Shown here: piece after piece, positions 1-64,000 of the stretch | Numbering within the stretch: the stretch's first letter is position 1 | Layout of the letters: each line of letters starts with the position of its first letter | From: Coriolopsis trogii | Lineage: Eukaryota > Basidiomycota > Agaricomycetes > Polyporales > Polyporaceae | Direction: 5' to 3' | Length of the DNA: 64,000 bases | Assembly (NCBI GenBank): GCA_020543525.1 | Contig: JAHYIO010000036.1 | Span: 1,240,001-1,304,000, forward strand | The notes under the pieces: model-generated | Database searches by the model: none | Seen by the model: the letters and a program-made list of their open reading frames with translations, nothing else | What the model was told of the DNA's origin: nothing | Translations under genes and position numbers: made by a program

Positions 1-1516
1 CCCCATCTCGTGTCTCGCCCCCGATGACACCCCACTCAATCGCGTCCCGTTTGTGTTTCACAATCTCCTCATGAATAGCATGCGCAATGAGGGGCGCGGC
101 TTCTCCCGCAAGCCCGAGCTCACAGCAAAGCTTCGTCGAGAACTCCTCCGGGGTCAGCGGGGAGAGCAGGTCCCACTCGATGTGGTCCAGCAGGTGGTGT
201 GTCGCAATCTGGACGTCAATCTACGATCGGAGAGCCATGTGATTTCATTCATACAGTAGTGCGCGAGGATATGCGGATCACTCACGCTCAGGATGACACG
301 GCATTCGTTGATTTCCTCGCCAGGGCTCTCGTCCTCTTCCTCTGACAACTCGGCGTCCGCGCCGAGATACATGGACGCAACGCCCTCGTGCTCCTCGAGC
401 TGCGCGCGTATTTGGTTGGCCACAATGTCCACGCAGCTCGTTGGGAGATCCAGATCCGCTATGAACGTCCGCGCAAACGACTCTGGCGTGATGAGCTCCT
501 CATTGAGATTCCACACGAAGCAGTCCCGGATCCTATGCGAATCTGTCTCGAATTCGACGCGTATTGGAATCAGCGCAGTCAGCTTGTCCGCCTGGGCCTC
601 GAGCGCACTTTGCGAACTACAGCACGGGATGGTCCATCGCTCAGCGCTCAATACTTGTCTCCACCAGCGAGACGTGTACACTCACAAGTATTCAAGCCGC
701 GTGATTGGAACAGGTTTCGCGGTGATGAACCGCGACGGAGGCACCTGACCCAGATAACTCTGGTCCAGCTCCGTGCTTTTCTGCGCTGCCTGCACCGTGG
801 TCGGACCTGGTGTCGCGTACCCGCTCCCCGTTCCCGCATGGAACACCGAGCTCCCGACGGGCGCACGGCTAGACAACCGCGCGGCCCGCACCGCCTGGCG
901 CGTCCCCCCGCTCGCGATGAAGTCCGAGTCGTCCGAGTCGATCGCTCCCGCGTCCGGGAACTCGTCCCCTGACCCCGGGTCTACATAGTTGACCACGCCG
1001 CCGCGACGCGACGTGCGTGTTGCCACTGCGGCTACGGTCGACGGAGCGAGGATGGGCTGCATAAGGAGCGTCGTTCCCGTGCGTAGACGCGAGGCATAGG
1101 TAGAATGTAGGGCTTGCGGTGTGGTTGGGAGCGGGGTACGGGTGGAATGGGGGTGAGAGAGTGTCATGCCTTGGTAGTTAGGAGCAGCAGCCGGTTGATG
1201 CGGCTGGGTAGGAGGTATGGATGGCGGACGGGAAGGAGTCGCAGGTGTCTGCGCTGGAGTAGGGGCAAGGGTGCTTCCTCGGGTTGGGCGAATACCCTTT
1301 CGCGAGGGGTTGGTTCTGCCATTCGTGGGTGGCGGCGTGACCGAGTTGGACCAGCGATTGATGTTACTGTAGTAGGCTACGGGTTTTCAGCTGATAAACA
1401 CACGACGCGCAATGCCTAAGCTGCATACCGGAATGGGTCGCCTCGGGAAGGGCGGGCGCGATGGGTTGGTGGCCGCGGAAATTGGAGGGCCCTGCTGCCG
1501 CATTCGACTCGGACAT
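1..1516 (-). CDS. sfh1: SNF5/SFH1-like subunit of SWI/SNF or RSC chromatin remodeller (3' end outside window)
   Basis: Core subunit of an ATP-dependent nucleosome remodelling complex in the nucleus. The SNF5 domain is visible as two imperfect repeats: LIPIRVEFETDSHRIRD with FVWNLNEELITPESFA, then HHLLDHIEWDLLSPLTPEEF. The N-terminal 250 residues are Pro/Thr-rich with an acidic Asp/Ser patch, as in fungal SFH1 proteins. I place the start at 1516 (MSESNAAAGPSNF) because a stop lies just upstream and the frame joins cleanly to SAYYSNINRW. Exons: 1516-1429, 1376-686, 646-286, 220 to beyond base 1; introns of 52, 39 and 65 bases. The 39-base intron is the least certain. The last intron is well supported because removing it rebuilds ECRVILSIDVQIATHHLLDH. 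The C-terminus lies outside the window. SFH1 (RSC) and SNF5 (SWI/SNF) cannot be told apart here. Confidence 0.88.
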
Positions 1517-1956
1517 GGCTCAACTGCTGCAGCTCACCAAGAATGGTTCTCCGGACGACGTGGAGAAAGGAGAAGACGAGGATGCCGTGCGTACGGGGAA
1601 GAAGGGGGGCCGTCGGGTGGTCAAACCAAGTCGCGCGAAGTATTTTGGCGCCGAGACGCGTCGAAGCCTGTCAGACGCCCGAGCACAGGCTCTACTCTAC
1701 AGTGCACAAGGCTCGCATATAGCTAGACAACTCGTGCGTCTCCATGTCTCCGACAACAAAGCCTGCTCGAAACCTCAAAGTCAATGTTCCGCGGCACAAC
1801 TCGCAGCGCATAGGCCCTGTGCTGACCGCAAACGTTGAAGCCGTTGCTCGTGATCAGCGTGTCCGGGTAGACGTTCGACAAACAGCACTTGAGCCCAGCA
1901 GCGCCCTTGCCCAGGCAATTGTACGTCCATATGTTCGTGGATACAAGACAGCGTAG

Positions 1957-2645
1957 AATGGACGTTTTACCTGCAGGAGAGTGCGTCGGAATGGAACTCT
2001 CTTCTCATGACTGCGCGTGCAAACCGCGGTCCTCAGTGGGACGTCGGGACACAACAGTGCGTACTATTCAATACTAATGTTTTTCTATCATTTCATGTGA
2101 GGACGTGTCCCAGGTTTCAAGTGGACGAATTTTCAGAACTATACTATGATCCCACACCTTTGCGCGAATATCTGCAAGACTCCCAACAGAATGAGTCCGA
2201 CGAGTCGGGCCCCTCTTCTTCCCAACCCCAGCAACGCCCGGGCCCAGAGGGCATCAACTCACCTCGACTAATGCGCACCAACTCGATGCCTCCAGGCAGC
2301 ATGACTCCCTCCATGTCCCAGGCGCAACTCTACGGCACGCCTCAGGGCATGGCCTCTCCCCGCCACTTCCCCGGTGGCAATCCCGGCATGCAGGGCTTCC
2401 ACGGCGGCATGCCTGGCATCCCCGGAGGACAGTTCTTCGGGCCAGGAGACATGCCTGGTTCACCCATGCAACGCGGGCCGCCCCCGGGGATGGGGATGAA
2501 TCCGGGGATGGGGATGAACTCTGGAATGGGCATGAACCCCGGGATGGGGATGGGTGGTATGCCCGACAGTTCCATGTCGCCAGAGGTCCGCCGGAGAGTG
2601 ACGAGGGGAATGAGCATGGACGAGTTTGGAAACATGCATGGATGA
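1957..2645 (+). CDS. Unrecognised Met/Gly/Pro-rich protein, 3' exons only
   Basis: Two exons are supported: 1957-2056 and 2114-2645, joined by a 57-base GTGCGT-to-CAG intron containing a TACTAAT-like branch site. The join gives WDVGTQQFQVDEFSELYYD, followed by an acidic Ser/Gln segment and a low-complexity run of Gly-Met-Asn-Pro repeats, ending RRRVTRGMSMDEFGNMHG. The tail resembles disordered regions of transcriptional cofactors, but I recognise no domain. The 5' exons between about 1540 and 1956 could not be resolved: several frames are open and none is clearly better. The gene is divergent from the SNF5-like gene, so it probably shares the 1517-1950 promoter region. Confidence 0.5.
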
Positions 2646-3377
2646 GGGTATCTGGTACGCCCCCCTTGCCACTCTGTCACGTCTGCTGTCGCGCATCCTG
2701 TCGTGTTGTTGTGTACGCTCATGTATATGCTTTCTGCATGAGTCTTCCAAATGTATTTATGGAACCTGGCGAAAGTCTTCGGGCAGAGGCAAGCTCCAAA
2801 CGCGAGTTGAGTTTTTACGCATTACACGAGCTCTGTCCTGCTGTCCAAACAGATATTGGATAAGAGAGACGATCACTAGTGAAATCAGTCCCAGTACACA
2901 TATATGTAACGACATGGAAAAGTCTGACAGAAGAGAGATGTTGCCAAGGCATGAAACTCCATTCGACGTAGATTCTAAGTGAACGGAGCGATTAAGATGG
3001 CGTTTTCGCTCAGCACCACCACAGAGCTTCAAGAAGTGCGTCTGGGCCACACCTCAACGTCGTACGGAACGCAGACAAGAGGAGCAGAGACGCATGGTGG
3101 CCGCAACGGTGAAGGCAGCGTACGCGCCTTGCGAGCAATTTCACTAGGGCGCCTGACGGAGTCGCAAGAGAATAGCTCCGCCTGAATATGGCACATGACC
3201 GCGGCGCGACGAGGACCGCGTCTGCGCGTCGACGTCACTGGCCGTGCGGGAAGACGACGAGCTCAAGCCAAGACACAGTGAGCGCGTACTGCGGTGTCTG
3301 TCCTTACCACCCTCCGCTTCAGTCCGACGGAGCGCGACGACAAGCCCGCAAGCACAGCGTCGTCACGCGCCTTTACC
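2646..3377. other. Intergenic, no gene seen
   Basis: Holds the 3' flank of the Met/Gly-rich gene and the promoter side of the amylase gene. Short open frames occur on both strands but none has coding-like codon use or a recognisable motif. Confidence 0.6.
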
Positions 3378-6171
3378 ATGATCCCTGAGGCTGTTTCCGA
3401 TCTGCTGATCCGCACCTGGGAGGCCCTTACTTTCTGGCGGTACCCTCCACCTGCTCTCCCGACAATGAGATTGAGACCGGGAGGAGACAACGGGAACAAT
3501 GCGCTAATGGTAAGCCCTTTCGATATTATATTGTACAACACGCGTGTACTCTCGGACAGATCCAGTTCTTCACCTGGGAAGCCAGTCATTCCCAGATGAG
3601 CTGGTGGAGGCACTTTGAGACAGAAGTCCCGAATCTTGCTGCGATGGGCGTCTCTCAGGTGTGGCTACCTCCTCCCAATAAAGCTATGAGAAAGGTATGT
3701 CGCGAGCAAAACCATATGAAGACACTTACTTACCCATTGACTGCAGGAAGGCCAAGGCTATGATGCTTATGACCTGGTATGTCCTTTCTCCCCCTTTTGT
3801 ATACTCAGGTCAGACGAGACGCAGCTGAATGAAAAGCATATAGTGGGACCTAGGAGAATTCTATCAGAAGAACACTATCGCAACAAGATGGGGCACAAAG
3901 GAGGAGCTTGTTCGTGCTATCGCAACGGCCAACGCCCATGGTATAGACGTTCTAGTAGACGCCGTTCTGAATGTGAGTTCCACAACAAGTATGAAGCAAT
4001 CACTGATCCCCCCCAGCATAAACTTGGAGCGGATAGACCAGAGAAGTTCATGGCGACACCAGTAGACCCGAAGAACCGCCTGAGGGATGCCGGTCCAACA
4101 AGAGAGATAGAAGTACGTGTCTCTTAGCTCGTCACCTCGTTACAAGTGCTCAATAAAGCAGGGATGGACCGCGTTCGATTTCGACGGTAGAGCGGACAAG
4201 GTGACTTGCCGAGAACGTCTGCGAGAGCCGTGTCGTTAACGCAACTTTAGTATAGCAGTTTCAAGTGGACATACGAGCACTTCACAGGTAGTCGGCGCAC
4301 TCCTTTTGTGACCGGTTTCGCTGACATTTCCCAAGGGTTAGACTGGGATCACAAAACGCGGAGTAAGGCCATATACCGTATCACCAGCAGCAAACATAGA
4401 GGCTGGTCAAAGTGGGTGGATTCTGAGAACGGGAACTATGACTACCTCTTGGGCATTGATGTAGAACACCTCCAATCTCACATGTACTGTATGTCTGACA
4501 CGCTCTGCACAGATCGACCATCGGCACCCGGAGGTCCGGAAAGATCTGCTGGCATGGGGCAACTGGGTTCTACAGACCACGGGCGGCGCTGGCTTCCGCT
4601 TCGATGCTATAAAGCACATGGATCGTCGCTTCCTGCTCGATTTCGTACGTCAAGCCAGTTTTCATTCATACAGACTCTTCTACCTGATTAACCCGACGTA
4701 GATCAAGCACGTCCGAGAGACGCTCGGAAGGAATGACCTTTTCTCTGTTGCGGAGTATTGGTCCGACGAGTGAGCACTGAAATCTCAACATCTTTCTTGT
4801 GCTGCCTCTCATCTCCCGCAGTCTTGAGCTAATAAAGCCATATATCCGAGTTTTCCAAGGCCTCGTGAGTGCCATAATTGATGACTGTGTATTGTGAACC
4901 CTTAACGTGTGATCAAGGTCACATTCTTCGACGTCCCACTGCACTACAATCTGCATAATGCTAGTAAAGCAGGTTCTCGTTACGACCTTCGAAGAATATT
5001 TAACGGGTCCATCGTCAAGTTTAGGCCAGGCGACGCCATTACCTTCGTCGACAACCATGAGTGAGTCGCATACTCCATAGAATGCCCGAACCTTTGAAGA
5101 GCCCATATTGACATGTGTTTTCGTCTTCAAGCACGGTAACGGCGTTTTCTCGCAACCGACCTGACCTGTATGTGACTGACCACCTGGCTCGCGCGCACAG
5201 CAAATCGGACAAACGTTGGAAAGCTGGGTGAGATCTCGCTTCCTCACATGCCCATCTCTTTGCAAAAGCACCGAGTACCCGACCGGAGATCTCCTGGGCT
5301 CAAAGACTCCTGACGTACTCACCCATGCCAAATCACTTACTATGACCCCCAGGTCGGGCCCAATTTCAAGCTGCAAGCGTATGCGCTGATCCTTCTCTAC
5401 GGCGAGGGCCATCCGTACGTCTTTCTGCCGCTTCCTCAGACCCTTCTCGCTTCATTCCCTCTCACGAGTCTATCACGCCTCACGTCACCCGCTTCCGCAC
5501 GTCCTCTTGTCTCCTTCTCTCCATTCATCGGCGTCTCCCATCACGACCCGTATCTCGCGTCCCGGCTTCTCACTGCTACGTGTGCTCGCACAGATGCGTC
5601 TTCTACGGTGATTTGTACCCCAACAAGGAGTGCTACGACCCGCACATCGCAACCGGCCTCAGGCGCCTCATGCGCGCCCGCCAGGAGTTCGCGTACGGCC
5701 TCCGGACTGACTACTTCCTTCACGCCAACTGTATTGGCTTCGTCCGCAGCGGAGAGCATGGCCACCCGGGTTGTGCGGTGCTCGTGAGCAACGCAGACTC
5801 TGGTTCGGTCCTGCGGACAGTGGTACCCACGTCGTCTGGAGGAGGAGCCGCAAAGACGGCGCCATCTCTCCATGTGGTGCGCATGAACGTCGGCACGGTG
5901 CGTGTTTACGCTCTGGTAGGGGGAATCCCGGGAACGTTTGTGCTCATATGGGCCCGCGCAGGAGAACGCAAACGCGGAGTACCGAGCGTACCTTGGCCCA
6001 CCTGAACTTGCTTCAGACGCAGTCAAGGTCGACGCCGAGGGATGGGGCGAGTTTACGTGTCCAGCAGGCGGGCTGCAGGTTTGGGTCAGGGCCGACAAGA
6101 TGGAACGAGAAGGTGACGGGGACGACACTGCGGGTATGTTGGGCGCGAGTGTTGACGCTCCGGCGAGCTAG
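3378..6171 (+). CDS. Intracellular-type alpha-amylase, GH13 (17 exons)
   Basis: Glycoside hydrolase that cleaves alpha-1,4 bonds in starch, glycogen or malto-oligosaccharides. All GH13 signatures are present once introns are removed: DAVLNHKLGAD (region I), GFRFDAIKH with the nucleophile Asp (II), LFSVAEYW with the acid/base Glu (III) and FVDNHDT (IV). There is no signal peptide. The layout [19 protein letters not shown]...LPPPNKA matches the bacterial-like, probably intracellular GH13_5 group. Exons: 3378-3509, 3560-3694, 3747-3776, 3844-3972, 4017-4112, 4162-4200, 4251-4287, 4336-4460, 4513-4644, 4702-4769, 4822-4864, 4918-5060, 5132-5135, 5201-5227, 5353-5414, 5594-5897, 5962-6171. They total 1716 bases, 571 residues, with no internal stop. 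Exon 13 is only four bases. The start ATG sits in CTTTACCATG, and the N-terminal 40 residues are not family-conserved, so it is the less certain end. Confidence 0.92.
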
Positions 6172-6448
6172 TAATACATTTGGACTTTCGGGTGCGTATA
6201 TGAATGACAGCAGGACAGCTAGGGATGATGCGAGCCTAGTACAGAGGGGACATGCACAAGGAGAGAGGTCGTGACGGTGCGTGGTATGGGAGATACACAA
6301 GTGGTATGACAAGATGGAGCGAATGAGATGAAGTACACGCACATATGTGACGAAGTGCAAATGCACATGCAGTGGGAACATGCAACGAGTACGGGCGAGC
6401 GCGGGCCCTAGAAAGGCAGAGAGGGGGAGAGACCAGTTTGGGGGCTGT

Positions 6449-9372
6449 TCATATGGCGGAGCATATGTGGCTCTGCGAATTTTCTGTTCGTGCGTCCTCC
6501 TCGTCGTACCTGCTCATACTGAGCGTGCCCAGGCTCACCGTCTGGCGGCTCGTCCGCCTCGGCGACGACGTGCGCATCTCAACCACGTCTGTCACCGTGC
6601 TCTTCTCCTGCTCGATCCAGATCCCGGGGCCGCGAGGCACGACGCGCGACATCGTCGCGGCCTCGCCTCCGGTCTGCATGAGCACCTTCGGCTGCCGCTC
6701 ACCATCGAACAGCGCGGCGGTCTCTTCGAGTGTCCGTCCTTTTTAGGGATGGGTAGAGTCAGACAGGGTACGGCGAGCGTGAGGAAATAGGAGAGCTTGA
6801 CCTTTGGTCTCGATGATATATACTACGATGAAAACAAGCTCGACGATCAGCCAACCAAAGTAGACTAGGTACTGGATGATTCAGACACGAGCAATCGTTA
6901 GTACTATATATCGGACACGGGACCACTAGGACAACGTACATATTTCCATCCGATCGCGTCCAGAGCCCACGGGTTCACGAACTGGTTGAAGGCCAGAGTG
7001 AGGGAGACAACCAAATTCTGCAAAACGTCAGGATCCACACAAATGTGATCTGCAGCGGATACATGAAGACGTACCATGATTGCGAACCCTTTCGCGCGAA
7101 TGTTGAATGGGAGGATTTCGAGGGTGTATGCGATCAGCATGGGTGTGTAGGCAATGTCGTAGAAGAAGTAGAAGATGAAAATGAACGGAATGGTCGCTAC
7201 GAACAACGAGATCAGAATATGTTACCTTGTTTTAGCTGATGTAGTCATTGACGAACCTTTCGCAGCCGTCCTGTCCTCAAGCGTATTGAAAAGAGCGGTG
7301 GTCAGCGTCCACACGCCGAAGTCTAAAGGGTGGACGACACTGTCATTATTCATGCACTGGCAATGTCACTACTCGCGACGCGTACCGATCAGCATGCCAA
7401 CGTTTGAGATTATAAAGAGTGTTCTTCGGCCGAGCTTATCCACCAGCAGCGCTCCAGACATAGCAGCGATGAGGTTCCAAATCTGATGCACAACGCGGTC
7501 AATCAGTATACATCTATTGGAGTATGTAACGCTACGCACCTGTAGGCCGCCATTGATAGCTGCCTTGGTCCCCGCATCGGAGATCCCGACCCCCTCAAGC
7601 ACCAAGTTGATGTAATATGACACCAGGCCGTTCCCGCTGTTGCGCACGATTGTAACAGTCAGACTCTCAATGCGTTGTTGGAGTGCGGATTTCGTGCGTA
7701 CCTCCACTGCGAAAATACTGCAAGCGTAATGATAATCATCATTCGCTTCCTGTTCCCTGGGGTCGCGAACAGCGTGAAGAACGACGTGCTCGTGTTGACC
7801 TCCTTTTCGAGCTTCAAGGCGTGACGGATCTGCGCCATTTCGAACATGACGAGGGGGTCGCGCTCATCGTGCGTGAGCGAGTGGTATCGGGCGAGCACAC
7901 TAGCTGCTTTCGATTCCTGTAAAATGAGCAGGCAAACTGATGAACGGCCGCATTCTGACTAAGCTATACAGGAAACGCACCCGCCCTTTAGCCACGAGGA
8001 ATCGAGGTGATTCTGGAACGGCCCTGCGCGGGGGTAAGCGGCGTTCCGTGCATTCATCTCGATCATCGATACACGTACCATATGAAGAACACTTGGAGGA
8101 GTGGCCCGAGTGCTTGGACGAGCGTAGGGATTCGCCATGACCATGTCGACTGTGCCGCGCCTCGGTACGCACCATAGCATGACCACGCCGCTGCGAAGAT
8201 AGAACGCGATCAGATGGTCGACGCTCATCCCTGGAAAGATGAGCACTCCTTACAGACGATGCTGCCCAGATACCATGAAGCATTGTACATCGAAGTCAAT
8301 TTACCGCGCTGCATGAGGTTCACAGTTATATGTAAGATGAGGTGTCTGTTAAACGGCGAGAGGCCACGCACCTGTGTCGGATAGGCTAGCTCGGTGATGA
8401 GAAGGGGAGCTGCACTCAACGCGAATGTGAGTCCGAAGCCGACTACGCCGAGGACGGGTCAGAATAAGGAAGTCAAAGAAGCCCGGCTCTGACGTACTGA
8501 GTACTCGTGCTCCTATGAACATGTGAATGCTCGCGGCCGCGCACTGGAGGGCGACCCCAGCTAGCATTACCACGGCCCCAATGAACAGCGTCGGTCGCCT
8601 GCCCAGTCCGTCTGCCGAGAACGGAGTGAGTGGCAAACCCTGCGCCAATGCCCGTTGTGAGCACAAGATCACAGATAGGCTGTAGAAGCACGGGCACTTA
8701 CGACAATAGAACCGATGACCTGTGCGGCACTAATAAGGCCTATATAACAAGGTTCAACACGCTGCTCTCGGATGTCCGAGCGGAGGGCATACCGAGGGCC
8801 TTTCCGTTGGGGTGGTCAAAGTAGTTCTGCCATGCCGGCAATATCTGCAAACCTGCCCAAGCAATGAGGAGACCGCATATACGGCCGTCGGGGTCCGCGA
8901 CGCACCGTTCACCAGGGAGGAATCAAGACCGTTGATGGACGCAGTGAACAGGGGAATGAGAAGCAAAATGTTCAGCAAGCGGATACCTGAAAATCATGAA
9001 CGTGAGTCAACGTGACTGGCGGTCGGCGAAGTTGTGCTCGCGTACTGTGATTCGTCCACCAGTATCCCCGGTGGATGAAGTCGACCACAGTCCATTCGGT
9101 TGGAGCTGTCATCCTCACGCGAACGAGACAGGGAAAGAATGCGGGCTGGCTTAGAGTCTTGAAGAGCTGAGCGGGTAGTGGGTGGTTGCTTGTGGGCAGG
9201 GAAGGACCATCGCGTGCCCAGAAGACACATCCCCTACTATATACTTACGTGACCTTGGCTGGTCGGTCTCAGTCGCAGCATTCGCGTCGAAGTCACTTGC
9301 TGCTCTTTCTGGACTAGCACCACTGGGATCTGGATAATATCTGGGGTTATGCGGGGTAGCGGTAAGGCACAC
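6449..9372 (-). CDS. MFS sugar transporter (sugar porter family)
   Basis: Plasma-membrane proton/sugar symporter of the major facilitator superfamily, expected to have 12 membrane spans. In order: RLLNILLLIPLFTASINGLD (TM1) then NGLQILPAW; DGLGRRPTLFIGAVVMLAG (TM2-3 loop); AAPLLITELAYPTQRG; SWRIPTLVQALGPLLQVFF; the PESPRFLVAKGR signature before the central loop; SGNGLVSYYINLVLEGVGI (TM7); DKLGRRTLF; then ETKGRTLEETAALFDGE after TM12. At least ten short introns interrupt it; splicing at consensus sites restores each of these motifs, so the gene looks intact. The start is unsettled. The first exon reads NPRYYPDPSGASPERAA, and the ATG may be at 9410 across a very short (about 32-base) intron. 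It converges on the amylase gene, 277 bases apart. Substrate (hexose or disaccharide) cannot be read from sequence. Confidence 0.88.
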
Positions 9373-10466
9373 GGTCTGTGACTGGCTACTTAGGCAATGT
9401 TTCTCACCATGCGCGGAAAGGCGGGGGAAGGCATCGGGTGCGCGGAAAAAAGCCGGGGCATGTCACGAACAGCAAAGCGCATCTGATGAGAATGCGCATT
9501 CAAAGCTTCCGCCGCGCTTGTTTTGGCGCGGATAAAACTCGCATCCAGGGTCGTTCAAGGTCACTGGCCGGCAACGAGTATGATGAACGCAACAAGGCGC
9601 GACGCCAATGTACCCCAGTGGTTGCGAAAGTCTTGGATACCAACGACATGATGTAGTTCAGTTGTGATATAGCTGCGCATGTCAGTTTTACTCGAGCTCG
9701 GATTTCCCAGCAGTTGGACAACTCTGAAGGTGTGCGCCCGGATAGGTCAGATGACGCAGCGAGGCTCGAATGGGTATCATATTCTCCGAACCTGGAGATC
9801 GGGGTAAAGAGTCAGCAAAGGAAACTCATCACTGCTCTGCTCACGAACCAGCATATGATATCCTCCTCGTATATATGCACCAAACGTGAACCTGAGACCA
9901 TAGGAAGCTTGTAACTTGTAGGCAAGACCGATGGCAAGGTTCAACCTTGAAAGCCTTCCTGATCGATGTGCGAAGTGATCAGTGTGTCAATACCGTCTGC
10001 CCAGCTCGCTGAGCTGGTGTGCAAATTGCGCGGCCTGGCATGTGTCATTGAATAACTGATGAGTACCAACTGTTCACGGTGGTATTGAAAGGGCAGCGTG
10101 CCTGGCGCACAATGCCCGTAAGAGACAATTTGTGATGACGAGCCACAGACAATAGTGTGTTTAGTGTGTTTGCTGTTGGCTGGCAGATCCGATCTGCACC
10201 TTCGTAGGTGACAGCGTGCAAGAGAGTCGGGACCTGTTGGAAAAGTTGGAGTTCCTGGACTGAGGCGAGTGCACGCATTAGCGATCGTAACCCAACCAGT
10301 CTATAATGCAGAAATGATCTCATGGAAAAAGTAGACTAAACTCCGGTTCCTGGACTGTGTGTCACGCACAATGTCAGCAGACATCCTTTGAATACGAATT
10401 TTTCCACCAACATACATCCTCGCTATATCATCACATACTAGCGAATTGGGAGAGAGCTCAATCGAG
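9373..10466. other. Intergenic, about 1.1 kb, no gene seen
   Basis: Probable promoter of the sugar transporter and 3' flank of the epimerase-like gene. Small open frames on both strands show no motif or codon bias worth calling. Confidence 0.55.
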
Positions 10467-11586
10467 TCACTCCTCTGACAAAAGTTCTTTGCTCGCCTTC
10501 CATGCCTTGTAATATACGTCCATGTTGTCGAGTAAGCTCGGCTTACGGGGCTGCCATCCAAGTAGAGTACGTGCAAGGTATGGCCTGAGGACGATGGAGG
10601 TATTGAGTCCCGCCTCCATTGCTATCACATCAATACGTTCCGATGAGCTAGAGAGACAAATGACGGCGAGAATGACGATAGGAAACTCACCATTAGCCGG
10701 CTCGACGTAGCTGTAGGGGCCCTCCGCCCCTGACACCTCCACTAGTCTTTCCAAAATGGCGTCCATGCTCTCCGTGGCCCCGTTCGCCACGTCGAAGATG
10801 TTACCGCCCACGATCGCGCCCTTCTCCGCCGCCAGCAAATACATCTCCGCGACGTCGTCAACATGACAAAGTGCGACTCGCAAGCCCCGCGTTCCAGGCC
10901 ACTCCACCCTGCCTTTGGCTGCCTTCTCGAACAGCATGCGGCCCACGACAGAGCCGGAGCGGCCATATGTGAGCGAAGGGCGAACGATGATGCCGTTGAA
11001 GCGCGGGTCGTTTATAACACGCTGCTCGTAATCGGTGCGCCACTGGATGATGTCGAGAGGGCGAACCACCGGGCTTGAGTCTGTGACGATGTCTGTTCGA
11101 CTGTTCCCGTGGACCCAGGTTCCTGACGTTCCAATGAAAGTCAACTTCGGGGCATGCGGAGGGCGGTTCGCCTGGACTGCTTCTGCCGTGACCGAACGGA
11201 CGCGGTGTGTGACTGATTCTAAGGCGCCCTCGTCGGCGGACACCAAGTCTATGACAACGTCCATGTTGCTGAGAAGGGCGTTCGTACATGCAGTATTGGT
11301 AACGTCCGTCACGACGGGTTGAACTGTTAGCTTGTAAGCTAACTCATTGATCAAGCGGGTAGGAACGTCAAGGCGTCAGACCGCGAAATACGCACTCTCC
11401 TCCGCAGCGAGTCGCTTGGCTTTATCAGGAGAGCGTGTCTGCCCGAACACAATATGACCCGCGCGGACAAATGCCCGTGCTGTCGGAAGGCCAATGTAGC
11501 CAGTAGCACTGAGACGAGCAGCGTTGATGAGTGTCTGGGGATCGTACCAGGAAACGCTTGACATACCCGTATACGAGTACTCTCAT
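10467..11586 (-). CDS. NAD(P)-binding Rossmann protein, extended SDR / epimerase-like
   Basis: Cytosolic Rossmann-fold protein of the nucleoside-diphosphate-sugar epimerase / NmrA-like group. The dinucleotide-binding start MRVLVYGATGYIG appears only when a 20-base first exon (11586-11567) is joined over a 58-base intron (GTATGT...CTCAG) to 11508-11396. The next exons are 11338-10691 and 10621-10467; the sum is 936 bases, 311 residues. Reading straight through from a later ATG would give an odd N-terminus and a Ser in place of the first Gly. Other landmarks: TFIGTSGTWVHG after strand 5, an SDR-like core at IIVRPSLTYGRSGSVVG, and HVDDVAEMYLLAAEKG. The intron at 10690-10622 is 69 bases and stays open in frame, so it could be overlooked. 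The reaction is unknown. Confidence 0.82.
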
Positions 11587-12081
11587 GGATCAGAGAGGGT
11601 CTAGGACGAATGCGTTATCTAAGGGTTAGAAGGTGTCTTCGGTCAGTTATAAGGCCAACGAAAGGGAGCCTTCCCTTGATTCCTCGTTTCCGCGAGCGGG
11701 GAGCCTTTCGTTACCGCGAACAGCTGACCTACGTAAGCGCACACAGCGTGTGAATCCTCCGAGTCGCGGCAGACCACCACGAGGCGTGATCGCTGCAAAT
11801 GAATGCATAGCCCATAGAGAAGATACATTTCCATACAACCCAAGCGGTGTCTGCAAGGCGATGCGATATCCGATTCGTACCGGTGCTTGTTGTTGAGGGG
11901 ACCGTATATGCAAGCAAAAACGAGAGCTGGTGGTCCATCGGCGCGAGCCACACGGGCTTGCGATGGATATAACCTGGCGGTCTATGAATGTTCTCCTACA
12001 TCGTCAGCATACCAGGAGCGTGGTAGTTGCCTTCAAAGAAGTGGACTCGCCATGGTATGCACAATGCATTGGAGATTTGGA
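11587..12081. other. Intergenic, no gene seen
   Basis: About 500 bases between the start of the epimerase-like gene and the end of the coiled-coil gene. Overlapping open frames on the minus strand lack conserved features. Confidence 0.5.
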
Positions 12082-14349
12082 CTATCGTCGACGGAGTAGG
12101 CTACCAAACCCAGATGTCAAGCTCTGTCGGGCTTGTACGGCTGGCGCCTCCCCTTCCTTGATAGGGGAGAGTTCGGTTGGTATATTCAGCCCACCATCGA
12201 CCTTCATCACAGCAACGGGAACGACCGTCAGCGAACACTTCCCTACAATGACAGTAGATGAATCGCACCTGATTGTCCCACTGAAAAGTCATAGGTTGTG
12301 AAGCTTTGAAGAGATTGACTTTCTTCTTCTTCGCCTTCGGCGCGTCGCTACCCGCGTCTTCTTCGCCAGCATCCTGTGCAGAAACCTCTATAGATTTAGA
12401 GAGGCGCGGTTGGCTCTTCGCCCCAGCGGTCCCGCCGCTCTTAGGCTTGCTACCGTCACTGCTTCCCGCTGCTTTCGGAGGTCTACCACGTCTCTTGGGC
12501 GGCGGTTTCTCGTGCTCCTCTGCAGCGTCTCCTGCAGATGATGTCTTCTTCTTACTTCGTTTCTTCACTGGCCCAGACTCATCCTCTTCGACAGAGTCAG
12601 CCTTCCGCTTGCCCTTCTTGTCAGCAGCAGTCTGGTTGGGTGGCTCGATGAGCTGCACATCACTGTCCACCTCTTCTGCGCCGTGCTGACGTTCTCGCCC
12701 CTTGTTGGCCTTTGTGTCTTGCTGCTTCTGTTTGTCCTTAGTCGGTTTGGCTTTCGACTTTGAAGGGGCAGGGGAGTCGTGGTCGTCATCCACAGCATTG
12801 CGAACTATGTTCTTCTCCGTAGCTTTTGGCTTGGCCTTGGGTCTGGGTTTAGATCTGAGAGCCTGACTCGGAATCTCCTCGATCTCGTCATCGTCGTCTT
12901 GATCGTGGGTTGATGAAGGAGGTGGAGGTTTCGGTCTCGCGGAAGGACGAGGGCCTGGCGGCTTCTTGGGCGGAGGCTCTTCGGCATCGTCATCGTCTTC
13001 TATCGTCTCAGGCGCTGCATGTTTGGGTGCGTATGCCCTGGACTGTAAGATAGTAGATCAAACAAGGAGCGTTTCCTCATTGTCACACAACTTACCGGTC
13101 CTGCTGTCTGCATCTGCTCAAGTTGCACTGTTAGATCATCCGCCCGCTGAGTCTGCGTGCGTAACTGCAACTTCAGCTTCTGTATACGCTCCCGCGCTTT
13201 CTCCACCGCCTCCTGCGCGTTCTTCGCATCCTCTTGAGCGTCCTCGGTCTCTTTCTGAAGGCGGGGTCAGTTTGTGCATGGTTATACGGGAAAGATGAAG
13301 CAGGCTAACCACGTGCGCATCCAAAGCCTCTTTGTACTTATCAAGCTTCCGAGACTGTTTCTCGAATTTCGACTCGAGCTGGGCGAACTTGCTCTGGATC
13401 TCGTCCTTCTCCGTTTCCAATTGTTTGACTTTGATCTCGAGCTCGATTCTGCCCTTGCGCAAGTTCTCCAAATCGACGTTCTCGCGGCTCTCCAGGGCGG
13501 CCCACTTCTCCACCTGACGACTCAAAGAGGACACAGTGGCCTCGGACTCCGCATGCTTCTTTTCCAACTCCGCATGGGCTGTCTTGAGGGCGTCGAATTG
13601 CAGTTCAGTGCGCTCGAGCTTCTTCGCCGTGCGCTCGTGGTTGGAGGAATTCTTGACGTGCTCTGCGCGCAAAGTAGACAGCTCTTCCTGTGAGATGATA
13701 GTGAAGATATAGAGGGGCAAGAAACTACGATACACCAAGGACGTACTTCGACCTTCTCCTTCTCCAGAACAGCACGGGCCTGCTCCTCCGACACCTCCTT
13801 CAATTGCTCCTCAAGCTCTGTGCACTGTGACTCCAGCGCGTCCACTGTCTCCTGCATACGCTCCTCTACCTCGTCAACCGCATCCTCCCGTTCGTCCGCC
13901 GCACGTTCCAAGTCGCGCTGCAGCTGGGCGATACGATCTTCGAGCTCAAGCTCCCTGACCTGGAACATAACCAGCCGATAGTCGCGCTGCCTCCTAGCGA
14001 GCGTCTCGTGCCTCAACGCCTCCTTCGCCTCCAACAGCGCGACATGTTCTCGGTCGAGGTGCAGAGCGGTACGCAAATGCGCAATCCGATGGGAGACTTG
14101 GAGAGACTCGCAGCCTTCGCGCCATTCCATGCGTTCCGCCTTCCACCGTTCCTGGATTTCGGCGACCGCATCGACGGCACGCGACTGTTCTTCAGCCACA
14201 GAGGCACGGAGCTTGGCAATAGTGTGTTCAAGGGTTTTGTTACGAGCCACAAGGTCGGCGATGTGTTTCTGCTGGTTGGCGACCATGGCCTCGTTCGGAT
14301 CCACGCTGGATGAGGCGCGATATACGCCGTGCCCCTCGCGTGGCACCAT
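12082..14349 (-). CDS. Long coiled-coil protein with nuclear-type basic tail and AT-hook
   Basis: About 700 residues in at least five exons. Residues 1-450 are almost continuous heptad-rich coiled coil (for example QRDYRLVMFQVRELELED, ERMQETVDALESQCTELEEQ and KQLETEKDEIQSKFAQLE). The C-terminal 300 residues are disordered and highly charged, with Lys/Arg clusters, a PPKRRGRPPKA AT-hook and a KAKKKKVNLF motif. The last exon, reached through an intron after FQWDNQ, ends GFGSLLRRR. An AT-hook plus poly-basic segments suggests a nuclear DNA-associated role, but I recognise no named family. Codon use and the heptad pattern make it a real gene. It ends 495 bases from the start of the epimerase-like gene. 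Confidence 0.8.
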
Positions 14350-14758
14350 GATGGCTTCCAGGCTGAGCGATCAAACTTGAAACAATGGCCTGCAGTCCCC
14401 AGCAGTGATATTCAAGAAGATGAGGAGGAACGACCAGGAGACGCGTTTGGGCTGTCAGTGTCATGCAGCGAGGAGTGAAGGCTTGAGAGGAGAAGACGAC
14501 TCGCGTGGTTATCGTGAGGACGGTCACGTGCGTATGACGCGTCGCGGTGCAGCAACTTCCAATATGAACGTGATAACCGTCCTATGTACATTTGGCGAGA
14601 GATAAGAATAAGATGCTACTAAGACAGATGCTAAGCGTACAACAATGTAAGATCCAACCATCCGAGATAACGCAACAAGAGATCATGTATCGTCCGAGCC
14701 ATCGAGGCTCGGGCAAGTCGTGCACGCAAGAAACGAGTGGTCGTGGTGGTGTCATCCA
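14350..14758. other. Intergenic, likely promoter of the coiled-coil gene
   Basis: About 400 bases between the stop of the Hsp70-like gene and the start of the coiled-coil gene, both on the minus strand. I see no further gene. Confidence 0.5.
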
Positions 14759-17700
14759 TTACTTCTTCTTCTTACCCTTCTTCCCAGTGGTCTTAGTGGC
14801 AAAGCCATCGGAGGGTGCTTCGGACGCCTGGCGAGAGAGCGGGTCAGGAGTGAGGGCGTTCGCGCCTCCCTTCTTCTTCTTCCCCTTGACGGTCATTGGG
14901 ATGCTCCACTCATCGTCGAGAGTCTGTTGTGCATCCTCCAACGCCTTCTTGGCCTCATCCTCAGCCTCATCCGCCACTGCTTTCGCCTCCTCCTGACCTT
15001 CCAACTGGGCGGCGACAGCTGCATCCTCCTTCGCCTCCTCCGCAGCGGCTGCAGCCTCAACGTTGGCTTGCTGAGCTTCTTCAACGAGGTGTGCAGCTGC
15101 AGCCGCTTCTTCAGCAGTGTGTGCGTGCGTTAGGGCGTCAGCAGCTTCCGCCGTCAAACGCGCCGCCTCAGCTGCCTCCTCCGTCGCCTTCTGGGCAGCC
15201 TCGGCGGCCTCTTCCTCCGCTTTCGTAGCGGCTTCATGCGCGAGCTCTTCGGCCTTGCGAGCCTCCTCTGCAGCCTCGGCGGCTTCCTTGGCGGCCTCTA
15301 CAGCCTGGCGTTCCTCCTCCTCCTTGGCTTTCTTCGCCGCCTCCTCCGCCTTCTTCGCCGCCAGCTGCTCCCTCTTCGTCATCTTCTTCGCCGGCTTCTT
15401 CTTGAACCCCCACGAGTCATCCTCCTCCTCTTGCTTCTTCTTCTCCTCTTCCTCCAGACGCAACCGCTCGGCCTCGGCCTCGGCCTCAGCAGCAGCAGCC
15501 GCTTCCGCTTCGAGCCTGAGGCGCTCTTCTTCCTGTCGCTGCTCCTCCTCGCGCTTCAACCTCTCCTCCTCCTCCTTCTTCCGCTTGTCCTCCTCGACCG
15601 CAGCGTTGTTATTACCACCCCAGCCACCAAAGCCTCCGAAGCTGCCAAACCCGCCCAATCCGCCAAATCCGCTTCCACCCGAGGCAGGAGCAGCATTTGT
15701 ATTGGCGGCCTTGGACCCCCACGACGGCGCGGAGAGGAAATCAGAAAAGAGCCCAGTGCTCGTCGGAGCGGGGGTCGTCTCCGGGACGGGGGTGTGCCAA
15801 AGATCAGCCAAGGGCGACATCGTCGCGCCAGCCGGCGGGTGGTGGTCCGAGGGCATCTCGCCTGGCATCTCCCCAGGCATCTCTCCAGGCAGAGGAGGGA
15901 TAACACCGTCGTCGTCGCCGTAACCCGAGGGATGGGTGATGATGTCCCCGAAGAGCGTCGACGCCTGCATGGCAGGTGGTGCAGGAGCGGGTTCTGGCTG
16001 TGGTTCTGGCATAGGAGGCTCTGGCTCTGGCTCTGGTGCAACTTCCACCGGCGCGGGGGTTGGCTCAGGCTCAGGCTCTGGAGGGGGTGTGAGCGCGCGG
16101 GGTGTCGCAGCCTTGGATGCGGCCTTGGAGGCAGCTTTCGAGGCAGCTTTCGAAAGCGCCTTTGGTGTTGCAGCCTTCGACCCCGAAGCCGGCGTCGGTA
16201 TCTTGGAGTTGGCCTTCGAGCCCCATGTCGGGGTGGCTGCCTTCGATCCCCAGGTAGGCGTCGCCCCCTTGGTAGGTGTTGGGATCTTGGAGCCAGCCTT
16301 CGAAGGCGTGGCTGGAGGCTCGGCAGGTGGCGGGGTCGGCGGCTTCGAGGGAGCGACGGGCGGCGGTGTCGGTGCCTTCGACGGCGGAACAGTAGCGTAT
16401 GACAATTCCGAAGGTGGCCGTGGGGGCATATACTCGGTATCACTTAAGGGAGGAGGTGCCATGATCGGTGTCTGCATGCTAGACATCGTCGGGGGCGTCG
16501 GCTGCTTGGACATCACGGGCGGCGTGGGCTCCTTCGGTGTGGGGTGCTTCGTCTCACGCCGCGACGGCTGTTGCGAGTATCCGTTGAAGGGCGGGTTCTC
16601 CGCAAGTGGAGAAGGTACGCTCGGCTGGCCCCAGATAGAGTTGAGCTGTTCTCCGAGACGAGTGATTCCACTCCGCCCTGATTCCGCAGAGCGACCAGAG
16701 ATATTGATCGAGCGGTCGCCGGCTCGCATGGGCTCTGGCATAGGGGGACCCGAACGAGGAGTCTGATGTCCGCTCGTAGACATCTCGCGTGACTTGCCTC
16801 TGGACACACTAGAAGATGTGGAGGTAGTACGCGTGCGCTCGACTTCGAAACCGCGAGAGCTGACTTGAGGCTCGGAGGGTTGAATGGAGGGTATGCGGGG
16901 CGATGCATACGTCGACGGGCGTCCGCTGCGCATACTAGAATCGCGCGATGGTGGCTGCGAGACGGAGCGCGACGGTCCTCGGTCCGAAGGCGAGGACAGG
17001 ACGGTGACGTTATCCTCCGGGGAACTGTCAGGCTCGTCCTCTTCAGCACGATGTCCACTCTCATTGTAGACGATTGAGGCTGGCCCACTGTGGGAGCGAC
17101 ATCAGTGTACATCAAAAGTGATATTCGATAGTTTACTTACAACTTCGTCTTGCCCTGAAAACAGCGACATCATCAGTCTGGTGTAAAGGGATGACCTGAA
17201 TAGCACGTACGTCTTCAACCCACTTGATACGAGCCTTGAACTCCGTCAGACCGAAGTGAATCTCGATGCTGAAGACAATTGTCCAGTATGTCTTCCCGCC
17301 CCTCCCGTGCTTCGCTTGAGCGCTATTAGCTAGCGGTGACAGATCCGCACGCACATAGCAAAGCGTCGAGAAATCCTCCGACGACCGGTGGATCCACTTC
17401 GGGATAGTATCGCCACCACGGAAGCACCAAATCTCGACTTCGAACACGGACAAGGTCGAAAGGTTCGTGACCTCCGTGCAGTATTTCCGGCTGAAGACAT
17501 TCGATTCCTTGACCTTCACGCCCCGCGCAAGGATACAGTCGAACGCGTCCGGAAGGAGCTTGGGTCCAGAGGGCATCTCGAACAGACGATGTTTGCGCGA
17601 AACGTGCTCCTCGTCCTTCGGGTCGAACTCGCGCAGGTACTCCACACCGTACATGAACTTCGACACGCGCGCGGAGACGTGGTGGTCGCAATAGAAACCG

Positions 17701-19584
17701 ATGGCACCGTCAGCGACAGCTTTCGATCTGCGCGAGTGGTCAACATGGAGGCGTGAGTCAGGTAGCGAGCGCACGTACGTCTGTGTGTCCGGTCTGCTGA
17801 CGACGACATGGTAGCGGGACAAGCGCTCCTGCAATTGACTGAATAGCCAAGGACTTGCCGCGAACCCTCCAACAAGCCATACGGATTTGACGGCACCGCT
17901 AGATGAGTCAATCTGCGACTTGATAGAATGCACTGCGGCCTCTATTGAGGGCTCGAACAGAGCAGCGACTTCAGCACTGGAATGATATTAGCTAGAAGAA
18001 GTTGTGAACAATGCCATTGGAAAACTAACCCCGTCAGCTTCAGCTGCCCACCACGGATCCCAACAGTCAAATCCTTGTCCAGAGGCGACCCAAAAGGGAC
18101 AAACTGCATGTCCTTGCTGTCTCGGAATAGTCGTTTCGTCGTCTCATCGAACCGCTTGGTGATGTGGTCGAGAGAATCGGGCGTTCCATATTTGGAATTC
18201 TTGAGTTTCTCTGTAGGATCGATGAGTTTGTGACAATTTGAGAGATGACAGGAAACATGGACTCGCCTCCGAAGAAGGCACGCGCCCTTCGACTAACGAA
18301 CACTGAGCCTGCGAACACGCCTAAATCCAAAATGTTAGTGAGTATAGAAGAAAGCTGAGGTGTATTCCCTTACAGTCTGGAGGGGCAATTTCCTCGATAA
18401 CGAGAGGTGATGTGCCGCGTATTGCGTATGAGCTGATATCCAGCGTACCACCACCAGCATCTGCAACGATGAATCCATGTCCGGATGGATTCTGGGGACA
18501 TTAGTACCAAACGCCAAAATCAAGTGAGTCGCAGTCACTCACTGATAGTACGTCCGCCGCGAGTCCATTAAGTACGCATGCGTGCAAGCTCGCCTCACCC
18601 TCCGTAACGAAGCGTATACGTGCCTTCCCCTGGTCGCTGTCAGGGATCAGACCGCCGTATATAGCAGCACGCCGCATCTTCGATTGCTGCGCGCCCTCCC
18701 ATCCGTTTGGATGACTGAGGACAAACTGGATGTCGTGTTCGACTGCTCGCCACAGCGCGTGCCCATTCGCGTGCGTGTCGATGATAAATGAGCGTGTGCA
18801 GCGGAAGAGGTAAGAAAGGAAGTCGCCGAAGACGTCTACGGCCGTCTTCCCTTGCGGGAGCGGGGCGAGGCGCATGCCGTTCATCTTCAATTTCATAGTC
18901 TTTGGTCGCAGCCGAAGCTTAAACCTTTCGCGCGCGTTAGTATATGGATCGTTGACAATCACAGAGTGCAGGACGGCATATATCGCTCCAAGTATGGTGA
19001 AGAATACGATGAGTCAAGATGAACCTTCACCGTATGCCAGGTGGCGTGCTGCAACTGCCTTTGTGGAGCTTCCGTGTGAATCCCATCTCGTCGACATATA
19101 AGAGTATGGGTAGAGAAGATCACAAAGGCCTGGCTTCGCCGTCACTCGACATATGAGCTTGGTCACAATCTCGACAATAGTTGGATTGGGATGCGCCATC
19201 TAGTTCCCTGCGAATAACGAGAGGACTTACAGCTCAGCTCTCATCCAGCCCTCGTCCTCTGCGAGAGCGACAATAGAGGCGCTTTCCGCCTCCGCACCGG
19301 CGGCCTTCATCTCGCCGTTCTGGTCGTAGTACATAATGGATGGGATCTTGGAGTTGCCCGCAACATGTTCCTGTCCTGGAAAGCTATTGTTCATGGGAGT
19401 CAGCGTAAGAAGATCAACGCGCCGCGCGCAATGCTCACCGAGTGACTCCGTGGATCTTCGGCACCTCGCCAGGCTCAAGGATAGCATAGGAGACTCCGCT
19501 AAATGTCGTTCCGACGTCGAGCGCGAGTACGAGGCTGCGAGTGTTCCCGATGTAGGGCTTGCGGGTACCCGACGCGGGTTTCAT
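14759..19584 (-). CDS. Hsp70-like (HSPA12-type) actin-fold ATPase fused to a long low-complexity tail
   Basis: Residues 1 to about 570 form a divergent Hsp70/actin-type ATPase: LALDVGTTFSGVSYAIL (phosphate 1), HGFIVADAGGGTLDIS (phosphate 2), VKSVWLVGGFAASPWLFSQ (adenosine), then GAIGFYCDHHVSARVSKFM and KTYWTIVFSIEI typical of the fungal HSPA12-like group. There is no peptide-binding domain. The start at 19584 (MKPASGTRKPYIGN) precedes strand 1 directly. Introns of 40-75 bases are scattered through it. After WVEDGKTKFGPASIVYNESG the frame runs without a stop into 14759-17090, adding about 740 residues: Ser/Pro-rich, GSKAATPTWGSKA repeats, KAASKAASKAA, Pro-Glu repeats, MPGEMPGEMPGEM, a Gly-rich patch, then an Ala/Glu-rich coiled coil ending KKGKKKK. 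The fusion depends on two introns at about 17210-17125 that both fit consensus sites. The function is unknown. Confidence 0.82.
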
Positions 19585-21183
19585 GGTGCGCGATCGCGGG
19601 TGCGAGCTACCGGAGTCGGTACAAGTTGAAGATAACAGTAGGCGGGATAATCGGGGGAGAGAAGGAGATTATATGGAGGCCGCGGAGGCAGTGAGGGGGA
19701 AGAAGAGGAGAGAGGAAGAAAAGTCCACGAGGCATGGTCTGCTAATTGATGTTCGTGCGCTGAGTTTGCCACGGCGTGAACGCTGAGATGTCCTTTTGGG
19801 CGATAGTCGCCCAATTCAGATGCTTACATAAGGAACACGCCCCGCAAACGCGTTTGTGGCGTGCACCAGTCACCGCCGCCGGCCCACTGAGCGAGAACCC
19901 AGAGTGCTCACATTCTTGCCATGTGCGATGATCTTCAAGCCGCTATTGACGTCTCCTCGCGGAGCAATCTCGCACTCCTGTCGCCTCAGAACGAAGCACC
20001 CAACAATCGTCGTTGAAGGCATCGTGTACTATCACGTACTCGCGCATCCAGAAGTCGCCGTCCCATCCCCAATCTCGACCGGCAAGCAGTCTCCGCCATA
20101 CTCTCGAAAAGAATGCCAGGGCCACCGAGGATAATCCTGCGTCGTGGAGCGCAGCACCTAGCCTCTACCTTGAGGACGTGCAAACTTAAGCCATTCACAA
20201 GCTTTTGAACTGAAGTCGGGTGCACAGACTACAGATGTTACAGTATTGCTGTGCTTATCGACGCATTAAATACATCACCCTTTCGAGACTACGCAAGTGA
20301 CTTCATCTGCTGGATGCTTCTTGCAACCTGCCGGAAGGTAGGCAACAGCGTAGTGTGCGACAAATCACTGGTTGCGGTGCACCGAGGGAGATATGAAAAG
20401 GGGACGAGGTCCAACACACCTCGAAATCAGTATATCACATACATGTAAATCGTCCGCCATGGTTCATAAGCGACGAACGAGGAGTCGTCTTCACACACCC
20501 CTGGGCCTGCTTCTCGTATATATTTGTTATGCTCCTCCCAGCACTGGACATAAGCCACCAATCGAACAAAGCTGTCAGTCGAATCGGAGAGGCGGGTTAG
20601 GACGTACTCGTCTGTCCACAAGCACACCCCTCCCCGGATCTTGCGCTTCTCTGACATCAAGCCCATCTACGCGCGAAGAGTACTTCTAGTTCCGTTCCTT
20701 GCCGTCCACCTTGCCCCACAGATGAGAGGGCGTTGGACACCCAGAGAATCAACCTCCCTCTCCGAGATCTCTTCCTTTCCGAGGATGCAGCGTTCAGTAT
20801 AATTAACATGTCTGGTCTTGATAGCTGACAGCCTCTGCGACTGTCCATGTTTTGTGTTTCGCGATTCTCTGACTTCTCCCCCTTCCCTCTTCTTCTGCCG
20901 CCAGTGCCAGGTAAGACTTATCACCGTAGAAGTTGACCAGTGGAAGGGGAGGGGAGGAGTCAGAGATGAGAGACGCCGGCCGGGAAAGCCAGCGTCTGCG
21001 AAGTTGGAGGTCCGAGGTGAGGCCGTGAGGGGAACGTGTTGAGAAGCCTCTTGCACACCACACACCACGACCTCAGCGGCGACCTGCGTTTGTTGCGCCT
21101 TTATTAGGGTCTGACTGTGCACATCATCCGTAAGTCACCTTCATCTCGCTCTTGCGACCTACCACTCCCCGCTGACGTTCACG
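19585..21183. other. Intergenic, about 1.6 kb, no gene seen
   Basis: Divergent promoter space between the Hsp70-like gene (minus) and the next gene (plus). A minus-strand frame around 20667-21122 is open but has biased, non-conserved composition and was not called. Confidence 0.5.
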
Positions 21184-22897
21184 ATGCGTCTCCAGGTCTC
21201 ACCAGACACCACCGTCGAGTTCTACTCCCTCCGTGGCCCCGTCGCCCCATCACGCACCCGCCGCAGACTCAGCGCAGACGAGCTCAGCCCAGTCGCAGAC
21301 CCTATCGCCAAACTCACCCGCGAGTGCAACACTCTCCGCCTGAAACTGGCCACCGCTGAACGCCGCGAACGCAACTCGCACCCCCAAAACGGCTACCGAA
21401 CTGCCCCCGTCTCGGCTCGCACCCCACCCCACCCCAACTTATCTCTCGCACTCGACAACGTACTGGCGCAACGAGACGCAGCGAGGACGCACGTCCAATC
21501 CGAGTTCATGAAGCTCGCGGAGCGGCACAAGGCGTTGGAGAAGACGCTCCGCGAGATGCAGGATGTCTTGCGCATGAAAGACCGCGAGATCGATATGCTT
21601 CGCATGGAGCGCGATCGGGCGATTGCTGAGCGGGATGAGGCACGGGCGAGGAGTAGGAGCAGGAGCGCAAGCAGAGACGGAGCGTATCTTGGGGCGGGAG
21701 ACGAGTACAGCGTTGCGAGCAGCGGGAGGAATGGCGGAGACAGGCACCAAGGTCAGCGTCATCGCGACAAGAGCAGGAGTAGACGACACACACGTCGGTC
21801 GGATGATGCACCCCATCTTCCCCTTGGTCCAACGATGTCGCTTGAAGCAGAGCACTTTGCGCGCACACGCAGTTTGGATGTCTTCCTCACCAAGACCGAC
21901 AGCTGGTCTGGGGCGCAAATCATCCAGGCTGTTGACGACCTCAACGCAGAGATCAACCAGTTCGCTGCCGCTGCGACCGAGTCATGCTCTTTCGCCAGGC
22001 GCATGAGGACAAAGAGCTCTGGTGGGATCGGTTCCGAGCAAGAGAACTGCACACCATGGCTTGGTCCCGCTTTTTCTCGTATACTTGCACTCCGTGATCA
22101 TACCCAAGACCCCATCCTAGTGCAACTTGCTTTACAGGCGAGCATCGCAACTTGCTGTGCTCGCTCGCTATCATTATTTTGCGTCGGCTTTCCCTCGAAA
22201 CTCGACGCCCTTCTCTCTCGTATACTCGCACATATGCAGACATCTGGTGCGTCATCTATGCTCTCATTTGACCTTCCCATATTGAGCTTCCTTGGACACG
22301 TTTCTAGAGCCACAGGCGACTTCGTCCCGGTGGCGTGCTCTGACTCATCGCTCCATTCGTATGCTCTACCCTGGTCTAGAAGAGTACGCCGTCTCAGAGC
22401 TCGTGACAACCATGTTTCGCTGGTCCGCCTCCGTATTCACGCTGTGCGGATCGGCCAACGCTCCTGCAGCCTCTGATTCTTCCCTCAACACGCAGCTTCG
22501 GCGCATTGCCGAGGCGGTGTACAAGTTGGCACGCGTCACCCGCGAAGAGATCCTGTCGACGACGTTCGAGGTGCTAATCATCGATGGCGGCGTCGACTTC
22601 GAACCCGGGCGCATGCTCAACAAGATGCGCGAGGGCGAGGAGGACCACGGCTCGGCGATCGGCCTCGCCAACGACCACGGGCACGCGCTCAATGGAAACG
22701 CGAATGGGAATGGGGCGCAGGACAGCGGGAAAGTCCTCTGCACGACCGAGCTCGGCCTGCGGTGCGTCACACGGCGAGATGCGCGGAATAGCGGGTTCCC
22801 GGAAACCGGCGCGGAGAACGAGACTTTCGAGAGCAGATTGCTGCTGCCGCCTAAGGTCCTGCTAGACTCGGCGATGGATGTGATAGAGCGCGGGTGA
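21184..22897 (+). CDS. Unrecognised 550-residue coiled-coil protein
   Basis: Two exons, 21184-22246 and 22308-22897, joined in phase 1 by a 61-base intron (GTGCGT...TTCTAG), give 550 residues. The N-terminus, MRLQVSPDTTVEFYSLRGP, is followed by a coiled coil (HKALEKTLREMQDVLRMKD) and an Arg/Ser/Asp-rich linker (RARSRSRSASRD). A mostly helical C-terminal half contains SLDVFLTKTDSWSGAQIIQA, LYPGLEEYAVSELVTTMFRW and TREEILSTTFEVLIIDGGVD. The strong third-position G/C bias and clean splice support expression as protein. It resembles conserved agaricomycete proteins of unknown function; I do not assign one. Confidence 0.8.
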
Positions 22898-24234
22898 TGA
22901 AGCTGGGACCGCGAGATCGACATCCGGGGAGAGTTTACCGGACACCGGGGCCAGAACGCTGCGGTGTCATTCCACGATTCACGACTTCGCATGATAGGAG
23001 CCTTGGATGGCTCTACGATGACTGCTTATGGTGCGTGGTTGTTGTGCGCTTCTTTCATGACCGTGATGGATTATCGCCCTGGCGTATGTATACCGCGTGC
23101 TTTGCCATGTTGATCGGAAGAAGTTCGCATCGCTGTCTTGCATAATACCGACTCACTGAACGAACGCAGATCCCGGGACTGTGCATAATACCTGTAACAT
23201 ACTTGTAATTTATCTTTACGATCCAGATTGGGCCTAAGTATTAGAGGAACCCCAGATAGCACTATCAGTTTACGGAGTACCTGCACATGCCGTACGTCTT
23301 ACTTGCCTCGGATCCCGGTGCGTCTTTCTGAGCGAGCGACGCCGACGCGTGCCACAAGGAATGCGGAAGTATATTCCGCAGTGTGTGCGCGCGGAGACTG
23401 TGCGCATGCGCGTTCTCTCGGAGCGCGTGACTCAGACAAAAATATGTCAGAATTGGCGACATGTTTGAGTTACATGCGAATTGGAAGGCTGTGATGGATA
23501 CATTGGAGGTGAATCTGATGTGAGGTTAAATAAGGTCTTGTGAGTTAGACGCTTGTATGGACCCACAATTTTATCCACAAGCGCCCAATCGACCTCACCC
23601 TTCCCATGATCACCAAGGTTGCGAGTCGAGAAAGCCGTGGAAAGTCGTATATGGCGATTCCGGTGTCACAAAGAATACGAGCTGGCACCATAGTAATCCG
23701 AGCCATTACTTACCGAAAGACCATACACCCGGATACTGTTCCAAGCGTATGGGTGAATATGCGCCAGGCCCGATCGTCTCGGTGAGTAATGATTTGGACC
23801 GACGGGTTTGGTCCTGTTACCGTCCGTTAAAAAAATCTGGCAGACTACCGGCGGCAGAGGTACGGTCGTATTCACAATACAGTGACGATTCTGACTGAAC
23901 GCATCATCGCGTTTCTCCTCTGAGATCGTGTCCGATGCTAATTCAGACCAGCTCCCATTCCGCCTTTCCGGATTCTGCTATTCCGTCGATGTCACAAGGC
24001 AAATGATACATTGGCTGTTCATGCAGCGACGCGGATGTAGGTGCGAACCGACCCCTCCTCTGCCATCGCACCGACGGAATTCCATCATTGTGTGCAGGCT
24101 CTGCATTCCGTTGCAACTCGCCTTGAGGGCCCCAAAAGGTATATAAAGAGGTCTCAACCGTCCACCTCAAACCAACACATTGCTCATCACAACACTCAAC
24201 TCGCGTATCTTTATCCGTAATCTCTTCATTCACC
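22898..24234. other. Intergenic, about 1.3 kb, with a strong core promoter near its right end
   Basis: No convincing gene. A 113-codon open frame at 23557-23898 begins MDPQFYPQAPNRPHPS but has weak codon bias. The last 100 bases hold a TATA box and a pyrimidine/CA-rich leader for the gene at 24235. Confidence 0.5.
24139..24148 (+). promoter_or_regulatory. TATA box
   Basis: The sequence GTATATAAAG lies about 90 bases before the ATG at 24235, followed by AACACATTGCTCATCACAAC-type leader sequence and a strong CACCATGG start context. This is a typical core promoter for a highly expressed fungal gene. Confidence 0.6.
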
Positions 24235-25074
24235 ATGGCCGTCAACAGCACTTCTGTCCTCGCCCGTTACGCATCCAACCTGGCCGGTCCAGCAATCTCT
24301 GCCTCCTTCACTCCGGCGCACCCGCCGCCATCGAGCCTCAACACTCGTCTGGCCTTCCCGCCCAGCTACCGCCCAAACAAGCACGAGCTCGAAGCATGCC
24401 TATCCAACGCACACGTCCGCGCCCGCAATCGCAGACTCCTTAACGGTTTAGGCCACGGTCTTCCGTCCAACGCGAAGCCGCACACCAACCACGCAAACTC
24501 TACGTACAACCCTCGCGTCACCGCGACTCCTCCTACCACCCCCATCACGCCCCGCACGGGTACATGGCCCTCCATCCCCTATCCCCCGCTCTATCCTTCC
24601 GCAATGCCGTCACCACACGCACACTCCGACCGGGTCATGCTAGACGACATCATCCAAGCACCCTCGCCCAGCACGCTCCCCCCTCCGCCCGACTTCAGCT
24701 CCAAGCCCGACTCCCGCCCGCAATTCCCGCACCGCCGCTCTCGGGTCCACGTCTCCCGCCTCCGTACCGCGCGCGCCACGACTGGACTCGGCCTCGGGCT
24801 CCCGCTCGACGTCCCGGAGGAAGGAGAAGACGCGATCCTCACCCCGACCCACACCTTCTCCGACACATTCCGCCGCACCCCCGGCGCGCCTATCAACCGC
24901 GAAGCCCGGAAAGCCAGCGTCGGCGAAAGCTATTTCCACCTCCCATCGAATTTGTTCACCGCAACAGGGCCGATCGTTGGAAAGTCTAGGGCTGCTATCG
25001 CCAGCGGCGTTGGCCTTGGATTGATGGACGTCGACTATGAGGTGGAGGGCGATATGGAAGAGGTTGAGTTGTGA
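24235..25074 (+). CDS. Unrecognised intronless Pro/Ser-rich protein, 279 residues
   Basis: A single exon with a Kozak-like CACCATGG start. It is rich in Pro, Ser, Thr and Arg, apparently mostly disordered, with short ordered-looking pieces: NKHELEACLSNAHVRARNRR, RVMLDDIIQAPSP, GEDAILTPTHTFSDTFRRT and a C-terminal acidic GLMDVDYEVEGDMEEVEL. There is no signal peptide or membrane span. The TATA box, start context and very high third-position G/C point to a real, possibly inducible gene. No domain is recognised. Confidence 0.72.
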   Translation: MAVNSTSVLARYASNLAGPAISASFTPAHPPPSSLNTRLAFPPSYRPNKHELEACLSNAHVRARNRRLLNGLGHGLPSNAKPHTNHANSTYNPRVTATPPTTPITPRTGTWPSIPYPPLYPSAMPSPHAHSDRVMLDDIIQAPSPSTLPPPPDFSSKPDSRPQFPHRRSRVHVSRLRTARATTGLGLGLPLDVPEEGEDAILTPTHTFSDTFRRTPGAPINREARKASVGESYFHLPSNLFTATGPIVGKSRAAIASGVGLGLMDVDYEVEGDMEEVEL

Positions 25075-25375
25075 TATGTCGTGGATCGATATGCACATTT
25101 GTACTACATCCCTCGGATCCAAAGTCTCTTAGAATTTGAACTACTCTGTTCCAATCACTTCAGACACGGAATAATCCACTCGATAAAGCATTTGGCTATT
25201 TATGTCATGAATATGTCCATGGTCACATTAAGCAGTGTGAAGGTATATATCTCAACACGAAGTCTCCAAAACAGGTAGTTGAAGGCGGGTATCCTGCAAA
25301 TCGTACACTGTGTTCCGGGGCTCGTGTCCAAACAGACGAGACGCTTTCCTCGGAGCGAAAGTCAAACTTCCAACT
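25075..25375. other. Convergent 3' gap, nothing seen
   Basis: AT-richer spacer between two convergent genes; no open gene or repeat noted. Confidence 0.5.
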
Positions 25376-26372
25376 TCACGTCAACTTACTTCCCTCCCCA
25401 CTGGCCCCAGTGCGCGGCACGTCCTCAACGAACCGCCCTCTCTCAGGCGAGGGCATTGCCGGAGCCCCAGAAGCCGTCGCGCCTGTCTCCGCCTTGGCCT
25501 TCTTGCTGCCCTTGCTGCCCCTCCTAAACCACGAACTCGCGCCCGTCCCGCTCCGCTCAGCCTTCTTCGCCGTCTGCGTCCCAGGCACGACTTCGTCGGG
25601 CGCGCGCCCCGCCCCGGGCCGCACAAGCTGCGGATCCTCCACGCGATGCTGCTCCGCCTTGAGGAACTCCTCGCCGCGGATGCGGAGGAACTCCTCGAGC
25701 AGTGCGGCGTTGCGCGAGTTGGCCTTGTACATCGCGAGGATGACGTCGCCCGCGAAGGGGATGAAGCCGACCACGGCCGAGACGGCGTTGTTCAAGAGCA
25801 TCTGCCTCAGCAGCCACCCAGGGATCCTGCCATACAACGAGAGGAACGGTCAGGCTCCAGGAGCGCGAAGAGTGGAGGAGGTGTGAAGGGGGGACACGTA
25901 CTCTGCTTGCTTGGCCTTACGGACGACGAGGACGTAGTTCAGAATGGCGTCCGCCGCATCTCCGGCACCCGGTATGATTCCTAGCCATGCATCGTTCGGG
26001 TATAGCTCCACAAGAACGTCACAGGACGGCAGGACGCACCTATCACAAAAGTCCACCCAAAGCGCAGGCCACAGAGGTGGAAACCCTTGTCGAGGTAATG
26101 CGCCCGCCGCTGCACCGACCTCAGGATCTTCGCGTCGCGCTTGGACAGACCTGGAGGCGTCTCTCGCTGGAAGAAACAGAACACGTATGGTTCAGCATAT
26201 GATTGGAAGGAGGCTCGGCTCAGTTATGCCATGAAGAGCTGGAACGTACCTTACGCCTCCGCTCCCGGCCTTTTTTGTCGACATATGTCTCGTATAGCGG
26301 GTCCTTTGGCTCATAGTCTTTCAGGTTGCGCTCGAAGAGCTTCCTGCCTGCGAGAGTGAGGAAGTCTGGCAT
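25376..26372 (-). CDS. DUF4112 membrane-associated protein
   Basis: The start is MPDFLTLAGRKLFERNLKDY at 26372. After an intron comes RRAHYLDKGFHLCGLRFGWT, then GIIPGAGDAADAILNYVLVV, and after a further intron IPGWLLRQMLLNNAVSAVVG and FIPFAGDVILAMYKANSRN. The paired hydrophobic Gly-Asp-Ala/Val-Ile hairpins after an HLCG-type helix are the signature of DUF4112, a small fungal and bacterial family of unknown function. The last 100 residues are a charged, Ala/Gly/Lys-rich tail ending at 25376. Four exons, with introns near 26250-26190, 26050-25990 and 25900-25830. The function is unknown; it is probably a membrane-inserted protein. Confidence 0.82.
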
Positions 26373-26782
26373 GGCGGGGAGGACCAGCGGTCAAAGAGGC
26401 TTAAGGTGCAAAAAGGTGGGGACGGGAGGAGCGAACGTGAGGCTTTTGTGCAGCAGGCCTCAGAGGCGCGTCGAGCCACCACCCACAGCCCACAGGAGAT
26501 AGGTGATGACGTCAGAGCATAGGTGTAGCCCTGGAATAAACTAAGAGCACGACGATAAATCGGGTTAATAACGCGTGTATTTGCTGGTTATGAGGCCGCA
26601 AACCTATAAATACACAGCCACCGCCGACCAGAACTTACAACATAAACAACATAACTAATGCCACGATAAATACTCCCGGAACACTTATGCCCCGAACACA
26701 ACTCGAACACGAATCGTACCTTACAGCTATTCGAAAAAACCATCGTCGTGCCGAGCGTATAGACCCAGGTGTAAAACAGTGC
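26373..26782. other. Intergenic, no gene seen
   Basis: Contains the promoter of the DUF4112 gene and the 3' flank of the AT-hook gene; AT-rich from 26500 to 26660. Confidence 0.5.
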
Positions 26783-28748
26783 TCAAGGCCACGCATCCGC
26801 ACACGTCCTGTCCGGACGCTTGCTATTCCGCCCTTTGCAATCCAGCTTCCCGCAGTCCTGGCACGGGTTGTTGCAGAACGCGCGCCCGCCCTTGCCCTTG
26901 CACTCATTCGAGCCGCACTTGCAGCAGTGCCGTACCCGTTTGTGCAGCGGCTCGGACATGCCCGGCTCCGGTGTCCCATCCACAATCGCGAACGTCCGCT
27001 TCAGCGACGCTGGAGGCTGCTCGGGGGGCTGATTCCAATACGGATAAGGGTACGGGTACGCCTGGTACGGCGCCTGAGGTGGGGGTGCATAGGCATACTG
27101 GGGTGGGGGCGGAGGAGCAGGTTGTGCTTGGGCCTGAGCGTGGGAGGGAGGGTGGGCTTGCGAGGCGCTGTCTTGTGCGTTGCTGGGCCCCGCCTGGTCT
27201 TGCATTTGTTGTGCACCATTGGCGTCGGGCACACCGCTATTGGCATTCCACGCCTCCTGGTACTCCTCGTTAGACTTCTGTGGGTGCGAGTTTACATGAG
27301 CATGGCACGGAACACTCAACGCGAGCTACTCACATCCTTGCCAAGGTCGCCCTCGACCTGCTGCACGTCATGAGACTCTTCCTCTTCCTCTTCTTCGCCT
27401 TGCCCTCCCTCTTCTTCCTCTTCCTCCTCATGCTTATACGTGACAGAATCGAAGTCCGGCGTCCCGAGCTGAATCGCGCGAATAATGTCGAGGATCGCCT
27501 CCTTCCGAAGCCCAGCACGCAAGCTGGCACGGACCATGTTCCACAGCGCCGTCGAAACTCCCATTCCGTGCCAGTTCCATATATCCCCTCCGCACCCGAG
27601 GTCAGGAGAGCCCTGCAGGAGCAGAGCAGGGAACTCATCCTTGAGCTTGATAGGAAGAGAGCGGAGGATGGATGCGTCCGTGCTCGCAAACTTGCGTCCC
27701 TGAGGCCCCACCGCGGGAAGGCACACCGCGCTCATGCATACATACTCGCAGCCAATCACGAAGAACGGCTTGCCGAGATCGTATACCTTGATAGGACCGG
27801 AGCTGATGCGGCCGCGGTTGACCAACGGGTGAGAGCAGACCGGACACGATATGCCGTTGAAGACGAGCGGCTGTGGATCCCAGTACAGGAACCGGTGCTC
27901 CGAGGGCGTGCGGGCAGTCGACGCCGACGCGGTGAGAGAGAAATACACGGGCGAGGACGGCAACCAGAATGTTTTGAGGATGGAGTACAGAGAGGGGATC
28001 GAAGGCGCGTTCTTGCTGTTGGGAGCGAGGGAGACAAGGTGGGACTTGAATGCTTCTTCGACGCTGGGGCCCGCACCTGACACGGGGTTGGGAGCATCAA
28101 GCGCGGCCACGAGGGCGTGGAGGAACCTGTCTGGCCTAGTTCTCGACATCTCTCCCCAGTCGTCCGCGTCGAGACTTGGATCGATGGGGAACACTGGCGG
28201 CCGTCCTCGCACGCCCATCGGCGGGGCAGACACCGAACCCCACGCGGGCTCTGGGAACGGAGTCTGCATAACAGAGCAGACTTCAGGATATGTCTGAGGA
28301 ACATTTGGCATGGCACACGTACACTGTAGGGATATGCACCAGGCGCACCACCTGGATGCCCACTCGCATACGTGCCAGGGGGACGTTTGCGGGGCCGACT
28401 AGGCCGTCTGGGACCGACCGAGCCCGCAGGGAGACCGTCTTTGCGCGGACGACCGACGGGGCGTTTGATTTTGGGCGGAGCGTTGGGGTCAACTGGCTTC
28501 TTGCCGCTGCCCTTGGGCCGTCCAGGCCTGCGTTTGACAGGCTGCTCGGGGTTCGCGCCGTCGACGGCGGGTTGTTGAACAGGAGGGGGCATGGGCATGG
28601 GCATACCTGGGTGGTTCTGCAGCTCCGACTGGTTCGCTATATGCTGCGGGTGTTGGGGGTGCGCGTGCTGCTGTTCCGGGGAGCCTTGACTGCCCATGGG
28701 CTGCGACGCCAGTGTGCTGGTCAGGCTATGCATCGGGGGCTCGGCCAT
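26783..28748 (-). CDS. AT-hook protein with DUF6729-like domain and Cys-rich zinc-binding C-terminus
   Basis: Three exons, about 600 residues. The N-terminus is Gln/His/Pro-rich. Two AT-hooks (KRRPGRPKGSGKK and KIKRPVGRPRKDG) predict binding to the minor groove of AT-rich DNA. The central domain matches the DUF6729 layout: FWLPSSPVYFSLTASASTA, HRFLYWDPQPLVFNGISCPV with a CPVC pair, then VYDLGKPFFVIGCEYVC. A poly-Glu run and Pro/Tyr-rich linker follow. The last 50 residues hold about ten cysteines (HCCKCGSNECKGKGG, FCNNPCQDCGKLDC), likely a zinc-binding module. The first intron (59 bases, after GAYPYS) resumes at TPFPEPAWG; the second follows GDLGKD. DUF6729 is often seen in fungal element-linked proteins, so a transposon-derived host protein is possible. 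That origin is inference. Confidence 0.78.
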
Positions 28749-31435
28749 TGCGCGGTGGGGATTGCAGACTGCACAACATCGTCAGCATTGCACCAAGGTC
28801 GTCTCGCGAAAGAGAGGTGGAGCGCGCTGTTGGTGGTCAGAAAGGCAGTTTTGTGAATTTAGCTCACCGAACCGAGGCTATCTGGACTGGAGGGGACTTT
28901 GCAGGCGAATTTGGGGGTAAAATATCGAGGGAAGGCGTTGATGGAGGGATGGATTGGATAGCCCTCCTTTCGTAAGGTCAGCGTATTTGTAAGGTAATCA
29001 ATTTGCCTTCCGGGCAGATCCGGGATGCGCCTCTTATCGCTCAATATTCTAGGCGCCCCGCGATATCAGTTTGACTTCCAGCAGCTAGTGACGGTAGTAA
29101 GTCTGACCAGAGCGATGTCGATGGGAGTACACGAAAAGGTAAGTGATGGATCATAACATTTGTCTGGCTTACTTGGGTATCATGTCCGGTGCATATCAGC
29201 AATTCGTGGACTAAACGTACCTACCTTTCATCCCAGGTCGCGACATGCACAATCTGCCAGATGAATGTCTGGACACACCGTCTTTCTGAGACACTCACGG
29301 CAGGAGCTGGTGACTTGAGCGAAGCCAAGCAGAGAGCAACATCGGAGTCAACGAAACAGATCATTAACAAGTTGCATGAGGTTCCTGACGTGCACCCAGG
29401 GCACGGACCAAACTTGGATGGAACCCACCCTGGTCTCCACTCACGTCTTCTTTCTACCCTTCTTGTCCAACGCCCGCTCAATCTCCCCCATAGCAACTCC
29501 TGCTGTCTACGCCAACTCTCTTACCCTATCGTCCAGTCCTTCCGTACATCTCGCAAACCCACCTCTCCTTCCAAAATTCCCTCTCTTGATTCCATCCACC
29601 CTTGCCTCCCCACAACGCTGTTCTCTCTCCCAACGTGGTCGCGCAGCCCCGGTCTCCCGGCTTTTGCTCAAGCAGAGGGTCCACTGGGTGTATCTCCCTC
29701 GGTAAGAGGATCAAGTACCATGCCACGGCGGTGAGATGGGGGGTCTGTGTCGCACTCGGTGGGTTTGACGGACGGGCCTGGATCCAGCGTCTCAGCAACG
29801 TGCGACAGGTCTACGTAGTGCGCTGGTATGAAATGAAGGAGTGCTGCGGTAAGGGCGTGGAGGTTCGGTCACCTTCGGGCGTCCTCATCGTGCCAGGTAA
29901 CGTCTGAATCTTGGGGCCTTTGGGCGCAGAACGCTATGCGAGGGAGTGAGGTGATGAGATGCACCTTCCTGTGTGTTTGTTCGCTGAACTCAGGCCAGCA
30001 AACTCGCATACTATGGACTGATCACTAAAAGAGAAGTAGACCGCTATGTTGTGTACTGCCGCCCCATTCGACGGTGGGATGGAGATGTCACCCGTACCAG
30101 TGCGGCGGGCGGGTCGCCCGCGGCGGCAGGTAAGTCGAAGAGGCGACCCGTACGTAGGCGACTACGTCAATACCTGACGTCCTGACGTCGACGGTATCGC
30201 GTACCTTTGCGTACCCATTGGCATGGATGCCGGACGTTGTGGCTACGCGGCGGTGTTGGCGAACGCGTCGAAACACGAACGTCATGGGACTTTGCAACTG
30301 TTCCCTAGGCGTGGTATAAACTTCCGGTCGGAAAGCTAAGGCACGGATGCAGAAGGGCGTCACATGGCTAGCGTACTCACTACTATACTCACTATCATGC
30401 AAGTCCTGCAAGTCTCTCCAGTTCACTTCCGGAGAGCGCTTCCGATCTTCGATCCGAGTTGAGTTTGTCAAGGGTCTCGAGTATCGCCTCTACGAGCTTG
30501 ACGTAGGCTCCCTCGCATCGGCATCGTATTGCGCGAGCGTCAGGAGTTCGCTGCAGATAACTTACGGTCGGGGGTGCTGCTATTCCAATGTAGAGGGCGC
30601 TCTAGATCTGTCGTTGTGATTGCCTCGGCGTCGCCGTCCTCGAAGTCTCGAGCTCCGGCGAGGTATGCGGAAACAATGTCGATCTCATCGGGATCGTAGC
30701 GGGGGTTGTTGCGTGCGTTGAAAAGCCATGTGGCGCAGGCTAAAGCTGCACTCGACTCTCGAGTGCACGAGTCAAGATCTGGCTTTCTGCAACAACAGTC
30801 TCATCGAAAGTCCGCCGCACAGCCACTACTGGCGCATTCCGAGCGCGGCCGCTCTTCCCGCCTGCCAAGGGAATAGAAGATACACGGTTTAGTACAGAGG
30901 TCAGTGCATATGGCGGTCGACGTGCCGTGGATGGGCCAAGGAGCTTGCCTTCCGCCGGCGGCTAACACGCAAGTTGCGGTTGCCGTTGGCCGCCTCGGGG
31001 TCGCATCATGGAAGCTCGGCGGGTGCCTGCCAGTACGCGAATTGCGGCGGGTCTGAGACCGAGCGGGAGGACGAGACGAGGCCTGAACGAGTAGTGTGGT
31101 GGCCATATCGAACCACAAGCCATAAACGGGCGTGACGTGGGACAGAGGTAACCATGGCCGGCGATGGTTCTTTTCGAATGCAGTTCGCAGCATGCCTCAT
31201 GTCGTCACTACTCGTCGCTAATCGAAGCCTGCGATACACTACGATTGCCGCATCCGGCAGTTCGGCACGCCATGCAATTTACGAGACAAGGGCGCGCAAT
31301 ATATGATCCTCTTCCTCACACCATCTCCTCCTCCCTTTCGTTCGACTTTCCTCGCCGCCCCCGCCCCGTCCCGTCCCCTGCCCTACGCGGGCTCTGCCAC
31401 TCTTTATCCCCGCCACTCATTCCATCGAGGCCGAC
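28749..31435. other. Gene-poor stretch of 2.7 kb
   Basis: I find no exon chain on either strand. Open frames at 29189-29734 and 29602-29907 (plus) and 30088-30471 (minus) lack codon bias and motifs. The right end carries the LPMO promoter: a TATATG element at about 31300 and a C/T-rich leader from 31305 to 31435. Confidence 0.5.
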
Positions 31436-33047
31436 ATGATCTCCGCCGTGCCCGTCTTCCTCTCCCTCGCAGGACTCCTGTCCACCGCGTCCGCCCATGC
31501 TGGTACGATTGAGTTTTTGATCTTGTCGCCTCGTCTTGTTCATCACCTGCCTAGCCCTCTGGCACCCGTCCATGTATGGCTTCAATGTCACGGACAACAC
31601 CTTCGACTATGACAACCGACCGGTTGTCCCCTTGTACGGCATGACTTTCGACCAGTGGTGGTTGGTACGTGTTTTCCCCAGTCTATCATGCCCTTCTCCC
31701 TCACTCCCTTCTCCAGCATGGCCACATCAACTACCCTCCCAAGGACGGAGACTTCCTCGAACTTCCCGCCGGTGGCAAGATCGACACTGAGATTTCCTGC
31801 GACAAGGGTTCAACTAGCTACTACGCGTCTTCTCCGGGGTGAGTCTATCCCCGCCTCATACACGCCCACCAATCCAACACCAACCGTCAGTGGTAATGCC
31901 GGTTTTGGAACGGACCGCCCGTGCTCCGGTCCTACGTCCGGGTACCATACCACCGGTATCGACGACGTGAAGGGCTGCGGTCTTGCTATCGCCTACCAGC
32001 CCGATGTCCATGCCCTCAAGCCAGAGGATTTCGTCATGTTTTCGATCAACCAGACTTGTGTGTGGAACCTTCATACCGAGTTCGAGGTTCCCCAGCTGCC
32101 CGCCTGCCCGGAGGGCGGATGCCACTGTGCTTACTTCTGGATTCACTCCGTACGTCTGCTAATTCATCGAGTGTGGCGAGGAAGCTCACGCAATGCCCTG
32201 CTCTGTACAGGTCGACAGCGGCTCCCAGCAGAGTAAGCTGTCTCATACATGCTGCACGGAGTCTTCATTGAGCACCCGACACAGTTTACATGAATGCCTA
32301 CAAGTGCAAAGTCACTGGTAATGTCGGTACCCAGCCTCTCGGCAAGCCTATGGTTCCGCGCCGGTAAGTTCACCCATCGTGTCTTCAGTATGGTCTCTAA
32401 TCTCTCGGCATAGCTGCGGTGATGACAAGGAACTTGGTCGCCCTGCTGTCCCTGGCAACTGCACTATCGGTGCAAAGTCGCCCATGTACTGGTACCAGAA
32501 GGAGGGCAACAACGTGAGTGAGATTCCCCCTGATAAGCTGTTCCGTTGGTCACACTCCTGTTTAGATGTGGGAGGACCAGTACACGCCTCCTTACTACAA
32601 CGACCTCTACGGCTTCCATGACGGCGCGCAGAATGACATCTTCCATGATGGTGTCATCGCTTCCCTTGCAAGTTTCACTGTCGGGGCCTCTGCGACTTCG
32701 CACATCAACCCTCCTCCTTCCACTAGTGCCGCACAGGTCACTACCCATGCAGCACCGCCTACCTCTGCACCTGAACCTGCCACTAGCTCGGCCGCTGAAC
32801 CCGCCACTAGCTCGGCCGCTGAACCCGCCGCAACCTCTGCTCCCGAACCCGCTACTACCTCAACCCCGGAGAGCTCCCCGACGTCAGAGGCCGCGCCCAG
32901 CTCCTCCGCCTCGTCAGCGCAGTGGTATGTGCTCGCTGTACTCGCATATAGATTGACGTCTGACTGTCTTCCAGCCGTCGCAAGACTCACGAGAAGCGTA
33001 ACGAGAAGCGCCACCACGCACGCCACCTGACCGGTCTTCATCACTAA
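31436..33047 (+). CDS. AA14-family lytic polysaccharide monooxygenase, secreted
   Basis: Copper enzyme expected to cleave recalcitrant plant polysaccharide oxidatively; the first described AA14 enzymes were reported on xylan-coated cellulose. Residues 1-20 are a signal peptide ([20 protein letters not shown]) whose cleavage exposes the copper-binding His of [14 protein letters not shown]. Family landmarks follow: [79 protein letters not shown] and [17 protein letters not shown]. Nine exons (31436-31502, 31555-31664, 31717-31838, 31891-32149, 32211-32232, 32285-32363, 32414-32513, 32566-32924, 32975-33047) sum to 1191 bases, 396 residues. After the catalytic module comes a Ser/Thr/Ala/Pro/Glu linker with 24-base repeats, then a basic tail [18 protein letters not shown] in place of a carbohydrate-binding module. 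Confidence 0.9.
32773..32844 (+). repeat. 24-base coding tandem repeat in the LPMO linker
   Basis: Two near-identical 24-base units encode EPATSSAA twice, with a diverged third unit (EPAATSAP). They lengthen the probably O-glycosylated linker. Confidence 0.75.
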
Positions 33048-34711
33048 ACGCCCTCCGCTCAAATGTAGCATAAACCGATACCCGCATTCTTGGGACCGGC
33101 AGGCTTGACGTGTTGTCGGTATACACTCTTCTTCTTCTCGTACAGCGTTTTTTCTTCTTGCATCCATGCTGGGCGTACCCTTGTACAGACCAGTGCGCGC
33201 CTTGTGGAACGACGCGACCGGCTGCGCGTCGTTGGCGACCAGTGTCAATGTCGACCGCTAGACCTGCTGTTGTGTCTTTGAGCCACTGCAGTTCGCCAGC
33301 TGAGATACTCGGTTGCCCTGCGTACTACTTATCTGCTTTCCGTCGCTCTATTCCGTCGTCTTAACTCTACCTGTCAATGTGAAACTGTTGCGCTGCGCCT
33401 GTGACGTGCCGCGCTGGCCGTTGTTGTCTCCGAATACAGATTGACCCTGTTTCCAACTCACGAGCGGAGGATATGCTGCAACAAACGACCCCGGTCTTTA
33501 TCGCGAGGGTAGGAGACACCAATCGTACGTCGATGTGCCCTGTGTACAATCGCTGAATATGATGCTCTCTTGCGACTGACATTCAAAATACTCGATCTCC
33601 TGAGCGTTTGGACGTTGGCATCCTCCAGGGCCAATCATTGTCGGTCGGGACCCGCTCGAGGACTTCAGAATGCTATCTATGACATTGGGATGAGCTGAGT
33701 ATGCCTCTGCTACCACCCTCTAAAGGTCCTGCACTCTGACATACCCACTTCCCAGGCGCGACTGACCTCCTATGACACGCACGCGAAGAACGTTTACTGT
33801 GACCCTACGGTACGCTCGGTCGCTCACGTCAAGCCAAGCACCAAGGGTCTCATTCTTGGATGAGCCGCTATCATGCGAATGTGTGGTCACTGCTAGTTCG
33901 GTGCTGATAGCAGTTTCGACGGTCTGGGACCACTGGGTGTATTGGCTTCCCCGTTGGTGGGCAGACACGCCCCGCCGACAAGGCCAAGCAGCTCGCAACC
34001 GAGGAGAGTGAGTGCCGGGCGTAGTCATGTCCTTCCGCGGCGCAGCACCCTACATACTCTGCCGCAACCAGAGGAAGGAGATAACCCTCGAGCGGTCTCA
34101 TTCGGATGAACGACCGATGCTCCGCCCAAACGCAAGAACCTGTCTGCACGCTCCTACTGACTTTTTGCGTCACCCCAACGTCACCCACTGCGGCGGCGTC
34201 GGCACCCTGAGGCGAATCGAGACGCTCTCTATATACGCAGCGCTCATGGGCCCCATCGCAGGTGGCGAACGGTCTCGCTGCCCGCCAATCTGGAACCGGC
34301 TTTCCTGCCTGAAACGCTGGAGTGAGGTGCAATCCCGAATGTGCCGCTGCGGCGTGCAGGGGTATTATAGTACAGACGACCAACAGTCGGGCATTGCAGA
34401 AGGTAGCGCTTTTGTTTCTACGTGTCCGATGTACGTACTGCACTGTTTCTTCTCAGGAACGTCAACAGCGCATGGTTCCCCCCCTGCATTCACTATACGC
34501 ATTGCGCCGCGCGTTTCTCCTGCGTTCCGAGAACTCTCTGAAACAGAATGTGACTTGAGCGGCACCAAAAAGCGGCGGCTATGTGTGACCAGTGTGCTGA
34601 TACCCTCCTGACAAGGTATAAGAAGCAAAAACTCTAAGAGTACTTACACGGAGTCCTCAGCCTGAGCACCTCGCCTCAACTCGAACCGTCTCAGCCTACC
34701 ACACGAACCCC
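33048..34711. other. Intergenic, about 1.7 kb, no gene seen
   Basis: A 199-codon plus-strand frame at 34012-34611 is open but Arg/Cys/Ser-heavy, without codon bias or signal peptide, and was not called. The right end has a TATA element for the next gene. Confidence 0.5.
34617..34624 (+). promoter_or_regulatory. TATA box of the small secreted protein gene
   Basis: TATAAGAA lies 88-95 bases before the ATG at 34712, followed by a CTCAACTCG/CCTACCACACG leader. Confidence 0.5.
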
Positions 34712-35049
34712 ATGCAGTTCAAGGTCCTCGCTCTCTTCGCCGCGCTCGCAGCCGTCGCAGCCGCGTCGCCGACCGAGCAGAAGCGCGACTGCGTACGTTT
34801 CTCGTGCCCTACCGCCTGCCTCCGGGCGGTGTTGTTCATGACCAGCGCACTGACCGTGGGGCGCTGTCTGCATGCAGCCCGTCACCGTGTTCTTCCCTAA
34901 CAAGTGCCCGGCGGGCCTCCTCGCTTGCAACGAGGCGGGCGCGATCATCCTGTGCTGCACGGTGGGTGCTCCGAGTCGGGCTAGGGATGCGCGGCGCGGC
35001 GGGAAGCCCGTAGCTGACTGACCGTCTTGCTTTGTAGAGCTGCACGTGA
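34712..35049 (+). CDS. Small secreted cysteine-rich protein, 58 residues
   Basis: Three exons: 34712-34792, 34878-34961 and 35038-35049 (177 bases with stop). The first encodes a clear signal peptide, MQFKVLALFAALAAVAAASP, then TEQKRDC with a KR pair that could be a Kex2-type site. The mature part, PVTVFFPNKCPAGLLACNEA followed by GAIILCCTSCT, has six cysteines with one CC pair within about 33 residues. This is too short and wrongly spaced for a hydrophobin. The final exon codes only three residues. All splice sites are GT-AG. The role is unknown; such proteins are secreted by wood-decay fungi as effectors, antimicrobials or surface peptides. Confidence 0.7.
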
Positions 35050-35416
35050 ACGTGAAGACCGCACGGACACCATGTACGTTGGGTTGCATACGTGCGCGGT
35101 CCCGGATGTATCGCAGCAGTGCTCGTCTAGAGTAGAAACAGATTGAAGTGTTGTATCCCCATCGAACGGGTGTTCGTGCCGAACCGGAAATGGTGTGCTC
35201 GGCTAAAGAAACCACCTGCGTTGCCCACGCTTTCTGCAGAAAGGGTTACATTTCAATGTAGTTGTCAAGATATTGATTGATGACGACATGAATGAACTAC
35301 AGAACGACCTTCTCTTGAAGGTCGCGCCAGGTGAGATTTATACTACACGAGGATCATCGCCGGATAGCATCCTCCAGGCATACCTTCAAGCACTGCATAG
35401 ATGAGCACAATGGTCT
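35050..35416. other. Convergent 3' gap, nothing seen
   Basis: 3' flanks of the secreted-protein gene (plus) and the permease gene (minus). Confidence 0.5.
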
Positions 35417-37654
35417 TTACACGACAGCCTTCACATCCGCATGCACGCTGTTCTTCTCGATCTGTGATCCCTCTTCGCTCTCGGCAACGTCGTCGTGCTC
35501 TGAATCGCTCGTGATCGCCTCCGGGATGAACGTCTCTCGGGCCGGGAAAGCCAACGAGAGAATCGAGTACACCACTAGCGAGACACAGAACTGCGAAGAG
35601 TTCAAATCAGCCTCGGTCCCCGCACTACGACGGGGGTCAGGTGAGCCAAAAGCCAAGTTCAAGACGTACGCCGAATATCCATGCGAAGTTGAAGATCTTC
35701 ATCGCGCCGCCGACGTCAATCTTGGGGTTGATTGAAGAAATAAGTCCGGGCATGTTGGGAGGCACCGAGACGAGGATGGTCACGACCGCTCTCCAGTTCT
35801 ACACGCGCGCGACAGCTGGTCAGCACATCCTCCCAGTCCTGACCGACAAGCGGCGAACTCACAAAGCCATACAAGTACCGGTAACGTCCGTGTGGACGAT
35901 ACATGGCTGGGACATCGACTTTGCACTTGTGCACGATCCAGTACTGCGAGTGATCTCGTCAGCACAAAGGAATGGTCTCCGGAGGAACAGGACAATACCC
36001 ACGTCCGCGACCATGATACCAGCAAACGGCCCGAGGAAGACCGTATACCCGTTCATGAACGACAAAAAGCCCTGCGCACTCGCCAGGATCTCCCACGGCG
36101 CGAGCGCCCACCCGCCGAGGATGGCGCAGATTGCCTGTCCGCGCCGGATGTTGATGTACCGCGGGAAGAGGACGGTCATGTCGTTCGCGGCGGAGAGCGA
36201 GTTCGCGGAGATGTTCGTGCCGAGGGTGGCGAGGACGAAGGTGAAGGAGGCAAAGAACGCCGCGGCGCGGTTGTCCCAGCGGTCGATGAGCTGCAAGGGA
36301 TCCCAGAGGACGTCGCCGTATAGGACGATGCCGGCGGAGGTGACGGCGATGCCCATGAAGCCGACGAGGGTGAAGGCAACGGGGATGATGAAGAGCTGCA
36401 CATATTGACTGATTGAGAATAGTTGTTGAGCTACTCGAGTGAGTGGGCCAGCCATGAGGACACTCACGCTCTCTCGTTCTTCGCATACCGCTACATTATT
36501 CTGTGAGCATCTTGACGTAACGCAGGAGGCGCATGAGGGAAACTCACCGTGAAGTCAGGGATATTAACCGCAAGTGTCGAGTACAATCCGAGAGCGCTGT
36601 TCAACGCGCTCAACCACGCATACGATAACGCGCTTCCAGAGAGCGTAGTGTGCTGCTCAAACAAGCCTTTGCTCGACGGTACCTTCACGAATGCCCAGAT
36701 CATCATGGCTAGCCACGCGGGCGGGACGATGAACGCCTTGACCACGAAGAGCCACCGAATCTTCTGGGGAGACACGAGCATCAAGGGGAACTGAATGAGC
36801 CAGTACAGGAAGTAACACATCATTCCTGAGATTGTGCGTTCAGTACAATGCAAAATAATAAGGCATTCGTTGAACAAGTACCGGAGGTCGTGATATGTGC
36901 GCCAGGCGACAAGTCATTACGGAGATGAGCCAAAGAAGGCCATATCGCTTTGAGCATCTGCACAAGACTGTCAGCACTTGCTCTCGTACGACCGTACGGG
37001 AACCCATCCTCTCACCTGATAGACGCATTCTGATCCGGTGTACGTCTGGATTCCGAACCAGAACATCGCGAGGACGACGCGCGAGACGACGCTGAAGTAG
37101 CTGAACCAGAACCCAAAGGAGGAGCGGTTGAGCACCGGGAAGGGGACGTGCAGTCGTGCGCCGATCGTCCCGTTAAGGACCATCACAACTGAGATAATGA
37201 TGTGCCCGACAGCAATAGCAGGGAGCGCCTGGCGCCTGGACGGAAGCGTTCTCAGCACAAAGTGCTCAGACGGCAAAGGGGTGGTGTATTGGGAAGGAGT
37301 GTAGGGAAGGAAGACGTACCACGACAATCCGATGGCAAGCATACTCGACGCGAGCTCCCATGCAGCCACATTGGTCGCATCTGACACCCAGTATGCGATA
37401 TAGTTGAACGTCGACCATGTCCTCTATTGGAGAATAAGCCCATCACACGACCCATGCAGCAATGAGTATGCTTCCGAGAGTTCTCGCGCGTGCCTGCGCG
37501 TCAGACTGAGCAAAGAACTCACCTCTTTTGGAGGGACTGGATCCATGTCCTTGTTCGACCATTTGCTATTGGGCGCGAACGTCGAAGGTGCGGGCTCGAG
37601 CACCCACGCCGAGGGGCGCGCATAGGCAGACACCTTCTGCAATGCGGACGACAT
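35417..37654 (-). CDS. NCS1-family purine/cytosine/uracil/allantoin permease
   Basis: Plasma-membrane cation symporter for nucleobases or related compounds, about 12 membrane spans. Recognised segments in order: MSSALQKVSAYARPSAWVLE (start 37654), DMDPVPPKERTWSTFNYIAY (the NCS1 N-terminal motif), VSDATNVAAWELASSMLAIG, GTIGARLHVPFPVLNRSSFG (signature), SPQKIRWLFVVKAFIVPPAW, LGLYSTLAVNIPDFTRYAKN, GTNISANSLSAANDMTVLFP (TM8 motif), YINIRRGQAICAILGGWALA and FAGIMVADYWIVHKCKVDVP. The C-terminal tail is acidic. At least eight exons, all joined at consensus sites with motifs preserved. The exact substrate is not readable from the sequence. Confidence 0.88.
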
Positions 37655-38283
37655 ACTGGAGTTCTGTTGCTGCAGTCCAAATGAGGGCCAAAAGCAGAGG
37701 GCGAGGTCAGAGGTCACCGGAAACCCAGCATGGTCGGAGCGCGGTATATATGCAATCCGTTTGTTATCGGACACTAGTCCAGGCAAGCTCCAGGACCTGG
37801 AAAAATTGGCGGGACAAGCCTGCGAGTGGACGTGGTGGCGCTCGGGCGATAAGTCGCCTGGGCCGATAAGCCCCTCAAAAAGGAAATATCGCTCTTGAAT
37901 CGAGATAACCGGGCGCTATTCCGGGCGTCACGGAGGGCCGCGTACGAGTTGGATGTGCGACGTCCTACAACTTGAACAGAGCGTAGTATCCTCAGCGCAT
38001 GATCGCCATGGGCGACTTGTCTTCGAGAGAGCGGTCGGCCCACACAGACTTGCTACGTGCACAGTATGCTTGTTGTCCAGTGCAAAGTATGGCAGCGTTG
38101 TGCGCGTCGAGTAGCTCTTCGCTTCGCTACCGTGACTGCATCCAGTCCAGCATAGTAGGTATTGCACATTGTCAGTTCTAATGACACATCAGGCGCAAGC
38201 ACATACACTTCGCCTCCATAAAGCCCACAGAGACAAGGAAGAACCAACCTGTCACCCCACAGAAACTACACCCGACAGGCTCC
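37655..38283. other. Intergenic, no gene seen
   Basis: Promoter of the permease and 3' flank of the dehydrogenase; no supported coding sequence. Confidence 0.5.
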
Positions 38284-39314
38284 TCAAAGAGATGCGCCGC
38301 CGCACGTCTTGATCGTCTGCCCAGTGATGTACTCGCCCTCATCCGAGACGAGGAACGAAACGAGCTTCGCGACGTCTTCGGGCTCCTGGATTCGGCCGAG
38401 CTTGATGTCTTGTTTGACACGCTTCGCCTTGGCCTCGCCGACAGTGATGCCCTCCTACAAGTTCGGTGAGCATGAGACATTGAGATGGCGGTAAGAACCT
38501 AACGTACGATCTTCGCAAGCTCGCGGTCGATGTGGTCCCACATCGGCGTGTCAACAATTCCGGGCCCATACGCTAAGCCATACATTAGCTCTACTGATGC
38601 GCATATACCAACCTCGCAAGACTCACCGTTCACCCGAATGCCATACTGCGCCCATTCCTTCGCTGCCGCCTCAGTGAAGCCCCGCACCGCGAACTTGGTG
38701 GCGCCGTAAGGACCGAGATTCTCCGCAGTGCGATAGGATGCGATGGAGCCTGCACCGACGATACGTCCGCCTGAGCCTTGCTTCACCATTTGCTTCGCTG
38801 CAAAGATGTGCGTGTTCATGAGACCAAGGAGGTTAATTTTGACCTCGTTCTCGATGAACCTATGCGGTACTCAGTACCTGACAGTCCTGGGAGTGACAGA
38901 AGGCAACATACTCGGGCGTGCACTCGAGCAGAGGCTTCACCTGGGTCACACCGGCATTCGCGACGCTCACGAATAGCCTTGGCCCGAGCTTGTCAACCGT
39001 CTCAGCGATCGCCGACTCGATTTGTTTTGGCTCCCGGACATCTGAGGGAATATTCGACTCAACTCACGGGGGTCAGTTATGCAGAAGTCCGGCGTCGACT
39101 CACCTGCGAAGACGTTAATAGCCTCCCTCCCGTAAGACTTAATTTCAGAAATGACATCGTCTACTTTCGCTTTCGCTTGTGGGATGTCGGCGATGGAGAC
39201 GTCGTAGCCGTCGCGAGCGAGACGGCATGCAATCGCGCGACCGATTCCCTGACCAGCGCCGGTAACGAAAGCGATGCGGTTCAAGGACGCCTTGATTGGT
39301 GATGCATAAGACAT
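38284..39314 (-). CDS. Short-chain dehydrogenase/reductase, diacetyl/acetoin reductase-like
   Basis: NAD(P)-dependent oxidoreductase. The classical SDR motifs are all present: [15 protein letters not shown] (cofactor binding), [15 protein letters not shown] in [22 protein letters not shown] with the catalytic Ser, YGATK with catalytic Tyr and Lys, then [20 protein letters not shown] and the C-terminal [18 protein letters not shown]. Start at 39314 ([19 protein letters not shown]). The first intron, 39103-39042, joins INVFA to DVREPKQ at consensus sites; at least three more short introns follow. The C-terminal layout (YITGQTI..CGG) resembles fungal acetoin/butanediol dehydrogenases, but substrate assignment is inference. 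Confidence 0.87.
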
Positions 39315-39788
39315 GTTTGGCGACGACTAGGAACTCTTCAAAGAGGTAGAGGAGGATAGAGAGCGGTGGTGGGGGATGAAATGTGCTCGCTGCACGGACT
39401 GCGTGTTTATGAGGTCGACGGACGCCATCGGGCCGCGTCGTGCAGACGAAAGACGTAACAGCGACGCTTCATAGGGGAACGGACCGTGGTGGTGTATTAC
39501 TGCGTCGGTCATGGGACAGATCTGGGTACGCGAGAGAGTGCGACGGCCTCGATGGGCGCAACAGACGGAAGGAGATTCCCTCGGGCTCCGGAGCACCGGC
39601 GCGAGCACCCGGTAACGCCTCGCGAGTGTCACGGGCACGTGCTTAATCACTACGAAAAAGTCACGCGTACCTGCTCAAATTGACGCCTCTCGCTTGCCGC
39701 ATAAAGGGGCTTGTCGTGACTTTGAGTTTGAGTTTGTAGACCCCACCGTGGCTATCGACGACTATCACCCCAGTGTCACTGACTGACC
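39315..39788. other. Divergent promoter region, no gene
   Basis: Lies between the dehydrogenase (minus) and the first MYND gene (plus). Confidence 0.5.
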
Positions 39789-41431
39789 ATGTCCAGGAAG
39801 AACCGTTCAAATGCCGGCAGGGGCTCGCATATACACCCTTCAAGTCCTCTGGACATGTTCATGTCGTCCTCTGAGGCAAGCATAGCTAGTATCAGGGGCA
39901 ATCTCGACCAGCAGAAAGAAGCAGCAAACGCGAGGCAAAGCATATGCTCTTTCTGTGGTAAATACGGTGGGGACGCACTCAAGAGCTGCTCACGATGCAA
40001 GTGAGTACCTCTTGATCTGCGATGGTCTATCCATGGTCCTGGGCTGTACTCGGTGCTGATTGATTTTCGTGTAACCTCTGGACTTATCGTGATATCAGAG
40101 CGGCTCGATACTGCGACCAGACGTGCCAACTTGCTGACTTCAAAGCTCGCCATAAACATGATTGTGCCAACTTCTCTCACCCGCCCCCAACTAGCACCTT
40201 CCTCACTGAACCTATCGGCAACGAACGTTACGCAAAGAGCCCCGTATGGGCACACGGGCATGAGGATGGTGTGGGGTGCTGGGTTAGCATAGGCGGACGC
40301 ATCGACTGCGAGTGCGTTCCTGAGTGTCGTTCCTTCCGAACATACTGACCAAGACTCTTGTGCGGTACTACCTCCCAGCCTCACAACCTTGATGGAGCCC
40401 GTCGAGGTATCTTCGATGGAAGAGCGACAGGACAAGATCGAACAGTCACCCGAGCACGGGCGGGACATCATCCGCGTGCATAAAGCTGCTATTAATAATT
40501 TACTCGACCTCCGTGTCCTCGTGCAGAACCGGCGCAAGGACAGGGCCTCTGTTCTCATTTACGGATCTCGCATGCAAGTCTCTAGTTATGCATCGACGAC
40601 TGGCGCGGTCTTGCGCGGCGCGTCTCAGGCAGACAACATGGTCAAATACACGCGCGACAGGTGGGAGTTTTTAATTTACCCTTCCATTCGAGATTCGCCG
40701 TTGACATCATGTCTTTCACTGACAGAGTATCGTACGTGGCCGCCGGTGTAGCATATGACCCATGGGACGAGAAGCCGCGCCTTGAGGTTACGCACATCAA
40801 TGGCCAAGAGGTGCGCAACCGATTGCTAGAGCGGCACATGTCAAGGGGGTTTTGATTCTGACTGATTTCGCTGCAGGTCAAGAAGGGCGGCGCGATCTCG
40901 AGGAATATCAAGGATGCAAAGCAAGGGATCGTGGCACTCAACCAGGGCGAGTACGCCATCTTCCACCTCCAGTTCCGTGTCGGGGACGGCGACGCGATCT
41001 CCAAAGAATGGCAAGCTCTCGGCTGCCTCGAGAAAATCCACATCCCATACGCGACCTGGGACGGAACCGCCTCACCCTCCACGCTCGCCTCCTCCCTCCC
41101 TCTCGCCCAGTCTGACACCCCATCGTCAACCGTGGAAGGAAGCTCGGGCTCGCTCGGCGTCGGGCAGTCTCTGCGCGCGTCGTTCAACCAGCGGGCGATC
41201 CGAGCGCACTACGCCGACTTTATCGAGCGGGGAGAGGAGGCGTACCTGCGGTCGCATTATGGAGACGCGCGCGCGAACATGGCGCGGGACGCGGACAAGA
41301 TGATGGAGATGATGGGCGAGATGGTGCTCGGGAGCGTCGCGCAGGCGGGGAACACGGACGTGCTGGTGCAGCGGCTTCGGAACATGGATATGCACGATCT
41401 CGCGGACAAGCTCGAGGCGCGTGGCCAGTGA
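39789..41431 (+). CDS. MYND-type zinc-finger protein (copy 1)
   Basis: Five exons (39789-40000, 40099-40311, 40379-40660, 40726-40810, 40877-41431) sum to 1347 bases, 448 residues. Near residue 55 is a MYND finger: CSFCGKYGGDALKSCSRCK is split by the first intron from RYCDQTCQLADFKARHKHDC, giving the eight Cys/His zinc ligands. The rest is a family-specific domain: PVWAHGHEDGVGCWVSI, LVQNRRKDRASVLIYGSRMQ, YDPWDEKPRLEVTHINGQEV, GEYAIFHLQFRVGDGDAI, then a helical C-terminus. MYND fingers bind Pro-rich peptides, so it is probably a protein-interaction factor; the C-terminal domain has no known function. A paralog at 48757-50330 shares intron phases, and a dead copy lies directly downstream. Confidence 0.85.
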
Positions 41432-41758
41432 GCCATGAGGAGACTCGAAAAGTGTGTTGCGTCGCTGTAGGTTTAGGGGGCCGTTGTCCGGTGCTTCGAT
41501 GTGTCGTTGCTGCCCTCGATGACTCTTGAGAAGGGAACGACTTGCGAGCGTGTAAGGCGGTATGAACCTCCTCCGACACGTATGGTATGATAGGTGATGT
41601 CAGATATAGCCTTGCTTCGAACGGAGGTCCCAAGAACCCCATACTGGTAGCGGGAAGGGGCAATCTAAATCATGTACGCACTTAAGCACGCATCAGGGCT
41701 TGGTCCACGTTGTACCAATAGAGTCTTCGCCCTCCTCCACTCTGTTAACAGACGAGCG
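41432..41758. other. Spacer between MYND gene and its dead copy
   Basis: 3' flank of copy 1; no gene. Confidence 0.5.
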
Positions 41759-42645
41759 ATGTCTACAACCGATATTTCTGACGATTCTGACGTTCAAATT
41801 GAGGAGATTGAGTCCCCTCCTCTTCGATGATTCAGCTGAAGCAGTAGTCACGCAGACACCAAGCAAGAACCGATTCCAAGAGAGACGCGAGAAGGACAAA
41901 GAGCATGGACGAGCTATGTACCACTAATGCAGCCCCGGGAAGACGAATTCGCGGCCACATTGAGAACCTGCTCGGTTTGCAAGTACGTTCCCGGTCGCGC
42001 TTCATAGCTTCAGCACATGTATGGCGTCTCAGTATGGTGAATGACGACCGCCGCATTTTCTCGACAGCAACTGCCAGCAAATCTCGGATAGGAGAACACA
42101 AAGTAACACACCATCCAGCGGTGAAGAACGCTGATCGGCGCATCGTCGTCTTCCACCCGGGAGACATTGCGTAGCTGATGATCTAGTTCCGCGTAGGGGA
42201 CGGTCGAATCATCCATTGAGAGCGCCGGCGCCATGCTCTGCTCTGCGTGCAGGCACTTGGGAGTCCTGGCACGCGGACGAGGATGCAGACTCCTTAGATA
42301 CGAGAGTCCGTCAAGAATCGAGGCCGTGAACAGCTGGGTTTGGGCAGAGCCCGCTGGGTGTATGGGTGCCGTTCGACAGGAGAGCGGTGCCAGTGATAGA
42401 GTACATCTTCAAGGAGTACTTGAAGGGAGGCGAGCGCGCCTTCATCGAGAGCCATCATGGTTTATGCACGACGAATATGTGTGAGCGGGTCATGAAGACG
42501 CATGAGGTTCCGAGAGGATGCCGCGCGCAAGAATTTCCTTGAGCAGGATCTGTTCGAGGGGTCGGCGGTGACTCATGAAATATGTGTACGACGCGGCTCG
42601 GCGAGGGGATCATGGGTACGTGCAGCAAGGCATGTAGGAAGTCTC
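41759..42645 (+). pseudogene. Decayed MYND-protein paralog (copy 2)
   Basis: Pieces of the neighbouring MYND protein survive in changing frames. EFAATLRTCSVCK ends with the second Cys pair of the finger, exactly at the exon-1 donor position of copy 1 (TGCAA then GTACGT). The exon coding the remaining zinc ligands is missing. Then come VKNADRRIVVFHPGDIA, two stops, FRVGDGRIIH, and VPVIEYIFKEYLKGGERAFI with ESHHGLCTT, which match GIVALNQGEYAI, FRVGDGDAI and RAHYADFIERGEEAYLRSHY of copy 1. The last recognisable piece, MKYVYDAARRGDHGYVQQGM, matches the C-terminal helix of copy 3. Multiple stops and frame changes rule out a working product. Confidence 0.72.
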
Positions 42646-45444
<2,799 letters not shown>

Positions 45445-45794
45445 CTCTAGCATGTGATTTGGACTCTTTTCTTGGTCTATCCCGGACTACTCACGGACAC
45501 GGACCCATTGTTGGACAATTGTCGTACTTTATCGTAGTATACCCTTTGTATAAGTCCCTCGTTCCATACGGACATACAACGCTCGCTTGTATCATGCCTG
45601 TAACAGCTCTCTGTAATCCTCCTGCAGCCGGTGCCTCGCGCTCTGGCAAATGTCATACGTAGTCCTCATTGTTACAAACATTGTCTATCAATCTCGATTT
45701 CGGTCGTTCTGGATACATATCAATGTCTGAGGACCCTGCGCCGTATACCAGTTCCCGAACGAAGAGCTGCTACTTACCCCCAATATCATCATTC
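45445..45794. other. Convergent 3' gap, nothing seen
   Basis: 3' flanks of the GMC gene and the membrane-protein gene. Confidence 0.5.
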
Positions 45795-46508
45795 TCACAG
45801 CGATCCCTTTGCCTGACCCTCCTCCATGGCAATACGCTCGCGCTCTGCGTCTAGCTCACCGCGTCCCACCTCGCCTTTAGCTCTACGCCATGTGTGATTG
45901 AGCGTAGTGACGATGAGCTCGCCCGTCAGTGACGCTAGCGCAGCGTGTCCGGGGTCGAGAATGACGTCTGCGAAGGATGGATGGCGCCTCTCGTACAGGA
46001 GGCTGCCCACCGGACCGGCCGAGATCATCCAAGCCTCCGACAGGACGTACTTCACGACAGGAGGAAGGGAGAAAGGGGCGCAGTCCTTGGCGGAGCGAAC
46101 GACGGTCGCAAGAGTGGAGGTCGGCCGGACTTGGCTCATCGTCCAGGCAAGAGTGCCGAAGAAGAGAGGGAAGAGGACGGCGAGGGAGCCAAGCGCGGAG
46201 AGGCCGAGGGTGGATCGGAGGCTCGCGATGGTGTAGGCTTGCATGAACGGGGAGAGGGCGGCAGGGGCGGGGAGGTGGGAGAGGGCGACGTGCCCGAGGA
46301 AGACGACGGGCGCGTTCATGAAGACGATGCCGGTGTACAGGACGAGCGAGAACACCAACGCGGTGAGCGGGGCCCTTCCTCGGCCGGCCGTCGACTCGAC
46401 TTTTGCGTGTTCCCTAGTCGGGTTGTCGGGGGAATCGGCAGGCTGCCCCCCGGGTTGTACGCTCGTCTTGTCCTGCATGCTGGTATACGTCCTGTTGTCG
46501 TTGGTCAC
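45795..46508 (-). CDS. Unrecognised small multi-span membrane protein
   Basis: A single exon of 237 residues from MTNDNRTYTSMQDK (the Met at residue 11 is an alternative start). A polar N-terminus is followed by hydrophobic stretches APLTALVFSLVLYTGIVFMN with APVVFLGHVALSHL, then LGLSALGSLAVLFPLFFGTL, and a weaker one at SLPPVVKYVLSEAWMISAGP. The C-terminus is charged and helical (RERIAMEEGQAKGSL). Codon bias supports a real gene. No family recognised; two to four membrane spans are likely. Confidence 0.68.
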   Translation of the reverse strand: MTNDNRTYTSMQDKTSVQPGGQPADSPDNPTREHAKVESTAGRGRAPLTALVFSLVLYTGIVFMNAPVVFLGHVALSHLPAPAALSPFMQAYTIASLRSTLGLSALGSLAVLFPLFFGTLAWTMSQVRPTSTLATVVRSAKDCAPFSLPPVVKYVLSEAWMISAGPVGSLLYERRHPSFADVILDPGHAALASLTGELIVTTLNHTWRRAKGEVGRGELDAERERIAMEEGQAKGSL

Positions 46509-47178
46509 GATCTGGCACGGATACTACTAGTAGGAGGGGTATTTCAGTCTGAGGAAGAAGGACCAACATCCACGTACTACGCGCCTATATACGTTGGCAC
46601 CGCCCGTCGAGAGCTCCTTCTGGCTCTCACGATGACAAGACATGGGAAGGACGGTCGAAGGACCGCAGTCACGGTGCCAATCCGTGCGTGTACACGGCGA
46701 GCCTGTCATCATGGTGACTGAGTCCCAATTTCGACATGAGAAGTGGATGGATTCCTTCATCGAGATCGAGGCTCGGGATGACCTTCATCTTGTACTCAGA
46801 CCTGGATAAGGTACCTCAGACCTGGATAAGGTACGCGGAAAGACAATCTATGTGTTAGCGTTGGTAGCATGGAAGAGATTCAGAATGAGGCAGAACGACC
46901 GCCCCATTGCTACTCGAGTCGTCACTGCTGCCCGTGACCAGCAGGCACGTGCATGTGACAGGTCGTTCAATCCAACCAAGTACTGTGCCGCCGCAACGCG
47001 TAAGTTATACTACTACGGTCTGGCGCATACTCTCAGCGTCAAAATCATTGTCATTGTCTTTCTATGCAACTCTTCCGCACTCCGACACCCTTTGCTCTCT
47101 GCCCAAGGTCTGTCTTCGTGAATTTGCCGCCGTGCAATTCTGGCGCGCCTGTAGTCCTCATCGCTGCCTCTTTCCCAG
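46509..47178. other. Intergenic with a short tandem repeat
   Basis: Divergent promoter space between the membrane-protein gene and the F-box-like gene. Besides the 20-base repeat at 46795 nothing stands out. Confidence 0.5.
46795..46834. repeat. 20-base perfect tandem duplication
   Basis: The unit CTCAGACCTGGATAAGGTAC occurs twice without mismatch or gap. Confidence 0.85.
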
Positions 47179-48669
47179 ATGAACCAGCAGCCGAAGCTCA
47201 ATTACGACATACTGCTGGTTGTGATGGGGTATGCGCCGCGATCTGTGGTAGCCAGTCTAAGGCAGACCTGCAAGATGCTGCGCGACGCAGGCACCTCGGA
47301 TCTCTTCAGGACTCCAGTCGCGCTTGCTTCCAACAATGTCGCTCAGTCGTTCTCCCACTTCTTTCTTTCACTCAAACCATCTTCGATTGCTTCACCATCT
47401 TCCCCCTATGTACTACTTCGGTGCCTTGTCATTCACCTCGAGGAACCCTCCGAGGCCACGGTCCGTGCTTTGCAGCTCTTCTTTACGCGCGTTGCTCCCA
47501 CCATGCCGAACATGACACAGCTCGCACTGTATGATGCAGAAGATTTGCTTCAATCATGTCGTTACGCTGTTGCAATTGGGATAGCCAGGCTCACGCAGCT
47601 TACAGCCTTGAAAGTGGTCGGGACCGGAAGGGCTGCCTACTCGATGCTGCGGAGGTTGTGCTCCCCCCTGGTTTCTGCGCACATCGACCACGTGCAGAAC
47701 ACGAGCCCGGAATTTGACTCAGCTACTTTGCTCAAGAACTGCCGCAAAACACTGGAAGTCCTTGATCTTCGCATGACCGGTGGAATTGGCGCGAAAGCCC
47801 CGGTCTTTCCGCGGCTACGCAAGCTCTCGCTGCTCTACTACGGACTACAGTCGCACTCGGATCTTGCGGCTGCTTGCCCTAACCTCCAGGAACTACATTT
47901 GGTCGAGTCCGTTGGCATGCCACGAGGCTATATAACCTACCAGAGAGAGTTCAATCAGTGCCTTTTACCTTCGGAGATGTGTTCATCCCTCCGAACGTTC
48001 ACGGGCTCCCTCGACGCGCTATACCTGCTCGGCCTGCAATGCCCCATGTCGGCCGTTCACATCACAGACGAGAGGTCGCAATACCGGCTGGTGTCCGCAG
48101 TGCAGGCAGTACTATGGGACATCAAGCCCGAGCACTTCACGCTCTCGACGGACCTTGCAGGTGCCTCCTGTTACCTCGACACTGCCTTCGTCGGTATGAT
48201 GATCAAAGCCGGAACTTGGCAGTGGTCATTGAAGACGCTGGAGCTCGAGGTTCTGTTCCGGGACTCTGAGAAGAGTATCAATCTTCAGGACGTCTTGGTA
48301 AGCTTTGTGCAGGTTGATATCATTTCTGATGACCGACGATCCTCGCATGAAATACAGGTGAACATTGCCGACATTGCAGCAGCCGCATCCCAGATTGAGG
48401 CATTCAGACTGTGCCTCGATGTTTCCCGTATTGGCTCCTCCCCTCACGCTCCCAGAAGGAATGGCGAAATGTCGCCCGTGGAGGAGGCTTTACAGTCTCT
48501 GGACGGGGAGGCCTTTCTCGAAGATCTCCTTGAGCGTCGACCATCACTCACAACCATCATACTCCAAATTGACGGACATCGCATCGAGGACGTCAATTAT
48601 ACGATGCAGATTGGTCCCGACATCGCCAATGATACAGAAAGTCGAGAGGATAATTGCCGCGATTTGTGA
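47179..48669 (+). CDS. F-box-like / leucine-rich-repeat protein
   Basis: The start MNQQPKLNYDILLVVMGYAP, with SVVASLRQTCKMLRDAGTSD, has the pattern of a degenerate F-box helix set, followed by LRR-like segments (PNMTQLALYDAEDLLQSC, FPRLRKLSLLYYGLQSHSDL, CPNLQELHLVESVGMP). Agaricomycetes carry large families of such proteins, thought to be substrate adaptors of SCF ubiquitin ligases. A 60-base GTAAGC...ATACAG segment at 48298-48357 is a likely intron that stays open in frame, so the protein is 496 residues unspliced or 476 spliced. The function beyond the family resemblance is unknown. Confidence 0.7.
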   Translation: MNQQPKLNYDILLVVMGYAPRSVVASLRQTCKMLRDAGTSDLFRTPVALASNNVAQSFSHFFLSLKPSSIASPSSPYVLLRCLVIHLEEPSEATVRALQLFFTRVAPTMPNMTQLALYDAEDLLQSCRYAVAIGIARLTQLTALKVVGTGRAAYSMLRRLCSPLVSAHIDHVQNTSPEFDSATLLKNCRKTLEVLDLRMTGGIGAKAPVFPRLRKLSLLYYGLQSHSDLAAACPNLQELHLVESVGMPRGYITYQREFNQCLLPSEMCSSLRTFTGSLDALYLLGLQCPMSAVHITDERSQYRLVSAVQAVLWDIKPEHFTLSTDLAGASCYLDTAFVGMMIKAGTWQWSLKTLELEVLFRDSEKSINLQDVLVSFVQVDIISDDRRSSHEIQVNIADIAAAASQIEAFRLCLDVSRIGSSPHAPRRNGEMSPVEEALQSLDGEAFLEDLLERRPSLTTIILQIDGHRIEDVNYTMQIGPDIANDTESREDNCRDL

Positions 48670-48756
48670 TATGTGATATGTGCTATGTGGAACTATGTTG
48701 TGAGTTTGTATATACAAGTTCGGGAGATAGCGTGTGTATATTGACATGCTCCGCAT

Positions 48757-50330
48757 TCACAAGCCGCCGTGGAGACGCATGTCCTCGATGAGCTTCAGAA
48801 CCTCGTCAATCCCCGCTTTCCGACAATGCTCAATCAATGCTTCTAAGCCCTCGCGCCCTGCCTTCTCGTAAAATGCCTTGATGAGATCCTTCTCTTTCTC
48901 ACCTATCTTCACCTGGCTCCTGTACCACTCGTCCGCCCGTTCCTGCCCGTAACGACTTCGAACAAATTCGAGCTCGCCTTTCTCTACCACTTCGCAATAG
49001 TACTCTCCGATCGCGTCCATGTTAAACTTCGCAGGCAGACCTACGGGGAAGGGGTTGGATCCTGTAAAGTGCGCGGTATACTGGTCGTCCAACTTGATGT
49101 AGTCATAGCCAGTCCCCGGTACAAAGCAGGGGATAACGAGCGAGTCCAGGATACACATTGCCTGCCAGTACTTGCATATCGCTCGCCCGTCTCCGACGCG
49201 GAACTGCATTCGCATGATCACATACTCGCTGGGCTTGAGTTCGACAATACCTCTCTCTGCGCTCTTGATTGCCTCTGGCAGTGACGATGAAGTCGAAATC
49301 TATGCCAGTGGCGTCAGACGTTATAGGTAAAATATTGAACAGACTGCGAGTGCGAGTGCTTACCTCTTTCCCGTTAAAATGGGTGATACGCAAGCGAGGG
49401 ATGTTGTCCCATATGTCATTGGCTACCCGAACGCCTACACACGCACCACTAAAACAAGTATCAGAGGTTGCTGAGAAGCTACGGCTCAGTCCGGAACTCA
49501 CACGGGCTCGATGAAGGTGAAAAGATTGTCAACTTCGGCCTTGCCTTGCATCACGAGGCGGGCTGTGGTAGTGAAGCTGACGACATGGCTCTGCGCTCCA
49601 AATATGAGCACGCCCTTCCCGTCTTTGCGCCTATTTTGTACAAGAACTTCGAGAGTCAGGAGGTTGTGAGTGAAAGCATGATGCCTTCCGGCTATTTCAG
49701 CATCTTGAGTGGCGCGAGCATAACGGTCACTGCCGCCGTCACGCGCAGCATCCTCCGTATAAAGAGGGCTGATGAGTGTTTGAAGTCTGTGATGATACCT
49801 CATGTGAGCGGTACCGGTCTGATGTCCGATGACACTGTTTGTACGGACGTACCTCGTCTCGACCTCATCAGGGATCGATACCCAACAACCCACGCCGTCC
49901 TCTGCATCATATCCCGATGCGAAGATCGGGTGTGGCGGGTACTGTTTGTCCGGACCAGTCGGCACTGTAAGAAACGCAGACGTGTATGGAGGATGCACGA
50001 ACTGCGTGCATTCGTTCCTGTGGTGGTCCTTCCAGTCCTTCTGCTGACACTCCTTGCTACAGTATCGCACCGCTCTGGGGTATAAGTAACAATACCATCA
50101 AACTCGAGGTCTCCGTCCTGAAGATAGAGTGTGACGTACCGGCAGCGCACGCAGAACCTCAACTTGTCTGCGTTTGTCTCGCCACAGCAGCTGCATTGGT
50201 GGAAAACGACCCGCTTGTGTGCTTTCGCCTCCTTGTGCCGGGGCAAACGTTGTTGAACCTGACGGTACCAAGCTTCATCGGTTGCTTGATTGAGGTTGAC
50301 CAAGGCACCGAGCAAGTTCTCGAGAGACAT
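48757..50330 (-). CDS. MYND-type zinc-finger protein (copy 3)
   Basis: Four exons (50330-50140, 50074-49502, 49448-49364, 49299-48757) sum to 1392 bases, 463 residues. The MYND finger, CSCCGETNADKLRFCVRCR plus RYCSKECQQKDWKDHHRNEC, is split by an intron at the same place and phase as in the 39.8-kb paralog. The shared domain follows: DGVGCWVSIPDEVE, LVQNRRKDGKGVLIFGAQSH, WDNIPRLRITHFNGKE, PSEYVIMRMQFRVGDG, then a C-terminal helical region ending LKLIEDMRLHGGL. The second and third introns also match the paralog in position relative to the protein. An inverted, dispersed duplicate of copy 1, probably old given the divergence. Confidence 0.85.
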
Positions 50331-51488
50331 TATATGGGAGATGAAACAGAGATCGGTAGGCTCATGAACGCCACCGCCGTAGGGAGATTCACTTCAACAT
50401 TGTTGTATCCGCTTACATCAGCGCTTCTAGCGCGTTTCGGCTCGATGTCAGTGAGTCCCGCTCTCTGAAATGCATACCATACATACGCTGTATCATTGCG
50501 TCCATGAGTTTCTGTCTCTTCATGATGTGCGATGATATTTGCCACACAGGCAGGCAGGAATGGAGAGTCGGGAAACGTCCAAAAGTGGTGGCTCGCTAGC
50601 CAAATACTATGAGGCGGTTTTTCGGACAAAAACAACACTTCGCGGGTGCTTCATGTCTTGTTAGCTCTCTTTATTCGTCTTCATCATCATCTCTGTCATT
50701 GTTGGATCTCATATGTTCAAATCAGACGAGAATATGCCATGATAAGCCTCCTCGAACCTCCGATTTCCTATGCAAGTCCTCTTTCGCACATCTTAAGCCA
50801 TGTTCTCCCGTGACATGTTACAGACGCCTGTGACCCAACACTAACAACGCGAGTGTGACACAATACCAACTTTACTCCCAGTCGATCATGTCCACACAAA
50901 TTCATGCACTCTTGTCCGATATAATCAACATCTACCTGGCATTCTCCGGCAGTCTGCAAGCCAGCAATCCATGTTGTGTGTAGCATCGTGCCATGGTAAG
51001 CTCAACTGTACCATTCTCACGAATCGTGAGTCAACTTAAGCCATCACACTTCACATCGGTCTCCTCTTGATACATTCTGATGGAGTGAACCAGACCATAT
51101 ATGATCAAACTCTGCTTATGATGACTGTAGCAACGAGTGAGTGGTGAGGTGTCACTGTGTCACACCAAGTACAAGAGGCTTGGTCATGAAAAATGAGGGT
51201 TGGAAGCTTACGCTGCTCAATTGTGCACGAAGGTGGGAAAACAAGAGTTTTCAACAACATTTATGGACTAGTGTGTACATGCGTGTGTAATCATGGCTTA
51301 TGAGAGCTTACGCAGTGCAAAGGAGAGCGCAACATGTCTGCGCGAATATTGTCCTAGAAATGCCGTCATAAAATACGTCAACACAGCTGACTAAGCATTC
51401 TAAACCTGTTTGCTGTTCACAAGAATCACAACTGTTCACAACCAGTCCAACACTCTCCTTTACGCTCACTTATTCGCCCCCTCCATTC
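50331..51488. other. Intergenic, AT-richer, left flank of the transposon
   Basis: No exon chain, no recognisable gene. Composition is lower in G/C than neighbouring genes. Confidence 0.5.
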
Positions 51489-51530
51489 TACATCAGGAAA
51501 TCTCCCCCCTGCGAATGAGCGCTAAATTAG
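51489..51530 (+). repeat. Left terminal inverted repeat
   Basis: TACATCAGG, then a C-run and TGCGAATGAGCGCTAA. It pairs in inverted orientation with 59262-59301. Confidence 0.65.
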
Positions 51531-51535
51531 CGCTC
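51517..51535. repeat. Perfect 19-base palindrome
   Basis: GAGCGCTAA-A-TTAGCGCTC, with nine-base arms around one central A, sits in the left terminal region. It may be a transposase-binding or cruciform site. Confidence 0.8.
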
Positions 51536-51545
51536 CACTGCGAAT

Positions 51546-51606
51546 ATTCTCGATACGGCCGCTTTCCTGGAGCTATTCCAAAGCTCCGATCTGGTCATTC
51601 GAGAAT
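51546..51606. repeat. Nested hairpin next to the transposon left end
   Basis: Outer stem ATTCTCGA (51546-51553) with TCGAGAAT (51599-51606); inner stem GGAGCT (51569-51574) with AGCTCC (51582-51587) around a seven-base loop. Confidence 0.65.
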
Positions 51607-51665
51607 GTGGGTATATGCAGGGAAAATAGTATGCTCAAGGCGAGAAAATGTCAGCTAATTGAGTG

Positions 51666-54600
51666 CTAAAACATCGTCATGTACATATGCCTATCGCTGA
51701 AAGGGTTGAGGAAGAATGTCCGACATTGCTCGAGTACCGAGCTACTCGACCACTCCCTGGGCGCAACTGGTCCGAAATCAGGGATCAGATGACAACTACG
51801 ACGTATGTCCTGAACCTCTACTACACTCACAAGACGCTCCCCCTCGCGATCTGTCAGGCTACGTGAGAGTCTATACATACGATGGGAGGCATGGGGCTGC
51901 ATGAACTCCGTAAACCACTCGATGTACGCAAGATGGCCTGGAGGAGCGACACCAGCCTGGGGCGGGAAGAGCCGCTGATTGGCTTTGTCCGGCAGCACGA
52001 AGACCATGCGTACTTGCCCAACCCGATAGCCTGTGTCCTCATTGTAGTCAGCATCAAAGAAACCATCGTCGCAGCATAGTGTCTCACCTTGGATCCCAGT
52101 CTCGCCGCCCGTCCCATCATTTACCAGCACCGTGTCGAATCGTGCTGCAACGGATCGTCCTTGGGTGTCGTACCTGGCAGGTTGGATATGGATCACATCA
52201 TGGAAGTCTTCGCTGACGCCGAAGCCTTCGATGTCGTGTATCGTGACGATGCCAAACGGGGACTTTCGTGAAGTTCATGAAGAAGCCGGCAAGAGCGCGC
52301 TCTACCTGTGCCGTTGAGAGGTCTGGCCGGCGACGGCGTATGATGAATCGCGCAAGGGCGTCCCGGAGGTGCATGGCACCATATTGGGTGCCCGGGGTGT
52401 CAAAGGAGATCGCCTTGACGCTTGGGTACTTGCTGAGCTTCAGCATGGTGCCAGATGTTGACTGGAGGACGATGCCAGTCGTGTCAAGGGCCGTGGAGGA
52501 TCGCGCAGCGCCACGAGAGTGTTGGTCCGTATCAGAAGGGGCGGTGGGTGGTGCGCGCATGAGTCTTCACTTGATATAGGCCTCGTGGTGTTGGATCTTC
52601 TCACGTCGCTCAAGCCATGCGGTCATCTGCGGAAACTTGTCTTTGTGGTTCGTCGCACGGTAGGCATCCTTGGCAAAGTCAATGTGAAGTCGCTCAGTGA
52701 ACTGCATATCGTAGTTGTCGGTGGTGCCAAAAAGTTTGATTGAGGGCGGGTAGTGATCAAGAGAGTGTAGTTTTGGGATTTTGAAGTGTGCGCGTATACC
52801 GAGATCGACGAAAATGGATTTGTTGTCGTGAAAGCGTTGGAGTGCATCTCGGAGAAGGCGGAGAGTCTGGGAGGTATGTGCCGGGTACTGCGCCAGGTGG
52901 AGAAAGTCAAGGACAGTGCGAAGTGCGCGTACAAGGCGGAAAGGAGAGAGGCCATTCGGGAGCGGAAGTCCGACCACAAGTCTGAGGAGAATATGGCATA
53001 TATCACCATGTTCTTTGCCGGTGACACACTGAAGCTTGGTGATTCCGTGAGAGAAAAGCCGGATGTGGTGGTTGGGAGGGAGGCAACGGCAGCGTGCATT
53101 GATCTCCTCGGTGCCAAATGCGTCCTTGAGCCATGAGATGAAGTGCTTGATGACTCCTTGATACAGCTGGTGGAGGATGTCCGGCGTGATAGAGCGGTAG
53201 ATGTTGACGTACGGAAGGTCCTCCCAATACGGATGGATGATTGGTTTGATCCCGGCCAGATGACAAGCACTGGTTGTCATGATTAATGCACATGCGGGGC
53301 AATTCACAGTGGTGACTCACTGAGCAAACTCCTGCGGATCTTCGTCAATTTTTCCAAGTGCGACGAGCACTTTTTCGAGGTCACGCAGTGCCGTCGGTGT
53401 GGTGGAGGGATCACCAATATCATCAGGAGCTATAGGACATTTTGGACACTCACCCTTCTTCGCACCAGTGACGAGCAGTTGCTCGGGATAGTCACCAATA
53501 TGAACAGCGAAGATCGGGTGTCCTCGACGGACTATGCCGTCGCCGCTGGCGAGCTCAATGCCGTGGATCCCTGCCTCTTTGAGTGGCTTCAGAACATGGG
53601 CTAGACATGCGTGAAACAGGTTCGAAAATGTGCGACGGCAAGCGGCGTCGCTCGTAATGTGATCAAGGTTGGAAGAAGGGAGATATGCCAGAAGAATCTG
53701 TCCGCCACGGGACGGCTTGCAGCGGACGTGCTTCGGGAGGTTCCCAATCGTCATGTAAACGGGATATGCGGTCTTGTTCCCGAAGAGGGTCAACTGGGTC
53801 TTGTCGGTGGAGATGATGATGGGTATGATGGTGGCACTGGGGTGCTCGCGCTCGAGCTCCTCCTACACGGATAGAGATCAATGACTACCAGTACACAAGA
53901 ACGGACTGTGCTTACCTGCGTAGACCACCACCATTCACCCATGTGCATGTCAAAGTACACGCGGATATTCTCGTCGCCCTCTGTGAAGTGCCGTTCCGGG
54001 CGTAGGATCAGGATGCCTGAAAAGTCGGGGTCGCCGTATAGCGCACGGACACAGGCTATGATGTCGCGGTAGAAGAGTTCGAAGACTTCATCGGCTACAA
54101 CAATACGCTGCCTGATGAAGCGCGGTCGACCCGACGATAGCTTGGAGTCGACCATCTGATTGAGCTCTTCTGAATTCTTGAATGAGAGTCCTAGTAGGTC
54201 TGCGAGCTGTCAGGGATTAAATCAGCCATATGTGCAATATGAGCGAACCCATGCAAGCAAGGAAAGTGGCCAGTCGGGATGTCCCGCCAAGACGAGAGAG
54301 GAGATAATGATTTCAAGCGAGGTGTGATCCTCAGCGAAGTTGGGAACTCACATTCTCAATCTTGAGGAGCTCTGAAAGAGCTGTGGAACCCGGTCCACGC
54401 AACTTCGCCCAGCGTGCAACCTCCCAGTCCATTTTCGAGGCGAAAGGGGCGAAGATGTTGTCGGATGTTGCCTGCAAGTCCTGATATTGGGAAGCGACGG
54501 GATTGCGCTCGAGTGGAGCCCCAGCAAGTCCGAATGGGAAGGGGACAATGCGAGTCTTGGTACAGAGACGCTGCTCAGCATCTTGACGTTCACCTGAGTC

Positions 54601-55068
54601 GACGTTGAAGCGTCCTTCTTCAAGTTCTTCGTCCCTAAAGCCACCGCCGTGTGGAGGGGCTTGTGGTACGGGCTCCCACACATCTTCCTCGCCAAGCTCC
54701 TCATCGCTGCCTATATCCGGTGATGGAGGAGGTTCGAAGTCTCTAGACTTGCTCTCATCTGACAGGACGTAGTCGTCGTAGTTGTCGAAATCAGCGTCGG
54801 TGTAGGTGCCGAAAAAGTCGCCCTCGAAGTCCAGAGCTACGGACAGGAGATCGTCTTGGCCTTGTAGGTGGTCGTGTCTGGCGTCCTCATTGTTGTTGAG
54901 GTCCGGCGCAAGCGCAGGCTGTTGATCGTGCTTTGAATTGTCATGTGCGTCGAGAGCCTCTTGAGTCTCTCTGAGAGCGAGGCATTCCGGCCTAGTAGTG
55001 AAAAGGAGGTGCCGGGTATAGCCTGAGTGAGAAAAGGTGCCGCCGCATGCTGGACATTGGACAGGCAT
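51666..55068 (-). pseudogene. Plavaka-type transposase, damaged
   Basis: The start MPVQCPACGGTFSHSGYTRH carries a C2H2-like finger, then an acidic linker. The Plavaka core follows: WARWAKLRGPGSTALSELL-like region, LADLLGLSFKNSEELNQMVD, RHFTEGDENIRVYFDMHMGE with WWW, IIPIIISTDKTQLTLFGNKT and AYPVYMTIGNLPKHVRCKPS, GECPKCPIAPDDIGD, then HPYWEDLPYVNIYRSITPDI with LHQLYQGVIKHFISWLKDAF. Exons: 55068-54352, 54206-53916, 53862-53321, 53269 onward, with a further in-frame intron near 52085-52026. An in-frame TGA at 52569-52567 (after EAYIK) interrupts the last exon, and near 52243 the frame must shift by one base to continue from NFTKVPVWHR to IHDIEGFGVSEDFHDVIHIQ. The protein then runs intact to 51666. 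Probably a recently disabled copy. Confidence 0.78.
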
Positions 55069-55491
55069 AGTGGAGTGGACAGGCAAAAAGATGGCATTGG
55101 ATTGCGAACAAGATAGAGCAGCCGTTATCAGCACAGACAGACCGGAAATTCGGACGTCACGGGACGGCAGGGCGGGTGGCGATCCGTCTGCCAAGAATGG
55201 CAAGGGCGGGCGGACTTGGAGGCCGGCTACCATGGTTGCGCGTGGAGCGTCAGAGCCCGCAAGCATCATAAGAAAGAAATTTCTTGACTCACCTCATCTT
55301 GGACTTGAACCACCATCTCCCTTGTACTGTACCCCATCTAATCCTATTCTATTCTCTTCACTATTGTCTCATCCCACCTTCCTCTTAATCAACTGGAACC
55401 TCCAAACATCTGTACGTCGAGACAGCAGCCCACTTACCTCAGGCCAACAACCGCATCTGTCTGTACTCACCAAATATCATGCACAGCCAAC
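55069..55491. promoter_or_regulatory. Divergent intergenic region inside the transposon
   Basis: Separates the transposase start (minus) from the DUF6532 gene (plus) and presumably drives both. C/T-rich from 55310 to 55400; no defined element seen. Confidence 0.4.
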
Positions 55492-58402
55492 ATGCCGAAG
55501 AAAGGCTCACAAATATGCGGCCAAGCGGCAGCCCCTGTTCGTGAGGCTGCGCCTTTTGACAGTTCTCATCGGCGTAAGTATCACTGTACAGTAGTTTACT
55601 ACACTCACTAACACCTATTTCATGCTCCAGCTACGCGTCACGCAGCCGAGAAGGCGCATGAAGGTAGCGTAGTTATTTGCTGGTCTTTCCTGATATGCCA
55701 CCCACTGACGCTGCGCACACGTAGTATGGAGCGCCCTGGTGCCAACCCCACGAAAGCGAGATCGGAGAGCGGCGGCAGTATCTGATTCCGAGACTGCACG
55801 GCAAGGACCTATAGCCAAGAAGTTCAGTAAGTTCCTGATCTCACCCACATAACCATTGACACCCTTGAGAACACTGTTGTCGCCAATCAGAGAACTTCGG
55901 CGGTGAGAGTGAATCTCAACCCCCAGCCGACATTCCCATGCCAGACTCCCAGACGACTCCCTCTGCTGCAAAGCAGGGCGAGTTTCAGGGATGTCAAGCA
56001 CGTCGGCGTCATCGTGCTCCTGAGATCAACGTCGACTCCTCCGAGGATAAAAGCCCACGATGATCCTCTCTTCGCATGCAAAGGACCTCTGAGAAACGCT
56101 CGCACCTTCAGGCTTCCTCTCGGCCCAAAGCGGCTCAGTCTCCCACCTCCTCTGTCCCTCCGACCCAATCAAAATTGCAGAACAAGTCCAGTAAGCATAA
56201 GAGCGACAGTGACGAATACCATAGCCATTCCAGTGAAGACGAGGAAGTTGAAGAAGACGACGTCGAGTTGGAGACCGGAGATTCACGGGCGCTCGCGCAA
56301 ATGTTCACAGAGGAGGTACGTACATTCCCACACCTTCTTGCTCATTGTTCACTAGCCTCTCCAACCCCTCTTCTCCCGTACACCAAGCAGACACCTATCC
56401 TCTTGGATGAAGAACAGCCTCGACAACTCCCTCCGTCCACACTCCGTTCACACAAGGAATCCGTCGCGACGCAACCAGCTCCTCCAAGCGGGGCAGGGTT
56501 GGAGTCTGCAGCTGTCACACAAGGCCGAGTCCACGTTTGCTCAACATCAGGCTCTACAGCGAAGCAATCACAGAGTGCGAGGTCTTCGAAGGACAATGAG
56601 CGACTCGGAGCCCAACATCGACCATGGTCTGCGGGACGAGCTCGTGGATCATCTCAGCGATGTGATCCAGAGCTTGACGGACAAGACCTTCCAAGGCCAC
56701 GTGGAGCTAGAGCAGGCGAACGCCTTCAACGCGACGCAGCTTCAGACGATGATCAGGAGGGTTGGAAACAGCAGGTGAGTACCTAATCATCCATCCGTTG
56801 CGTGCATGTGAAGTGACTGCGATGCTTGCGCGTAGCTGGCATGTGCCGACAGCAGTGTAACACGACGGTTGGGCTCTCGTGAGAACTCTGCCATAGCCAT
56901 GAAGGGTGGACACATACAACAGCCTCGGCCCCCTGTCAAGTCTACCGAATGCGCGAAGACCAACGTTGCCTCCGCCCGCGAGGTCAGCACAGCGCGCAGA
57001 CCCCACAAGACTGCCGTCAACGAAGTATGTCTTCCTAACATCCTCCCGGGCTCCAGGACAGCACTCTGACCCCTCACACACTCACAGGTCCCTGTTTTCG
57101 AGCACTCGCGTGACCCGAATGGAAGCGACGAAGAGTCCGATACCGAAGAGCTCGCTCAACAGATTGTCAATGCACATGTTCGCCGGAAGCACAAGGTGTG
57201 TTCTAAGTTCTTCGATTTGACGTGAATGCTTAAACATTAGCCCACACATTCCCAGGCCCGCATGAAGGCTGTTGCCAGGAGCAGCGATGGTGACGACAAG
57301 GACACGGACAATGAACTCATGGACGTCAACGAGGAGAACATCAACCTTGTCTGGCCTCCGAAGGGAGGAAAGCTTCGCTTGAAACAGCAGATGCCTCGCG
57401 TGCAGGCGGTCGCCCGCAACGCCATTGGCCGCCTGTTGGCCTGTGCTTGCCTCGTTAACAGTTTCCCTGAGGGTCCCGAGAAGCACAACCACTATGCCAA
57501 GCAATCTCTTATCTACAGCGCTCAGGACCTTGGCTACAACGACGTTGTCGACCGTTTGAAGAAGGACAGGGATTACGCCCATGCCCTGGGCACAATTGTG
57601 AGTTCTCAAAATATCTTGATGATCAGTGGTTTGACAAGTCTTCTGTAGCCAGCGCAGCGTCTCAGTGGGTTCCGCGGCCGCCTCAAGCAGTTGACGGATG
57701 GACTGGCCGCCGCCGCATACGGTCTTGAGAGCGGCAACAAGGACCACGTTGAGTGGCTCCGTCAACATCTTCGCTATATCTATCCGTGTGACTACGAGGT
57801 GCGAATATTGCCTAGTACCCTGTGCTCAACACTCTGATACTTCACGCATTTTACAGAAGGACACGTACTCTGGGGGTAAGCCCTTCCAACGTCCGGTCTT
57901 CTTACAAACCCTCCGCGCCGGTCTTTTCAACAATGCGAAGAGTATCGGCAACCTTCTTTACGAGCAGTTCACGTCCTCTGACCCCGACCACCCGGATGAG
58001 AAAGAACTGCCCGCACCCATGCTAGCGCTTGTGTCAACCGCCGTGAGTACATGACTTTGTCCGACATTACGTTCACTCATTCCGATGCCCACAGTTGTAT
58101 GCCTCTATCGCTGACTACGAGTTTGATGTCTACGATGCCGATGAATTCTCGGCTGATTCATTTGCTGACGTCTACAACGAGAATATGCGACTCCTTACGC
58201 ACATCAAGACCAATGGACCGAAGAAGTATCACACCCTGATGCATCAGCTGCTCATGAACCTCCGGTGCGACACTCTTCTAACTCTATGGCATTCAGTTTG
58301 ACTGATAGTACGGCTAGCGGAACACGCGCACGTGCCAAGAAGTCTGCCACCGTCTCGGATCCAATCACACTCCTCAAGCTCGACGAGATGGACGAGGACT
58401 AG
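55492..58402 (+). CDS. DUF6532 domain protein inside the transposon
   Basis: The N-terminal half is charged and disordered (NFGGESESQPPADIPMPDSQ, SKHKSDSDEYHSHSSEDEEV) with basic clusters suited to a nuclear protein. From about 57280 the DUF6532 domain is clear: ENINLVWPPKGGKLRLKQQM, HYAKQSLIYSAQDLGYNDVV, FRGRLKQLTDGLAAAAYGLE, PFQRPVFLQTLRAGLFNNAK, YEFDVYDADEFSADSFADVY, ending LKLDEMDED at 58402. Splicing restores the frame if the intron after QMFTEE ends at the first AG (TTCACTAG, about 56355) and a later one at 56860. A TGA at 56061 lies in the frame of exon 55877 and must be removed by an intron with a weak GTCGAC donor, or the gene is damaged there. DUF6532 is common in agaricomycetes and has no known function. 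Confidence 0.68.
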
Positions 58403-58532
58403 ACTCCCTGGATACGTACTTGTATATATCTGTCCGTCACCGCATTGTCGCCTCCCCACTCCGTTCATCCTCTCTTGTGAAAAATTCTCACACTCTGTTT
58501 CAACTCCCTTCGCCTCACCTCGCCACCGTCCC

Positions 58533-59058
58533 ATGCGGCCATACCGTCTCATTGTCGATGAGGCTTTATCAGATGATAACTCTGGTGAGTCTTGTATACT
58601 CCTGTCTCAAAAGTCGGAATCTGATCACGGACGCACATAGGGGTCATCCTCAACCCCGCATCAATCCAGCTTTTCCGTGGTGCCGCCATGACTGTTTGGT
58701 ATGTATGACGGACAAAGGGTGACTTACATCTTGTTGACTGTTGCTGCAACACAGGAAAGATGCAGCACGACACCGTCCTGATCTGCCTGAGCTGCGACAA
58801 GGTCGAGGAGGGCAAGATTCCGATGAATGGACTGGAACAACATCCGGTTCAGCTGGGTCACATGGTCAGTGGGCACCCAGGCTCGGACGATGCGGACGCT
58901 GGCAAGCGCGTACATATATTCTCTTTGACAACTCCGTCATTCTCACTCGTACCATACACGATGTTGCGACTGGTGTCTCTTTCCCTCATATGCCACTCTT
59001 TGCCCCAACCTCTCCCCATCCATATGTCCATAATATGTCTTATGTTGCATCGTACCAT
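58533..59058 (+). pseudogene. Truncated fragment of CDC48/p97 N-terminal domain
   Basis: MRPYRLIVDEALSDDNS, then VILNPASIQLFRGAAMTV, DTVLICLSCDKVEEGKIPMN and GKRVHI follow the order of the CDC48/p97 N-domain (RPNRLIVD..DDNS, LFRGD, DTV.I.L, N, YGKR). Introns at 58585-58640 and 58699-58754 have consensus ends, so this is a genomic, not retro-copied, fragment. Splicing the second intron puts DTVLICL out of frame by one base, three residues are missing before LFRG, and another one-base loss separates GKRVHI from FDNSV. Both ATPase domains are absent. Read as a non-functional captured piece of the host CDC48 gene; a short expressed decoy cannot be excluded. Confidence 0.7.
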
Positions 59059-59195
59059 ACCATTGCCTTTAATACATTGAGCTTGCCTTTATGTGCGTCC
59101 TAGCGTGAACGTAGAGCTCTGATACGAACGTCTATCCTAAGTAAATGCGGCGATAATACGAGTTAATGATTGACTAACACTGGGTTTATATGGTA

Positions 59196-59280
59196 AATTA
59201 GCAAAGGGGTAAGCTCAATAGCGTTAACTCGGAAAACGCGACTATTAGCGCCTATTAACGTCTATTAGCGAAAATTAGCA
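59196..59280. repeat. Subterminal motif cluster at the transposon right end
   Basis: ATTAGC, ATTAACG and close variants recur about six times in 85 bases (AAATTAGCAAA, CTATTAGCGCC, CTATTAACGTC, CTATTAGCGAA, AAATTAGCAGG). The left end has GCTAAATTAGC and CAGCTAATTG. Such arrays are usual transposase-binding regions. Confidence 0.6.
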
Positions 59281-59301
59281 GGGGGGACTTTCCCTGATGT
59301 A
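59262..59301 (-). repeat. Right terminal inverted repeat
   Basis: Read on the minus strand: TACATCAGGGAAAGTCCCCC, then CTGCTAATTTTCGCTAA, matching the left end in inverted orientation. Confidence 0.65.
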
Positions 59302-59734
59302 CTTTGACTCTCCCCGCAAACTCGTTAAAAACCACTATCAAGCTCATATCTGTTGAAACGCGCGTAGTACACCTCAACGTCTCGCTGCATCGGCAGGATT
59401 CATGCATAACGTTGTATGATGATCAGCACGCATTCCGGCTGGGTCGGACTTGCCGCTCGTTAGTGACATGTATTCGCTCTTCAGCATGTCTCACAACAAG
59501 AGGGTAGGTTGTATGAGTATGCCAGAAGTATTAATCACAATATCCGCGCGACCCCACGCCACAGTCGCGTACATGCTCTGGGCTGGATGCGTACCGTGTC
59601 TCGGTTTAGAGGACTTGCTCGGGAGGCACACACACACACTTGCAGATTACGTTCATCAAATGATAATAAATACAGCTCCTAACATATGAACATAATACGC
59701 CTCCAGGACACATTGCACTCACTCGGAAAGCATC
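59302..59734. other. Right flank of the transposon, no gene
   Basis: AT-richer spacer leading to the 3' end of the RBR ligase gene; contains a CA dinucleotide run near 59630. Confidence 0.5.
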
Positions 59735-61058
59735 CTAGTTATCCTCCGCGGGAACCTCAAAGATCGAACACTCACACGTCTTCCACGTCGCCCCACAGAG
59801 GTAACAGAACTCCTTCCGGCACCTGCACCTCATGTGGTAGCAACCGTCCACGCGTTCGACCAGGTGCATGCACGACGAGCAGCGCTGCCACCCCTGCTCG
59901 CGCCCAAGCTGCAGCATCGCCTCCTCGTCCTCCGCTGCCGTGCACCTCCGGCCGGGATGCGCCTTCTCCTTGCAGCAGCCGCACGTCGCGCAGTCGCACC
60001 GCTCGCAGTGCATCGCGGTCGCCGTGTGGCTTGCGGAGCTTGAGCCCGAGCCCGAGCTCGATGCCGCCCCGAGAAATGCCGAGCAGGTGCGGTTGTGGCA
60101 GTAGACCCGGTCTGGGGTCTCGTACTCCTCGACCTTCTCCTCGTACCGAGTGACGAGGGAGGCATCGAGGTACTCGCGGGCGCGTGCGAGCTCGATCCGA
60201 TCCTGGCAGCATTTGGGCGGGTAGAGCGACTCGTCTTTCGTCGCGTTCTCGAACATCGTGCGGAGGCAGTGGGTGTCGAGCAGGTGGCCGCACGCGAGGT
60301 ACATGACGGGAGTCTCTATAACGTCTCCGCAGACGATGCAACCTGGCTTGTGTATGCGCGCGAAACGAGCATTGGGAGGCCCTTCGGGAGACTTCGGCCG
60401 TGGTCTGTTGACAAGTCTTTCAGCGCCAGGACTCGGAGTGTCGCCTCGAGAAGGAGACCTAGAGGAAGCATTGGACGTTCGTGAATGATCAGGTTCACCA
60501 AAGAAGTGCGGCGAACCTTGAAGAGTCCCTTGAGACCGTTCCTGCCGCTTTGTCTGAGGCAAGTGGTTCTGGCATTCCTCCGAGACCACCGTGGCTATGT
60601 CTCACTAGTTCTGAGCTGCCGTTCGTACATAGATGATATCAGAGATTGAATTATGGCCTTGTTCTTACCCCGAGGCAGGCGTACCTCAGAATCTTAGGGT
60701 TGTTTGTGTGGATACGAATGGGCCGCTCGGGCGGGGTTGGCGGATCCCTGCCTTCAGAGAGAGCGAGAGCCATCGCCCTGTCGAACCGCGCCATCTCCTC
60801 CACTTCCAGCAACTCCTCAAAAAGTCGTTCCTCATGGGATAGGTCCTGCTCGACGAGGAGGTGCGCCTTGGCCATGGACAGGAGCCCTCCTGCCTCCTGA
60901 GCGAATAGTGCGAGAGCCATCTCCTCGTCTGATCCGTCGAGCGGCGTCTCGTCTCCTTTTGAAAGGATGTGGTCGATCTCAGCTACAGATAGGTAAGATA
61001 TATGCGCTACGAGCACCGAGAGCATGTCCGCTGTGTCCAGAGGGTCGAATAACGGCAT
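59735..61058 (-). CDS. RBR-type E3 ubiquitin ligase
   Basis: Two exons, 61058-60669 and 60553-59735, joined by a 115-base intron (GTAAGA...TTGCCTCAG). The N-terminal helical part, MSVLVAHISYLSVAEIDHIL-like with DEEMALALFAQEAGGLLSMA, is typical of agaricomycete RBR proteins. RING1: CIVCGDVIETPVMYLACGH with HCLRTMF and PPKCC. In-between-RING: YCHNRTCSAFLG, then CERCDCATCGCCKEKAHPG. RING2: RCSSCMHLVERVDGCYHMRC with CRKEFCYLCGATWKTC; the Cys after HMR is the expected catalytic residue that carries ubiquitin as a thioester. Such ligases transfer ubiquitin in a RING/HECT hybrid way; the substrate is unknown. The splice was chosen because other acceptors put stops before RING1. Confidence 0.82.
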
Positions 61059-61469
61059 GCTGAGCTGACAGTATAGTCCTAGAGGGGGTCAAAGATGGAG
61101 GAGGATTGAGAGCCTGAGCGTACCTTCTATGACTCGGAGTGGTAGTTATACATCCCTCGAATGACTTCCTGCTGGGAGAGGGGAGGTCCGCAACCCGTCT
61201 GAGCACCGAAGTCACGATGTGAACGCCGCGCCAAGGCAGCGACACGGTAGGGAACTCAACTCGACCTCTGGCTGTGTTCTGCGCGGCGGACATCATTAGG
61301 GTATGCGTAACTTGACAAATTGGGCCACCATGAGGCTTGAGCCTCATGTCCGTACTCGGGTTTCCACCTTCCAACACTCATCGAGAAGACATGCAAACCT
61401 CATGGGCTGGATACTATAGAGACGGACGAATGACGTGACAGTCAAGTCTTTCCCGCGTCATGCGATCCC
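61059..61469. other. Promoter side of the RBR gene, no other gene
   Basis: About 400 bases upstream of the ligase start, up to the first duplicated segment. Confidence 0.45.
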
Positions 61470-62130
61470 ACATCCAAATCATTGCATTGTTGCGCGTACA
61501 GACAATCATCCTAAGCCCTATCTGCATAAACCATCATCGGACAGAGAGCCCATGGGGCGGTAGCGACACTACCACCGGCTCAGTTGCCGAGTCGCGAGTC
61601 GGTCTGTCAGACGAACCACAACGCGAACGTCAGTATACTGTAGTCTGTTGCCCTGTCACGACCGAGTGGCACAAGCGCGCACAGTGCGTGCTGAGCACTA
61701 CTCACCGTGTTGCGTGCAGAAGAGAGCTTGCCCACGAGGGCGACGGTGCCCGCCGCCGCCTCTAGGGCTCTCGGGGCGCCGAGTACGGCACGTTGCTCGT
61801 CTTGACGAGCTCGGCGGCGAGGGAGTCGGAGTATGGATAGCATCGAGAGCCTCTGAAGAGGAGGAGGAGAGGCTCGTGGCGCTGGGATGCGTAGAGGAAG
61901 GATGTGGTTTGAGGAGGAAAGGAAAGCACAGGGGGCGAAGGGAAGGGGTGAGGGAGGATGTCAGATTTGATGGTGTTGCAGAGAGCGTAGGACTGGTATT
62001 TATGGTCTGCGGATGCCTTCAGCGCGACTAAAATAGATAGCGAGCTCGTCGCCCGGTAGCTGCAGCACCACGTAGCAGGCAGGGGTCTGGATGTGTGTGA
62101 GCTAGTCACTCTAGATCTCGTGCTGCAGCC
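61470..62130. repeat. Diverged direct duplication, copy A
   Basis: Matches 62880-63520 in the same orientation over about 650 bases. Shared blocks include CATCCAAATCATTGCATTG, GGGGCGGTAGC, GTCGGTCTGTCAGACG, GCTTGCC.ACGAGGGCG and TTTGATGGTGTTGCAG. On the minus strand the open frame of copy B is broken here: its ATG is ACG and one base is lost in the first exon. Confidence 0.7.
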
Positions 62131-62879
62131 TGCAGCTTCATCTCTTCTGTCCGACGTCCGACTCGGCCATCCGTTTGACCTTCTTCGTTTCTGTGCCATG
62201 TGCCATTACATACAGAAATGATTATATCGGGGAGTGTTCTTGAGTATTCTGGCAGGAGTACACAGGCTGCAGTACAAAATGTGCCGTCCCCAGTACGGAG
62301 GCGGTTCGAATCGTTCCAATCCACACGTGCCAGTGTCGACATACCAGTGTTGACTTCGAGAGCCTGACCGATTGCTGCCTTTTGGTACACGGAGGCTGCT
62401 GAGCATGAAAGAAGGGGGCAGCGATCCGATATCTCAAATCTGAGTGGCGAGTTTCCGAGTCACATTGAGAACTGTGTTCAAGAGAGAGAACCGATTCGGC
62501 GAACGCACACCGTCCCACTGTCTGAGTCAATGGATGACGTCATTGATAAGGCACGCGCACTACGATTTCGACCACAGCAGTTTCCGTCCATTGAACTCAG
62601 GATGCCCTCGCTTTGAAGTCGTCATTCATTGACGCTCAACGTGCTCAATCCGACCTACTATACTAAGCGTGTCTCTCTACCTACCTAGAGTTCACGTCTC
62701 TACTTATGCAATGAGCCTAGTACTTGGTTGCCGCTGTCAGCAGTGTTTGCTTGGACGGGAACGTCTCTCGCCTGACTCTACAAGTCAGTGCTCAGCATTC
62801 AATCGTACGCGAGCCACTCAATCTGGGCAGCATCGCGGTCAGGTGGAAGAGATCCAGTCAGACAGTCAGACAGTCCGGC
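62131..62879. other. Spacer between the two duplicated copies
   Basis: No coding region supported. A GGTTCGAATCG string at about 62292 resembles a tRNA B-box but no cloverleaf forms around it. Confidence 0.45.
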
Positions 62880-63520
62880 CGCCGCCGAGTCGTTCAACCC
62901 CGCATCCAAAATCATTGCATTGACACGCATACACCGTCAAACAACCATCATCCCAAGCAGTCGTCTGCAGAAACCACCACGATCGGCTGAGAGCCCCGTG
63001 GGGCGGTAGCGGCGCTACCGCCGGTCGGTCTGTCAGACGGGTATAGGATTAGCAAGTCGTTACGCCGGAGGTCACGACAGAGTACAAGCGTGCGCAGCGT
63101 GAACTCAGCGAGTGGTGCTCACTTTGTCGTCTGCAGAAGAGTGCTTGCCGACGAGGGCGGCGGGGCCCGCCGCTGCCTCAAAGGCTGCCGCCGAGCGCGG
63201 CATGGTGCCCGCCTTGAGGAGCTCGGTGGCGAAGGCGGAGGTTTGTATGAGCGCGTCGAGAGCCTCTGGGGAGGACGAGGAGAGGATCATGGCGCTGGAT
63301 TGCATAGAGAGGGTTGAGGGTAAAGCGTAGGCCGGGAAGGGGGTGGGAGGTGAGGAGAGTGAGTTTGATGGTGTTGCAGGGAGTGTAGGGCTGGTCTTTA
63401 TGGCGACTCGGAGCTCGTCGTCGTGACTGCAGCAGCCCGAATGCGTGCACGCTGTGGCTGCGGTATAGAAGTCCACTATGTGCTGCAGCTGCAGCTCGTT
63501 GTCTGACAAGACCTTCCAGT
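62880..63520. repeat. Diverged direct duplication, copy B
   Basis: Partner of 61470-62130. It keeps an open minus-strand exon with a consensus donor; see the CDS at 63015-63305. Confidence 0.7.
63015..63305 (-). CDS. Possible 65-residue protein in duplication copy B
   Basis: Exon 1 (63305-63123) reads MQSSAMILSSSSPEALDALI and continues through AAAFEAAAGPAALVGKHSSA. It ends at a GTGAGC donor, and a CTGACAG acceptor gives a short exon ending TDRR at 63015. A TATA-like ATAAAGA lies about 95 bases upstream, and the donor, acceptor and TATA are also kept in copy A. It is Ala/Ser-rich, with no signal peptide or known domain. It could be non-coding RNA or chance; confidence is low. Confidence 0.3.
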
Positions 63521-64000
63521 TCTGAAGACACGAGCAGCTGAGATCAGGCGAAGTCTTCGCGCATCCGTGGACCAGCTGCGGTGTGCTGCAGCACCGAGAC
63601 GTCTGACCACCCGCGCCTGGAGAGACTCACGTACCCGTCGACCATCCAGTCCTTCAACCGGCTGCGCACGCGTCACAATAATGCCCAGATGACGAGCGGT
63701 CACTCGACTATCCGAAAAACCGATGTCCGGGACGTAACAGACGGCCTTTACGCATCCCATCGCGCCGATGGTAGGGCCGCAGACGCGCCGCAGACGAATG
63801 AACCAAACTCGGGACGACGGTCAGCGGGCGGTCCTCCAGCACGATTCTCCATCGATAGGACGCGCATGAGGCATCTGGATAGCACGCCTCTCCCGGTTGG
63901 CGGGACCCGCCTATCTTCTGAGGGACGATGCACTGCACCCGAGCGTGAGAGCCACACTCCGTCCAAAGCCCGCACACCGCGCGGTGTTCTCATCCGGGTG
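63521..64000. other. Right edge, no gene seen
   Basis: Overlapping minus-strand frames are open to the window edge but show no recognisable motif. Confidence 0.45.

Follow-up and report, generated by a model that had tools for sequence, protein, structure and literature searches.

A PlavakaB-type transposon of Coriolopsis trogii with a divergent transposase and DUF6532 gene pair, the latter very probably a core gene, and a captured CDC48 fragment

The 64,000-nucleotide window analyzed here (Coriolopsis trogii, assembly GCA_020543525.1, contig JAHYIO010000036.1, positions 1,240,001 to 1,304,000 of the forward strand) contains a 7,809-bp element, at 51491 to 59299, that we read as a two-gene PlavakaB-type transposon with a core of divergently oriented transposase and DUF6532 genes, the DUF6532 protein serving as an accessory and a CDC48 piece as passive cargo. 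We give this reading as a whole a probability of roughly 75%. That this element is a single mobile DNA transposon is almost certain. The genomic-context counts (pairing, copies, and ends) all come from one C. trogii genome. The features of the element, in window positions, are the following:

51489 to 51490, no strand: 2-bp target duplication (TSD) TA, left copy; TA flanks both sides
51491 to 51525, plus strand: left terminal inverted repeat, transposase side, starting CATCAGGAAATCTCCCCCCTGC (inverted-pair search, pattern search, and end reading)
51511 to 51545, no strand: left subterminal repeats with the palindrome GCGCTAAATTAGCGC (sequence and motif counts)
51666 to 55068, minus strand: Plavaka transposase gene of several exons (PF18759 in three exons; start codon from our reading of the sequence)
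55492 to 58403, plus strand: DUF6532 gene, divergent to the transposase (PF20149, and a splice model of the last five exons; the start is a guess)
57256 to 57597, 57649 to 57798, 57857 to 58042, 58095 to 58264, and 58309 to 58403, plus strand: last five DUF6532 exons (splice model)
58545 to 58921, plus strand: CDC48 N-domain fragment with introns kept (tblastn with the native CDC48 translation, E value of 1.5e-14)
59199 to 59279, no strand: right subterminal repeats of GCTAAT units, partly a 10-bp-spaced array (repeat family D4, spacing 10, 10)
59265 to 59299, minus strand: right terminal inverted repeat, DUF6532 side (inverted-pair search, pattern search, and end reading)
59300 to 59301, no strand: 2-bp TSD TA, right copy (end reading)

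In the 13 kb searched, no inverted pair was longer than the one joining 51489 to 51525 with 59265 to 59301 (37 nt, 81% complementary), and a base-by-base reading showed agreement between the two ends at 19 of the first 22 element bases. The pattern TACATCAGGNAANNTCCCCCCTGC, with up to two mismatches, was found at 31 sites in 38.8 Mb, most of them forming pairs on contigs, compared to one site for the reversed control, so that the inverted-repeat boundaries proposed by the sequence-only reading are real. Of its limits, 51489 and 59301, the arms stand and the exact positions do not: since the bases preceding CATCAGG vary among copies and recur on the other side, we place the limits at 51491 and 59299 (termini CATCAGG..CCTGATG) and take the leading TA as target duplication. 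TACATCAGG was ruled out as the terminus, its first two bases being the TSD. Identical 2-bp flanks were seen in 29 of the 32 end pairs read and a 3-bp match in none of them; at least three further apparent pairs (C39:641943-643940, C6:1572872-1575112, and C3:3349529-3351434) lie outside this count. TSDs accompany 10 of the 11 large elements, the exception being the C7 element. This absence, together with the unequal flanks of L039, another locus with CATCAGG ends, indicates that end pairs can be rearranged, which is what could be said for two ends derived from different elements with the genes between them assembled by chance. Such an origin is nevertheless extremely improbable, as TA stands on both flanks in the window, the same two genes lie between such ends at 10 further places (TSDs in 9 of the 10), and whole-length copies exist. 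The earlier proposal of a single element is thus upheld by further copies that share this type of end and have 2-bp TSDs. No empty site for the window element was found in the C. trogii genome.

The C5 and C36 copies are 91 to 98% identical along the element, each being split by an insertion, and the C8 copy shows 94% identity at 51491 to 56782 and 75% at 57307 to 58477. The ends of C8 are near-identical, yet its DUF6532 protein is only 82% identical, which is a point against our reading. A second subfamily is represented by the C1:322950 copy; 7,351 of its 7,511 bp were queried, and the whole of this query matches the C4 and C30 copies at 92% identity, with TSDs in all three. Insertions account for the surplus length of the C1, C5, C36, and C7 copies; they contain paired direct repeats and reading frames of retrotransposon type, which we take from the protein letters to be Copia and Gypsy. 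Their inserts look like LTR retrotransposons, and we discarded the idea that these longer copies are elements with extra cargo. The insert in the C33:1316779-1330813 element measures about 6.5 kb.

Three exons cover positions 1 to 100, 104 to 273, and 275 to 325 of the 325 in the PF18759 transposase profile (E values of 3.5e-22, 2e-60, and 4.2e-17), and the reading frame stops at 51666, leaving 175 bp to the left element end, in line with the earlier report of a Plavaka transposase ending near this boundary. PlavakaB elements have been defined by 5'-CATCA..TGATG-3' termini, a TSD of 2 or 3 bp, and a place apart from PlavakaA in a transposase tree, the transposase having C(2)C and H(3-4)H motifs between its second D and last E (Kojima 2025, PMC12730594). 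The window element shares with them the PF18759 transposase, the CATCA..TGATG termini, and a 2-bp TSD (TA/TA). In domain, ends, and duplication, it matches the PlavakaB type (CACTA-like). The letters of exon 53317-53862 contain CPKC, a candidate for the C motif. The extra gene named there for some PlavakaB families is TET/JBP; here, it is DUF6532. The window copy itself is probably not autonomous because a short deletion near 52247, seen in comparison to three sister copies (C5, C36, and C8), shifts the transposase frame.

The DUF6532 gene and the CDC48 fragment lie where the sequence-only reading had located them (PF20149, tblastn, and splice model), and the last five DUF6532 exons encode an intact C-terminal region of 313 amino acids. 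The earlier proposal that DUF6532 is candidate cargo did not hold, and the gene is better regarded as a fixed constituent: both genes are present in 11/11 gene-bearing elements found with three related end types. Being carried beside the transposase in the copies of this genome, DUF6532 looks as if it belonged permanently to the transposon rather than being a host gene picked up, and it is very probably a core element gene. A Plavaka transposase was found within 12 kb at 15 of the 19 DUF6532 loci (such zones make up 2.1% of the genome; P of ~3e-22), always in divergent orientation (15/15). Of the four loci without a nearby transposase, C20:2931 sits close to the end of a contig, and C4:682454-684216 is what is left of an element, with a single end; the other two are fragments at C1:3865769 and C1:3876282, for which we have no explanation. 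Four DUF6532-bearing loci (C28, C34, C1:650k, and C25) lie outside the set of elements with called ends. Counts of homologues from the protein searches are lower bounds, with only the candidates sharing most words scored.

Copies whose ends flank the transposase only had been named beforehand as evidence against the single element; none appeared among the 11 elements of this lineage. A more distant Plavaka family has CATCAGG ends and no recognizable DUF6532, as in C30:2490858-2497993, a bounded Plavaka element with TA on both sides and no PF20149 match. Overall, such a match is absent from 18 of the 32 merged Plavaka loci. These loci, together with the two unexplained C1 pieces and the fact that capture does occur here (the CDC48 fragment), could speak for DUF6532 as host cargo, taken up a single time in the ancestor of the clade and hitchhiking since. 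We rejected this as very unlikely given the purifying selection within the element lineage (see below), the fixed divergent arrangement, and the fact that no ordinary host gene could be demonstrated among the 19 DUF6532 loci of the genome; an example of passive cargo is the CDC48 piece. In a transposase tree restricted to loci of this genome (6 of the 18 PF20149-lacking loci taken, C5:1000916 dropped for having fewer than 200 aligned columns), the 13 DUF6532-bearing and the 5 DUF6532-lacking sequences separate with a support of 1.000.

In the informative pairs, both genes show the signature of purifying selection, with a dN/dS for DUF6532 of 0.087 (window-C8) and 0.088 (C33b-C1b), the two pairs informative for it. 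Recent pairs gave noisy values (0.12 to 0.65 for DUF6532 and 0.4 to 1.9 for the transposase), and distant pairs are near saturation. Transposase and DUF6532 diverge in parallel, their identities being correlated (r = 0.96; 36 non-independent pairs from 9 elements, a set that excludes the C4 and C30 copies as well as C28, C34, C1:650k, and C25, which gave no DUF6532 columns). Between the window and the C33b/C1b subfamilies, DUF6532 is 36 to 38% identical and the transposase 69 to 72%. This faster evolution resembles an arms race and would fit an anti-silencing or host-interaction protein of the element, dispensable for the cutting and joining chemistry, as would a domain charge that is not basic overall and the TET/JBP genes of some PlavakaB families, proposed to counter methylation silencing (PMC12730594). 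We consider this unlikely, although less so than host cargo, since a Pfam scan of six homologues gave no enzyme domain, the structure comparison gave no clear solved relative for the predicted domain (all-helical in a Cubamyces homologue, pLDDT of 77.6), and a gene found in 11/11 elements of these end types looks more like a required part. Fast divergence is also known in TNPA-like proteins (PMC2613891). Among seven proteins, the net charge of the domain lies between -9 and +11 (-1 for the window protein) and is thus no pointer to DNA binding.

An accessory role of DUF6532 in transposition is the most likely mechanism, somewhat more probable than not. The transposase would cut at the CATCAGG ends and generate the staggered 2-bp duplication on insertion; the DUF6532 protein might recognize or bridge the subterminal GCTAAT repeats, as TNPA does in En/Spm; specific binding to these repeats is a tentative suggestion, drawn by analogy. 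On the right side, GCTAAT is found at positions 21, 31, 51, and 98 from the element end. GC[TG]AAT reaches 17.2 per kb near the ends versus 0.46 per kb inside (interiors including inserted DNA), and the subterminal motif was present at 31 of 32 ends (16 elements). Near the DUF6532-side end, however, GCTAAT is missing from C36a, although it occurs there in the window element and in C33b/C1b, which speaks against our reading. We regard as doubtful the further-reaching idea that DUF6532 is the obligatory second component across a whole clade of CACTA-like Plavaka transposons, a new and structurally unmatched end-recognition factor reading the subterminal repeats, and that the families of this genome without recognizable DUF6532 (C30:2493k and C30:2704k) keep a remote relative of it, likewise placed divergently.

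En/Spm (CACTA) likewise combines (PMC2613891) a transposase (TNPD) with a faster-changing second protein (TNPA), asymmetric subterminal repeats, and non-autonomous relatives that have mainly the ends in common, although its products come from alternatively spliced transcripts rather than from two divergent genes. The likeness of DUF6532 to TNPA would be one of analogy. Harbinger/Nuwa elements, which belong to another superfamily, also encode a second protein beside the transposase, in their case a separate Myb/SANT DNA-binding protein; the Pfam scan showed no Myb/SANT domain in the six DUF6532 homologues. No paper linking DUF6532 to the Plavaka mechanism was found, and within the text covered by the literature search, DUF6532 was mentioned only in a paper other than PMC12730594. 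A Ganoderma paper names PF20149, alongside Plavaka and KDZ, as an additional protein domain of two species. If our reading is true, PlavakaB elements gain a second component, a "hypothetical host protein" family of mushroom genomes becomes a transposon gene, and Agaricomycetes gene counts would have to be corrected.

The CDC48 piece is true captured cargo, a host gene fragment inside the terminal inverted repeats with its parent gene elsewhere in the genome (native CDC48 matched at G000:C30:2824264-2824605, minus strand). It would represent a later, passive DNA-level capture, at a place flanked by the DUF6532 gene on one side and the right element end on the other. The capture proposed by the sequence-only reading is thereby supported; the spread of CDC48 function is not, since the piece is a fragment found in only three elements (window, C5, and C36) and perhaps as a remnant in C8 (our reading of a DNA alignment, not reported by tblastn). 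Its frame seems broken at the 3' end, and a dN/dS of 0.196, from 35 hand-picked ungapped codons and including the constrained parent branch, neither shows nor excludes constraint. Pack-type and CACTA elements capture host gene fragments. The present case, a fungal one of capture by a CACTA-like element, is likewise a DNA-level event involving an intron-containing host exon block and a multicopy transposon; it differs in that the carrier is a two-gene element in which one fragment was found.

The window corresponds to C33:1240001-1304000 in genome G000. In the 13 kb around its PlavakaB-type element, no inverted pair is longer than the arms of that element. A genome search for its termini, which the sequence-only reading had proposed, gave 31 sites in 38.8 Mb versus 1 for the reversed control (102 versus 18 control sites with a looser pattern), and the 2 bases ahead of CATCAGG varied among copies. 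When 32 end pairs among the matches listed were read base by base, identical 2-bp flanks were found in 29 (chance expectation, 2; P about 5e-32) and a 3-bp flank match in 0. The element therefore extends from 51491 to 59299, with TA as its target site duplication (TSD). The matching termini had been placed at 51489 and 59301; the inverted arms are present, but the outer TA is the duplicated target. Termini and TSD agree with PlavakaB, defined by CATCA..TGATG termini and 2-3-bp TSDs in the relevant sections of Kojima 2025 (PMC12730594), which also describe TET/JBP genes in some PlavakaB families.

On the minus strand of the element, three exons cover nearly the full Plavaka profile. Compared with the sister copies on contigs C5, C36 and C8, the 3' part of this transposase gene is frameshifted by a short deletion near 52247, so the element in the window has probably lost autonomy. 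The divergent plus-strand gene contains PF20149 (DUF6532), and its last five exons join, under our splice model, into an intact 313-aa C-terminal region. Three protein searches (5, 13 and 4 hits) yielded at least 17 distinct homologues, from Trametes, Cubamyces, Earliella, Lentinus, Lenzites, Ganoderma, Epithele and Jaapia, labeled as hypothetical, uncharacterized or DUF6532 proteins. Judging by the best of these hits, the source fungus would be a polypore. The element is inserted between two genes that, judging by their cysteine patterns, we take to be MYND-finger-like (49498-50393, on the left) and RING/IBR-type-like (59735-61088, on the right).

Sister copies C5:918346-939161 and C36:902827-917455 are 91 to 98% identical to the window element across its length, each interrupted by inserted DNA, while two diverged copies, C1:631590-643622 and C7:1282968-1299191, have 71 to 75% identity in their longest matching pieces. 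In these four, the inserted DNA shows direct repeats in pairs as well as reading frames resembling those of retrotransposons, and subtracting it leaves about 7.4 to 7.9 kb. Near-identical LTR retrotransposons, presumably Copia-like from their protein letters, interrupt both sisters (C5:924985-937985, loci L011-L013; C36:905422-912246, L017), with two copies inverted relative to one another on C5. The sister C8:891971-899361 (L016) is a mosaic, 94% identical to the window element over 51491-56782, 75% over 57307-58477 and 83% over 58875-59299. The closeness of its transposase side and both ends, set against DUF6532 coding DNA at 75% identity, suggests recombination between subfamilies. A second subfamily has different end sequences (CATCAGGAAAATCCC) and four copies, and another element shows a third end type:

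C1:322950-330460, second subfamily, TSD AT
C4:101411-108867, second subfamily, TSD CT
C30:2371309-2378765, second subfamily, TSD AT
C33:1316779-1330813, second subfamily, TSD GA
C36:203476-211190, third end type

Of the 7,511 bp of the C1:322950 copy, 7,351 bp served as query; the C4 and C30 copies match this query throughout at 92% and with equal score, and the C33:1316779 copy matches at 78 to 90% in two pieces separated by an insertion. Both genes are present in 11 elements with these three end types, and 10 have a TSD, showing that the whole two-gene unit moved in the past, making 2-bp duplications; whole-unit copies elsewhere in the genome thus bear out the earlier view of a single element. 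The sole large element without a TSD, C7:1282968-1299191, has unequal 2-bp flanks (the flanking bases read TAACA and TTACA) and is perhaps a rearranged or chimeric copy. Three Plavaka loci occur inside 27 kb at C1:624318-651367. We also observed 21 non-autonomous elements of 1.6 to 2.9 kb (L019-L028, L048-L058) in several small families, sharing ends with the large ones; 19 have 2-bp TSDs, and no identification was made for their longest open frames (109 to 233 aa).

Genome-wide, 32 PF20149 matches merged into 19 loci. For 15 of these, a PF18759 match is no more than 12 kb away, although such zones amount to 2.1% of the genome. By the strands of the profile matches, all 15 pairs are divergent. 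The loci without a nearby transposase were:

C20:2931, close to the contig end
C4:682454-684216, element remnant with one end
C1:3865769 and C1:3876282, two pieces for which no explanation was found

Protein identities of transposase and DUF6532 were correlated (r=0.96; 36 non-independent pairs from 9 elements), with DUF6532 changing faster. Between the window and C8 copies, dN/dS was 0.087 for DUF6532 and 0.147 for the transposase, and between the C33:1316779 and C1:322950 copies it was 0.088 and 0.05, respectively. Very close copies gave noisy values (0.12 to 0.65 and 0.4 to 1.9), and in distant pairs, where synonymous sites are near saturation, DUF6532 reached about 0.30 (window element versus C36:203476 and C33:1316779). 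A tree of 18 transposases split the 13 with DUF6532 from the 5 without (support, 1.000). The DUF6532 gene had been proposed as cargo; its proximity to Plavaka in 15/19 loci, the uniformly divergent arrangement and the dN/dS of the first two pairs argue instead for a core gene of these elements (probability about 0.9). In the open-licence literature, DUF6532 was found in a Ganoderma study only, the relevant part of which merely gives it, together with Plavaka and KDZ, in a list of additional domains of two species. The Plavaka passages of PMC8290104, PMC9674265 and PMC6396904 name no second gene, and no published account of the pairing was found in the open-licence texts consulted.

Of the 32 merged Plavaka loci, 18 lack a PF20149 match, and these include short fragments. 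Among the 18 is C30:2490858-2497993 (L042), with TA at either flank and CATCAGG ends alike over 20 nt; a relative at 88%, L039, has the ends with unequal flanks. Both carry their own divergent second gene (a 209-aa stretch is 94% identical between them), with no Pfam match over the cut-off and a faint, nonsignificant likeness to DUF6532. This family counts against DUF6532 being universal in Plavaka.

The motif GC[TG]AAT occurs at 17.2 per kb at positions 23-160 from the ends versus 0.46 per kb in interiors. Of the 32 ends of 16 related elements, 31 have it, in part through common descent. At the DUF6532-side end of the window element, the first 103 bp alone contain four GCTAAT units, some of which are arrayed at 10-bp spacing; within the first 260 bp there are three units in C33:1316779, two in C1:322950 and none in C36:203476. 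The transposase probably cuts at the CATCAGG ends. In our leading idea, the DUF6532 protein would be an accessory factor reading the ends, by analogy with En/Spm, whose TNPA is likewise a faster-changing second protein accompanied by subterminal repeats, as outlined in part of PMC2613891. We consider an accessory role in transposition somewhat probable and specific binding to the subterminal repeats a tentative proposal. Against end reading, the domain model, built from a Cubamyces homologue (pLDDT 77.6, pTM 0.75), gave no clear solved structural relative, the domain is not consistently basic, and the C8 ends are near-identical to those of the window element despite the diverged DUF6532.

Part of CDC48 has been picked up, as first supposed: 58545-58921 matches its N-domain, and the native gene was matched at C30:2824264-2824605 (minus strand). 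The introns retained in the fragment point to capture at the DNA level, and its 3' end seems to contain a frame break; we read it as passive cargo. C5 and C36 share the region 58440-59110 with the window element at 98% identity. Most of this region is missing from C8, which may keep the tail. By tblastn (E <= 1), the fragment was not seen in the fetched C1 and C7 loci or in the covered parts of C33:1316779, C1:322950 and C36:203476. Contig C2 holds further CDC48 N-domain-like exon pieces, in L046 (C2:223000-232999) and L047 (C2:353000-362000), neither with an Rfam match; two pieces lie 7.7 kb apart within a 98% identical direct repeat, and several short ones lie at 331-358 kb.
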